Assembly (NCBI RefSeq): GCF_019059575.1
Contig: NW_024881538.1
Location: 558,001 to 622,000, forward strand
Length of the DNA: 64,000 nt
Direction of reading: 5' to 3'
From: Amphibalanus amphitrite
Taxonomy: Eukaryota; Arthropoda; Thecostraca; Balanomorpha; Balanidae
The notes beneath the pieces were generated by a model. It was not told the DNA's origin. It saw nothing but the letters and a program-made list of their open reading frames with translations, and made no database searches. This document shows, piece by piece, positions 1 through 64,000 of this stretch (its first letter is position 1; each line of letters begins with the position of its first letter). The position numbers and the translations under genes are program-made.

Positions 1-444
1 CTCAGCCGCTCACTTATACATGAGGTCACCGCCTGACGAGTTTGGGAGGCGACTTCTTGAGGCGCGAACACAACTGTGGCGCAGCGGATGTCTTCGATGA
101 TAATGTGCTCCATGGCCTCGACAGCGGCGTACTACTTGGCATGGACCTCTTCAGAGGCAGACTGCATAACCCGGGCCTCGTCAGTAGCATTCTGCACAGA
201 GCACCTCTGGACATAGCGAACTTCTTTCAACAGGCGGTGTTAGGGCTGGTTTGTGTCTACGGCGCTACAGATTCATCCATGGATATGACATTGGAACCGT
301 TTTTGTATAGCTGTTAGCAAATTGTTTATAAGTTGCATTATTTAGACGGCTAATTCATACCTATGGCTTATGCTTGAACACCGACAGGCCGGGAGACTAT
401 TCAATTCAGCATTCACTGCATTTCTCCAGTCTAGCGGACGTATG
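1..444. other. unassigned sequence
   Basis: No gene is recognised here. A 91-codon plus-strand frame at 42-317 and a 62-codon minus-strand frame overlap it, but neither resembles a known domain and no convincing splice sites border them. The stretch ends at the target duplication of the hAT-like element that starts at 453. Confidence 0.4.
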
Positions 445-452
445 GTATAGAG

Positions 453-2246
453 TAGAGATGCCCTTTTTGAACCCGCGAACCCGCTTTCTGCGGGTTTTCA
501 AAACCCGCAGGGTTTTTGGCGGGTTTGAGAAGCAAAACTTGTCGTGTGGCGGGTATTTGGCGGTCAGACTTAAGAACCTATAATTTTTTTTATTTTTTTT
601 TAGATGCAAAACACAATGCCAAGTGCATTTGCTCAGGTTAACAATACAACATTCATCAAAACAACTTTTAAAACAGAACCAAATATAAAAATATATCAAG
701 GAAGCACATTTCAAATGCAAAACTGAAAACAACCAGCAATAGCATCCACAGTCTGGCAATGACCAAACCAGGGTACAAGCAATAAACTACTAAGCATAAA
801 TAAATGCTGATGAAAGCATTCCATAAAACATAAAAGACCCTGAAAGCAAACTTATAGGAAGCTGAACTGAAGTCTATGTGCACTGTGCAGTGTGCACTAG
901 ATATACATTATGGAAGAACCCAGACTTAAATGAGATGTTGAAAATCAGAGCAAATGCCACATGTTACTTTATTTGCGTCTGGTCGGCATAAAAAAGAGCT
1001 ATCAGCTAAACAAAATTTGATGCAAATTCATTGATTACCTATCCTACTCTATGTTCTGTTCCACCCTATATTACGAAAATAACACACCAATCACCCTTAC
1101 AAAAAATCAAAATATAGACTGGCCGGCCCAAACATAACGCAATACAATACTGGCGCACTTCCGACATTCTGACAAGGATGGGCATTTGACTGCGTCAATT
1201 TTGGTCTCTGAGGTGAAGGAAAGCTGTCATTGATGACGCAATAATTTTCAATCAGTTTTTCTGTCTTGGTTTTTGAATGCCTCAAAATAGCAGTTATACA
1301 TGTTACAAAACCACGTAGCTGGTCGCATTTATTTCTTTTGTCTTTTTACGTCCTTATCATTTGTATGCCGACAGATGACCAGCCGGAGAGCATTACCAAG
1401 ACCATCTATAAAATCATTACATTTAATTTAGTATTTACTGTCTCTTTATTTCTAAACCGGTGATTAACCTCTAAATTGTAAAACTTTAGCTGTTGTGTAA
1501 AATAATTTAATCAGAATGGCACATGAATATGCATTATACAACAGTGTTTTCGCAACAAGTTCGACTAACTACGGCCGCAATAATTTAGTCGCTGTAACAT
1601 TCCTTCATCAGCTGTTGGTGACGCTTCTGACGCATGTTTCCAGAAATGCGTGGTTCATTGGTGGTTAGTTGCAAGGCCATATATGTTATTATAGTTGGTT
1701 TTTGCTGGGATTTTGCATGATTTGTTTTATGTGTAGATCGACTGGATACTCATTATTCACTGTGTCACTATTTATTTTTAACTGGAAATCGCATATCTTT
1801 TTATATCAACATTCATTTTGATAACAATATCATTCCAGAGGCCTAACATTGAGAGGGAGCCAGAGTGAAATTTTGATCCTCAGCCAATGCTGAAGGGTAA
1901 GGTGAGAGAAAGATTTTACTGAACTCTTCAGAAAGGAATTTCAAATGTATTGATGCATTATTCATTTTCCACTATCCAGTGTGCACTTCCTGAGGACTTA
2001 GCATAGCAATTTCAAGTCCTTACTATTTGTTTGGCTGTCTTTTTCTGCACAGCAATGAAGCAAGTAAGGTTTATATAGCTCTAGCATTGACTCAGCTGTA
2101 TTTTTTTCTTGCAAAAGTATGTTTTTAAGATTGCGGGTTTTTTGCGGGTTCGGCTCAGACAAAATCAGCTTGCGGGTAGTTGTGGTTGGGCAAGGGGTAG
2201 CTGCGGGGCGGGGCGGTAATGAAATTGCAAATTTGGGGCATCTCTA
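453..2246. mobile_element. non-autonomous hAT-like transposon with 8-bp target duplication
   Basis: The ends are exact 11-bp inverted repeats: TAGAGATGCCC at 453-463 and its reverse complement at 2236-2246. They are flanked by a perfect 8-bp direct repeat GTATAGAG at 445-452 and 2247-2254. An 8-bp duplication with short TAGRG-type ends is characteristic of the hAT superfamily. Just inside both ends are GCGGGTTTT-type repeats: several copies of the word ACCCGC or GCGGG between 470 and 560, and again at 2133-2215, in opposite orientation. No transposase frame is visible in the 1.8 kb of mostly AT-rich interior, so the copy is non-autonomous. Confidence 0.85.
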
Positions 2247-2254
2247 GTATAGAG

Positions 2255-2960
2255 CTTGCATTCCTCCCGGCTCCCATATTTCCTCATCAGCGCTGCCGTC
2301 TGAATGTCCCTTCAGCCTGTGCACTGTCGACGCCCGTCCATCTCTGCCTTCATAGCCGGATGTGACGTCATCGATTCGGACTGATGATGACGTCACCGCC
2401 ACTCCTACATCGAAGCCGCGCTAGTCCACGCGGCGCGACGGGGCGAGTGTTCTTTCAGTCATACAGGAAAACTCTTGAGGTCAGCATTCAATAAGGGTGG
2501 GTGTGACCTCAGAGAGGTCAATGTGGTTGAAGTGTAGGATGTCCGAACGGAGAAACCCGAGTACCTATATCTGCTGTCCGATGTTGGGAATCAAATAATG
2601 ACGACGGACCCATGCTGTTTCTTAGGGCTCTGCTATGGTGTGCAATTGTGCATGAGAGCATCGCCTTGAGCTGCTGTTACAGTTACGATAAGGGGCAAGG
2701 GACAACGCTAGACTCAAAAAAATATATTTAAAACTCGGCGCCATATGTTCGCAACTGGTGCAGCGCCAGTGACGCCACTGCCGACGTTGCCAAGCGGGCT
2801 GCAAGCAGTGGTATAGCCGACTCCTCCCCCCCATCCCCAGGGAGAGGATGGATCCCCTTCCTCACGGGGAGGGGGAGTTTCACCGGTCAGGCTCGGCTGC
2901 ACGACTGGCGCGGGTGAACGGTGCTGGGTGCGGTCAGGCAACGGATCACTCAAAACTCAA
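2255..2960. other. unassigned sequence
   Basis: No gene is recognised. The stretch contains TGACGTCA-type words at 2360-2400 and a G/C-rich patch near 2820-2930. Minus-strand frames of 70 and 79 codons overlap here but look like noise. Confidence 0.35.
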
Positions 2961-3235
2961 ATGATTCCTTTTTTGGTGTAAATGGGGTGTGGTCTAAAAC
3001 GATACCCACTTTACGCCCTACTTAGACCAGAAGAACACCATCTTAACCCTCTCGAAACCCAAACATACACCCTGTACACCTGTCGAACACCGTTCATACA
3101 CCCCTCTTGCACCCTTTTAACACCACCAGTAAACCTATATGACACCCGTATCATACCCACTTGCACCGGGTTTACACCCCCTGAACCAGCTTTATGCCAC
3201 CTTTGCACCTTATGTGCACTCTTTTTACTATTGTG

Positions 3236-3445
3236 CTACACCACCTTGCACCCAAATTACTCCTGTTCTACACACCCTTTGCACCCATTTTACTCCTGTT
3301 GTACACCCCCTTTGCACCCATTTTACTCCTGTTTTACACCCCTTTGCATCCATTTTACTCCTGTTCTAAACCCTCTTTGCACCCATTCTACTCCTGTTCT
3401 ACACCCTCTTTGCACCCATTTTACTCCTGTTCTACACTCCCCTAG
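3236..3445. repeat. tandem repeat, about 33-34 bp unit, six copies
   Basis: The unit reads approximately CCTTTGCACCCATTTTACTC followed by CTGTTCTACAC. Six head-to-tail copies with a few substitutions span this interval. The open frames on both strands over this stretch are by-products of the periodicity and lack stop codons for that reason. Confidence 0.85.
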
Positions 3446-3555
3446 CACCCACGGTACACCCGGCTAGCACCATCCATGCACCGCTCCCCAACACCACCGC
3501 TCCCCACCTTTTTCATTCGCAGACCCGTCACCAAAGTCAGCCAGCTGGTGCAACA

Positions 3556-4146
3556 TTTATTACAACGAAACTTAAAACGAAACGCATAACTAAACTTAGC
3601 GCATACGAAACTTAGCGCGGCCGCCCAGCCGCGGTGGCCGACTATGACGAACAGTTTCAGTCTATCTTGAAGGAACTGCTGGTCTTGGATGTCGGCCGGG
3701 GGGCGCTCAGTGGCTAGGAGTAGCACTCTGATTTCTTGGCGGTCCCTTGTTTGATAGTTCTCGTTGATAAGCCTCTGTTGAGAGAGGTAGTTTCGCCACT
3801 GCTGGTTAAACTCGGGCGGCGGGAGCACCAGCGGAGGTGGGCCGTCCATGGGGCGCTGAGAAGCCGAACCCGGCCGAGGTGTCGAGTCTGGTTGCGATGG
3901 CTGGGCAGCGCGGCCCGGCCGGGGCGGCTGTAAAAGAGTCGCCACTCGGCGGGCGAGCTGTTCCAGCTGGTCGTCACCCAGAAGCACCGGCTGGGTGGGC
4001 CTCGCGCCCCCGGCACCGCCTTCGGATCGATCCAGCTCGAACTGTAGCTGGCGAGCCACCTGGCTCCTGGTGTTCCTCGACGGCGTGTCGGCTGCTGAAA
4101 GTCGTTGACGCGATGTGGAGGGCGTACCTGGGCGGTCGTTGCCCAT
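3556..4146 (-). CDS. unrecognised open frame inside composite repeat
   Basis: I do not recognise this protein. Reading the minus strand from the ATG at 4146 gives about 195 codons before the reverse complement of TTTATT (AATAAA) at 3556-3561. The frame itself runs on to 3442 into the tandem array. The first 110 residues are rich in Pro, Arg, Ser and Gln and look disordered. Residues from about 115 are more helix-like, with a W-R-N-Y-L-S-Q-Q stretch and then a Q-D-R-L-K-L-F motif. Codons are strongly G/C-ending, unlike the flanks. It could be the first exon of a transposon-borne or captured gene, or a chance frame in CpG-rich DNA. Confidence 0.3.
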
Positions 4147-4464
4147 CCGCTCCTAGGAAGGGCAGAATCTGGCCGCGGGTAGGCACCGTGGTGCGTCCCG
4201 CTAGGCCAGAGGGAGATCCTGCGTCGCACTCCGCACTCACAGCCCACTTAATAGAGGTTTTCACTTTTCACCACCCAGCACTTGGGACGCTCCCCTCGTC
4301 GGAGCGTCCTGAGTCGCGGTCACGGCGAAACTGAGCCGTTAACGTCGGCCGAGGGCCCGCGCAGGGGCCTAGGCCGCTTCCCATTGGTCGGCCGCGCTGA
4401 CGTCATGTCGGCAGCCGTTAGAAAGCGCGCGAAAAACGGCGTTGCTTCCTTGTTCAATGAGTGT

Positions 4465-4915
4465 AAGAGGGGTGTTTCCAGAAAGTTCTTATCCCGATCT
4501 ATTCCCTTATTACACCCCGATCTGGGCATCGCCATATGGTGTACAGATGGTGTTTCAACGATGGTGTTCGTATAGTGTAAAAAGGGTGTTTCCAGAAAGT
4601 TCTTATCCCGATCTATTCCCTTATTACACCCCGATCTGGGCATCGCCGCCCTAGGTGTACAGGTGGTGTTTCAACGATGGTGTTCGTATAGTGTAAAAGG
4701 AGTGTTTCCAGAAAGTTCTTATCCCGATATATTCCCTTATTACACCCCGATCTGGGCATCGCCATATGGTGTACAGATGGTGTTTCAACGATGGTGTTCG
4801 TATAGTGTAAAAAGGGTGTTTCCAGAAAGTTCTTATCCCGATCTATTCCCTTATTACACCCCGATCTGGGCATCACCTAGGTGTACAGATGGTGTTTCAA
4901 CGAGGGTGTTCGCCT
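4465..4915. repeat. tandem repeat, 114-116 bp unit, four copies
   Basis: The anchor word TTTCCAGAAAGTTCTTATCC recurs at 4475, 4589, 4705 and 4819, giving spacings of 114, 116 and 114 bp. Copies differ by only a few bases. A GCATCGCCATATGGTGTACA segment is replaced by a CGCCCTAGG variant in one copy. Both strands show open frames that simply repeat the unit. Confidence 0.9.
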
Positions 4916-5095
4916 GGTGTGTTGATGGTATATTTAGCGGATCGGTGTATGAGCGGTGTTAAAAAGGTTCATGGGTGCAAACAGGGACTAACAACGGTGT
5001 ATAATGGGCATCAGGTTGGCGTACTTCTGGTGCATATCTGGTGTAAAGTGGGTGTAATCCCAACTTAAGGTGTCAATGGGGTGTAAATCGTGTTT

Positions 5096-7309
5096 TCAGT
5101 GATGTTTATTGAAAAATTCACTGCACACACAGATAGCGCAGCTTACGTAAATACGAGACGGACCGTTTGAATACCTTACTGGCAATGTATCGCCTTTCAT
5201 TGCACACAACGTCACGAGCTTTGCCTCGGATCGCGGATAAACAAGTCCAGGAATGCCGTCGAATGCATGTGCTTGCATTCGGTTCTATGTTGTCGCTGTG
5301 GTCGACGACTGCCCATGTCGTATCGACTGCCCTAGTTCTCTCCCCACGGGGGTGGGGGCGGGTGTTTGCCGCGGCACCGACGATTCCTCGGCAGGCCTGC
5401 CAATACCAGGTCACCGCCGCGCCTCGGTGTGACACGTCCGTCATGGAATGCCGCCGGAACCTGGAATATTCCCACTGTCGACCCGGCCGTGGGACCTCGG
5501 GGCGCTGCGTTGGACGGTGGTGTGTACCCGAGGTGCTCCCGTGCCCTCCACGGGCCGAGCTGATAGGGTATCTGCTCACGTGTTCCCCTCTCCCCATGTT
5601 GTCGAGCACACACTGCGCCGCAGTCAGCCGTACTCGGGCGTAGAGTACGGCCGCAGACCAGTCACGTGTCCGGGGAGAGGGGAGAGAGGGAGAGAGCTGC
5701 AGACTGGGAGTGTCCCGTGGCCAATGTGACCGTGACAATGCCCGGCTGTTGGCTTTATTTGTGTTAATATCAATGTTGCAAGAGTCTTGGCCCGGTGATG
5801 TAGATAGGAATGTGCTCTTTGTCAACCGGCGCAAACAATATTGCGTGGTAATAAAAAGCTCCGTGGTTGAGATGCCATACAAATACTGCTTAAAGAGACA
5901 TCCTATGTGTCAGGAATGTCCCTTAAAAATTATCCTGCACACTTAATCTGGTGCTTCTCCTGTGAGGGCATTTCGATGTTGTTAGCCTGAAGAGTCTCAC
6001 CACATCGAAGTTGACTCACACTAGGCATGACTCACATCCCGTTTTCGTTGTACTCGTACCCCTATGCGGTATTTCCATAATATCTTGCAACTTCGATAAT
6101 ACTATCGGCCGCTGTGGTAGGAAGCAGAGACTTGCAGCGTTTCATTTCGAGGACTTAGGAATACCGTGGCAACAAAGGCGGTGGAACGGGGAGGGCACCG
6201 GGGCACCGTGCCCCCTTTGATTTTGGCATTTTAACATTAGCCCTATGGGCGTTGCATGGGAAGAATGGGACCAAAAGTCGGCAGTGCCCCCCCCCCCCCT
6301 TAATTGAAGGTGTTCCGCCGCTACTGCGTGGCAATGGAAACTAATATGCCACTTTGGTAAGTTTGACTTGAATTGATAAAGCAGTTGCTATGCGCTTTCC
6401 TGCCTGTTCGAAGACAGCTAAGGCCAACAGCATACTGCGGTAGACGTTGATGGGGTGATATGGTTGATGCCACAGCCGTTCACAAAGTTTTTGAAAGTCG
6501 AGGGCGATTCTGATGCCTTGGGGGTAGAGACGTCCTTGGTTTTCATTTAGGATGGTTACATACGAAGCCTTTCACGAATAGATTGAGAGCCATCTGCGAA
6601 TTATAGAAACACTTCCGGACCTCTTTGAAGTTTGTGATAATCACATTGGAATGCAGATAATTCGGGCAGCGTTGCTCAGCACTCGGGTGCTTGTTTTGGT
6701 AACACAGGATGACGCGAGTCCCTGTCGAGTGGTTGGCCCAGAGTGAGGAGTTTGTGCACTGGCGTTATCGGCAGGACAGGGTCCGGCCGGTCATTCTGGT
6801 GATGTGGCCACTGCTGTCACAGCTGACTGATGATGCTGCCTGCGAGTAATGGTCTGAGGTCATCTTTCAGACGTGAGCTCTCAGCTGGAATCGGATTCTG
6901 TCGTCCTTATAGGCTTCCGAATTTCATCGCCTGAGATAAAATATGGCCGTTCAACTCCGTTGGGACTTGGGACAGGTTGCGTAGCAGTGATACGCGAGGA
7001 CTGCAAAGTCGCTGAGTAATGCACTGTCTCTCTTCGTGGTGACTCTGAAGTCTGAATGTATAGGCAATGGGTGTTTTCAGTACCTCTCGCTGATGAAGAA
7101 TGTATTATTCACTTGGGCGATCGATTGTTTTTGTCCAGCAGACGGTTACTGTTCTCGGTCCGTTCTCGGAAGTCATATATCTATTGTCAGCGCGGTGACG
7201 ATCACGATTTTATTTTTATCGTGTAGCGGGCAACCGGTTCAACCAGTTTCGTTCCCCAGGAACCCTCACGACGACGGCCGGAGGTCACCGATCGTCGGCC
7301 TTCAACCCT
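5096..7309. other. unassigned sequence
   Basis: No gene is supported. The longest frame is a 254-codon minus-strand frame (5118-5882), low in complexity and without recognisable domains. A C12 run lies at 6287-6298. There are no clear terminal inverted repeats and no exon with matching splice sites that I can assign to a family. Confidence 0.35.
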
Positions 7310-7600
7310 GGTTCTCGGTGTCACGGAGATGGTCCGTTTTGCGTTCCTCAGTGTCGCGGAGATGGTCCGTTTCGCGTTCCTCAATGTCACAGAGATGGTC
7401 CGTTACACGTTCCTAGGTGTCACGGAGACGGTCTGTTACACGTTCCTAGGTGTCAAAAAGACGGTCTGTTACACGTTCCTCAGTGTCACGGAGATGGTCC
7501 GGTGTCACAGAGATGGTCTGTTACGCGTTCCTAGGTGTCACAGAGACGATCCGTTACGCGTTCCTCAGTGTCACAAAGATGGTCTGGTGTCGTATGTAGA
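7310..7600. repeat. 33-bp minisatellite (11-codon period)
   Basis: About eight degenerate copies of a unit such as GTGTCACGGAGATGGTCCGT followed by TACACGTTCCTAG lie head to tail. Because 33 is a multiple of three, one plus-strand frame stays open and reads as a repeated 11-residue V-T-E-M-V-R-Y-T-F-L-G peptide. That open frame is explained by the periodicity and is not evidence of a gene. Confidence 0.85.
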
Positions 7601-10600
7601 GATTGTCAGTTACACAACAGTTACAGTTTCACACTGCTGGTGCTTAGCACTCAGCCCACAGTGTTACATTTGTACTCGCAGTTCACAGTGTGACACTGCG
7701 AGTCCGTTACCTGGCGCGCATTGCGGCGCCACGAGGATAAATAGCAGAGTTTTCAGACCACCAGACAAAACCGGACCGGACCAGCTTTCCTGGCCAGCCT
7801 AGGTCCTTCTGCTGTTCACCTATCCATTGATATGTAACTATGCAAATAGAAGCATTGTAACTTTTCCTGTTTGATGGTGTCTGATAAACCTTCGTCGGGT
7901 AATACTTGCTGTTCTAAAGACGTGTAAGCCACCTTCTATCACCCCACATATCCACAAGTGCTTCAATGTGTTACTTCGTTTGGCGGTACCCCATTTCTCC
8001 CAGTGTTTGCCCACTAAAGTAGCATATCATTAATTCATCGTGTATTTGTGTTTATGCTTATACCTACTGCCATTATAACCGTGACAGCGCCTGCGATTAA
8101 TTCCACGACGTTAGCACGCGATGGGACTGTCTGTGGTACACGGCGGGTCATCCCCGATTGAGCTCATACATATCCAGATCCGTGGCCTGCAGAGTCACTC
8201 GGTAAACCTTCCTTACACGTCGCCCAGTGCGGACACCGCGAGTTTGACGGTCCCATCCGGCTGTTTTCATCACGTGTCAACGGCAAACGAGCGCGGATAG
8301 AAGCGTTACAGTCGTGACGCTTCAGCCGGCGATTGGTGCCGTGAAATGGACGATTAAAGGTGGCGAAACTGCTGTTCATATTTGTGTAATGTGCAGATGT
8401 TGGGCTGCATATTTCACGATTGCGTCACTGGTGGATCGCGGTGATCGCAGGGGCATTTCGTCGGTTTTGTTTTCATGGCCTAAGTTTGGTAACGAGTGCT
8501 GCTCCCCTTTGTTTCTCAGAGGTTTGAAGTATGGGACGAGGTAGGGGATAGTGGCGATGCCTATGACCTGAAAGGCTGCAATTGATCTTTCAATGAGCCT
8601 AAACTCACGACTGACTGACTGGTCGACGAGCATTAATTGGCGACTGAGGGACGGCGCGGTGCGAGGATCGAATGGTGGCTGAGGTTATGTTCGACGGTTT
8701 AGCTGTGTAATAAAACGCTCTACGGACAGCGGAACACATTCCCAGCGGAACACATTCCCATCCCTCCGGCCTTCACACGTCACACTGTTGTATATCATTA
8801 GCGCTCTGTTACGTAATTAGACAATAGCCCGGCCCCAGCCGAGAAAGCTGTCTAAAAGATTGGGTCAGGTCAGCTCAGATGGTGACCCGGTGGCGACTAA
8901 CGCCTCTTAGTGATCGCTATTGAATCTTTCTCGGTCCTAAAAAGGCTTTTTGAGACATGTAAATGACGGGTGCCAATTATAATTCGAAATTTAGAGAAAA
9001 GAGTTGCGTCTGTCAGTTGTCACTCAATCTCGAATATAGGTAGGTGAGAGATGGCTATTCGAAGAATGTGGAAAAATTATTATTATTGCATGATTCTTTT
9101 ATTACTGCATTATTATTTGTAGCCTTCGGATGTAAAGTGTGCGATGCTGCCTGATGGAAATAAAAACTGAATAACTTCTGTCGATTCCCAGTTAACTGCC
9201 GCCACTCTTGCATATACAACTCTTCACTGAATAGGTTTTTTTCATTTATTACATAATTCTTAAAAAAGCTCTAGTTTTTCTCGGCGGACAGATGTCTTTA
9301 ACTACGGACATAACATGGACGTTGAATGACAGCATCCTACGAAACATGGCACCCGTAGTCTGAACTGAGTTCAGAGTTCAACGACTTAACAACGCACCTG
9401 GCAAAACGATATTTATCACTGAGAAAGATTGGCCGATTAGGTACACATTCTGCAATGCGACTTGCCGGATGGCAGATAATGGTCACAAGTTTGCTGTCTT
9501 CACTTCTGATGAAGTGGTTGCACTTGACGTTATAAGAACCAATACTACTTCAATTAGAGATGGTTTATTTGTATGCACTGTGCATGCCTAACGATACGGT
9601 ATAGAATATTTCATTTGTTTCGTATAGTGTTTGATCGTGATACAATCTTTCCGCCCCGTGTTTTTCCGATCCCAATGATAGCTGCGCAGTGCATTGCTGA
9701 CGGGTGATGTCACCTAGTTACGAGTAGATCGCGCTCATTAAGTTCCACGGTAAATATCACACAAACACTGCGAGCTGACCCGATGATACATTGGGACCCC
9801 AATGAGCGCCACATATTTGCAAATGTTTGAGATCAATTACCGTGGTATAGGGCACGACTCGTCGGTTCTGGCGTCCTGTTTTCGCAGTACATACTTTATG
9901 AATCGTGTGATCGATTTACATTTGCGACGCATTGAGGTACAATGGGCCATGCTAATCTTTGCTACCTTTGGAGATACAGCCTCAGCCACCGCCTACCAGT
10001 GTCGTCTTGGCCACCAGAGCTGTTTGAGTTATTCATCTGCTGCTGCAGGGTGCTGCAATGTTAAATGTACGAATGATTGGTCGTGAATGTGGCGGGCACT
10101 CCTGTGTCCGAATGCTTGTCTCACTGTTGTCAGGGTCAACTACGCCGTATACCCGGGTCAGCTGCACCAGACTATACGGCTAGCAGCACCGGACGGCGAG
10201 ATGAGTTGCACGAGATGCAGAGATAATCTCTCCTCAGCAGCGGGAGTCGAGAACGGACGGCAGGAGCAGATAGTGGGGGAACAAATGAACACCCGACCCA
10301 GGCGGCCGACACTCGGAGGTCACCATTTTTCTAACCAGCGTGACCTCAGCACCGTCCCGTGGGTATGACCTTGGCGCCCGTCATCTCTCTTGCGTCCTCC
10401 GTCTCCTCTCTCCTGCGTCCTGCGTGGGCGACATAGACACCTCCGCTGGACTCGCCGGCGGGATGGCCTGCCTCATCAGTATGCTCCTGTGGTGTGGGGT
10501 CACGCTACACCTGTCGGGGAATGGGGCAGAGGGGGGGGGGGGGGCACTACCACCGCCATCAGCTGGGTCACAGCTGTAGGAGATGGGAGTGTGGTCGAAT

Positions 10601-12190
10601 GTGAATCTCCAAACGGAAACACCAAACTTTAATAATGTGCTGATGCTCTGTGCAGACATTCCTAAAAACACTTTGGGAGTCTGCACGAGTTAGATCCTCG
10701 GGCAGAATGAAATTCACTCTATTTTTTTAAGATAAGAATTTATGCCTATTGCGTACTAAACTGCTGTGTCATAAACAGCTTGTTTCGTCGTACCAAACGA
10801 TGCATTACCGAGCTAGAAGTAATCCAGTATCCGGCGGTAACACATGTCAACACGCTTTACAAGGAGCTGCTCTTTCGCCACCGGTTATAAATGTAATCGG
10901 ACCAAGACGGCGGCCGTTGGGAGAAAGTACAATCAGTAAACGGCTCCGTCGTCCGTCCTTTCTTACTGTCGGTTGCGCCACTGCACCGGTAGTGTTTGCT
11001 GCAGCGTGTGAGATTTGGCATCAGCCGCTGTTGCAAGGCGGTATGATCCAGGTACGATCCGCCTTGCCGCTGAGTTAGAGTCGAATAAAGTTGACTTGTT
11101 GAGGAGGCGAAAATTTACTGCTGGATTGTCGACAGATATCGGCTGTGATTAAGAGTATGTTTCTTCATCGCCTGGGGAGTTTAGCGATTAACGATGTCAC
11201 GATATTCTCCTTGAGTGACCGGTTTTGTCAGTTCAATGCACGTCCCGAACTTGCAGGTCTAGCAGGCTGCAATGAGTTCCCGCCCCCTAGTCTTGGATGA
11301 GGAGATGGAATGGTCCCAACCACCGTACCGTCAGACAGGTCGTCAGGTACAGACTGGCCAGTGATCAGCGTACGGCAGTCGACCCGACGTTTCCCCTCCC
11401 CGACCCCCTGCCCTCCCCAGCTGGCCTCAGTGGTGGTCTGCACTTGCGGTGCCCCAAGGCGACCCCCAGGCCCATTTCAAGGACCGTCCTCTGCGCCCCT
11501 CTGCACCTTCGGCACTGGTGGCCTTGTTCCAGCCGGTGCTACATCACATTGTGCCGCTCTCTCCGCGACCTCTGTCCGACAGAGTGATGGGAGGAGGAGT
11601 GGAAAACACGGGGATCTCGGAGTCGAGTATCACGATGCTGTGACCTGACCTTGGGCCGGCGACTAGGCGCTGAGCTATGACTTCAAAGCACATTAGACTT
11701 TGCTGCGTAGGCGGGGATAAACAGTTTACGCGGAAGCTGTCAGACCTATCGAAGTTGGCGTGATCCCATTACTGATAATGTCTTATCGTCGGGTTCCCAA
11801 CTTATTGGTTTGTGACTCCGACTCTGACCATTTTGGGACGGTGCTCTCAGCTCACGGAGTCGGAGCCGTCGACCGACACGCATTGACATCTGTTCACATC
11901 CACTATACTACCGGTGACAGTTCTATCGGTCCGCTGTTTTTACCACAACCGCTGCGTCACCACGCACTCTCCCTCTCTGAAAAACTGTCCCGCCGGCTCA
12001 CTGGGTGGGCTGCGGATAACAGACGACACCAGCGCACCATTTGTTTGTGGTTTGTGGAGCGCTGAGCGATTGCCCTCCATTGGACCACCGCTGGGCGGGG
12101 AGGGGGCGGCACCCGGCACTTCTCGCGCCTTCCTTCCAGAACTGCTATCGAGGCAGGATAGGGCAGATAGATAGTTTAGTCACAGCGGCG
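7601..12190. other. unassigned non-coding sequence
   Basis: This is 4.6 kb without a recognisable gene. It may hold the intron or 5' region upstream of the CDC42SE coding exon at 13929, whose partner exon was not found. Notable points are a direct duplication of AGCGGAACACATTCCC at about 8729-8760, an 11-base G run near 10541, and a short U6-snRNA-like stretch at 9921-9957 (listed separately). Short frames at 10087-10579 and 11297-11648 show no domain. Confidence 0.35.
9921..9957 (-). ncRNA. possible U6 snRNA-derived fragment
   Basis: On the minus strand the words AAGATTAGCATGGCCC and, 11 bases later, ATGCGTCGCAAAT follow the order and nearly the spacing of the conserved centre of U6 snRNA. 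In U6 the AGATTAGCATGGCCCC core precedes ATGACACGCAAAT by about 9-10 bases. The 5' stem and the 3' end of U6 are not recognisable, so at best this is a decayed, truncated copy. A coincidental match is possible but the main word alone is 16 bases. Confidence 0.3.
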
Positions 12191-12192
12191 TT

Positions 12193-12352
12193 CGTCCTTC
12201 CGTCTGTCTGTCCGTCCGTGTGTCGTCTGTCGTCTGCCGCCTGCCGTCTGCCGTCTGCCAGTCTGCCAGTCTGCCCGTCCATCCGTCCGTCCATCCGTTC
12301 GTCCGTCCGTTCGTTCGTCCGTCCGTCCATCCGTCCGTCCGTCCGTCCGTTC
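12193..12352. repeat. GTCC/GTCT microsatellite
   Basis: This is a tetranucleotide-rich tract of GTCC, GTCT and GTTC words, with the purest (GTCC)n section at 12280-12350. Frames on both strands run through it and translate as repeated Pro-Ser-Val or Asp-Gly-Arg-Thr. These are repeat artefacts. Confidence 0.9.
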
Positions 12353-12799
12353 AGTGTCCAGCGGGCCTCTGCGGGTCGTGGCGGCGTGTTTGTGACGTGG
12401 TTGGGCAACTGGACGGACCTTGAACTTTGGCAGTCGTGCTGCTAGCTGTGTGAGGCGGCAGGGGCTTACACTGTGACTCTCCACATAAGGAAAAGGACGA
12501 TGCTTGAGGTCACCAGGACTGCTCGAACTAGTTTTCAATGCGCCGTGGATGTGCATGAAACGGGTTTATCCTTCGCCCCAGGACCTCCGCAGCAAGCAAT
12601 ATTGTTTTCCGGTTTTTATTAATCCGACTAGGGGGAGAAAATGTAATCCACTCCTGCTCGTTATCCAGACCCATAAATAAGGCGCTTTCCCAATGTGTAA
12701 TGACTCGTGTATTTATGTTCTGAGCATCCTGTTTTGGAATCCGCTCTGGCAGAGCTGTCAGAGATGTTCTCGGCTCAGACGGCTGATGTTACTAGGCGG

Positions 12800-13010
12800 A
12801 CGGGACGGATACGGGACGGAGACGGGACGGAGACGGGACAGATTCGGGACGGAGACGACTCGGAGACGGGACAGAGGCGGGCAACGGAGACGGAGACGGT
12901 TTGGAGACGGGACGGAGACGGAGGCTGAGACGGGAAGAAGGCGAGACGGAGATGGAGAAGGAATGGAGACGGAGATGGAGAAGGGACGGGACTGCACTGA
13001 TCTGAGATGG
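12800..13010. repeat. GGGACGGAGAC hexamer-like repeat
   Basis: A degenerate array of GGACGGAGAC and GGAGACGG words, purine-rich on the plus strand. Open frames across it translate as Arg-Asp-Gly-Thr-Glu repeats and are not genes. Confidence 0.85.
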
Positions 13011-13928
13011 AGACAGACTGGAGATATGCTGGGCCAGTGACCCTGGAGCTAAATCCGGTCGAGTCGGAGCGCTAGCTTTCCTGGCCGCGTGTAAATACAG
13101 CTGAGGGCCGGAGTGAAGGCGACTGGGACCGACCGCCCCCTTCTCCAGGCGCGGCGCGCTCCCCCGGCTGTTATTTCTCTGTTACGACTGCCCCCCCCCA
13201 CCCCCACCTCCACTGGGAGTTGTAACTTTTATGCACCCTTATGAAGTGACCCGCAGTCGTTAAACGCTACGACCGGGCCGCAGAGGTCTGAAACGGATGC
13301 GTCTCATGCCGTCTGGGCGATGTGCGGTGCTGCGTTTTGCTACCACCGTCTGGGCTGCTGTCTGGTGGTGCGGAGGCGCATCCCCGAGCTGCGGCCGGCT
13401 GTCGCGCTGTCTGGAGGGGCGCATTCCAGACCCATTAGTGGAAGTGATTGGGCGCTGCTGGCGGCGGCATTCGTTTATGTTCGTTTGGCGGGTCCGTTGT
13501 GCGCCCGTGGGTGGGAGATCATCCGCCGTGGGCGGCCTGTCAGGCGACGACATTATACAGTAGCGGGAGTGACCAATAAGAGAGCCATGTGATGTATGCT
13601 CGGGTGGTGGCTGTGCTGAGGTGGTCCGGTCAATAGGTCGCCAAGGTGGGCCCCACGTCTTTTGGAGCGATGACCGGCAATGTATTCAGAAGTGTGACTT
13701 ACGTTTGACCTACCCCTGGCCCGTCCCCTATACCTCGCATCAGACGCGAGCGACGACTGCCTCTCTGTTTAATGTCATTATTTTATTGTGCCCTTTGGAT
13801 GCGTCTGCTACCCACCCTGTTTCCGTATGACTCGATGGACGATGCGAGTCCGCCCATGTGTCCTGTATATGACCCTACTATGTGTCCGGTGACCCATTTA
13901 TGACCCTTTCTTCCCTTGTCCGTTACAG
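13011..13928. other. probable intron upstream of the CDC42SE exon
   Basis: No coding exon is recognised. The stretch ends in a pyrimidine-bearing acceptor (TTACAG at 13923-13928). A C-run lies at 13190-13205. The short frames at 13260-13592 occur on both strands over the same G/C-rich DNA and show no domain. Confidence 0.4.
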
Positions 13929-14111
13929 AAGCGGCGGAGAATCGACCGCTCGATGATCGGCGAACCGACCAACTTCGTCCACTTGGGTCACGTCGGCGCC
14001 AACGACATGCAGCAGCAGGGCAGCCGGTACCTGAACCAGCTGCAGACTCAGATGTGCTCCAAGGGCCAGTACCAGAGCAATGGCCAGCAGGCAGTGCGGG
14101 TCAACTCGTGA
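13929..14111 (+). CDS. CDC42SE: CDC42 small effector protein, last coding exon (partial)
   Basis: The exon begins right after a TTACAG acceptor and gives 60 residues to a TGA at 14109. It opens with KRRRIDRSMIGEPTNFVHLG followed by HVGANDM. This matches the CRIB motif of the CDC42 small effector (SPEC/CDC42SE) family almost residue for residue. Those proteins are about 80-odd residues: a short N-terminal part with a Cys pair that is palmitoylated, then a basic stretch and the CRIB. They bind GTP-loaded Cdc42 at the plasma membrane and influence actin. The C-terminal part here is Gln/Ser-rich, with an LNQLQTQMCSKGQY segment matching the family's I-Q-x-Q-M-x-S-K-G motif. The N-terminal exon with the Cys pair was not found; it may lie upstream of or beyond the window. 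Phase 0 is assumed at the acceptor. Confidence 0.88.
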   Translation, partial: KRRRIDRSMIGEPTNFVHLGHVGANDMQQQGSRYLNQLQTQMCSKGQYQSNGQQAVRVNS

Positions 14112-15540
14112 TGAGACGGTACGTGTGTGGTTGAGCATTGGTGGTCGCAGCCTACCCGGGATCACCGATAGAATACCGATGCCCCGCCTGTCTAGATACC
14201 TATATATATGTGCACCCTGAAATACTGTCGCCTGTTCCTAGTTCTCCTTCTAAGTCCTGCTGTTGCAGAATTCCTGTTGTGACCTATTAGTTCGCTGGAG
14301 GTTTTTGCTGGCGTCAACGGCGTTGAGCGACAGCTGCTCCAAGTCCCTAATGAATACAAGCAATGTCACAAGCCACTGGCGTGGACTGTTGAGCTTGAAC
14401 ACTCCTGATGTAAACACTAAGGTACTGAAATATTCACATGAATGTGCTGCCTCTGGTTGTTATTTCATGGGCTCATGAACAAGATCAACGTGGGACCTCA
14501 ACCTTTTTGGTAAACGCACAGTTACCGCTGGCAGATCGATCCTTAATTTTCGATTATCGTATTTTATATTTCCGAAAAATTGATCCTCGCATATGTAGGT
14601 ACGAAACACTAGACAGTCCGTTTATTTTTCCTCGATATATTCTTTCCCTAATTATCTATTGGGTTCAATAGGTACGGAGATTGATTGTATATATCTTTTA
14701 TTCGCTTAGTTATCGTTAATTCATCGGTAAAGAGTTGTCAGTGCGTCCAATCTTGGTGTATGGCTGCGTCTCTGTTTGAGTAATGATAACCGAACACGGA
14801 CATTTTTGGAAATCGATCGGAGAGAGCTACGTCAATGTCTATCGATGAAGTAACCTTCCTGTCGGCTGTGTAAATATTTATCGATATGTGGTGTCATCGA
14901 TCATATCCTCTTTATCGATGATTGCCTGATACACGCCTGAAGTATATGCGGGTATGTGCGGCGAATCTTACGAAACTAACCGTGGTTATAAGCGACTGTT
15001 TATGTGTCAGGTCATGCGAGATTGCTCAATGCCCGTGAGGACGGTCGTTTGTGAAGTTTGTCCACTGGCGGTCGCAGCCGCTAGCAAAGGGGGGGGGGGG
15101 GGGCCAAAGTCACACTCGCGGGACATAACATTTATCCGTCACCAGGAGGGGGGGGGGGGTGATCGGCTAATTTTTTACGTCCACGAGGCGCCGCGCAGTT
15201 TCCATTACTTATGCTTCGTCCATCTCATTCTTACGTGAAATATTTAAGCTCAATTTAAGGCAAAATCACCAGTTCCATTTCCCGTCCCACGGTGCTTCCA
15301 CCGGTCGGGCCACTGCAAAATGACGACGGATCGGTGTAGCATAGGTATACTGGAAGGTCAGGCACGCGGATTCATGACCTTACCACTATAAAACAATTCG
15401 GAAAAGTGCAGATACCTCTTGCTTTGAACAAGCATGTGAAACCCAGAGAGCATTTTCAGACTATGACATTTACCCATATAGGTACGTACCTAGTTGTGTG
15501 GCTGCGGGAGAGAGTAGGTACACCGACCTCTGGAGACCCC
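14112..15540. other. CDC42SE 3' untranslated sequence and probable 3'UTR intron
   Basis: Seven bases after the stop codon is a donor-like G|GTACGT (14119-14124), so the transcript may be spliced in its 3'UTR. One possible acceptor is TGTTACAG ending at 19975, before the AATAAA at 20427; this link is inference. The rest of the stretch holds several ATCGAT-rich AT-rich blocks and two G runs (15088-15102, 15148-15159). No other exon was recognised. Confidence 0.35.
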
Positions 15541-16390
15541 CACAGGTTCCGAGCTTTCAAAATTGGCATCTGAGGGCCGTGCGCGACTCCTGCGGGGCTT
15601 CGCAACGGCTCTATTGGGGCTCACTCAACCTGCCTAGTCCTACTGCTTAAAAGACTGGCCCTGAGCCCTAAGGACTTCATCAGTCTCTGCCAGTCCCAGA
15701 ACCCACACCGGCTCATGGGGTCCCGACGTCGAAATATGAGGGAATCTGCGCGGGACCATCAGGACGTAAAGTAATCTCGACCAGGACCAACGTAAGGCTG
15801 TGCCGGGGGCTGCGTGAGCCCTCTGATCTTCAGAAACCCACCCATGTATGTTTTCACGTAGAGGCCAGTTTAGGACCCTCAGAGACCAGTACAGGGCCTG
15901 CAAACTACAAAGGCCAGTAGTTTGAGACCATCAGAGACCGAGTTGGGCTCTCAGAGGCTAATGTGGGTCCTTACTCATTACAGGCCAACATGGGCCCTCA
16001 GAGGTCAGCGTGGTGCCCTAAAAGACCGACATGAGCCGTCGTTGGACCCTAGAGGCCAGCAGAGGGCCCTCAAAGGCCAAGATGGGCCCTCCTCAGAGGC
16101 CAATGCAGGCCCTTAGAGGCCGGCATCGGGTCTTCAGCAGCCAGTGCGAGGCCCTCATTGGCATCTAAAGGTTCGTCTTGGGACACCAGAGACAGAAATA
16201 AGGCCACCTGAGACCGGTGTGAGACCCTCAGACGCCGGTTGGGGCCCCTGAGGCCGGTTAGAGGCCCTCATAGGCCAGATGTGGAGTCTCAGAGGTTGCT
16301 GTAGGCTCTTAGCGGTCAACGTGGGCGCTTGACCGCCACTGAAGTTCCCTCAGAGGTCAGTGTAAGACGCTTAAAGACCGGTGTGGGAGC
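15540..16390. repeat. degenerate minisatellite of CCTCAGAGGCCAGTGTGGG type
   Basis: A roughly 20-24 bp unit with the core CAGAGGCC(A/G)(G/A)(T/C) followed by GTGGG/GGGCCCT recurs many times with heavy divergence. The copies are most regular between 15920 and 16150. No coding signal is present. Confidence 0.75.
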
Positions 16391-16419
16391 TATATTAATA
16401 GCTGGGCGTGGGTTTTTTG

Positions 16420-17105
16420 AGCCTCGTGACGATCGAATAATTGCCAGGGCCCCATACACCTATATGGGGGCCCATTGGTTGTTTGAGGGGGGGGGCAAAT
16501 GATATGATGGCCCCCTTTATTGACCTTTAGGGGGGCATGGCCCTGATGCCCCCCCCCCCCGCGACCGCCACTGTGCACACATTACACACATGTATCTGAG
16601 ATTACATACTAGCTCACGCAAACTCTATGCAGGCCCCGGAGGTCCCACGCCAATCCCACGAAACCAAGCCGGCATACGGCGTCACCACCGGACTTCTAAG
16701 GTGCACAGCACCAACCCATGAGGTCTTACTTTAGTGTCTTAGAGCCAATCTCCTTTGGCAGGGCCCACCCGCCACTGCCGAAGAGGGTCTCATGCCAGAC
16801 ATTGCTGGGCCCACGAGAGCCTCAATTAAACCCACGCTGATATTCCATATAAGATCCGGCCATACTCGTGAACCGGTGCCAGCGACGCTGACCGCCAAAT
16901 TGACAGAATGCGAAACTGAGCCCACTCATGAGTGAAATTTACGATTACGTCCTTTGATGGCGCAAGAAAGAAAATGAAACATACGAAAAGCTTTTCTAGG
17001 ACTTTTGTTCGATCTGAAAGGTGGGGCCAAAAGATAGTATGGCCCCACCTTTCAGCACGAAAGGGGGGCCATGGCCCCCGTGGCCCCCCCCCCTGGGACC
17101 GCCTA
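16420..17105. mobile_element. pair of related G/C-run short element ends
   Basis: Two related blocks lie near 16480-16572 and 17020-17105. Each has a GGGGGGCCATGGCCC-like palindromic core, a C run and then a GACCGCC(A/T) end. They resemble one end of a short hAT-type element (ends such as CAGGCGGTC). Clear target duplications were not identified, so boundaries and class are uncertain. Confidence 0.35.
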
Positions 17106-18310
17106 TGAGTTTGTCTCCACATTACGTCGTTTGTTCGATCATTTCGAATGCGTGGTTGTTATCAGTAGCCGATCATTAGTGCTTCGAATGCGGTTATCTC
17201 GTGCTTTTTCAACTTCACATACAACGTGCGTGCTAAAAACGCTTACACAGCGACAAATATCATCACCAGAATACTTAATTTGTGATGGGAATGATTACAT
17301 CGCTTCGCTTTGGGTCTCATAACCCAATGTTGTGAATGAAGGTATGAACGATTCTTGTGAATGAAGTCGATAACTCGCTGTTGATCTCGCTTATGTATGA
17401 AGAAACTCGCCACCCAGACGGTATGCCGTCTGGGTGGCGGGCGTGCACATCCGCATTATTCCGTTTGCCGGATTACGGGCTCACTGACTCGTGTGACTTG
17501 TCGCTGGGTGCGTGTCCGCGATAAGCCTCATTTTCCTCGAGACCCCGCCCGCCCGATCGGGATCCGCGCCCACGCAGCTTCGACCCTGCACACTGCTGTT
17601 GGTGGTATTTGACGTCCCAGGGGGCAGGGAGATCTACGGATCACGGTGCACGGAGCCGCCACTGTGGCTCTCGCATCTGAATATAGGAAGAGTGGTACTC
17701 GTATAGGGAGTCGTGACTGGCCGCCTTCCTGTTTGGCTAAGGCATCCGTCGGCGTGTAAGTGCACGCGCTATTGTGTCCTATGCTGTTTACTCACCGAGT
17801 GTACACTGTACAGCCTGACTCCAGCTCCCACTTAGGGACGGCCTGATGGGATTGGGGAGACGGGGAACATGCTTGCGGGCTCATCTGTGGTGGTGTGATC
17901 TGAGACTTTAAAGGGCCTCGGGTCATAGCGGTCACCAATGCCCTCACCCTCATCCCTGCAACTTTTGAGCCATGGGTTATCAACCGATGGTGGCTAATGT
18001 TGACCCATGATAGGATGTTCAGCCATTGTTTCTGTTATACAAGAACCTTTGCGAAAATATGGCCCCATTTCAATGTTCATCCCCGAATTCGTCGCAAGGC
18101 TAGCCGACATCCATCGGTCGCCATCGAAGGACAGCTAGACGACAGGCTGAGGCGACATTCGACGGACACCAAGGTGACGGAGGTCACGCTGTGTCTCCTC
18201 GTCACGTGAACATTGCGCCTTTTGCGCAATGTTTTCGCTCGATTTGGGCACGGCACGTTTGGTACTCTACAGTAGGTATGCTGTAAGCTATCTGGCGTGA
18301 CCGGTCGAGA
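17106..18310. other. unassigned sequence
   Basis: No gene is recognised. A perfect short inverted repeat (CCACCCAGACGG at 17410-17421 against CCGTCTGGGTGG at 17427-17438) forms a compact hairpin. The other frames are short and domain-free. Confidence 0.35.
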
Positions 18311-18732
18311 TATACAGGGTGTCCAGAAAAAAGATACTACGGAAAGTAAGTCGCATTCATTAACGCACGTGCCGATTTTGTTCCAACTTCATGCGCTTAT
18401 AGTGCAAGATTTGGCAAAACTCATGAGCACTGTAATGCGTCGTTGGAAAGTTGTCTGGCTGCCCTCCGAGATGGTCAACATGACCATCAGTCACCTGCAG
18501 ACCGTGCTAGTGCTGGGGGCTGATCCGCCGTAAGGCCGCTCACATTGAGTATCTGCTTTGAGGAGCTGCCGCTACTAACCAAAGAGTTAACATGCCATGT
18601 GGCACCTGCTGTCTGTTTTGCCATATTTTTGCGAATTCAAGCATGTGCCATTTTAAATTGTAAGGTGTCTATTTTCGGAATTACAGCAAAAAATAATAGT
18701 AGGTATCCGTTTTTTCTGGACACCCTGTATGT
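18311..18732. mobile_element. Tc1/mariner-like miniature element
   Basis: The ends are inverted repeats: TACAGGGTGTCCAGAAAAA at 18313-18331 and its complement at 18712-18730, with one A/T-run length difference. A TA dinucleotide stands at each side, as expected of the TA-targeting Tc1/mariner superfamily. Both ends translate to an I-Q-G-V-Q-K-K peptide, which I recognise as a recurring motif from ends of this type in arthropod genomes. The 400-bp body has no transposase. Confidence 0.75.
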
Positions 18733-18844
18733 AGGTAGACGAGTTACGCAGCACTCTACAATCCACATACTCGAGAGGCCTCTTCTGTACACATTTGTGG
18801 CTGTGGTATCGGTGCGCGGAAGACAACTGTAGGTAGTTGATGAA

Positions 18845-19085
18845 ACTGGGAGGCCCCAAGTGTCCCCAGAGGTCAGCGTTAGGTCTTGTCCTCAGCGGTC
18901 AGGGTCAGGTCTCGTCTGCAGAGGTCAAGGTCGAGCCTCGTCGTCAAGGTTGTACCTCGTCCTCAGCGGTCTGGGTCAGGTCTCGTCCGCAGAGGTCAAG
19001 GTCGAACCTTGTTTGCAGAGGTCAGGGTCAGATCTCGTCTTCAGTGGGCTGGGTCAAGTCTTCCCCCAGCTCTCAGGGTCTGACC
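18845..19085. repeat. about 30-bp minisatellite with AGGTCA words
   Basis: Degenerate copies of a unit such as CAGGTCTCGTCTGCAGAGGT followed by CAAGGTCGA are arranged head to tail. All three plus-strand frames stay largely open, producing S-S-A-E-V-K-V type translations. This reflects the repeat and is not a gene. Confidence 0.8.
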
Positions 19086-19836
19086 CCGAGCTGCTGGAGG
19101 CCGGACCGCCGCTTCGGCGCAGACAACTGAACCTGTTGACACGCTGTTTGTATGGCAGGCTTTTTCTCACTTCTCGCTAGGAGTGGCTTGGTTTCTAATG
19201 ACGTCGTATGCGGTGTCCGATATCATCTGGCAGTAGTGCGATATTGACGCGAACTGATAGCCTGCATGTTTATTCTTCGACATCTGTCAACAGACATGCC
19301 AGAAGGCCACTCAGAAACTTTTTGATGGACCAGCTGATTGCACCCCCTCCTCACTGAAGTGACCCTCACCCTGAAGATGGTAACCACCTCCCCCCCCTCC
19401 CCTCTCGTGCCTGCACCTGTCCCAGGCCCGTCGGCGCCGTCCCAGGTGTCCCTCGCCGGCCGATGGCAGGCCACCATCACCCATCGCTGGCTGTTCTGAC
19501 CGCCGCCGTCACTGTCCCCGGGTGAAAAATAGCCGGTTGTGCCGTTTTTCCGATGCTGTGGGCATGTAACGGCCGTGGGAAGTTTTCTCCCCGGGTTCCC
19601 ACGGTCGCTCATCGGGTGGTTCCCGGATCGCTCCCCACGATCGGATCCAGCCGTCCCGGGGAGGGGAGGAGAGGCAGCCTACTCCATGCTGGTGTGTGCT
19701 GGGGTGGATTACTTTGGGACAGTGGAGGTTTTAATATTTATGTAATCCTTATGGAAAGTGTCACTTGAAGCCTCGAAATGTGTGTCTAAATGTCATGTAC
19801 TTGTGCAAAAGTAAACGCATGCTGTTCTCCTCACAG
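19086..19836. other. unassigned sequence
   Basis: No gene is recognised. A C/T-rich tract lies at 19380-19430. The 129-codon minus-strand frame at 19223-19612 shows no known domain. The stretch ends in an acceptor-like CTCCTCACAG (19827-19836). Confidence 0.35.
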
Positions 19837-20030
19837 TGTTCTTCCTCCGTGTTACTGAGAAGCCAATTGGTCTCAATCTTATCCCCAATCGTCGAAAGCT
19901 GCCCCGCTACACCTGCGGCTGCGTGGACTGGATACTGTTCCGTGGCCCACTTAACACCTCATCTGTGTGTTACAGGCCGCTGCTGGGAAGGGGAGCACCA
20001 ATCATCGACCGGCTTGTGTCGGTCACGTGA
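19837..20030 (+). CDS. possible terminal coding exon, unrecognised
   Basis: After the acceptor-like CTCCTCACAG an open frame of about 64 residues ends at a TGA near 20030. The part VTEKPIGLNLIPNRRKLPRY, followed by a C-G-C-V-D-W-I-L-F-R-G stretch, looks protein-like rather than low-complexity. The D-W-I-L-F-R-G stretch is vaguely like the D-x-I-x-Y/F-R segment of endonuclease/exonuclease/phosphatase-fold proteins, but I cannot confirm a family. An AATAAA follows 400 bp downstream. It could also be a transposon relic or the 3'UTR of CDC42SE. Confidence 0.25.
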
Positions 20031-20426
20031 CCTGGGCGGCCGGCCGGCGCGTATGTCACCTGACCAGTGGGGTCGGAGTTTCTAGTCGCCGTCGGAAAGC
20101 CGGCGCCGCGCCGCGACCTGAGATGACCTGAGGCGCCGCCGGACGCCGCAGGTACCGGCAGTGACCGCTGGCGGACCAGAGACGGCGGTCCGACGGCAGA
20201 GACCGTCCCGGTGCCCGCGCGGGACCGTGCAGTGTGGTGGGAGGACCAAAGTGGCGCCCGTAGGGTGGAGAGGCGCAGCGGCGACCCGCCCCACCCGGCC
20301 GTGATGTGATCCGTGAGAGACAGTGACCGCGCGGCGGGTCGAGACTGAGCGACAGACTCCAGGCAGAGAGAGTATATGTATGCGCCGCGCCGAATGCAGT
20401 GTCGAGAGTGTTGTGGATGTCTGATC

Positions 20427-20432
20427 AATAAA
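20427..20432 (+). terminator. candidate polyadenylation signal AATAAA
   Basis: AATAAA occurs after a 400-bp G/C-rich stretch and is followed by a GTGTTCGG-type downstream region. It could end the transcript of the exon at 19837-20030 or of the CDC42SE gene after 3'UTR splicing. Confidence 0.4.
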
Positions 20433-20439
20433 CAAATGT

Positions 20440-21219
20440 TATAACTATGATCGTGCCGTGTTCGGTTCGACTAGCTGTTGTGATATTTGGGGAGACCTTG
20501 CTGAAAGTCTGGTCAATGAGATTATATTATTCGTTTTAAAACGGCGTAAGCTGCATTTCTGAACTATACCTACCTACGCAGCGAAACGGGCGAGGCGGCA
20601 AACGAAAGCCTTTGACAAGACGCCTCTGACGCATACCTAAATGTGGAAGTTCGAGCCCATTGGTTGGGTCAAGGTCAGGTCAAACATTGCTGAAATTGGG
20701 CTTTCAGTAGCAGGGACTTTGGGGCCTCATGCTGGGCAGCTCTTGTCATCAATAATTTCAGTGGAATGTCCAGAATAAATTGTCTTTTGGATCGTACAGT
20801 ATTCTTCAATTAAGTGCTAACGACTGTCATGTAAGTAGGTATATGCAAGGGTCATTCAAGCATAGGTCAAGGTCAAGGTCAGATCAGGTTCAACAGTTAA
20901 GGACAGATCATTACCGTCAAGTATTCACGATAAATCACCAAGATAGTATCAGTTTCATAGTATCAGTGACAGCTTCATAACGTTAACGGCATGTTTTGCA
21001 CATGATTACGTGATTTTAGATGATTTTTTTTTTTTAAATATATGTCACTTTTGGTCGAAATCTTAAAATTAGGTAGGTATAGGTAGTAGGTGGTACCCAC
21101 TACCTATTGTCGGTATTGTAGGTGTAGCTGCAATCATGCATGTCTACGAGGTTTCTTCATGGCAGAGCGAAACGGCATGAGATAAAACGCATCAAATATG
21201 AAAGGGTGCGTATTATTTA
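20440..21219. other. unassigned sequence
   Basis: No gene is recognised. AGGTCA-type words cluster at 20666-20680 and 20865-20890. A T10 run and AT-rich DNA follow at about 21030. The stretch ends at the foldback element. Confidence 0.35.
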
Positions 21220-21561
21220 GGCCAGGGTTCATAATGTCCAGGGCACAATGTGTCCAGTGCTCGAATTGGCCAGTGCCTTGAATTGGCCAGTGTTCACATT
21301 GTCCAGGGATTACATGGTCCAAAAGTGGCCAACTGGCTGCAGATAGGGTAAATTCAAAGAGGCCAGGGTTCATAATGTCCAGGGCACGATGTGTCCAGTG
21401 TTCAAAATGGCCAGGGTTCATAATGTCCAGGGCACGATGTGTCCAGTGTTCGAAATGGCCAGGGTTCATAATGTCCAGGGCACGATGTGTCCAGTGTTCA
21501 AAATGGCCAGTGCCTTGAATGGGCCAGAGTTCATAGTGTCCAGGGATTACATAGTCAACCC

Positions 21562-21688
21562 AACCCAACCAAACCTAACCTAACCTAACCTAACCTAACC
21601 TCACCTAACCTAACCTAACCTAACCTAACCTAACCTAACCTAACCTAACCTAACCTAACCTAACCTAACCTAACCTAACCTAACCTAA
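21562..21688. repeat. interstitial arthropod telomere-type array (CCTAA)n
   Basis: About 25 copies of CCTAA (TTAGG on the other strand), with one CCTCA variant, lie head to tail. TTAGG is the standard telomere repeat of most arthropods. Here it sits in the loop of a foldback element, so it is interstitial. A shorter array accompanies the same element family at 36503-36542. Confidence 0.9.
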
Positions 21689-21747
21689 GGTAATGATGTT
21701 TGCCTACCAGGGATAAGGAAAAAGTTTCTCGCATGAATAGATTGCAA

Positions 21748-21860
21748 GCAATAGTAAATCAAATATTTTTAGGTTAAGTGGTTATGCATCAGGCTTCAGG
21801 CCTTCGGCCTGAAGCCAGATACATAACCACTTAACCTAAAAATATTTGATTTACTATTGC
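21748..21860. repeat. near-perfect 113-bp palindrome with GGCTTCAGGCC core
   Basis: The sequence folds around GGCCTTCGGCC at about 21803. Arms include ATTTTTAGGTTAAGTGGTTA and its complement, with two or three mismatches (GCATCAGG against CCAGATAC). The same palindrome, with an extra duplicated core, is at 36303-36450, flanked in both places by GTGCCGAAGGCAATGCCTTA and a TTAGG/CCTAA array. This identifies a repeat family. Confidence 0.85.
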
Positions 21861-22287
21861 CTGTAATCTCTCCTAAGGCATTGCCTTCGGCACTGCACTG
21901 CTTTGCATTGAGCTGATTCCGTGTTTTTTACATAATGACGTCACTTTCAGTGACTATGTAATCCCTGGACATTATGAGCTCTGGCCCATTCAAGGCACTG
22001 GCCATTTTGAACACTGGACACATCGTGCCCTGGACATTATGAACCCTGGCCATTTCGAATACTGGACACATCGTGCCCTGGACATTATGAACCCTGGCCA
22101 TTTTGAACACTGGACACATCGTGCCCTGGACATTATGAACCCTGGCCTCTTTGAATATACCCTATCTGCAGCCAGTTGGCCACATTTGGACCATGCAATC
22201 CCTGGACATTATGAACTCTGGCCCATTCAAGGCACTGGCCATTTTGACACTGGGCATAGCGTACCCTGGACATTATGAACCCTGGCC

Positions 22288-23072
22288 AGAATGAATGCTC
22301 CCCATATGAAACGTGCCGGTTTATAAAGTTTTGTGGATTGTGGTTAGCGTCTCCCGTCAAATTCACTTGAAGGTCGGGTCTAGGTCATTGACCTGAGATG
22401 ACCTCAGTCGACTTTTTTAGTTTCGCCCACAACTTTTAGTAGGTAGTGTTTGAAGCTAATTGAACCCGTTTGAACATTTTGAATTGAGAACCAGTTTGAT
22501 GCCAATGCAACATGCTGGGACGCCGCCACTGGGGGTAAACACCTTCAATGGATAGCCTGCCTGACGTTTGAACTGACTTGACCTGACCCGCTCTTCCATA
22601 AATGCATCAATGCCTACATCATCTTGGATAAAAACGAATGCATTAAATCCTCACTTCAAGAAAGTCGTAGCAGGTTCCGAGTTCCCGACTCTTATGTCAT
22701 TGACCTGACCTGGAAGGTCAACGAATGTCCTGGGACCTTTAAATTGGGTAGCATCGGTTTCCTCTCGGGCAACACAATATATTTTCCGAAAGCTCCACCT
22801 CGATTAGAGGCCGAATGGCTGGCGGGAAGAGTTCGATCGACTCCGCAGACGTCAGTGGCTGTGAAAATGCCAAATAGATCGGTCGGACCGTGCAGTACCT
22901 ACTGTGTGAGCATTTTCCCAAACGAGAGTTTATTAGTTTCTTTTTGTAGAACTAAACGTCAAATTTTCATCGATTTCCGGCCCCAATGGGAAAAGTATTT
23001 GCCCCACATGCCCCCTGCCCCTGGGTTCGCAGTAAGGATGTTTTAGGGCCTTGGCAGTCAGTAATGCTGTCA
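22288..23072. other. unassigned sequence with one 140-codon frame
   Basis: A plus-strand open frame (22624-23046) gives 140 residues without a recognisable domain. Its last third overlaps a CCCCACATGCCCCC type sequence that also occurs at about 30780 and 31440 next to a conserved ATCGACGAAAATTT word, so it is partly repeat-derived. AGGTCA/TGACCT words are frequent at 22370-22400 and 22700. Confidence 0.35.
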
Positions 23073-23074
23073 TA

Positions 23075-25007
23075 CACTGAGAAAAAAAATTATTCCCCTG
23101 GAACACCTTTAAGGGTGTGTACCAAACTGCACCTCGCTGGGGTGTCAGACGGGTGTCACTTTTGACACCAATGCAGGTGTCATTGGGAATGAAACACCGG
23201 GTGTCTGACACCCTTTTAGGTGTCTGATACCCTTTTGGGTGCACACCCAAAAGGGTGTCAGACACCCGGTGTTTGATTCCCAATGACACCTGTATTGGTG
23301 TCAAAAGTGACACCCGTCTGACACCCCAGCGAGGTGCAGTTTGGTACACACCCTTAAAGGTGTTACGAGAGTGTCCATTGGATGCCAAAAAAGGTGTCGA
23401 CACATTCTTACATTTATTGGTTCAAACAGGCATATCGCATACAATGGCATTCCTATCTTGTATACAGCAACAAACTATAAAGTACAAAAAATATGGGCCC
23501 TATATTTACGGAGAAATCCAATGAAAACTCACCGAAACACATCGGGTCCATTCACAGTGAGAAGTTGCTCGCATTTCAGCAATGATAATTAACCGTCGAT
23601 TATCTCCAACCAGATGTTATTCCGCAGTTCACTTGCTTTCGTTTCCATGGTGCAATGCTGTGTTGTCATCCTCACTCCAGACTTCAAATTTCACCGAGTA
23701 CTGCCCGCCTCGTCATTTGAATAAACACGGAGCAAGCTACAAATAAAAGCTAAACATTATCATTAACGCACAATCACTTGAAGAAGTACACTGCGAACAA
23801 CGTTCGGCGCCACTATATCCACATAAATTCAAAAAAAGCCCTGCCATCACTCACACCGCACACGCACCACGTGGCACGCCGCCGCCAACTGAAATCTAAC
23901 GGCTTTCCTGCAAGGTGGCGCTTTTTGATCTTCGCATGGTTGACGCCGTGACTAGCACACAAATGACGTCACACAATGAAGCTTGCTGATTGGGTAATGA
24001 TTCAAACCACTGGACCTGCTGTGGTTTCTAGCAGTGCTACGGAGTCAGAGTCGGAGTCTGATGGAGTTGGCAGTTCTGGCCGGAATAGGAGTCCATTTTG
24101 GAAGACAGAGCGGGAGTGCGAGTCACTGAAAATCCGTTAGACACCGCATCCCTGGTTCCTAACACAAGTGACGTCAGAACAATTTATGTGATGATTTAGG
24201 TTCGAATACACGACAGCTTTCAAACATTTCATGACTCATGCTGGAATGTTCCTCAACAAATGACAACACACGTGAAGGTATCACAAGGGTATCAGATCCC
24301 TTTTAAGGAACATTTTTGTTTACACCTTTTGAAGTGTTGATGGTTTAGGGTGTTTGACACCCGAATGGATGTTGGTGTAGGACACCCATTAATGTGTCTT
24401 TCTGAATCCCATCATGGTGTGTTTAAAAGCGCGTTGCACTTGAAGGTTGTCATCGTGGTGTTGTACACCTCCATGATTCCCAAAACAACATTTTTGACAC
24501 CAATCTGGGCGTTATATATGACACTGCAATGATGTCCGACACCCGTGAGACACCCCATGGGAATATTTTTCCTATTTTTTTTTTCACGCTGTTTTTGGTG
24601 TCAGATCCTTTTGCAACTTGCAAGTGTCAATGTGACACCTCTAGCAGTGTCGGACACTCTTAACATTCCGCTTCAATAAATGGCAACACCTGTGAAGGCA
24701 TCATAAGGGTGTCAGATGCTTTTAAAAGAACATTTTTGACACCTTTTAGGGTATTTGATACCTTAGTGTTTGATACCCGGATGGGTGTGGGTGTCGGACA
24801 CCTATTAAGGTGTCATGCTGAATCCCATTAAGGTATATCTAAACGCTCGCATGCGAACGAACACTTGAAAGGGTGTCATCGTGGTGTTGTACACCTTAAT
24901 GATTCCCTAAACAGCATTTTTCAACACCAATCTGGGTGTTCGATGACACCTCCAATGGTGTCTGACACCCGTAAAACACCCCTGGGGAATAATTTTTTTT
25001 CTCAGTG
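23075..25007. mobile_element. TA-flanked miniature element with GGTGTC-rich subterminal arrays
   Basis: The ends are perfect inverted repeats of at least 24 bp beginning CACTGAGAAAAAAAATTATT (23075 on) and its complement (to 25007). A TA dinucleotide lies immediately outside each end (23073-23074, 25008-25009). That is the Tc1/mariner-type pattern. The interior is built of GGTGTC/GACACC words at both ends (23100-23400, 24280-25000). No transposase is present. A decayed GGAGTCGGAGT-type insertion lies inside at 24036-24150. Confidence 0.85.
23100..23370. repeat. 270-bp near-perfect palindrome within the element
   Basis: The two halves meet at about 23246 around GGGTGCACACCC. Arms carry GGGTGTGTACCAAACTGCAC and its complement and the GTGTCAGACGGGTGTC motif, with only scattered mismatches over about 125 bp each. 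The fold would be one long hairpin rich in GGTGTC words. Confidence 0.85.
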
Positions 25008-25431
25008 TAGGCGTATGAACAAGAGGGTACATGCCCCCCCCCCACTTTTCAGCCATTTTTTTTAAAGATGTTTTTTATTTTTTAATCAACTTCCTACAAA
25101 ACTAAGCAGGAAAGGGTTCAGCAAGGCGAGATGAGCACAAAACTGCAAAAAAAATTCTTCATAGGGGTATTGGGGCTCCCACAAAGTGGCATTGTAGTTT
25201 CGCACACACACACACACTTTTCGTGAGGTTCCTACGCCCATGAATGTTGTCCACTGACCACTGACCACCACTGAGCAACTTTCGCCCACGAGGAAGGTTG
25301 CTCGCTCCTAGCGATAGCTACAGCTGTATTTAGGCCAGGGCCTTGGCTACAGCTACATCTAGGTACCAGAAGAGATTGCTGAACTAGCGACATCTGTCCA
25401 ACTCACTAGCGACATCTGTCCAACAGACCCT

Positions 25432-25930
25432 GGGTCTGTTCCCGTCGCTCCTCCCAAAAAATCTCGGATGAGCTTGGATGAACTTGTAGGAGAGCCGTTT
25501 CAGAGGAGCCACGGGAACATTTTTGCGAGGAAATCAGCTGTTTGCGGGCTGTAACGGTCGGCGATTTATGGCGCGCAAACATAGATTCAGAGATAATAAT
25601 CGCTTTCTAATAAAATAACCAAAGATAAATATCGAGCATTACTATTAAAAGATATCCCATCCTCATCGATCACTAAAATCAATTCCACTTCCCTCAAATC
25701 TCATTTATAAACAATTCACATTTGTATTACGTGCGCCAAATATGTCTACGCAGAGCCTCCTCCAAAAATCCAACTTTCGTTTGGGATGAGGGAGGAGGCA
25801 AATAGTGGTGGTGAGATGTGAAATCAAGATGAGCTTGGAGGAGCTTGGAGGAGCGACGGGAACGATTTTTTGAAACGAGAGGAGGTTAGAGGAGCTTGGA
25901 GGAGGTTGGAGGAGCGACGGGAACAAACCC
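25432..25930. mobile_element. short inverted-repeat element with GGAGGAGC-rich ends
   Basis: Left end GGGTCTGTTCCCGTCGCTCC and right end complement (to 25930) are inverted with one mismatch over about 24 bp. Further GGAGGAGCTTGGAGGAG repeats lie inside the right end, with matching GAGCTTGGATGA inside the left. CATCTGTCCAAC occurs on both flanks (twice on the left, once on the right), but not in a position that clearly makes it the target duplication. No transposase is visible. Confidence 0.65.
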
Positions 25931-26473
25931 CATCTGTCCAACTTACTTTGAACACAAATGGTCCAATATGAGCAATAAGCAGAGCTGGGCAAGTGAGTTC
26001 CTTTAGTGCGTTCCTGCGTTCTTCCGTACGTACGCACCGCCCTTTTTAGGAACGCAAGAACGCAGGAACGCAAGGTTTTTCAAAGGAACGCAAGTAAGAG
26101 GAACGCACCACCCGAAATTTTGAAGCGTTCCTGCGTTCTTGCGGAACCACCCGAAAAATTATATTGCTGCCAATGACCTCTGTGTCAAATGTTTGAATCT
26201 CGAGTACGTGTGTTTGCCGGTAGAGGCGTCACTTGTCGGTCGAATCGAAGAAGGCTTGCTTAGATTTAGTGGTGATGTTTACTATTCGATTCGGTTTCAG
26301 GCATTAAATGTGTAAAGATTTTTAGTGGTGATGTTTACTATTCGGTTCAGTTTCAGGCATTAAATGTGTAAAATAAATATGATAACTTTTACTAAGATAC
26401 ATCTTTTAACTTAACTATTGTTTTTAAGCAGGTCGTATTTTTGTTGAAAACCCTACGGATGATGTTCGTAAAA

Positions 26474-28539
26474 CCACGGATCACATAACGGATCGGCAAC
26501 TCCCCCCCGCGACCTGTCTCCCCTGCCACCTGGTGGGCATTTAGGTGAACTATCTTCACTAAGGACGCGGCCGGCCTCGTGCGTGTTGAAGGCGTCGTGT
26601 CGGAGCCAATTAAGTGATTTTTCTGCGGAACATGGTTTCTCAGCTAGCTCAGAAGATATCTATGGTATAAATGAGAATGGCAAGAATCGTTAGAGACAGG
26701 TTAAGTATTTGAGATTGTATCCTTTGTCATGAAAATCGTTGTTTTCATACCCACGTGGGCGACCTAACGTCCATCGCGAAATTGGTAATTTTCCGATCGT
26801 TGTCATCTCTTACATATATTTCATGAGTATATTTTTGACAAATATTCATCTGCCGATTAAATTAAACCTGTAACTTTCACAAATATACTTGCATAAAGCA
26901 TAAACCCACGCCGGGCCGGTACACGGTACCAACCGCGCCGGGCCGAGGGTGTATGAAACCCCCGCCCCCTCCCCCCTAACTCGGCTTCTGGGCCACGTAG
27001 TCACACGGGGTAAGCGGCATTCCAAAGAGCGTAAGAAATAATGGCGGGAATACTCGGTCATTTTTAGGTCAGGTCAAAGGTCAGGTCACCAGAGGTCATT
27101 AAAGGCAAATTTTGTCTATTTCAACAATTTTCGAAACACCCGACGCATAACTTGGGAACTAACAGAACTACAGCGCCGCGGAAAAGCGCATTCGATAGCT
27201 CTTTCACAGGTCTTTCCGAGTTGTATTCTTAGATTTGACCTCAGGTCAACGGTTTAGCCTCCAGAGGGCAAAAACTAAAAAAATAGCCGTGTTTACGAAA
27301 ACGTTTTTTTCGGCAATAACTTTTGACTCAAAAGAGCCATGACATTACTTTTGCCAGCATCGTGTTCCTCTCGCCAAGACGCGTCGAATGAACTATAATT
27401 TGACCTTGAAAGGTCAACTTGAAAACTTGACCTCAGGTCAAGGTCATGACCTGACCGGAAAAGGTCATGCTGCATATCAGTCGATCTGCAACGTCGAGCC
27501 GAACACATCTGAGGCGTTTTCAGCGCTCTAGCGCACCTCTATCAGAAGTTATTAGCGAAAAACTGTTAGATTCTGTTCGTGACCTGAGATGACCTCGGGG
27601 ACATAACGAGGGGTCACAGTTGCCATTTTCCGGTTCAGTGTGTCAATTTTACCTACATTTCGATGTTTGAGAGTGTCTAGAATAGCGTTCGTGCAAAACA
27701 GACGCTTTTCAATTTTCTCCCATTGACTTATTTATAATGGAGAGGCCGCAAAATTGACCTGACCTTAGGTCACCGATATCAAACTTCCGAGATGAACATT
27801 TTATAGATAATGTTGCTCTTATCAATCGCTGAAAGATTCAAGGCAATCGATCATTCGGTGTAGCTATGACGAGCATTCTTATTTTTTCTGAGGTGAGGTC
27901 ACTTGGCGTAATCTGGTGCCCTGACCTAAGGCGATCTGGGTCTGCAATTTTCACATGTGCGGAAAAGATGCACGAACAGGTATGCCAAAAACGGGCGCTC
28001 CCCGCCGCCGTATTTGAGATATCTGCGAAAAAACGCAGGGGGGGGGGGGTGTTCAAACAACCCCCGGCCCGGCGCGGGTTAAGAGACCATTGCAGAGCCG
28101 GAAAGGTTATAGGAATTGGGAGAAACGTTGGTCTGGACAGGCACCCTAGAGAGTCACCAGGGCTGAGCCCGTCCGAATGGACAGGCCGACAGCCCCCAAA
28201 GCACTCTCTGCACCCGGCTACGGGTGTGCTCCCTTGGGAGCAGTGGTGCGCTTCAAGGGAGCAGCCCGCATGAGATAAGGTTGCCTGTCCAGCCCGGATC
28301 GAGAGCTGCTGCGTGGAGGAGAAGGATTTGAACTTGATCTGAACATCCTGAGGATGAAAACGACGGACGGGTGTTGCGTTCACACCCGTTTCCCCGTGCC
28401 TTTTAACACTGGTTGCGGCGGGCGGCCGACTCCCCTCCTTAGTGAAGATATCCGCGCCGCTAGATGGCAGCCCGCTCCGCGGGTACACCGATAACAATGG
28501 GAAGCGGGGAGAGTTGCCGATCCGTTAGGTGATCCGTGG
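26474..28539. mobile_element. nested element with 29-bp inverted ends
   Basis: The ends begin CCACGGATCAC and continue to a GGATCGGCAACTC stretch, inverted at 28511-28539 with a single mismatch in 29 positions. A TAAAA word lies directly outside both ends and may be the target duplication. A minus-strand open frame (27838-28497) covers the right part; its central 90 residues are not low-complexity but were not recognised. Class unknown. Confidence 0.65.
26900..28082. mobile_element. TTAA-family element, copy D
   Basis: This is a diverged copy of the element at 53934-56152 with the same internal order: AACTCGGCTTCTGGGCCACG, then TCAGGTCAAAGGTCAGGTCA, then a GGGCAAAAACT segment, then the G-run/C-run hairpin and GGCGCGGGTTAA at 28071-28082. 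The left end (AAACCCACGCCGGG) has decayed from TTAACCC. It lacks the internal insertion present in the 53934 copy and so shows the near-empty site, with GGTCAACGG where the other copy has GTTAA...TTAACGG. Confidence 0.75.
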
Positions 28540-28968
28540 TAAAACGTATTTCAGATATTCGATTCGGAAAAGAGATGTCGAGTTGCTTTTCGGCCCCACG
28601 TCGCCATTCTGGGTATTCTGTGATCGATTCGCCCCGTGTTTGGTTGGGCCCGCGCCGCGTGGTTCGGCGGTATTTTTGAGGGAGGAACGCAGGAACGCAG
28701 GAACGCTAACGCACCGAACGAAAAAAAAAATGAGGAACGCTATTCCAGGAACGCACTAACCGCGGCCGGAGGAACGCAGGAACGCTAACGCACTACCGAA
28801 AATCGAGGAACGCGCCCAGCTCTGGCAATAAGCAATCTAACTGGTCTCGAATTCGATCATAGACCACTATATGTCATAGACATAGACTCGATCATAGACC
28901 AATATTAAGTGGTCTATCTATGTCTCGATGTATGTTAGCTAAATGCTAATGAAACCGGCACACAGAAT

Positions 28969-29269
28969 CAGGGCTGCGGAGTCGGAGTCGGAGTCGGAGT
29001 CGGAGTCGGTCGGAGTCGACAGTTGTGACCGGAGTCGGAGTCGGAGTCGGAGTCGATTTTAGAAACCCGAGCCGGAGCCGGAGTCGGAGTCACCGAAAAT
29101 CTACCGACTCCGCAGCCCTGCTAGGTCTGCGGAGTCAGAGTCGGGAGTTGGAGTCGGTCGGAGTCGACAATTCTGCCCGGAGTCGGAGTCGGAGTCGGAG
29201 CTGGTTTTTTAAAGCCGGAGTCGGAGTCGGAGTCGGAGTCGCCGAAAATCCATCGACTCCGCAGCCCTG
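28969..29269. mobile_element. hAT-type miniature element built of GGAGTC repeats
   Basis: The ends are CAGGGCTGCGGAGTCGG at 28969 and CCGCAGCCCTG ending at 29269. The 8-bp target duplication CACAGAAT is exact at 28961-28968 and 29270-29277. The interior is (GGAGTC)n in two blocks, each ending in GAAAATC-type sequence and CGACTCCGCAGCCCTG, so the element looks like a head-to-tail dimer with an internal end at about 29108-29120. A decayed relative lies at 24036-24150. Confidence 0.88.
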
Positions 29270-29277
29270 CACAGAAT

Positions 29278-30236
29278 GTAAAAGAAGCTGACTGACCTCA
29301 TGGCGAGAGTAACACTGTAAAAAACTAAAAATATACCACAGAAAATGAGGAATCCATTTCCCTCTATTTGGACAAAGCGTCGTGCCGCCTGCCACCATTG
29401 TCATTTTCGTTCAGGATATTGATGTTGGTCGTCATGATCCATCGCCCTCCGCCGTCCGCGGCCCGCGCAACCCAATCAAATCAAATCAAAATATGCTGCA
29501 GCCGCAGACGCGTTGAACTACGGCATCCGTTGAAACTTTGCAATATTCCCTCTCACTCTAGCCGAGCTGACTCGACTTATTGGGAGTCAAGAGTCAAATC
29601 AAAATGAGTATGCATGCAAATGAGTCACTAGTTCAATGATCTCGAAATGATTGAGTTTTTCATATTCCTAAAGCATATGTGATGTCACTGGATCGATTAA
29701 GTTTGTGTCAAAATCAAGGCCTTATGAACGCAAAATGTGAAATCAAAATACAAATTTCTTTAAAAATATACTCTGAAATAGAATTCAAGCATCCTTTCTA
29801 TGTATAAAACAGAATTCTTTTCTTTTACAGCTTCTGAACTCGAGTGCACAGATAAATAGATAAATGAATAAATTTGATTCGTCAAAATTTGTGACGTCAA
29901 AATTAATTTACCCTACGAAGGATCTCTTATGACGTTGCGACGAATTCGGCGCTCGTCATTTCACTGGTAGTCGTCGAGAGAGAAAGTGTGTTGATTAGGG
30001 GGACTTGATCTCATTACAATTACAGGGCAATATTATATCAATGAGGTTGTCACTTGTGTAAATGATTCACTGATTTCAATTTTTTAATTGTTGAAAGACT
30101 GTGGGTACCTATTTAGTTGCGAGCCGTGTCCAAGTCGGCTTTATTTTCATCTCGACCTTCAAGATTCGACTAGCGTCTAGCACTTTGAAACAGGTGAGAA
30201 AGTACCTAGTTATGCAGAGTTAATCTTAACTTCCCT
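29278..30236. other. unassigned AT-rich sequence
   Basis: No gene is recognised. A (AATCA)n-like tract is at 29471-29490. The rest is AT-rich with no long frames. It leads up to a LINE-type 3' end and may be its non-coding body. Confidence 0.35.
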
Positions 30237-30237
30237 G

Positions 30238-30313
30238 ACCCAACCTTATCTTATGGGCGCTGATGACCATTGCAGTCCGGGCGCCCTAAAATCCCAGATC
30301 ATCATCATCACAA
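30238..30313 (+). mobile_element. 3' terminus of a LINE or LINE-dependent SINE
   Basis: The segment ATGGGCGCTGATGACCATTG, then AGTCCGGGCGCCCTAAAAT, then a (CATCAT)n tail matches the hairpin-plus-microsatellite 3' ends I know from arthropod non-LTR retrotransposons (GGGCGC stem, GATGACC loop, ATC-repeat tail). The short hairpin GGGCGC/GCGCCC is visible. No reverse-transcriptase coding sequence is upstream, so this is a 5'-truncated LINE or a SINE using that LINE's tail. Confidence 0.6.
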
Positions 30314-30473
30314 CCTAACCTCAAACCTATAAATAGGCAATAGTGGCTAGAGCGGGGTATTAGTATATATAAGGTCCGAGTGGCGAACCGATTATGAAAA
30401 GCATACTATACGATGTATTTTGAACTCCTCATTTCATATCTGATAGTTATTCCTTCTGGAACCAAGTATCAAA

Positions 30474-31081
30474 CAGTGCTGCCAGATTTGGAGGATTTCC
30501 GCAAATCTGGAGGATTTTGAACTCTATTTGCGGACAAATTTCGCTTTCGGAGGATTTTTGATTCTGGAGGAAAATCTGGAGGATTTGTCGCCCGATTATT
30601 ATATTCAATTTCATGGAAAAATATAACACATTCAAGACTAAAAAGGCATTTTCCTGCCAAGCGTCACCCTACCCGTTAGGATATACCACGTCCTTTATCA
30701 CCGTGAGACTGCAGAATGTCTCAGTCTGTAGCTATATCTACGAGGGTGCCAAACTACTGGCGGATCTTAGGGGGACATTTGGGGCAAATGCCCCCGGTTC
30801 CCCTGCAGCGCCCGAAATCGACGAAAATTTTCGTTTCTTTTTGGAGGATAAAACGAAAACGAAACAACTTTTATAAGAAAAAGTATCTTTTAAACTGCAC
30901 AGCAGTGCGAAAGGATTCGAAATCCGATGAGTTTTTAGAATTTGGTGAAACTTTTTTGGGGGTATAGCCCCCCGCAGCGTCCAAGACCGCCTTTCTATAT
31001 CTACCAATAGGATTTGGAGGAATCTGGAGGATTTTTGTAACTGATCTGGAGGATTACAGCCTTCCCCATCTGGCAGCACTG
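30474..31081. mobile_element. hAT-type miniature element with exact 8-bp target duplication
   Basis: CAGTGCTGCCAGAT (30474-30487) and its exact complement (31068-31081) are the ends. GTATCAAA is duplicated at 30466-30473 and 31082-31089. TCTGGAGGATTT words are repeated inside both ends (30495-30580, 31010-31055). The centre (30740-31000) carries a second repeat type with CGACGAAAATTT that also occurs at about 31455, so an older insertion is probably nested here. Confidence 0.88.
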
Positions 31082-32418
31082 GTATCAAAGCACCTATAAA
31101 CATGGGTGAAACTTTGACATCACCATTGGGGTCCCAAACGTCCAAGGGGGCCAAGGGGGTCCATTTAGTGGGGGCCTCCAAGCAATTAGGGGCCTCCAAT
31201 TGCGGAAGCGGTAATTTACGAACCACGCCAGGGCCTCCTCTAAGAAATTTTCATTTGGGGACCAGAGGCTCAGAAGCCAAACCTGGGGTACCTACCCCCA
31301 AATCCAGTTTTCTCATTGGATTTAGGCCACTTATTTTTCGTCACAGCTCTGATGCCATGATTTTTTTTTGAATATTGATAAAGAGATGGTAGGTCTGGTG
31401 GATCCAGGCCAGCAGGGTGACATTGTATATAAATATCCCCCGCGGCATCCAAAATCGACGAAAATTTCTGGCTTTTTCACTGTTGACAATAAAACATAAT
31501 GCCTTTATTATACAAAAAAATTAACGGCACAGCATTGCGCAAGGAATCTAGCTGTAAGCCTACCCCAGAAAATGTGAGGGTTAACCTTCGCCCGCACCTG
31601 GGGGGAGGGTCGCCACCCCCAAGTTAGTTTTTCTGCTCTACACTTAACATTTTGAAAGCTAAAACCTGATTTTTTTTTATAGCTGCTTTTCTATCATTTC
31701 TCAGCGTCCATTGAAAATTTCAAGTTTCTGTGGCTTTTGGGTTTGGAGATATGACCTTGTTCTTCAGGTCATGTCATGTCCTAAATGACGAATACCCAAT
31801 ATCTTGTGATGGCTATGGGCCTTGTGAGCTTTTGACGCGCTGATTTCGGCTTTTTTGCCAGTCTTACCTCCCACCTATCATTGAACATGTTGTTCTGCGA
31901 TGTACAGATGTCAGGGTCAAGGCCAACCTAGGTCATCTAAAATAATTGCGCTTTAGGCAAGCTGAATTTACTTTTCGTGAAGTTTCTTTGACTGTATGTT
32001 TAGTAAAAGCTTCTCAGTTCATGATCAAGTGTAATAGGGACACACAAACCGATCTGTGCGTGTGCACACATCAGTACATACACCGACATACACAGACATA
32101 CAAACACATATCATTAACCTTGACCTAACTTGACGTGAAATGACCACAGCCAGCAAATCAGTCGGATAGTGTGACAAAGAGCTGTTCTAGCTGGCTTGGC
32201 ACCAATACGGCAGCGTCATCGGTATATGATGGGTTGGCCCGCTGCTTGTGTTGTGTAGGTATCTTATTCGACATCACCACAATTTTTTTTTCTTACAAGA
32301 TATACCGATGACGTCAAGAGCAACAGATTCTTTGGGAAGAGACGAATCCAATGATACCAATTTTACCTCATCAGGTCAGTCATTGACCTTCCAGGTCAGG
32401 TCAAACTAAAGAATGTTG

Positions 32419-33871
32419 AATTAAAATGAAATCGGACTTACTCCACAAGAGTTCGTTGGGTCGGAGCTTTCGAATTGTATTACAATTCTTCGTCAGCGAG
32501 AGTCGTATCGGATGTTAAGATCGAATCGAAGGTACAGTGCGGATCGAACAAAATATGGGTCGGACAGGAGGGTCTCTGAGGCAACTAGTTGGTCTTGAAA
32601 TAAACATACAAACACTGGGAAAACACGTGAATAATAACAGGATGCACACTTACTAGAAAAAGCCTGTAAAATGGGTATAAAACACACTAGTAAAATATCT
32701 AATACAAAATATAGGCAGGTAGGTAAAAATACAGTTAATGACATGTAAAAAATTGCATAGATTAGGTGCAAACAGTACCTAAAGCAGAGATAAAGCTTTA
32801 CAAAAACACGAATAGTAAACTAGACTAAGATATAAAATATCAAAATGATAATTTCTATAAATGAACTTTTTAACGGCAGAAACGGCGAATAATGGGAAGC
32901 CACCTGTCTTGCAGCAGGGCACCAGAGTTGCGGTTCACATTCGCGTCATTGGGTGACACTAGGACGGCTTCCCGCCGTCCCACGGTCCGAATGTAGGCCG
33001 ATTCGAGAAGGAGTCTCATCTGGTGGTGGCAGGCACGGTTCAGGATTTTGGCGTCGTCGAAGGCCGGCGTGCAGTCCCGGTGCGTGCTGAACGCTGAAGC
33101 GTTGGCTCTGGAGCGGACCGAGCCAGCCCAGCTCTCTCGGTGCTCGCGGACTCTGGTTCCAAGTTCTCGGTCCGTTTCTCCGATGTAGACGACCGGGTCA
33201 CCTTCTACCCGGCAGGAGCACTCGATGCAGTAGATGACATTGCTCTCCTGCTGCTTGGGTAGACGGTGCTTGGCTTGGCTACAGAGGAGGGTCCCGATGG
33301 TCTGCGACGGCTTCGACACGAGCTGAATGCCGATCTTGTTGGCTTCTCGCTTCAGTTGGTAGAAGCAGGGACCAGCGAACGGAACCGAAAGAGTTCATTT
33401 ATAGAAATTATCATTTTGATATTTTATATCTTAGTCTAGTTTACTATTCGTGTTTTTGTAAAGCTTTATCTCTGCTTTAGGTACTGTTTGCACCTAATCT
33501 ATGCAATTTTTTACATGTCATTAACTGTATTTTTACCTACCTGCCTATATTTTGTATTAGATATTTTACTAGTGTGTTTTATACCCATTTTACAGGCTTT
33601 TTCTAGTAAGTGTGCATCCTGTTATTATTCACGTGTTTTCCCAGTGTTTGTATGTTTATTTCAAGACCAACTAGTTGCCTCAGAGACCCTCCTGTCCGAC
33701 CCATATTTTGTTCGATCCGCACTGTACCTTCGATTCGATCTTAACATCCGATACGACTCTCGCTGACGAAGAATTGTAATACAATTCGAAAGCTCCGACC
33801 CAACGAACTCTTGTGGAGTAAGTCCGATTTCATTTTAATTCACAATTCATCTCCACATCATGTCTTTAAAT
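32419..33871 (-). mobile_element. 5'-truncated Penelope-like element with inverted 3'UTR copy
   Basis: A 13-bp direct repeat CTAAAGAATGTTG flanks the element (32406-32418 and 33872-33884). Reading on the minus strand, the order is an inverted copy of the 3'UTR (33393-33841), a truncated coding piece (33393-32870), then the 3'UTR itself (32866 down to 32419). The two 3'UTR copies are 448 bp each and look identical: the 92-codon frame in them is the same on both strands. Inverted or tandem partial copies with variable target duplications are typical of Penelope-like elements. About 30 extra bases lie between the right arm and the right duplication. Confidence 0.88.
32870..33393 (-). CDS. Penelope-like element GIY-YIG endonuclease, 5'-truncated
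   Basis: The minus-strand frame ends in a TAA at 32870-32872. The 149 residues from the alternative start at 33319 contain N-V-I-Y-C-I-E-C-S-C at 27-36 and V-V-Y-I-G-E-T at 43-49, the two halves of the GIY-YIG nuclease core, with the catalytic-type Arg and His in R-V-R-E-H at 56-60. Upstream in the same frame, VPFAGPCFYQLK and then an I-G-I-Q-L-V-S-K-P stretch correspond to the linker that joins the reverse transcriptase to the endonuclease in Penelope-like proteins. The reverse transcriptase itself is missing: the frame runs into the inverted 3'UTR copy at 33393. The enzyme would nick DNA for target-primed integration, but this copy cannot be autonomous. No internal stop is seen in the remaining part. 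Confidence 0.85.
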
Positions 33872-34734
33872 CTAAAGAATGTTGCTGTTTGGGGTCACCG
33901 TTGCCCGTTGGAATATCACGTGCGCTGCTCATCATATACCGATAACGCTGTCGTATTGTGGTGCCAAGCCACCTAGAACCTCTTTGTCACACTATCCGAC
34001 TAGGTTTTTGCTGGCTGTGGTCATTTCAGGTCAAGTTAGCTCAAGGTCAATGACATGTGTTTGCATGTCTGTGTGTGTCTGTGTGTATACTGATGTGTGC
34101 ACCGATTGTGAATGTGTCCATCTTACATGAGATCATGAACTGAGAAGCTTTTACCAAAAATGCAGTCAAAGAAACTTCACGAAAGTAAATTCAGCTCGCC
34201 TAAAACGCAATATTTTTAGACGACCTAGGTTGACCTTGACCCTGACCCTGGCATGTCTACATCATTGAACAACATGTTCCATGATAGGTGGGAGGTAAGA
34301 CTGACAAAAAAGGCCGAAATCAAGGTGTCAAAAGCTCACAAGACCCAACGCCAACGCAAGATATTGGGTATCCGTCATTTGGGTTATGACATTACCTGAA
34401 GAAATAGGTCATATCTCCGAAACCAAAAACCACAGAAACTTGAAATTTTCAGTGGACGCTAAAAAAGGATAGAGCAGCAGCTATACCTACGAAACATCCG
34501 ACTTCTAGCAATCAAAATGTTTAGTGCAGAGCAGAAAAAACTACCTAGGGCGGGGGGGGGGGTGGCAACTACTGCCCCCCCCCATGTGCGGACGAGGATT
34601 ACCTAAGTAATTTGAATATCAGGAAATAATTTATCAAATCAGGTATTCCAACAGAGTCCCGCTTTTTATAGGTGACCTCCGATTTGTGTTGCATCTAAGT
34701 TGCCCAGGGGGCCTCTTATTTGTAATTGTAGGTA

Positions 34735-35960
34735 CAGTACAGAGAGCCTCCTACTTCGACTACTTGCACAGAGAGCCTCCTAGTGTACATACAGCTAAGC
34801 TTCTACAGGTCGAGCGCCGGTCTCTTGTACGTACAGAGAGCCTCCTACTGTTACAGAGGGCCTCCTGTTTGTCTAGGGGGCCTCCTATTTGTCCAGGAGG
34901 CCTCCTGTTTCTCCAGAAGGTCCCCTATTTATCCAGGGGGCTTCTATTTTCCAGGGGGATTCCTCTTTATCTATAGGGCCTCCTACGTGTTCAGGGGCCT
35001 CCTATTTGTCCAGGGGCCTCCTATTTATCCAGGGGTCTTTTATTCGACTAGGGGTCTCATATTTGTGCAGGGGCCTCCTATTTGTCCAAGGGTCTCCTAC
35101 TTGTCCCGGGGCCTCCTTTTTTAAGGGACTCCTTTTTGTTAAGGGAGCCTTCTATTTGTCCAGGGGGCCTCCTATTCGTACAGAGGGCCTCTAGCTCCTA
35201 CTTGTCCATGGAGCCTCCTATTTGTTCAAGAGGTCCCCTACTTGTCCAGGGGGCCTCCTATTTGTCCAAGGGACCTGTTATTTTTCTAGGGGGCCTCTTT
35301 GCCCAAGAGGCCTCCTATTTGTCCAGCGTGCCTCCTACGTGTTCAGGGGGCCTCCTATTTGTCCAGGGGGCCTCCTATTGGTTAAAGTAGCCTCTTATTT
35401 TCCAAGCGGCCTCCTATTTATCCAGAGGGCTCCTATTTTTAGGGGGCCTCCTCTTTATCCAGGGGGCCTCCTTCTTGTTCAGGGGGCCTCCTTTTGTGAA
35501 AGGGGCCTCCTATTTGTCCAGGGGGCCTCCTTTTGTGAAAGGGGCCTCCTGTTTGTCTAGGTCTAGGACCTTCTATTTGTCCAGGGGGCCTCCTATTTTT
35601 GCAGGGGGCCTCCTATTTGTACAGAGGGCCTCCTACTTGTCCATGGGGCCTCCTATTTGTCCAGGGGGCCTCCTTTTGTGAAAGGGGCCTCCTGTTTGTC
35701 TAGGTCTAGGACCTCCTATTTGTCCAGGGGGCCTCCTATTTTGCAGGGGGCCTCCTATTTGTCCAGGAGGCCTCCTGCTTGTCCAGAGAGCCTCCTATTT
35801 CTCCAGGGGGCCTCCTGTTTTCCGGAGGCCTCCTACTTGTTCAGGGGGTCTCCTACTTGTTCAGGGGGCCTCCTATTTGTCCAACAGGGCCTCCGATTTG
35901 TCCAAGGGGCCTCCTATTTAAACAGAGAACCTTTTATATGAACATCGGACCTCCGTTTGC
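34735..35960. repeat. 1.2-kb minisatellite, about 19-20 bp unit
   Basis: The consensus unit is GGGGGCCTCCTATTTGTCCA, repeated about 60 times with 1-4 differences per copy and small length changes. All plus-strand frames stay open for long stretches (A-S-Y-L-S-R-G-P-P-I-C-P-G-G-L-L-F-V-Q), which explains the many frames here. There is a higher-order duplication: a segment containing CTAGGTCTAGGACCT appears at about 35558 and again at about 35699. Confidence 0.9.
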
Positions 35961-36229
35961 AAAGTAGCTGGTGCGTCTCGGGGGCCTCCACTATTGGGGT
36001 CCCAAAATGACAATTGGGGTCCCAAATGTTCGCATTGGGGTCCCACATGGGACCTCGAAAGTATACAAAGTTACACCCATGCCTATAAAATACTTACAGT
36101 TACCGCAAATCGCTACCGCACTCCACACCAACTCCACACTAGCGCAATGTGCCGGGCGGCAATTACTTGCGCAAAGCTGGCCAAGGTCAAGTAAATCAAG
36201 GATGATATCTAACAGTTGCTATTCAACTG

Positions 36230-36556
36230 TGAATAATGACGTCATAATTCTTCTCGCGGCGAAGCAGCGCAGTGCCGAAGGCAATGCCTTAGGAGAGATT
36301 ACAGGCAAGAGTAAATCAAATATTTTTAGGTTAAGTGGTTATGTATCTGGCTTCAGGCCGAAGGCCTGAAGCCTGATGCATGACCACCTTCGGCCTGAAG
36401 CCAGATACATAACCACTTAACCTAAAAATATTTGATTTACTCTTGCCTGCAATCTATTCCTGCAAGTAACTTTTTCCCTATCCCCGGTAGGCAAACATCA
36501 GTAGGTTAGGTTAGGTTAGGTTAGGTTAGGTTAGGTTAGGTTCCTTTTTGTAATTA
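36230..36556. mobile_element. palindromic element with TTAGG tail (second copy)
   Basis: This is the relative of the loop sequence at 21690-21950: ATGACGTCA near both ends (36236-36244 and 36558-36566), GTGCCGAAGGCAATGCCTTA, the palindrome at 36303-36450, then TTTTTCCCTATCCCCGGTAG, GCAAACATCA and (TTAGG)8. Here the palindrome core is duplicated (GGCCGAAGGCC and CCTTCGGCC). The first copy reads ACCAGGGATAAGGAAAAAG at the matching place. Confidence 0.75.
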
Positions 36557-36559
36557 TGA

Positions 36560-37574
36560 CGTCACTTTCATCACACCATTCGTATCGTTTTCTTTTTCCC
36601 CACCCAAAACCCCTGTTCCTAAAATTTCCACTGAAATGGCAGCAATCCACATATGGCAGCGCTACAGCGCCCACGTTTTTCATTCGTCGCGTGTTAATGC
36701 CGCCGGGTGGTATTGTAGTGAAATGGGTTGTGATTTGGTGTTTTTTCCACGTTTCCAGTACATCATTTTTGGATTCAGGATGTCAAATAATGTAAGAATG
36801 TGAAAACTTTATCTTTTAACAGGCACTCGGACCTAATGTATACTTTTACCGGCTAGCGGCTTGCCTAATGGCTGCCGGTGGAATATGAAAACAGGGCGCC
36901 TGGGGCGACTTGATCAAGGCTTTTGAAATTGTCACGTGGCAACCCTTATCTTCAAGGCATTAAAATATAGAGATTTTGGCGTCGGTAAACCTTGCGTCAT
37001 TGCCGCCGCTACCCAACTGGTAAATGTGTAGATGAAGTTAGAGTAAAACTGAAAAACAATCTAACCTGACCTAACCTTACCTACTAACCTACAACCACCA
37101 ACCTACACACCTAAAACCTACCAACCCATAGCCTACCAACCTGCAACCCAAACTACCTACCTACTGCTACCTACCTACCGCCGACGGTGACACTAGCTTT
37201 ACCAATAATGAGATTTCACAGTAACCACGTGATATGTATGCCCTCTGGTGCCCTGTTTTTAGATATCACCTGAGGGGTGTTCATTGGCGCTGTGTGCGGT
37301 CGGACAGTACACAGGCTCTATGCTACATGGCCTACATGCCTCTAGAGTTTTCTCTCGTAGCTTGCTAATGAAACAAACACGAAATGCGCGGACGGACGAC
37401 TGTGCAACTACTGCACATTTATGAGAGCACTTAGCACTGTTCATTGTGCTTAAGTGTGCGAGTGTGACAGATCACTAGTGCGGTCATTGCCATAAATTCA
37501 GGCATTTTCACTGTGGCTGACATATACAAGAGATGGGCTGAGTAAGCTCCATCAGACTGCAGACATGAGCTCAG
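36560..37574. other. unassigned sequence
   Basis: No gene is recognised. A CCTACC/AACCTA-rich stretch at 37060-37180 looks like a decayed (CCTAA)n tract. The short frames have no domain. Confidence 0.35.
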
Positions 37575-37746
37575 TTCGGTCGCTGTTTTTTATCAGCATG
37601 CTGTCGGTTTTTCCCATATAAGGAGGTTATTGCTGGCACTTCTTGGCCTTTCATTGGTCAAATGAAGAGACCACGTGAATTTGACCAATGAGTAGCCAAG
37701 AAATAGCAGCATGCTCGCAGCCTGCTGATAAAAAACTGCGACCGAA
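37575..37746. mobile_element. 172-bp inverted-repeat miniature element
   Basis: TTCGGTCGCTGTTTTTTATC followed by AGCATGCTG on the left is inverted at 37719-37746 with two mismatches. Inside lies a second inverted pair (TTGGTCAAAT and ATTTGACCAA) around a CACGTG. No coding capacity and no obvious target duplication. Confidence 0.65.
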
Positions 37747-37749
37747 TAT

Positions 37750-38449
37750 ATTGGCCCTGGGTTCGATCGGTCCCTCTCCCAATCTGGACCGCTCGACTCT
37801 TGATCGAGATAGAGCCTCGCGGAAAAAAGAGGGTATTGCTCGGGTATTGCTCGTGTCTCGTGACGAGGAGGCAAATGCTCACCGATTTCGATATTTTAGA
37901 TCATTGGCTGACCTTCCGGGTCAGGTCAATGACTTATTTGTCATGAAAACCAGGACCTGCTAGATTTTGTGGAAGAGAAGCAGATGAGTCTTCGCTAGGA
38001 TATTTAGGGGTGCTGATTCTCACGCTAGTTTTGTTTGACAATGCATGTGTGCATTTGAGGTAGGTTGGGTGCGGATCCATTCAGGTCAACCAGCATTTGT
38101 CCCACCAGTCGTTCTTGGCCAGTAGGTAGCTACCACCAATGATGCCTCTGTCACATTTTATGTAGTCTCTTCTCTAAAAGTACTTCCCAAATCCTCAAAT
38201 GAATGCTACATTCGTTATCGGCTCCGAAAACTTCTCAATAAAGTATTACAAATAAAAAAGTCAACCAAGGTTAGGTACCAAGAACCAGCCTAGCCCGACT
38301 CTGAGTCAGTGGTTAGATTATGTTTTATTTTACCTTAACTGAGAAAAGAGTTTTGACACTCTTGAGACATGGCTATACACTTAACTATACAGGTATATAT
38401 TTTCTTTTCTTAAGTTTTTTAAGGTTTATTTAATGCATCCTTGTGGAAT
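37750..38449. other. unassigned sequence upstream of a hAT-like element
   Basis: No gene is recognised. TGACCTTCCGGGTCAGGTCA lies at 37910-37929. The rest is ordinary AT-rich DNA without long frames. Confidence 0.35.
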
Positions 38450-38457
38450 GTTTGGAA

Positions 38458-39526
38458 TAGTGGTGTCAATTGGAACTTGAATCTTCGGAATTCCGACTTT
38501 GTCCAACATCCAATTCGGAATTTGGTTGGACAATGACAGCAGGCTTTGGACAACTTTGGACAATCGCTTGCTACACCTCAACATTTTTATAAAGTAATCG
38601 TGTTTAACATTGATTGGCTATAAGAAAGCTCAGCTTTCGATATGATTACGGAGCGAGCGAAGCGAGCGTAGTCTTTCCTTAGATTAACAGAAATTTCTGA
38701 GTATGAGCGGCCGGCCGGCCGGCCGGCCGGCCGTGGTCACGCTTTTGCGAGGCTTATATCTCAGCAACCACTTGACCGATTTACACGCGGTAATTTTTGT
38801 AGGGTAGCTTCATTCCTTCTACCAAGTATTGGACTATTCCCGATGCATGTGGGTGACCCCTTATGCACGTGCCACGTGCAAAACGAAGAGGTGTCAGTTT
38901 TGTAATTGTTGCAATATCTCGGTAACTACTTGGCCGATTGCGCTGAAAGTTGGCATGTAGGTAGGCACCCACTAGGCACTGCATACACATGTGCCAGAGT
39001 TAGGGTGCTGCTGCACGTGCGCACGTGCAGGGGTCGTTTCCAGATCTCGGAAACGGCTGGACCGATTGCGCTCAAATTTGGTACACGGTTAGGGACCGGT
39101 TAGTAGGGTGCCGTGCACAAGTCAGTTGGGACCCATTTTGCACGTGCGCACGTGCAGGGTGCCGCTTCCAGATCTCGAGAACGGCTGGGCCGATTGTGCC
39201 CAAATTTGGCACATCGCTAGAGACCAGTTAGTAGGGTGCCGTGCACAAGTCAGTTGGAGGTACCCCCTCGAATTTCGCACGTGCAAGGCCCACCCTCTCG
39301 CTCGCTCCGTTAGTCGCCCCAAAAGGCGTTATACTGGTTACCACTTTTGAGCTGGTAACGATACATTAAAAGCAAATTAAATAACGGTATTGAGTGTAAA
39401 CTATTGCGTAGATGTCGGACATCTTTGGACAAATGGCTGGCTTGGACATTTTTGGACGGACGGTCGACATAAGTATTGGACATTGGACAGACATTGGACA
39501 TATGCTTTCTGAAATTGACATCACTA
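38458..39526. mobile_element. hAT-type element with exact 8-bp target duplication and nested insertion
   Basis: TAGTGGTGTCAAT (38458-38470) and ATTGACATCACTA (39514-39526) are inverted ends with one mismatch. The target duplication GTTTGGAA is exact at 38450-38457 and 39527-39534. TTGGACA words are frequent just inside both ends. The middle (38645-39338) is filled by another repeat that has an inverted relative in PPP4C intron 5. Similar TTGGAC-rich sequence with a TGGCACCACTATA end is at about 61150-61245. Confidence 0.85.
38645..39338 (+). mobile_element. GCGAGCGA/CACGTG repeat element, copy 1
   Basis: The element starts ATTACGGAGCGAGCGAAGCG, contains a (GGCC)n tract at 38709-38733, and then four related segments. 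Each has a CCGATTG(C/T)GC(T/C)(C/G)AAA phrase, a GTAGGGTGCCGTGCACAAGT phrase and a GCACGTGCGCACGTGC palindrome. It ends CTCGCTCGCTCCGTTAGTCG and CCCCAAAAGGCGTTATACTG. The copy at 45006-45680 is the same sequence inverted. Confidence 0.8.
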
Positions 39527-39872
39527 GTTTGGAAACCATTCCAAATGATGTCCTTAAGCATTGAGTAGCATTTTGAGGCTAATTAACCACATTGCAAATG
39601 CAAGGTTACATCACATACCTACGTTCACTCAGAAGGCTGCTGAAAATAGGCAATATGACATCCAAAGTGGGAAGGGGGCTGGAAAGTGGCTAGAATTGAT
39701 CGATATTGACTTTACACTTTTACAGCACAGAAATGTGCAGCAAACATCGCTACATTGTATAGTTGTTATTAGCAGACATGTGCGTCACTTGCGTGGATCC
39801 GAGAAAATGGAGCTGGGATCTGATCCCACGGATCCTGTTCTCGGATCCGACGGGATCATAGATCCAGCTCCC

Positions 39873-40138
39873 ATATATCGACACCTTTTTTTTAAACCCC
39901 ACATTTGTTCTCCGGTGAATTTCAGACAAGTTGGTTAGAGACCTTCAAAAAAGGTACAATCACCCGATTTTTCTCAAGTTTGTCTGTCTTAGCAGATAAA
40001 GCAATACCAGAACAGGCCTACGAACACACATATTTGATCAGGATCGGACGATTGGACACTTTTAAAGGGAGATCTTTCGTGCCTCCCGGAAATTCACGGG
40101 AGAGCAGATGTGGGGTTTAAAAAAAGGTGTCGATATAT
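39873..40138. mobile_element. 266-bp inverted-repeat miniature element
   Basis: TATATCGACACCTTTTTTTT followed by AAACCCCACAT on the left is inverted at about 40108-40138 with a one-base difference in the A/T run. It sits between two clusters of GGATCC/GATCC words (39795-39865, 40151-40200), which may be the flanks of a larger element. It ends about 150 bp before PPP4C exon 1. No coding capacity. Confidence 0.7.
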
Positions 40139-40295
40139 CGAGAGATGCGTAGGGATCACAGATCCGAGTCTCATTTTTTGCCTGAGATCCAGTGAGATCA
40201 TAGATATTCACTTATTTGTACATATATCATTGCTGGTCATGTTATATAATATATGTTCATTATAAGACTGTGCTCTTGTGTTTTCAGGAGGCAGA

Positions 40296-40445
40296 ATGTG
40301 TGACACAAGTGATCTGGACAGGCAGATTGAACAGCTGCGCAGATGTGAGATTATCAAAGAGTCAGAGGTCAAAGCACTATGTGCCAAAGCCAGGGAAATT
40401 CTAGTTGAAGAAAGCAATGTCCAAAGAGTCGACTCCCCTGTTACT
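40296..40445 (+). CDS. PPP4C: PPP4C coding exon 1
   Basis: Residues 1-50. It begins with ATG eight bases after a TTTTCAG acceptor, so a non-coding first exon probably lies upstream. It ends SPVT before the strong donor GTGAGT in phase 0. Intron 1 is 229 bp. Confidence 0.95.
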
Positions 40446-43400
40446 GTGAGTATAAGTTCATTTGCTGAAAATTATGTTTTTACTGTTTTTTTTTCCTAGT
40501 TTGTGATTACTGTAACATCTTCGATTTTTTATCACATTACTGCTCATTTTATTTTTATTTTGGTTGCAGTAAAAATGTAACTGAATACCAATGCATGCTA
40601 GTAGTGCTTTAGCAGTACATCAGAGGCCAGTGTGTTTGTCAACCAGTTGAGACACTCGAACTGTTGGTTTACAGGTGTGTGGCGACATTCACGGCCAGTT
40701 CTACGATCTGAAGGAGCTCTTCAAGGTGGGAGGTGATGTGCCCGACACCAACTATCTGTTCATGGGCGACTTTGTCGACCGGGGCTTCTACAGCGTCGAA
40801 ACATTCCTCCTTCTGCTGGCACTGAAGGTAAGACCTGCATAGGAACTGGTATTGAGACGGGTTCATGTATTTTGGGTGCTAAGAGGTATTTTAGACTGGG
40901 TAGAATCCATGCCTTGCATTTCATTACACGTTTTATTGCCTGCAGGTGCCCTGACATGATTTTTTCGGTTTTGATTTTTCTATGAGAAATAACCGTGGAC
41001 GTAATTTGTCACTTGATTTGTCATGTCTTCTGCAAACACAAATTATTTATGGCAATTGACATATTGATATTGTTCATGACAGGATTAGGTCTCCTCAAGA
41101 AAATTCGACGGCAGCTGGTACCTAATTGGAGCATGTTGAATTTCCCCTCAAACACGATTGTGTACGTAAAAGTGAAATTTCACCAGCTCACCAGAAAAGT
41201 GAGACTCACCAGATAAGCCTCAGCTGCCGATCACGTCCCCCCCCCCCCCCCGTTTCCAGGTCCGTTATCCGGACCGGATCACGCTGATCCGCGGAAACCA
41301 CGAGTCGCGTCAGATCACCCAGGTGTACGGCTTCTACGAGGAGTGTATGCGCAAATACGGCAGCGTCACCGTCTGGCGCTACTGCACAGAGATCTTCGAC
41401 TTCCTCAGCCTCTCGGCCATCATCGACGGAAAGGTAGATACCGCTCAGCTAGCTTTTTTTGGGACTGCAGAGTGCTGAAGCTGGAGTAATATCCAATGTT
41501 TGGTCGGATTGTCGGCGATGTTTCCGCTAACACTGGCCTGCGTTTCAAAACTTTTTTCAAAAGGTCGGAGGTTTCTCAGCTGTTTTTATACAAGTTTTGT
41601 GTGCTGAATCCGAAAAAGCCGCCCATTTTTTTTCGATTAGCTCGAGTTTTCAAACTATGTCAAGGATAAAAGTTCACACACTGATGCATTAATATGCATA
41701 TTGGAGTGGGCATGCTGATGTATTTTTCCCCAAGGTTGGATATTTCTCAGCTGTTCTAACACAAGTTTCGTGTGCTGAATTCAAAAAAGCTATCCATTTT
41801 TCTCGATTAGCTCGAGTTTTTACACTATGTCAATGATAAAAGCTCACACACTGATGTATTAATATGCATCCTGGAGTGGGCATACTGATGCATTGTTCCC
41901 CACAGTTGGAGATTTCTCAGCTGTTCTATAATACAAGCTTCGTGTGCTGAATCCAAAAAAGCTATCCATTTTTCTCCATTAGCTCCAGTTTTCACACTAT
42001 GTCAAGTATAACAGCCCACACACTGATGTATTAATATGCATATTTGAGTGGGCATACTGATACATTTTCCCCAAGATTGAAAATTTCTCAACTGTTCTAA
42101 TGCAAGTTTTGTGTGCCGAAATCGGAAAAGGTATCCAATTTTTCTCGATAAGCTCGAGTTTCCACACTATGTCAAGGATACAGACCGATGCATTAATATG
42201 CACATTGGAGTGGGCATACGGATACATTTTGCACTTGTTTAGGTCCCATCTCGATTATTTCCCAGAAAACTGGTGATTATACTGAAGAGCAGGTAGAATG
42301 TTTCCATAAAGACATACGTGTGATGAAAAACGGTACGAGGGTCGGTGGGACGTCAACTTCCTGGCGGACTATTGTTGCTGCTTGAAGAAGGGACGTCCCA
42401 TGTGCTCAACACAGTCGGAAATCCGTGAAAAGGCCATTTGTGTCGCAGCGTTGCGTGTGTACTGTGATCGGAATTCACTTATAGTGGGTCAATTTGTAGT
42501 TTAAAACATATATATGCTTCCGTGGGATTAACTATACTAAGCCAATCAGCATGGCTTTGTTCATATGGGCAAAACAACGTATCTTAAAAGATCGAGCTAA
42601 TCGAGCAAAGCGGATTCCATTTCCGGAATCAGCGTGAAAAACTGACCTATAAACGGTTCAGAAACCATTGACCTTATAAATCACGCAGACCAGTGTAATC
42701 GTGGCTCATGTTTCAAAGAGTATATGAAATGCAAGCACTATGTATGTTTATGAGACGCTTTCAAATGTCAGGCACTATAAGAGGACTGTCAGACACCATC
42801 AAGATATTCTGCGTGCCCTGACCGACTTTGTGCCCTTATTCGGCATATATTGTGATTTGTGCGTGCCCTGCTGACTTTATGACCGTTTATTCTGCAGATT
42901 TTCTGCGTGCACGGCGGTCTGTCGCCCACGATAAACACGCTGGACCAGATCCGCACCATCGACCGAAAACAGGAGGTGCCACACGACGGCCCCATGTGTG
43001 ACCTGCTCTGGTCCGATCCGGACGATATGCAGGTCAGGCATGCACGACACCGTTAGTGACACTGACACTGACATTGATAATGACACTGTCACTGCCGTCC
43101 GAAACTGACTCACTGGACGGGGATTTGACGCGGTATGGTATGCAGCAGAACATTTGTTTGTGGTTTGTGACTACACATAGTAATTGTGCTTGTACGATAT
43201 TACGGGAAAATGAATTTCTTCGCGCGCCGATCATGCTGTATTTACATGGGTATTATGTCCGTATTGAGGGACTGGTCACCTGAATCTCTAATTCTCATCC
43301 TACTCGCGGGTGGGCCTCGTTTTAATCGCAGCGCTGTCCAGTTACCGTCTCTCCCCCGGCCTTCCTCATGATCGTCTCTCCTCAACCCTCGAACGATTCA

Positions 43401-46400
43401 TTTCCCCTTGACCGTTCCTCACGACTGTTCCCCTCGACCATTTCCTCGACCATTCTCCTCGACCTTCCTGACCGTTTGAGCGACTGATTCGAGACTTATG
43501 TGACTTTCGCTGCCTGTACGCCGCTAGGAGGGTGACGTGACTTACGACGACGTTGGGTGCTGAATCCTAATATTGATATACTTTCTGACTTCTATGTGAC
43601 CCGTAGCCTTGGGGGATCAGCCTGCGTTGCGCCCGATACCCATCTTGTTCAGGTGACATCTATGATATGACCTCGCTGTGACCTCTGCTACCAAAGTGCT
43701 GAGGGGTGGATCCACGTAGCGTAGACTACCTGTCGGCCCTTATGCCATGTGTGACCTTTGACCTCTGTGGGCCAAGACTGAGTCCGTGCAACGCTGACCG
43801 ACTACCTGGTTGGTATTTGACCTCAGACCTCTCTCGTTTAACCTCAGGGCTAGGGGGGGGGGGGGTGAGTCCGCGCAGCGCCGGCTATCTGTCTGTGACC
43901 TCCTCTGACCTGACCCGCAGGGCTGGGGGGTGAGTCCGCGCGGCGCCGGCTACCTGTCTGTGACCTCCTCTGACCTCTGTGACCCTCAGGGCTGGGGGGC
44001 GAGTCCGCGCGGCGCCGGCTACCTGTCTGTGACCTCCTCTGACCTCTGTGACCCACAGGGCTGGGGGGTGAGTCCGCGCGGCGCCGGCTACCTGTTTGGG
44101 TCGGACGTTGTGCAGCAGTTCAACCGTAACAACAACGTGGACATGATATGCCGGGCACATCAGCTGGTTATGGAGGGCTACAAGTGGCACTTTGACGACA
44201 CTGTGCTCACTGTGTGGTCAGCTCCCAACTACTGCTATCGGTGAGTGGGCGACGCGGAGGGAAGGACGCGGCTGGGGCTCCTCGGCCCGCTGGCTGAGAT
44301 TGAGGTGAACGGGCTGGGGTTTGTGTGTGGCGGGTGGTGGGTGTTTAACCCTCGCCCTGGCAGGGCATTTTTCATAACACGGCCTGGCAGGGGGTTGATG
44401 CGACCCCCCTCGCGATTGGCTCCTATGGCACCTAGAAACACCAAATTTGGTAGGTAGGTCGGTCCTCTGGAGTTCTCGCCGCTATGTAAATTTGGTTGCT
44501 CTAGGTCAATATTTAAGTTTTTTAATGTAAAAATTTCGCTAAAAACAGGTCAAAAGTTTTTCGCTTATAACTTTTGATCTAATTAAGATAGAGCAAAAAG
44601 AAAAGCACCAGTGAACTCAGCACGTCAAGGCGCATTGAATGACATACTTAATTGCTTGCTTAAGTGTACTTAAAGCTTTTCTTAATTATTAAGTAAACTT
44701 TAATTAATAAATTAAGTTCAAATAAACCAAATTGCATCATATCGCATATCATTCGATTCGGCTGATCACCAGGAACAAAATGACACCATTTTTAAGCTCT
44801 AGCGTCATCATGTGCCAAGTTATTGGCAAAAACGTCATTTGACCTCAGTTGATCTCAATTGACCTGACCCATGGATAAGTACATCAAACAAAGAAGCACC
44901 AAGTGGCCTGCTGTTAAGTACTGTGGTTTCAAAGCACAAACGTGATAGAACGAAGCGGATATCTCCAGTATTTTCCGAATTTAGTATTTTCCCACAGGCT
45001 TAACACCAGTATAACGCCTTTTGGGGCGACTAACGGAGCGAGCGAGAGGGTGGGCCTTGCACGTGCGAAATTTCGAGGGGGTACCTCCAGCTGACTTGTG
45101 CACGGCACCCTACTAACCGGTCTCTAGCGATGTGCCAAATTTGAGCACAATCGGCCCAGCCGTTCTCGAGATCTGCAAGCGGCACCCTGCACGTGCGCAC
45201 GTGCAAAATGGGTCCCAACTGACTTGTGCACGGCACCCTACTAACTGACCCCTAACCGTGTACCAAATTTGAGCGCAATCGGTCCAGCCGTTCTCGAGAT
45301 CTGGAAACGACCCCTGCACGTGCACACGTGCAGCAGCATCCCAACTCTGGCACATGGATATTCATTGCCTAGTGGGTGCCTACCTACGTGCCAACTTTCA
45401 GCGCAATCGGCCCAGTAGTTACCGAGATATTGCAACTATTACAAAAGTGACACCTCTTCGTTGTGCATAAGGGGTCGCCCACATGCATCGAGAATCGTCC
45501 AATACTTGGTAGAAGGAATGAACCTACCCTACAAAAATTACCGCATGTAAATCGGTCAAGTGGTTGCTGAGATATAAGCGTCGCAGAATCGTGACCGCGG
45601 CCGGCCGGCCGGCCGCTCATACTCAGAAATTTCCGTTATTCTACGTAAGACTCCGCTCGCTTCGCTCGCTCCGTAATTACGACGTAATGACCTCTAGGCT
45701 CTCACTGACCTGACATAAAAAAACCCGAACTATATGTTATTCAACTCGGTGAACTTAGCACATCCTGGAAGTTTGAAGGAAATCAGTCCAAAACTGTGGG
45801 TTGGACAGGTGCGTAAAGAAAATTCAAATTTGACCATGACCTTGTACCGGTTTTTCTGACCTGGTGACCTGACCCAAGGTCACCCGGACCTGAAATTTTC
45901 AGGTCATATGTAAAAAGGTTGCCCCATAGGCTGTACCAAATTTGGCGGCCGCCATTTTTAGGCAATCTTTAAAAACCTTACGGGGTTGCATCAACCCCCC
46001 TCCCCCTGCCAGGGCGAGGTTTAAGTGTTTACGTGACTGGTCGGAAAATGGTGAGTTTGAGCACTGTTCCTGGTTTGAGCAGGTTGTGTTGGTGGTTTTG
46101 AGCTTACGTAGGTAGGTGCTGACTGCTGATGTACCACATTGTTTGATGACTTGGCGTGACTTGCGTCATTGATGGTACACTCGGGGGCAGATTGGTGTTC
46201 CACCACTCCCTACCCATCGGGCTCCCATGGCTCAGGACTGGCTGCTGCCAGTGGCAGCACTGGCAGCACTGGCACTGGCAGGCAGTGCTGAGCACTGCAG
46301 TGCTGAGGGCAGGCAACACTGGCAGCAGCCAGTGCTGAGCCATGGGAGCCCGATGGGTAGGGAGTGGTGGAACATCAATCTGCCCCCGAGTGTACCTACT

Positions 46401-46809
46401 AGTGACTGTGGAGAACCTGAATCCCAATACTGTGCTGCTTCTTTCGTAATATGCGTTGACGATTATCGACTTTCATCTTTCATTATTCTGCGTTGGCTAG
46501 CATTGCTAATCTGTCGCATTTTCACATATTCATTCATGGTTCTGAGACTCTTTGGGGTAGTTGCTACGACGGTCAAATTCGGCCTTTGATGATTTGGCTG
46601 CTCAGTTGTTGGGGCACATTTGAGAACGCTGCTACATGTGTCCATCGTGTGAACCTGTAGTTCCGCCTGTGACCGCCAGGTGTGGAAACGTCGCCGCCAT
46701 TCTCGAGCTGGACGAGCATCTGCGACGAAACTTCACAATATTCGAGGCAGCACCAAAGGAAAGCCGCGGCGTGCCGTCCAAGACGCCTCAGCCTGACTAC
46801 TTCCTGTAG
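40296..46809 (+). CDS. PPP4C: protein phosphatase 4 catalytic subunit (PP4c), complete, six coding exons
   Basis: Joining 40296-40445, 40675-40827, 41260-41433, 42898-43032, 44059-44240 and 46680-46809 gives 924 nt, 307 codons plus stop, the usual PP4c length. All introns are GT-AG. PP4c is a Ser/Thr phosphatase of the PPP family acting with R2/R3 subunits in DNA repair, centrosome and signalling functions. Metal and catalytic residues fall at the standard positions: GDIHG with D54 and H56, GDFVDRG with D82, GNHE with N114 and H115, H164 in CVHGGLSP and H238 in ICRAHQ. The protein ends DYFL, the carboxymethylation tail of PP2A-like enzymes. The start fits the family's MCDTSDLD opening; TTTTCAG at 40281-40287 implies a 5'UTR intron just before it. 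No frameshift or stop is seen. Introns 3, 4 and 5 hold tandem repeats or transposons. Confidence 0.97.
40675..40827 (+). CDS. PPP4C: PPP4C coding exon 2
   Basis: Residues 51-101, from VCGDIHGQ to LLLLALK, phase 0 on both sides. Acceptor GGTTTACAG, donor GTAAGA. It carries the first two metal-binding motifs (D54, H56, D82). Intron 2 is 432 bp and ends in a C14 run. Confidence 0.95.
41260..41433 (+). CDS. PPP4C: PPP4C coding exon 3
   Basis: Residues 102-159, from VRYPDRIT to SAIIDGK, including RGNHES with N114 and H115. Acceptor CGTTTCCAG, donor GTAGAT. Phase 0 on both sides. Confidence 0.95.
41555..42240. repeat. about 170-bp tandem repeat in PPP4C intron 3, four copies
   Basis: The word GAGTGGGCAT recurs at about 41705, 41875, 42046 and 42209, giving periods of roughly 170, 171 and 163 bp. 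Each unit also has CTCAGCTGTT(C/T)T, GTGTGCTGAAT and TAGCTCGAGTTT. Divergence is moderate, so the array is not recent. Confidence 0.85.
42898..43032 (+). CDS. PPP4C: PPP4C coding exon 4
   Basis: Residues 160-204, from [10 protein letters not shown] (H164) to a D-P-D-D-M-Q end. The last two residues replace the family's usual Thr-Thr, a conservative loop position. Acceptor TTCTGCAG, donor GTCAGG, which is weaker than the others. Phase 0. Confidence 0.93.
43590..44058. repeat. tandem array of exon-5 5'-end copies in PPP4C intron 4
   Basis: Units starting at 43921 and 43990 repeat the acceptor and first 12-13 codons of exon 5 (which starts at 44059) at an exact 69-bp period. Each consists of (C/A)(G/T)CAG, GGCTGGGGGGTGAGTCCGCG, CGGCGCCGGCTACCTGT, then CTGTGACCTCCTCTGACCTC. 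A less perfect copy starts at 43848 (73-bp spacing, with an in-frame TAG as second codon). Still more diverged relatives are recognisable near 43770, 43700 and 43605. Divergence increases with distance from the real exon. Confidence 0.9.
44059..44240 (+). CDS. PPP4C: PPP4C coding exon 5
   Basis: Residues 205-264 plus two bases of codon 265. It begins [16 protein letters not shown] and includes H238 in ICRAHQ and the SAPNYCYR segment. Acceptor ACCCACAG; donor CG|GTGAGT. Its first bases contain an internal GGTGAGT that also looks like a donor. Upstream copies of its 5' end duplicate the acceptor. Confidence 0.95.
44345..46024. mobile_element. TTAA-family element in PPP4C intron 5 (copy I)
   Basis: The ends are TTAACCCTCGCCCTGGCAGG (44345 on) and the complement ending AGGGCGAGGTTTAA at 46024, with a single difference. 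A GTTGATGC/GCATCAACCCCCC inverted pair lies further in. This is the same end type as at 47708 and 54284. The interior holds AGGTCA/TGACCT words and a nested copy of the GCGAGCGA element (45006-45680). The element is spliced out with the intron and does not interrupt coding sequence. Confidence 0.8.
45006..45680 (-). mobile_element. GCGAGCGA/CACGTG repeat element, copy 2
   Basis: This is the reverse complement of 38645-39338 from CCAGTATAACGCC to CTCGCTCCGTAATTACG, with scattered substitutions. It carries the same GCACGTGC palindromes and a shorter (GGCC)n tract at 45598-45614. It lies inside the TTAA element of intron 5. Confidence 0.85.
46174..46396. repeat. 223-bp hairpin in PPP4C intron 5
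   Basis: The arms GGTACACTCGGGGGCAGATT, then GTTCCACCACTCCCTACCCA, then TCGGGCTCCCATGGCTCAG are inverted on the right with only one or two mismatches over about 60 bp. The loop is a CACTGGCAG repeat that continues the fold around AGCACTGCAGTGCT at about 46295. If transcribed with the intron it would give a single long double-stranded hairpin. It could be a miniature element; no target duplication is clear. Confidence 0.85.
46680..46809 (+). CDS. PPP4C: PPP4C coding exon 6 (terminal)
   Basis: The first base completes Arg265, then [18 protein letters not shown] to the QPDYFL end and a TAG at 46807-46809. Acceptor ACCGCCAG. The conserved Leu307 methylation residue is intact. An AATAAA at 47067 lies 258 bp after the stop. 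Confidence 0.95.
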
Positions 46810-47066
46810 ATACATGACGTTCCTTCTCCTCTCATCGCACTCATTTGTCGTCGGGACCGCGTTACACCGCCGTCCGCCGTCCGGCGCCGTCCTCTCTCCG
46901 GCACGCAGTGACCAGTGATAGTCTGCAGTGACCTGCAGTGACTCGGTGACCGCAGTGACCAGTGAGGACCAGACACCCGCCGTCGGGTCGCTGTCTAGCC
47001 CAGGTGCGCGCACAGGGCGCATGAGGCGGCGGCGGCCTCTCAACTGTGAGTAGTTTTACATGGTAC

Positions 47067-47072
47067 AATAAA
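47067..47072 (+). terminator. PPP4C: polyadenylation signal of PPP4C
   Basis: AATAAA is 258 bp after the PPP4C stop. The 3'UTR between them contains a run of GTGACC(A/T/G) words, as does the G/C-rich stretch before the AATAAA at 20427. Confidence 0.7.
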
Positions 47073-47707
47073 CAGATCATCACCGACCGTCTCTGTGCCT
47101 TTTTGAGGAGTGAGGGTGGGGCGGGTGGATGAATACCCACCGGGCTACAAGAATCAGCGAACATCTCCGTGCGGTAGCGGTACGGCATTGTGTGATGGGC
47201 GTTAGCTTACCTTCGCCACTGGGCTGCTGGCCGATGTGACTGCTTTATTTGTGTTACGACATCAACACTCATGCGGGTGGGTAGGTGGGTCCCAAGTGTT
47301 CCGACATTCGGGAAAAAATGTGGGTTAAAATGACGGTTTCTATTAACTCCATTCAACACCAAAGCATCAGAGCCGGTTCAACAGCGACTACATGATCATT
47401 GCAGCTTTAGTTTACATGATTGAATAGGTTTTAAACTGTTCCGAGCAAAAATTAAGCCACATTTACCACTTAACTCATTCTATGGCATTTCACGTATATG
47501 CAAACAGGTAAATCAGTGCCGTTCTTCCTTTACATGATTTACATTCGCTCGTTCTCACTGCAACTAAATATCGCTGAACACATATTTTCTCGCGGCTTTC
47601 CAGATGAAATACCTCCGGCTTGAGATGACGGACCACTAAATAAAAACACGGATAAATTGTCGGCTAGTCGCAACACCAAGCACTACATATTCCCGGCCCA
47701 GGGCACT
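47073..47707. other. unassigned sequence downstream of PPP4C
   Basis: No gene or element ends recognised. AT-rich DNA without long frames, ending at a TTAA-family element. Confidence 0.4.
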
Positions 47708-48750
47708 TTAACCCTCGCCGGACCTATTGGTTTTCTACATACGCGCCGGCCGAGGGGGGGGGGGCGGGTACGACCCCCCCCCCCTCGCCGTTTCGCCCCT
47801 GGTGGAGCTAGCGCGTCGCGGAAAAAACGAGCGTGTGCGCCGTTACGAGACGCAGAGATTGGTACCCGATTTTAAGGTCCAAGGTCAACCGGTGACCTCT
47901 GAGGTCAGGTCAAGTGCCCCAGGGTACGGTTCAGTTTTTGGTGAATAACTTCGCAAAAAACGGCCGCAGAGCCGCGATTTTGGCAGCATCGTGTTCGCCT
48001 CGCTCAGGCGCGTCGATTGATATACTTTTTGTCCGGGTCAGGTCAACTTGGGGTGTTGACCTCAGGTCAAGGTCAGGTCAGCACCCCCAGGTCACGAAGT
48101 TGGTCGAAAGAGGTCATGTCGCATATCATTCGATTCGGCAGGCCTTCCTGAGTCCATTGGTGCCTTTCCCGACTCGCTAGCTCAATTTGATCAAGAGTTA
48201 TTGACGAAAAACTAATTTGACCTTGATGACGTCATAAATGACGTAACGCAAGGTCAACATTGCAAAAATGACGCATCCAACCTTGCAAGAAGTGCATCAA
48301 ATCACGATTCTGTGTGCTTGAGATAGTTGGAGATCGTTCCCGGCGCCAGAATAGCAGTTTTCATTTTTCCCCATTGACTTATAATGGTGAGGTCACGAAA
48401 ATGACCTGACCTCATATGACCTTTAAGAAAAATCCGAGATATACAAGTTGTGGGACTCATAATGGATACTAGATCCTGCAAGTTTCATTTCCCTGTGACA
48501 TCTCCTCTGGCAGTGAGGGCGTTGTGAAGTTGCGACATCTGAAGACCGTGCAGAGGTTCACTTATGACGTCATAGGTCAGTGACCTGACCTGACCCAAAA
48601 ATGCGGTTGGTGTCAAAAGATCCGGCTTGGATCAAAGGTCAGGTATGCCAAGTTTCAGCTCTCTATCGCCAGCGTGTTCGAAGCTATCGCGAAAAAACCC
48701 TATGGGGGGGGGGCGGCACCCGCCCCCCCCCCTCGGCCGGCGAGGGTTAA
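47708..48750. mobile_element. TTAA-family element, copy A
   Basis: It starts TTAACCCTCGCCGG and ends CCGGCGAGGGTTAA. Each end carries a hairpin of a G run facing a C run: 47753-47792 around GCGGGTACGA, and 48703-48732 around GCGGCACCCG. The interior has GGTCAGGTCAAG-type words at 47880-47915, 48030-48085 and 48390-48420. It is nearly identical to copy B (54284-55320), which is in the opposite orientation. No transposase. TTAA flanks with CCC after them are the piggyBac-type signature. Confidence 0.88.
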
Positions 48751-51069
48751 GGTATTCTAGATTGAAGAACTGAGCTCAGCTCTGTTGAAGGCTGGCGTCT
48801 TGTCCGGAGTGTTCTGGGTGCTGGGTGATTGCCCGATATTCACCGACGGACGAACGGACGGATGTGTCTCGGCGCCGCCTGTCTGGGGCCCCTCCCCCTC
48901 CCCCGGGCTTCCGCTGCCAGCTTCCAGAAGGAACTGTATGATAAACCTCCCTCCCCCCCTCCCCCAGCCAGACAGCCAGAGGGAAACCATAGTTCGACTA
49001 ATATGTCCTGCTCACTGCTGAGCATTTTGTTCTTACGTATTGCCCCAATGACTGAAGTCTGATGACCTTTTGCATGCATGTTTTATTTCTACACTTATCC
49101 CAGTATTAAAATTCACTCGTTTAACATTTTTCCTGTCTGCTGGCGCTGCTGAGGGCTAGTAATGAATAATGCTTACCCTTCGGTTCCCGCCCCTCTCGCC
49201 TTCCGTCGCGTCGTTCAGTCACCTGTACGTATGTGCAGGACAAGAATACGCATCTTGTCTCATTCAGACTATCGCCCCGGTAGGGATGACAATCACACAG
49301 CACAGCTGGTCGGCACCACGAGTCAATTATGACTCGTTACCTAACCTACAGGCACTGGCTCATCGGGCCCAATCGGACCTATAGGTACTATACCGTTGTA
49401 TACAACGGTTACCGCGCGCAGCATGATAGCTTTCGCGAATCGGGACTTAGTTTGCAATAGTTAAAATGGTTTTGCCTCATACACACATTAATGCCGGGAT
49501 TCAACGTTCCGATTTTCAAGTTATCATCCACATAGGTACGTGTCATTAGAGCCACGTTAGCGCCACATAGTTCGTTCGAAGCCGACTGCCACAGGCCACT
49601 GTAATATGGTATGCGGGTCGGGGTCGCGCCGCGCCTGGTTAATATTCACCCAGCGGGGTGAGAGCGCTACGACCAAGTACCGAGCGGGTCCCATGCCGGC
49701 CGATTCGCCGCCAGCCGACACAAAACTTACACACCGACCCGCGACGGCGCGGCATTGAAATGGGCTCATTGCGGCGGCCGGCGGCGCACAGAGTCGTCAC
49801 CACGACCGTCATCCAGCCGGTACACACCGTGCAGAGATGCAGCTCAGGTAGTTTTACACGCGTACTATAACACTGCTACAACAACAGCAGCCAGACCGGG
49901 TCCTTTTTTACCTGGACCCGGTAAACCTTTTACCTTTTACCTGGACCCGGGTCCTCTACCTGGGACCTCTTTTCTTTCGTTTTGTCCCAAAGTTCGTACG
50001 CTGCCAAAGTTCTCGGATTGGTCATTCGTCTTGTGCATGCGCTCAGTCGATAAACCCATTGCCCAATTAATTCACTCATGTTGGTCGGCATATTTTGATT
50101 GACAGATACAAGTGCTGTGAACTTAGTTGCAACTCGGCTATCATCATCACTGTACAAAACCAGACCAAGTCACTCTGTAGGCGGAATGATGTAGAAGCGG
50201 TCTGGCGCCCAGAGAAGTGAGACAAGGATGCGGTGCAGTGGAGTACCTACGTCATGTTTCCGGTCACATGAGTGCAGAGAACATGTGCACTGTGGGCTGT
50301 GCACTGTGCAGAGTCAGTGCAACCCTAGCAGACTGCAGCCTGTCATGGGTTTTCCCGAGTGACTCCCCGTCCGCACGACAAGGAACAAAGGGAAGAGCTC
50401 GCTGCAAGATTTGGCCCGCACAGCGACCGCAGCGAGAGAGAAGGCCACGCAGTTGCGGAGTGGACGGTGAAGTATTCACAGCTCAACATAAAATGCGAGC
50501 ATACAATCTTTCTTAGCGTGTCTAGTGATATTTCTCTCAAATCAAGGTGAGTTTGTTGGGTTTAAAATACGTAACCTCAGCTAGAAGATGAAACGTTTTT
50601 TTTTTTTTTAACTAGTAAACTAGAAGTACGTACCTAAAGAGAAGTACATAAGGACGTGTTCATCACCGTAAAGTGCGTTTAACGATGTAGGTAATTATAC
50701 AGGTTATAGGTAGGTAATGTAGCCTGGGGCGAGTAGCTCAGGATAATTTATTTTGCTAAATAATTTTTGTCCCACATCACCTGAAAGGTGAAATTTTGTG
50801 CTCATTGCGTTCTCTGGACATTTTGCTTTAAATTTCGCTGCTCAAATTCATTCACTTATGATCGGATTCCCAGCTACGAAGTGATAAGCAACTACAAATG
50901 GGGCCTATTTCCCTACCCTCAGTGTTCGTGAAGTTAGCGTCAGCAACACCAACGAATGGATTCAGCATCGCTTCAAAAACTCTGGCCAGGTCAATTTGGG
51001 GACGGGAAACAGAAGCATCCCATTTATTTTGGCCTAGCTCCCCTTTTTCATCCTTTTACCTATCGCTCC
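48751..51069. other. mostly unassigned sequence
   Basis: No confident gene. A candidate first exon at 49760-49847 is listed separately. CCTGGACCCGG words recur at 49911-49940. C-rich tracts occur at 48890-48965. The remaining short frames overlap on both strands and show no domain. Confidence 0.35.
49760..49847 (+). CDS. possible first coding exon, unrecognised
   Basis: An ATG in good context (GAAATGG) opens MGSLRRPAAHRVVTTTVIQP and then V-H-T-V-Q-R-C-S-S up to CTCAG|GTAGTT, a plausible donor in phase 1. The Thr-rich TTTVIQP stretch looks protein-like, but 29 residues are too few to assign. No matching downstream exon was found. Splicing it to the acceptor at 58079 would put the RING gene out of frame, so it is not that gene's coding start. 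Confidence 0.2.
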
Positions 51070-51610
51070 TTAACCCGCGCATGACTAGGGGGGGGGGGGG
51101 GCTCTACATAGCCCTCCCTCCCGTTTTTCGGCAATATCTTATGAACCAATTCACGGATCAAAACGAAACTTGCAGCACCTTCAGCGGCATCAATTTGACA
51201 CCTTGTGTTTAAATTTCAACTTTCTAGCTACCATGGTTTGGCCGGAAATGACGTCAGAGTGACGTCATGTTGGCCGATTTTGATGCAAAATATTGAATTA
51301 CGGCAAACGCTCTCAAGAGCTTAGTTTTAAAGCTAGATCCAATTTCTTTGCATCAGTGGACTAACAATACACGTAGCTATCATACTGCTATCCCGAATTT
51401 TCGAAATTTTGAAATTTTGAAAAATATGTTTTTACAATTACAAAAAAAAAAATATTTTGATTTTTTTTTAAGAACTTTTTGATTTTTCGCAAGACCGGAA
51501 TGGATGTGATAGAACACACACTAATGAACTACACTAGCAAGTTTTAGCCCAATATCTTAAAAAATAGCCAAGTTATTTGCATTATTGTCAAAATTTTACA
51601 ATTATATGTT

Positions 51611-52086
51611 TTAAAGGGACCCTCCCACCTTAACATTAGTTTTGAGTTGAGATAGCCAAATTGGTGGCCATGGCCTGAAAATACCGGTTTGGGCATTCAC
51701 AACATCGAAAAATGCTTTAATTCGGAGATATGGAATTTCAAACTTGCAGTTTTCGGATTCTAAGGGGCTAATGCATTGGTATGCCCCCTTAGAATTTGTG
51801 ACGTCAGCGGAGATCTAACGATTTTTAAATCTTTTACTAAAACGTTTGGCAGCACGCGGTGGTATATGCTGCTTTGCGCGCAACAAATGCCGCACTTTCA
51901 AATAAAGTCGCTAGGAACAGCGGAGATCCCAAAAAGTAAACAAAAGTAAAAGTCTAATATCTTGAAAACCGGTGAATATTTTTCGATGAAATTTGGTAGA
52001 TATTCATTTTTGCTCTTTCTGAACCGAGCGACATCACTTTCATGCCAATTCATTAACTTTTTTTGAAGGTGGGAGGATCCCTTTAA
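51611..52086 (+). mobile_element. AGGGACCCTCCCACC element, copy 1
   Basis: It starts TTAAAGGGACCCTCCCACCT and ends AGGTGGGAGGATCCCTTTAA, near-perfect inverted ends with one mismatch. TTAA (or TA) stands at each side. A second copy, inverted, lies at 60626-61122 with most of the sequence conserved, for example GCCAAATTGGTGGCCATGGC. No coding capacity. Confidence 0.88.
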
Positions 52087-52127
52087 TAAGGTGGCGAAGT
52101 ACTAGAATGAGCAGCATGATTGAATAT

Positions 52128-53143
52128 CGTAGAAGAATAACCGTATGCTCACTATCTTTTAACAATCCAAAATTAGCCTAAAATGAATGAATATATTTCG
52201 GATTCTACAGACGTGTAACACCAGCAGAGACAGAAAAATAGCAGAGTCACTGTGGATAAGGACATACCGAGTTTACCGACCAGCCCTAAACACCAACATT
52301 GCATCTTGGGCAGTTCTGTGATTAGTGTGAACTGTTAGTCTGAAACGTGATAGATGTTGGGATTGGGATAGCCTCATGACTGGTTGATCTGCATGGCTTT
52401 TGAAATGCTTAGTTTGATGTTAAAAAAAAAATAATGCCGATGTTTAATGAATCATTGAATGGATGATTATATGGATGATTAAATGGAATACTGAATGGTT
52501 GATTGAATGGATGATTGAAAGGGTGATTGAATGGACGATCACAGGTATGATTGATTTAATGGTTGATTGGATGCCTGATTGGATGATAGAATGGTTGATT
52601 GGTTCATTGAATGGATGCTTGATTGTATGATAGAATGGTTGATTGAATGTTAGAATGGATGTTTGAAGGTTTATCGACTCCCTGACTGAATGCAATGGGT
52701 GTAACCAGTGGATTGAACAATTGGATGAATGGCTATATTGCTGGCTGGACAATCGATCTACTGAGTAGTTGGTTGTGTACACATTGCTTGTTTGTTGTAA
52801 TTATATTGTTTGTTTGTGAGATGACTAGAATAGTAATTCGTTGGGTCAAAGTGATCTCATACAGTTGTACAGATTCGGTTACGCTATCTTATGCCTGCCT
52901 GTTAATTTAGTCTTACATTGGTTAAAAGAGGCCGTGCTACTTATATGGCACGAGAATGTCATTAATATCCGTTGGTGGGATCAGTTAATTCGGCGTTTTT
53001 GTGACGTTCAATAATTTGTACATTTCTGTGCCTTGTATAGTTAACTTTTGAACTGAAGAAGGAACGTTTCCGAAATATATTCATTCATTTTAGGCTAATT
53101 TTGGATTGTTAAAAGATAGTGAGCATACGGTTATTCTTCTACG
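52128..53143. mobile_element. 1-kb element with 75-bp terminal inverted repeats
   Basis: The ends, CGTAGAAGAATAACCGTATG through AATATATTTCGGA, are inverted at 53069-53143 and appear identical. The interior contains a TGGATGATTGAATGGTTGAT minisatellite (52440-52690) that gives a spurious I-H-S-I-N-H-S frame on the minus strand. No transposase and no clear target duplication. Confidence 0.85.
52440..52690. repeat. GGATGATTGAAT minisatellite
   Basis: A degenerate array of TGATTGAATGGA words (period a multiple of 4), inside the 52128-53143 element. Confidence 0.85.
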
Positions 53144-53933
53144 AAATTATATATTTTTCAAAGCCATTTTTCAGCACGTTTTTGATATCGTACAGCATTA
53201 CAAATGGCACCATCGTGTTCCCGAGCTCAAACTGCATTTGATAGGCACCTTTTTGTTGAAAAATTTCATTTTCAAAATTTGAGCTTTTCTGACCTGAAAT
53301 TGACCTGACCTCCGGTAAGTTCAGCTGAAAATGACCTCAAATGACACAGACAGTATCATTTTCGAAATCTACGTGTAAAATGGACCATAAAACATGGGTC
53401 ACGTGACCGATACATGATAAATAATTTTCGTGACCTGAACTTGACCTGAAAAATTCAAAGTTAAAGTTCGGTACCCTCAGGGTATCTAAGGCATATATCA
53501 AGGAGTGCGTAAACTTAAAATGAGCCTGATCAGACTTGTCAGCCGGCGGCCAGAGCCTAAATTGTAAACAAGCAAAAATGCCGATAATTTTACTTTGACC
53601 TGACCTGTGACGTCATCAGTGACCTCGAGGTAAATGAAAATAGGTTTCGCTCGACAGTTTTTCCAGGGCTATCAAACACCGTTTGAATTTTGACGATCGG
53701 CCCAGTAGTTTCGGAGATAGGAGGGGGGCTCTGGAGAGCCCCCCCCCCTCAGTCACTCGGGTTATGGAAAATACTCCAGTCATGCGCGGGTTAAAGGATG
53801 GGGCGCGTCAACGGTGTCTCAAGGCTTCATCTGAGGGTCAAAATAATGGAGAGAAACGCTTCCTCGGGTCAATATCTGATCTCAGTCTCGGGTTCCAGAT
53901 GTGTGCTTTCTATCTCTTATCCCTTAACCCGCG

Positions 53934-56152
53934 CCCGGCTGGGGGTCCTGGATTTCCACGCCCTGCTGGGGGGGGGGGGTGTTTGAACACCCCCCCTTGT
54001 AACTCGGCTCCTGGGCCACGTAGCGATACGCGGAAGGCGGCGTTCGAAAGAGCGTCAAAAATAATGACGAAATCACTTCGGTCAATTTTTTGCTCAGGTC
54101 AAAGGTCAGGTCACCAGAGGTCATTGAAGGCAAAATTTCGCCGATTTCCAGGTCGAATGTCGAAAATTTCCAAGAAGCCAACGCATAACTCGGGAACCAA
54201 TAGAGCTACAGCGCTGCGGAAAAGCGCATTCGATAGCCCTATTAACGCCCTTTCTGAGTAATTCGCTCAGATTTGACCTAACGTTAACCCTCGCCGGCCG
54301 AGGGGGGGGCGGGTGCCGCCCCCCCATAGGGTTTTTTCGCGATAGCTCCGAACACGCTGGCGATAGAGAGCTGAAACTTGGCATACCTGACCTTTGATCC
54401 AAGCCGGATCTTTTGACACCAACCGCATTTTTGGGTCAGGTCAGGTCACTGACCTATGACGTCATAAGTGAACCTCTGCACGGTCTTCAGATGTCGCAAC
54501 TTCGCAACGCCCTCACTGCCAGAGGAAATGTCACAGGGAAATGAAACTTGCAGGATCTAGTATCCATTATGAGTCCCACAACTTGTATATCTCGGATTTT
54601 TCCTAAAGGTCATATGAGGTCAGGTCATTTTCGTGACCTCACCATTATAAGTCAATGGGGAAAAATTCAAACTGCTATTCTGGCGCCGGGAACGATCTCC
54701 AACTATCTCAAGCACACAGAATCGTGATTTGATGCACTCCTTGCAAGGTTAGATGCGCCACTTTTGCAATGTTGACCTTGCGTGACGTCATTTATGACGT
54801 CATCAAGGTCAAATTAGTTTTTCGTCAATAACTCTTGATCAAATTGAGCTAGCGAGTCGGGAAAGGCACCAATGGACTCATGAAGGCCTGCCGAATCGAA
54901 TGATATGCGACATGACCTCTTTCGACCAACTTCGTGACCTGGGGGTGCTGACCTGACCTTGACCTGAGGTCAAAACCCCAAGTTGACCTGACCCGGACAA
55001 AAGGTATATCATTCGACGCGCCTGAGCGAGGCGAACACAATGCTGCCAAAATCGGCGCTGTGCGGCCGTTTTTTGCGAAGTTATTCACCAAAAACTGAAC
55101 CGTACCCTGGGGCACTTGACCTGACCTCAGAGGTCACCGGTTGACCTAGGACCTTAAAATCGGGTACCAATCTCTGCGTCTCGTAACGGCGCACACGCTC
55201 GTTTTTTCCGCGACGCGCTAGCTCCACCAGGGGCGAAACGGCGAGGGGGGGGGGGTCGTACCCGCCCCCCCCCCTCGGCCGGCGCGTATGTAGAAAACCA
55301 ATAGGTCCGGCGAGGGTTAACGGTTTTGCCTGCAGGGGGCAAAAACTGCAAAAATAGCCGATTTTTTCGGAAACAGTTTTTCTGCAATAACTTTTTACCC
55401 AAGCCTTGTACGAGCTTACTTTTACCGGCATCGTGTTTCTCTCGTCAAGACGCATCGAATTAACTATAACTTGACCTTGAAAGGTTAACTTGAAAATTTG
55501 ACCTCAGGTCAAGGTCATGACCTGACCGGAAAGGGTCATGTTGCATATCAGTCGATCCGTATCGTCGAGCTGAACACATCTAAGGCGTTTTCATTGCTCT
55601 AGCATGCCTCTATCAAAAGTTATTTGCGAAAAACTGTTAGATACCATTCGTGACCTAAGATGACCTCAGGGCATAACCAAGGGTCACGGACACCATTTTC
55701 ATGTTCTGTGTGTCTAAACCACTTGTAATTCGGTGTTTGGGAGTGTTCATGATGTCTTTCGTCCAAAAGAGGAGCATTTCAATTTTCTCCCATTGACTTA
55801 TAATGGGGAGGTCGCAAAATTGACCTGACCTTAGGTCACCGATATCAAAATTCCGAGATATACATTTTATAGATACTGTTACCCTTATCAATCGTTGAAA
55901 GTTTCAAAGCGATCGGTCACTCGGTGTAGCTATGACAGACATTGAAACTTTTTATGAGGTGGGGTCACTTCAAGTGACCTGGTGACCTGACCTTGAATGA
56001 CCTTGGTCTGAAACTTTCACAACATGTGTAGAATTGATGTATGATAAGGTGTACCAAAAACGGCGGCGCTCCGCGCCGCCGTTTTTGAGATATTCGCAAA
56101 AAACCACAAGGGGGGTGTTCAAACACCCCCCCCCCAGCAGGGCGCGGGTTAA
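53934..56152. mobile_element. TTAA-family element, copy C, interrupted by copy B
   Basis: It starts TTAACCCGCGCCCGGCTG and ends GGGCGCGGGTTAA. G-run/C-run hairpins sit at both ends around TGTTTGAACA (53967-53997) and TGTTCAAACA (56111-56138). It is interrupted at 54284-55320 by another family member. Outside that insertion it aligns with copy D (26900-28082) from AACTCGGCTCCTGGGCCACG to the right hairpin. The interior has AGGTCA words such as GACCTCAGGTCAAGGTCATG. No transposase. Confidence 0.85.
54284..55320. mobile_element. TTAA-family element, copy B, nested in copy C
   Basis: It is nearly identical to copy A (47708-48750) and inverted relative to it. The insertion site in copy C is GTTAA at the left and TTAACGG at the right; copy D has GGTCAACGG at the matching position. 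This supports TTAA as the duplicated target. Its G-run/C-run hairpins are at 54301-54327 and 55243-55276. Confidence 0.88.
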
Positions 56153-56495
56153 TCGTCTCTTAAAAGACGGGGCGCGTCAAAAGTGCCTCAAGGCCTCTTC
56201 TTAGGTTCATAATAGCCGTTTTCACGAGGGGGTATCCGGCGAATGCACCTGATTTGACCAAATCTGCACCTAATTTATTTCACAATCACAGCAAATATCT
56301 TCATTTTATGAATTTATTTCAGTATTTTAATCGATGATGCTCTCTGATAATATGACAAAGCAGGCATATAAGCAATTAGTGCAACCCTAGCTGATAGCTG
56401 CTAAGAGACACACTGAACCTGATTTGACCAAATCTGCACCTAATCTGTACCAGATGTGCACCAAATGTGTACCAGATGGCCGTCGTGAAAACGTC

Positions 56496-57580
56496 TTAAC
56501 CCGCGCGGGGCTGGGGTCTCCAGCCGAACGCGCGGGCCTGGGGGGTAAATTTTACCCCTCTGTTATCTCCCGAACTTATGGTCCGATTTGGAAAATTCAA
56601 ACGCCAATCGAAAGATCTCATCACGAACAACTAAAAAACATGAACTTAATTAAAAGTTTGAGGTCAAGGTCAAGGTCAGGTCAAGGGTACAATTTGCAAG
56701 TTTCTACAGTATCGGCCTTGCACCGTAGTTGCCGAAGAATGGAGTCATGGACTGAGACTGATTGCCCAAAACGTGTTCTTAGGCTACTAAGACAATATTC
56801 GTTGCATACAATATCATTCATATGTCAAGGTCAAGGTCAGGTCAGGTCAGGTCAGGTCAGGTCACCAAAAACGAAATGTAGAAAAGGGCATGTGCGACAC
56901 ATGTTTTATGGGTCATTTTATTCATAGAATTCAATAGGCACACTCAATGGGTGATATGGACCACATCTGGATGAATTTCAGGTCGAGGTTAGGTCAAGGT
57001 CAGGTCAAGTGAGGTCAAGGTTTGAAGTTGGTTGTTAAGGCCTAAAAAGGTGTCTATCTGATTCAGTTTTTCACGGCAAATCGAATGGTGCTATTTTTGT
57101 TTCCGTACGAGGTCTAGAACTTCAAAAAATCATTTTTCAAAAAAGTTGTTTGTCGTGACGTCATAAAATTTTGAATAACTCCCACATTTTTGAACCGATT
57201 CTTTTAAAAAATTCAGTTTTTTGAAACCTTTTGGGCCAAATTTTAAAAAATTCTAAAAACCGAGATAGCCATTTGATAGACAAACTAGAATCACGTATAA
57301 CCTTTTTTGTTGCGTCTTGATTCCCTTTAAAATGAAGATGTTAACGGCGTTTGAAATATTTCCGTTTTTGAGGCGAAAATGGCGAACATGACGTCACTAA
57401 AACGTCATTTTCTCAACAAAAAAAAAAATCCAAAGGATTTCGCTCAAATTTTCAGGAAACGTGTCAAATTGATGTAAGAAAAGGTAGTGAAAGTTTGACG
57501 GCGCTGCGCGCCGCCATTTTGAGATATTGCAAAAATTCGCCAGGGGGATAAAATTTACCCCCCAGCCCCGCCCGGGTTAA
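56496..57580. mobile_element. TTAA-family element, copy E
   Basis: It starts TTAACCCGCGCGGGGCTGGG and ends CCAGCCCCGCCCGGGTTAA. The subterminal hairpins are GGGGGGTAAATTTTACCCC (56541-56559) and a matching GGGATAAAATTTACCCCCC (57545-57563). It contains a pure AGGTC-period tract at 56826-56862. A minor frame at 56424-56927 crosses the left end and is not a gene. Confidence 0.83.
56826..56862. repeat. AGGTC pentamer tract (AGGTCA-type half-sites)
   Basis: CAAGGTCAAGGTCAGGTCAG and further GGTCA repeats give seven consecutive GGTCA words spaced 5-6 bp. AGGTCA is the nuclear-receptor half-site. Here it is part of a transposon, and the window contains many similar shorter clusters. Confidence 0.8.
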
Positions 57581-57662
57581 TGGTCCCAATCGATTCCTCG
57601 GGTCAATAACTAGTCAAGGGTTCCAGATGTGTGTCTCCTATCCCTTATCCCTAAATCGTCTC

Positions 57663-57803
57663 TTTACCCGCGCCTCGTTAGGCAATTGGCGGACCCTACC
57701 ACCCGCTGGAGGGGGGGGGGTCCAATAGTTTCGGAGTTAGGAGGGGGGCTAAGAGCTCCCCCCAGGGCGTGTTATACGCAGACCCCAGTGGGGCGCGGGT
57801 TAA
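57663..57803. mobile_element. TTAA-family remnant, copy H
   Basis: A 141-bp piece with TTTACCCGCGCC at the left and GGGGCGCGGGTTAA at the right. A G9 run stands at 57712-57720 and a GGGGGGCTAAGAGCTCCCCCC hairpin at 57744-57764 (given here to show the fold of G run, loop and C run). It is internally deleted. Confidence 0.7.
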
Positions 57804-58088
57804 GGGACGATTAAGGTATGAAAGGGGGTGCTAGGTCAAAATAAATGTGATATTCGTGTCTCCCGCCCCCAAAAGGACCTGACAATATTTTTTGACGCGA
57901 TTCTGAATCAGACTCTGTATTCGTTGCCACTTGCCTCTGCTGACGCTAACTTACGGACAATACTTGCATGGCATGGGAAGAAACCAACAAGGATTGAAAA
58001 CACTTCCGCAGTCAATGACAAAACATGCATAGTTGTTCTCACATTTACAGCTATTTTCACACAAACGTTATATTCACAGGCGGCAGGG

Positions 58089-59936
58089 ATGAGTCAATTA
58101 CCTCATGCCAGGCTGCGGCCACAACAGCGGCAGCAAAGGAGGCTCCTTCCTCCAACCTGCAGTGACTACAGTCAGCGAGCGGGCTGCGAGCGTCAGGACT
58201 GCCGCGCGCTGCACCTGTGCCACCGCTTCCTGCTTGGTCGATGTGCGACGGGCAGCGGCTGCTCCCTGTCCCACATGCTGTACACGCCCCGGAACCTCCG
58301 CTTGCTGGTGCCGCTGGGCTGGTCCTCTCCTGGCGACATGGCCCGGGCGCTGGACATAATGCGGCAGCGTGCTCGCGGTCACAACTTCAGTGTGTGTCAC
58401 ATGTACAACATGGGCGTCTGTACAGCAGCCGACTGCGTGCGACTGCACGTCTGTCACCGGCACGTCTTGGACAAATGTCCACTGGACAACTGCGGGCTCA
58501 TCCACAGTGTGGTGGACAGCGCGCACAACATGCACGCCCTCATGAAGGCCGGTCTGAGCGACACGCCCGTTTCAGAGGTGCTAAGACGTCTGAGAGAACA
58601 GATACGCCGACAGCCGACCAGGCCTAGTCTCTGCAAGTCAGTCTACAGCGGACAGGGCTGTCAACGCCACTGCCTGCGATTGCACTACTGCGAGGCGTTC
58701 GCGCGCGCACGCTGCAAGTACGGGGAACGGTGCTACAAGAGCCATAGCCTACGGGACGCGCACAATGAGCGCGTGCTAACATTCTTCGGATGGACAGAGG
58801 AGGAAGTGTTGGGTGTGCTCAAGGCGAAGGACAGTGCCATCTTAGGGTCACCGATCGCAAAGGATGAGACTCCTGCCAGAGGGCACGATGATGCGGAAGG
58901 AACCGGCTACCAGGATCTCACCGAAGAGTCAGGATCCGGGGAGGGAACTGAGACAATCGCCAAGAAAGATGGCGCGAAAGAGAGAAAGCGAGATCGGGAG
59001 GGTCTTGAATGGACCAAAGGAAAAGCAGAAGAGGAAGTGGATATGGAGAGACAAGAATGGCGCCGCAAAGAGGAGGAATGGAACTGTCGACAGAAGAATT
59101 GGGAGCGTTTAGAGAAAACCTGGCAGGAGAAAGAAAAGGAATGGGAGTCGAAAGAGCAAAAATTTGTGCAAAAAGAGAAGCAACTGCAGGAGGAGCTTAA
59201 AACATTAACCGAGAAGCAGACTAGAGATCAAGAGACATTGGCGATCCATGAACGCGAACGGGAAGCGTTGGAGCAACAGAGAGAACAGGAACAGAAAAAA
59301 CGAGAGCACGATGAGGAAAATTACAGGAAAGAAATGGCCGAAAAGGAAGCCCAATGCCAAGAGTTGACTGAGAAGCACACGCGACTCCTGACCAACTACA
59401 CAGCCAGCGAGGAGACCGTCACCACTATGAAGCGGATGAACTTTGAGCTGGGGCAGCAGCTGGTCACCCTACAGATGCTGTTGAAGGAGTCTGAGGGTCG
59501 CGATGTCGATAAAGCAAAAGCACAAGAAACCAAGAAAGGGAAAGACGCAGAAACTCAAGCTGACACAATTCGTGAGCAGATTAAGAAGCAGCGGGAGTGT
59601 CTCGAGTGCAGCATTTGCCTGGGCGTATTCAAGAGGCCGGTGACCCTGGGATGCTCACACACGTTCTGTCGAGGCTGCATTGAGGAAGCCAGCCATGCTC
59701 AGCCGCTGAGGTACGGGGGTGGTCAGTCGCGCCAGTGCCCGATGTGTCGACAGATGACGAGTTCCCTGGTGCCGTGCCTCGCCCTGGAAAACCTCGCCAG
59801 CTGCCTGTCCGATGACGCCCCAAAGCAGCAGCCAGGGGCCGTTGGTGTCCGCAGGACAGCCAATGCCCACACATTGGGGTATCTATATAGGGTAGGGTGG
59901 GATAGTGTGAACATGCGGGGCAATTACATAGTGTGA
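58089..59936 (+). CDS. RING-type protein with six PARP12/ZAP-like CCCH zinc fingers and a coiled coil
   Basis: 615 codons, one exon. ATG 58089 follows a TATTCACAG acceptor at 58079; the frame is open upstream but looks non-coding. CCCH fingers come in three pairs: C24/C33/C38/H42 with C44/C52/C58/H62; C103/C111/C116/H120 with C122/C130/C135/H139; C182/C191/C195/H199 with C201/C209/C215/H219. Each pair is followed by a helical stretch ending in a G-W or G-L segment, as in the RNA-binding arrays of PARP12 and ZAP. Residues about 290-500 are a Glu/Lys/Gln-rich coiled coil. A C3HC4 RING (C507, C510, C522, H524, C527, C530, C550, C553) ends the fold and predicts E3 ubiquitin ligase activity. No PARP domain follows. 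Function is inferred: RNA-triggered ubiquitination, possibly antiviral. About the last 16 residues and the stop lie in a transposon end. It differs from makorins in finger spacing and RING type. Confidence 0.85.
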   Translation: MSQLPHARLRPQQRQQRRLLPPTCSDYSQRAGCERQDCRALHLCHRFLLGRCATGSGCSLSHMLYTPRNLRLLVPLGWSSPGDMARALDIMRQRARGHNFSVCHMYNMGVCTAADCVRLHVCHRHVLDKCPLDNCGLIHSVVDSAHNMHALMKAGLSDTPVSEVLRRLREQIRRQPTRPSLCKSVYSGQGCQRHCLRLHYCEAFARARCKYGERCYKSHSLRDAHNERVLTFFGWTEEEVLGVLKAKDSAILGSPIAKDETPARGHDDAEGTGYQDLTEESGSGEGTETIAKKDGAKERKRDREGLEWTKGKAEEEVDMERQEWRRKEEEWNCRQKNWERLEKTWQEKEKEWESKEQKFVQKEKQLQEELKTLTEKQTRDQETLAIHEREREALEQQREQEQKKREHDEENYRKEMAEKEAQCQELTEKHTRLLTNYTASEETVTTMKRMNFELGQQLVTLQMLLKESEGRDVDKAKAQETKKGKDAETQADTIREQIKKQRECLECSICLGVFKRPVTLGCSHTFCRGCIEEASHAQPLRYGGGQSRQCPMCRQMTSSLVPCLALENLASCLSDDAPKQQPGAVGVRRTANAHTLGYLYRVGWDSVNMRGNYIV

Positions 59937-61715
59937 ATAACACAAAATTACGGAAAATCCATAAGTGGCATGACAATAAGACCAATGAGAGAAATTATCG
60001 TAACTAAAAGGGCTATCATATGAATGGGGTTTAAAGTTTCAGGGAATGAAGATGTTGACGCACAGTGTAAAAAATCAATTTCGCAAGGATAAACGCCTAA
60101 CAACACGTCATTGCAACTTCATTGCAGCGCAAAATCTTGCATTGTTAGCGCCTAATACGCAACGGCTTTTGTTGTACAATGACCTAATCAGTGCCTTCAA
60201 TCCACGAAATTTGCTTTTGAACCCTGTTTTTAAAAATTGCAAAATAACTTTTAGCGTGGGGTAATTTGAACATAGTGTGAGAATTTCAATGAAGACAGGG
60301 ATAGCTCCGAAAAAACAACGCTCCCAGTTTTTTTGCCAATATTTTTGACCCAAAGCAGTAGCAGATAAGTGATGCCAGTTTTATAAAATTTACGTCTAAT
60401 ATCCGCCTAATGTCTGGCATTTTCGTTGATTTTCCGTCCAAAAATGTTAAAGTCAACTATTTGTCCAAATATGTCCGAAAATTATGCAGCTATCAACACT
60501 CAAAACCGTCATTTATATTGCTTTATCATGTAATTTTACCAGCCGAAAAGTGTTCATTATATTGAGAGCTTAACAAGCTTTCCATTCGCCAATCAATGCT
60601 ACGCACGATTACTTGATAAAAATGCTTAAAGGGACCCTCCCACCTTCAAAAAAGTTATTGAATTGGCATGAAAGTGATGTCCCTTGGTTCAGAAAGAGCG
60701 AAAACGAATATCTACCAAATTTCACCGAAAAATATTCACTGGTTTTCAAGATATTAGGCTTTTACTTTTGTTTACTTTTTGGGATCTCCCCTGATACTAG
60801 CGACTTTATTTGGAAGCAATAATTTGGCAGCCTTAAAGTGCGGCAGACGTTGCGCGCAAAGCAGCGTATACCACCACGTGTTAACGATGGTTTTAGTCTA
60901 AGATTTAAAAATCATTAGATCTCCGCTGACGTCACAAATTCTAAGGGGGCATTCCAATGCATTAGCCCCTTAGAATCCGAAAACTGCAAGTTTGAAATTC
61001 CATATCTTCGAATTAAAGCATTTTTCGATGTTGTGAGTGCCCAAACCGCTATTTGCAGGCCATGGCCACCAATTTGGCTATCTCAACTCAAAACTAATGT
61101 TAAGGTGGGAGTGTCCCTTTAAGTGTGGCAGGTCATCGTCCAACGTTGTCCAGACTTCTATACCTTTGTGCAATCAATTCTGAATTGGACATTATAAAGA
61201 ATCGGAACTCCGAATGTCCAGGTTCCGATTGGCACCACTATAACAGATGAAGTAAGGTTTGGTAGAGTTTTTATCGAACGGAGATGATAGACGTTCTGCT
61301 AATTGAAGAGAGGCGAATTCTGTCAACTGACCGGTGTGCAGCGTGCAGATATTGATACTCTGCAACTCTTATTTTTGTTGTTGTGTTGATTTTTCAAGTG
61401 ATGGTATTTTTAGAATTGCTCTGTTTATGGGTCAAACAACATCGGTGCTGGCGAGACTATCTTTTTAATGGCAGGTAAAGACAGTATGTTCAAATTACCC
61501 CACGGTGGGGCAATTTGAACACACCGTGACTTGGTGGAGAAGTGATGCTATGCTATTCAAGGTATGCCCGGCTCGTCCAAAAATGAGGCTTGCATGGTGA
61601 AAGCAAGTGACACATGCGCTACTGAAACAGTTTTTCTTCATCCAGGGTTGAGCTGGAATTTGGTACAACGGAGAAGACGTAAAAATATGTTCAAATTACC
61701 CCACACTACCCTACC
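59884..61715. mobile_element. inverted-repeat element supplying the RING gene's stop codon
   Basis: The left end, AGGGTAGGGTGGGATAGTGT and then GAACAT, is an imperfect inverted match to the right end at 61689-61715, which on the minus strand reads GGTAGGGTAGTGTGGGGTAA and then TTTGAACAT. GTGGGGTAATTTGAACA-type words also recur inside at 60257-60273 and as an inverted pair at 61489-61520. A nested AGGGACCC element lies at 60626-61122. Boundaries are approximate and no target duplication was found. Confidence 0.55.
60626..61122 (-). mobile_element. AGGGACCCTCCCACC element, copy 2
   Basis: This is the inverted relative of 51611-52086, with TTAA at each end (60626-60629 and 61119-61122). The ends and the middle (GCCAAATTGGTGGCCATGGC on the minus strand) are conserved. 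Its short 69-codon plus-strand frame is not a gene. Confidence 0.88.
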
Positions 61716-61944
61716 GCACAGTCTGCCTTGAACATACCACGGAATGGGTTGCGGTGACCCGCGGAGCTAGAGACCGGAGATCCCGGTGGCTTGAGAGCCT
61801 CAGCAGAGCACGTGACGGCAGTGAGCCAGGTGAGAGTGACCGGGCAGGGTGCCGCCCTCCCTTACTCTTCCCTCCCCGCCGACTCGCCTACCCCGGGGGG
61901 GGGGGGGGGGCGGGCCGTCTGCGGGCGCCGCGGCGCCTACCGCC
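61716..61944. other. unassigned sequence
   Basis: G/C-rich stretch with a G13 run at about 61897. No gene recognised. Confidence 0.35.
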
Positions 61945-62165
61945 CGGGGGGCGTATTCGCCAATTGTATTACACGAATCGGCCCATCAACTAGCGACATC
62001 TCTAGTGCGACGTCATAGCCATCCGCCGCGACAATGCATGCATTGAGGCTAGATTTGAGTTGAGACTTTTTTGGAATTGTATATGGCTATTAAACATGCA
62101 TGTGTCGCCGTAGCCGAGTGGTTAGAGTCTCGGTGTGGTGGACGAAAGGTCGGATTGATTCTTGC
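61945..62165 (+). repeat. tRNA-bearing repeat, copy 1
   Basis: This copy shares CGTATTCGCCAATTGTATTA and then CACGAATCGGCC, followed by a TGACGTCA-type word and a tRNA-like GTCGCCGTAGCCGAGTGGTT (62102-62121), with the inverted copy at 63158-63390. In this copy the tRNA-like part is decayed: the A-box region is clear but the T-arm is not. Confidence 0.65.
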
Positions 62166-63157
62166 TTTAGCGGTTCTTTTCTCTTAAAAAGAAGTCGGTC
62201 GTAGACGCGCATTTTTGGCCCCTACGTTCGCACGCCAATATCGTACGCCCAATAAATCTCTGACAAGTATTCATCTGATTAAGGAATAAGTTGCAAAAGA
62301 ACTGCAGTTGCAGTCTATACCTGAACTACCAATTTTGTTACGGCACTGTCGATATTCGTCAAAGTCGGAAGAGCTATTATGAAACACACTCGAATGACAA
62401 CGGATTCCTGTATTATTTCATGGATCAGATAAGACATGTATAGAGATAAATTGATAACAGCCCGCCGTGAGCATGCAACTTAACAACCAGTCCCAAGTTA
62501 TTTTCATAAACGTCTAATATAATTTATAAATCTTTTTGACTTTAACTAGATTCCAAGTAAGGGGACTTAGGTATCCCCCTGGCGGCTGAAATGTAAGTTA
62601 TAGTTAGGGCATAGCTCCTATAGATGACGCTCTGACGGCTGGAAACTGATATCTCGTCCCGTGATTACGCTAACAGCTATGCCGAACTTTTTTTGTGCAT
62701 GGTGATTCTTACACGAAAAGCTATGCTTACCAGCGTGCGATTTTTACTTTTCATCTTAGTTTTCGCTACTTTTAGGTACTTTACCTTGCCAAGTGCCCAC
62801 CTACTTTCAAAAGGTCAGCGCCGCCCCTGTCAATGCTGCGTGCTATCACCCATTGGCAGTGAGAAATATTGATCAATGAATGGCCATCGTCCAGCACCAT
62901 TTGTCTTTCCATTGGCTACGTTCGCATAGTATGCACTATGCATTAGTGATGTCAATCACAGAAAATCAGAACACCGCTACCAAACCAAATACAAACAAAG
63001 ACCATTGGAAAATACCGAAACCGAACCAATCGGTTGGACTGCAAATATCTATCTTATGCAACATATTCATTAGAAGAATGCCTACGTCTGATTTCTTAGG
63101 TGCACGCCGTTGCAAATGTATAAAAAACGCACAATGACAGATGACACGAAAATCGAA
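62166..63157. other. unassigned sequence between inverted copies
   Basis: AT-rich, no recognisable gene or element ends. It is bounded by inverted copies of the same tRNA-bearing repeat, so the whole 61945-63390 interval may be one unit. Confidence 0.35.
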
Positions 63158-63229
63158 GTCGCCGAGTGGATTCGAACAACCTACCTCGGAATCACCAGTC
63201 CGATACTCTAATCACTTCGCCACGGCGAC
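63158..63229 (-). tRNA. tRNA-like sequence (tRNA-derived repeat or pseudogene)
   Basis: On the minus strand 72 nt begin GTCGCCG and end CGGCGAC, a perfect 7-bp acceptor stem. An A-box-like TGGCGAAGTGATTAGAG and a B-box GTTCGAATCC are in place. The anticodon stem TCGGA/TCCGA closes an 8-nt loop CTGGTGAT instead of 7 nt, and the D stem is poor. The loop resembles CTGGTAA of a threonine tRNA with an extra base. The odd loop and the decayed inverted copy at 62102 argue for a tRNA-derived repeat over a working gene. Confidence 0.5.
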
Positions 63230-63390
63230 AACATTGTCCAAACAGCTTAAATGTCATTAACTTAAAACCTAGCTTCAATAGACGCCACCAAGGGCGAGGA
63301 CCGAAAGTATGACGCCACGCTGACGTCACTCAGGAGGCACGCTATTGGTCGGCCGATTCGTGTAATACAATTGGCGAATACGCGCCCGGG
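63165..63390 (-). repeat. tRNA-bearing repeat, copy 2
   Basis: The inverted copy of 61945-62165. On the minus strand it reads GCGTATTCGCCAATTGTATT, then ACACGAATCGGCC, then a TGACGTCA-type word, then the tRNA-like sequence. The conserved block is about 35 bp nearly identical at the outer end; the rest is diverged. Confidence 0.65.
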
Positions 63391-64000
63391 GGACCGGCCG
63401 TCCCGCCGGATCGCGATCATTCAGTGGCCGTAATATTACCTTTGAAACCGTTCTGTTTACGACGGAAAGGCAAATACGAGGATAGCCCATAGGAAGACTG
63501 AGCGCGGTTGCTTGCATTATCATCAGTACAGGGTGAAAAATAATTACGCGAATATACTTTTTCATCATCTAGCAATGGAAAAAACGGCGGTGAGATGAAA
63601 ACTATAAGTTTTACTTTATCCTTATCTACATAGTTGCGATACATTGACAATAGGCGTTCCGGCATGATTGGCATCATGGCATGTGAACAACTGCTGGCCA
63701 AAGCTCAGCCCACACCTTCTGGAGCTGTCCAGTGAGGCAATCGGTATTGGTGGCTCCTTGCAGCTTTTAGACGGTCTCCTGAGGAGTCACCTGCATATTT
63801 TTAATCGAATTAAGGTCTTGGCTTTTCCCAGATCATTTTTTGTATGTTTTGAAGAAAAACAGGTACTTACGGCACAAGTCTTGAGTTTTGTTGGCCGTGA
63901 AAGTAAGGATTTAACCAATCACGAAGAACAGATTCTTTGTGTCGGACACAAAATTGCGTTTAATCATTTTGCCCCTTTTGCTGCACCGTGGATTATACAG
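63391..64000. other. unassigned sequence to the window end
   Basis: No gene is recognised. Short minus-strand frames (63326-63701) are domain-free. No element boundary is visible before the window ends. Confidence 0.35.

Follow-up and report, generated by a model that had tools for sequence, protein, structure and literature searches.

A barnacle protein with three ZAP/PARP12-class CCCH finger pairs, a largely helical region and a C-terminal C3HC4 RING in a single open frame

The 64,000-nucleotide stretch of Amphibalanus amphitrite DNA analysed here (the window) encodes a predicted 615-residue protein, confirmed as a single open frame at 58089-59936 (+) and composed of three CCCH finger pairs, an acidic linker, a mostly helical region of ~180 residues, and a C3HC4 RING. 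We think it fairly probable that this is a cellular animal gene for an RNA-binding RING-type ubiquitin ligase, in which the logic of ZAP plus TRIM25 would be found in one chain. The features are as follows, with the evidence for each.

58089..59936 (+): the complete coding frame of 615 codons and a stop, readable without an intron; open reading frame, third-position GC, and periodicity over most (not all) of it
58070..58088 (+): candidate 3' splice site with its end at 58079, leaving nine bases to the ATG; read from the sequence
58128..58367 (+): repeat 1, finger pair 1 (CCCH 58158-58214 and 58218-58274) plus spacer; motif, Pfam, repeat alignment
58365..58604 (+): repeat 2, finger pair 2 (58395-58448 and 58452-58505) plus spacer; motif, Pfam, repeat alignment
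58602..58841 (+): repeat 3, finger pair 3 (58632-58685 and 58689-58745) plus spacer; motif, Pfam, repeat alignment, structure model with ZAP top matches
58839..58976 (+): acidic linker, residues 251-296, pI 4.2; composition
58983..59522 (+): long helical region (residues 299-478), with coiled coil predicted at least for the first part and the last; structure model, heptad analysis
59058..59144 (+): residues 324-352, with a Trp at every seventh position, five in all; sequence
59607..59747 (+): C3HC4 RING core, residues 507-553, TRIM-like, with Arg next at the usual linchpin position; Pfam, alignment, pattern
59748..59933 (+): C-terminal tail, residues 554-615, without a family of its own; Pfam, third-position GC, periodicity

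The coding frame

The fingers, helix and RING all lie inside one frame. It extends without a break from 57822, has an ATG at 58089 and ends with the stop at 59934-59936; the 615 codons are a portion of the longest open frame listed for the window. This is what the sequence-only reading had claimed, and its coordinates, counts and domain order are correct by open frame, motif scan and Pfam. Third-position GC is 0.74 in the fingers and RING, 0.56 in the linker and helix, and 0.61 in the tail, and the flanks have 0.40 upstream and 0.34 downstream. The 3-base periodicity was above the 95th percentile of background (2.3) in 9 of 11 overlapping 201-base stretches (starts 58050 to 59550), the exceptions being 58050-58250 (1.9) and 59550-59750 (1.2), and it was also low in the next two stretches, 59700-59900 (1.0) and 59850-60050 (1.8). 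Since periodicity is low over the RING part, it is the family match and the third positions, rather than periodicity, that support the coding status of the RING.

A start upstream of 58089 was rejected and the ATG there was kept, because 57828-58088 gave no Pfam match and has non-coding-like third positions. The putative 3' splice site at 58079, which has only a moderate pyrimidine content (0.55 of 20 bases), makes an upstream non-coding exon possible. Neither AATAAA nor ATTAAA occurs within 59901-61011, the first poly(A)-like signal 3' of the frame being at 61012. It is unlikely that the fingers and RING belong to separate transcripts, because the frame is a single open exon whose coding character runs through the linker and helix. 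Neither tblastn, whose best hit elsewhere had E 0.37, nor the RING pattern gave a second copy of the fingers or RING in the window, and five scattered single CCCH-pattern matches elsewhere in it look like chance.

The CCCH fingers

The six CCCH motifs begin at residues 24, 44, 103, 122, 182, and 201 and make pairs extending over residues 24-62, 103-139, and 182-219. Their spacing is C-X8-C-X4-C-X3-H and C-X7-C-X5-C-X3-H in pair 1, X7/X4 and X7/X4 in pair 2, and X8/X3 and X7/X5 in pair 3, with X3 before His in both fingers of pairs 2 and 3; there are 18 Cys in residues 20-250, which makes three for each of six fingers. All eight zinc ligands are identical in the three repeats, and a similar spacer, in which N, L, and G are identical in all three, follows each pair. 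Identity to repeat 1 is 28 percent for repeat 2 and 31 percent for repeat 3. The finger region is basic (pI 9.1; 33 K+R versus 20 D+E).

The Pfam model of PARP12-like tandem fingers (PF25261) matched the whole protein in three stretches at 3.4e-9 (37.2 bits versus a cut-off of 27). When the pairs were run singly, pair 1 was above this cut-off of 27 (4.2e-9, 36.9 bits), and pairs 3 (3.8e-5, 24.2 bits) and 2 (1.5e-3, 19.1 bits) were below it, though the PARP12-like model was still the best Pfam match of both. Weak matches to Torus (0.0081, pair 1) and zf-CCCH_4 (0.01, pair 3) were below cut-off and were discarded. Against the PDB, the three-repeat profile was closer to ZAP (3e-14) than to other solved CCCH structures (next best 5e-5). 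With a low-confidence pair 3 model (pLDDT 57), Foldseek placed five ZAP chains on top at E 0.1 at best, a ranking that excludes no other family; the match covers ZAP residues 90-223, not one clean pair, in three of the five VIA rows. Assignment of the fingers to the ZAP/PARP12 class is supported by these comparisons.

Neither WWE nor PARP was among the 15 Pfam families listed to E 10 for the 58089-59936 protein, to which a further exon may belong; HMMER filters drop most matches above about 0.1. The sequence-only reading had described three pairs each followed by a similar spacer, of the ZAP/PARP12 class and with no PARP domain. The pairs and spacers were recovered by motif scan and three-repeat alignment, the class was borne out by Pfam, PDB profile, and Foldseek with the pair 3 model, and the 615-residue frame has no PARP match.

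RNA-contact residues

The key CpG contacts of human ZAP are given as K89, Y98, K107, and Y108 in PMC8102003, where the R74/R75/K76 patch was mutated to make ZAP without RNA binding, and antiviral activity was lost in the C96A/Y98A and K107A/Y108A mutants according to PMC9253567. We read these places by eye on the ZAP-profile and repeat alignments (chain numbers are two higher). The residues at the K89/Y98/K107/Y108 places are H, T, S, L in pair 1, H, L, G, L in pair 2, and E, Y, Y, K in pair 3, so that by eye the CpG contacts are kept at 1 of 12 places over the three pairs; the R74/R75/K76 patch is kept at 1 of 9. ZAP-like CpG recognition by the barnacle fingers is not predicted, because the ZAP contact residues are not kept. 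ZAP's own second finger pair is also without the four CpG contacts, so the low number kept here argues against predicting the CpG choice, not against RNA binding.

The helical region, RING and tail

A whole-protein model built without relatives had a mean pLDDT of 48.8 and was confident in the main helix alone, and it was not used for the fingers or RING. Block means of pLDDT are 78-96 over residues 311-430 of the helix at 299-435, and only about 51-61 in the helix at 441-478. The five Trp (324, 331, 338, 345, and 352) occupy five consecutive heptads, with Phe and Leu next in register, and the heptads are intact at residues 324-373. Hydrophobic periodicity at lags 7, 14, and 21 was as high in 1, 3, and 0 of 2000 shuffles, respectively. 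Judging from the heptad analysis, the helical region is not one unbroken coiled coil: in windows with starts from 360 to 395, a fraction of only 0.21-0.36 of the a/d places is hydrophobic, and there are two changes of best register along the helix. It probably consists of two coiled-coil segments separated by a charged helix. A Sec10_N match on the helix (Pfam 0.027) was below cut-off.

The TRIM-like C3HC4 RING that had been read after the helix is there by Pfam (5.6e-10), by alignment, in which TRIM5, TRIM30, and TRIM21 are closest, and by its complete set of zinc ligands. A six-frame scan matched the RING pattern nowhere in the window except at 59598-59747 and, overlapping this, 59607-59747 (the canonical start). 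The RING ends in CPMCR, with the Arg kept; in active RINGs, the Arg after the last Cys contacts E2 and ubiquitin. NCBIfam rad18 matched the RING alone at 1.7e-5 with 24 bits versus a cut-off of 175 and was rejected. No B-box or SPRY was among the Pfam families listed. The last ~30 residues of the tail may not be the true protein end.

The surrounding window

The window is animal-like nuclear DNA with large non-coding stretches and a CpG observed/expected ratio of 0.885. Arrays of the type TTAGG, the arthropod telomere unit, lie at 21574-21688 (5 and 17 units flanking one changed unit) and 36506-36540 (seven exact units), and a search of the window for runs of at least three TTAGGG units gave none. 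This pattern fits an arthropod, as a suggestive sign only. The (AACCT)n repeats of this telomere type in 21353-22155 lie between two 48-base-unit arrays (21353-21510 and 21998-22155), which by eye are inverted copies, foldback-like around the telomere-type repeats. Among the tandem arrays listed by TRF for the window, the longest, at 34854-35919, has some 54 copies of a 20-base unit.

A conserved neighbour gene for a PP2A/PP4-type phosphatase catalytic subunit, presumably PP4, has exons at about 40675-44241 (+), near 40675-40830, 41260-41433, 42898-43020, and 44095-44241 (ends approximate); a 40-residue piece at 41272-41391 matches PP2A-C at 2.3e-18, and the other exons were found by typed words. 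A small frame at 13926-14099 (+) has a CRIB (P21-Rho-binding) motif above cut-off (Pfam 3.5e-5), and we take it to resemble a CDC42 small effector. The phosphatase exons and the CRIB domain suggest an animal-like gene neighbourhood. The window has 273 listed frames with at least 70 residues; Pfam was run on 24 other stretches of it, in which nothing reached cut-off except CRIB and the phosphatase. A 134-residue frame at 32966-33367 (-), with no Pfam match to E 1, looks to us like the GIY-YIG end of a Penelope-like element. A tRNA-like gene with an odd four-base anticodon at 63157-63229 (-) (Rfam 33.1 bits; ARAGORN) is possibly a tRNA-derived repeat.

Function and alternatives

On the reading that we favour, the three tandem CCCH modules of the ZAP/PARP12 class would bind single-stranded RNA, the heptad helix would assemble the chain into dimers or larger oligomers and thereby bring the RINGs together, and the C-terminal RING would recruit an E2 and ubiquitinate proteins on or near the bound RNA. 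One chain would thus do the jobs of ZAP (RNA binding) and of its partner TRIM25 (coiled coil and RING). The tetrapod ZAP finger domain binds both RNA and TRIM25, and TRIM25 is required, according to PMC8102003. A fused RING could let the protein tag others wherever it binds RNA, a putative role that may be directed at foreign RNA or lie in host mRNA control. The scarcity of ZAP contact residues (CpG contacts 1 of 12, R74/R75/K76 patch 1 of 9), the weak pair 3 model, and the poor coiled coil in mid-helix count against this reading. That the protein is an arthropod single-chain counterpart of ZAP-TRIM25, an RNA-sensing ligase with its own non-CpG preference and a Trp-rich coiled-coil oligomer that acts against viral or transposon RNA, we propose only tentatively and consider rather unlikely, and antiviral action may or may not be part of its role.

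Alternatively, the protein would be an Unkempt-like regulator of host mRNA, whose fingers pick mRNA motifs, whose coiled coil dimerises, and whose RING is structural or secondary, with no defence role. Unkempt has the same domain order, dimerises by its coiled coil, and binds CCR4-NOT and PABPC via motifs in a disordered region, according to PMC11009413, and the fact that the CpG-reading residues of ZAP are not kept fits such a regulator as well. However, the fingers match ZAP/PARP12, with no Unkempt-named chain among the 23 PDB matches of the three-repeat profile to E 10 (judged by chain names); the linker of ~46 residues is not a long effector region, and the RING is a full C3HC4 matching TRIM ligases. 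We therefore consider this explanation rather unlikely.

It seems improbable to us that this is a diverged relative of PARP12/ZAP which, having lost its PARP part and acquired a RING, works in ADP-ribose or stress-granule biology rather than as an RNA-directed ligase. Its finger class would be right, and PMC8102003 reports a few species with ZAP/PARP12 sequences that have no PARP, but no WWE or PARP match was listed here, and three finger pairs are present instead of the four fingers of the ZAP N-terminal domain (PMC8102003). We give very little credence to a non-working gene, that is, an unexpressed or recent copy or a wrong exon join, since the intron-free frame, the lack of AATAAA/ATTAAA within 59901-61011, and the periodicity not above background over RING and tail are set against 615 open codons with coding-like third positions, intact zinc ligands throughout, and the intact heptads at residues 324-373.

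Arthropods appeared to be without ZAP/PARP12 homologues in PMC8102003, where the sequences considered were those with five fingers and WWE, a criterion that leaves a finger-RING protein outside the search. With its arthropod host, the present protein would qualify that reported lack, at any rate where the finger domain is concerned. The occurrence of both parts in one natural chain would also suggest that RNA recognition by this finger class became linked to ubiquitin transfer independently elsewhere among animals, in contrast to ZAP, whose activity depends on the separate RING protein TRIM25 (PMC8102003). Our searches for relatives covered virus and prokaryote collections and are hence uninformative on animals: in viral contigs, 11 pattern matches of the whole protein and 24 of the three-repeat alignment gave 0 confirmed, in genome contigs 67 pattern matches gave 0 confirmed, and phages gave no tblastn match.

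Comparison with known systems

The N-terminal domain of ZAP (ZC3HAV1), with tandem CCCH pairs and then helical spacers, is the best match in sequence and, with the low-confidence pair 3 model, the top-ranked one in fold. The barnacle protein differs from it in having three pairs (two in ZAP), in not keeping the CpG contacts, in the added RING, and in having no WWE/PARP match listed. PARP12 shares the tandem finger model, whereas the barnacle protein has a RING and coiled coil and no PARP/WWE match listed. TRIM25 and other TRIM ligases share the TRIM-kind RING and coiled coil, but the barnacle RING is C-terminal, no B-box or SPRY match was listed, and fingers of an RNA-binding class are in the same chain; the TRIM order (RING, B-box, coiled coil from the N-terminus) is therefore not that of this protein.

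CCCH and RING layouts are also known in makorin and RNF113, and both differ from the layout seen here; the finger class of makorins, Roquin, and RNF113A differs from the ZAP/PARP12 class. Makorins, Roquin (RC3H1/2), and RNF113A carry CCCH and RING in one chain (gene lists in PMC2478707), and Roquin has one CCCH and an N-terminal RING (PMC2478707).

Among titles and abstract starts, with subscription journals mostly outside coverage, we found no description of ZAP/PARP12-class fingers joined to a coiled coil and RING. Unkempt (UNK/UNKL) has six fingers; going by model names, the Pfam families listed for the barnacle protein include none called Unkempt. Two CCCH clusters, a dimer-making coiled coil, and a RING follow one another in Unkempt in this order, which is common to both proteins, and the barnacle linker of ~46 residues contrasts with the extensive disordered effector region of Unkempt (PMC11009413). 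The earlier remark that no well-described family with exactly this order was known to its author thus does not stand for the order, and it stands insofar as this finger class in that order is unusual. The new part would be the ZAP/PARP12 finger class in an Unkempt-type order that is itself already known.
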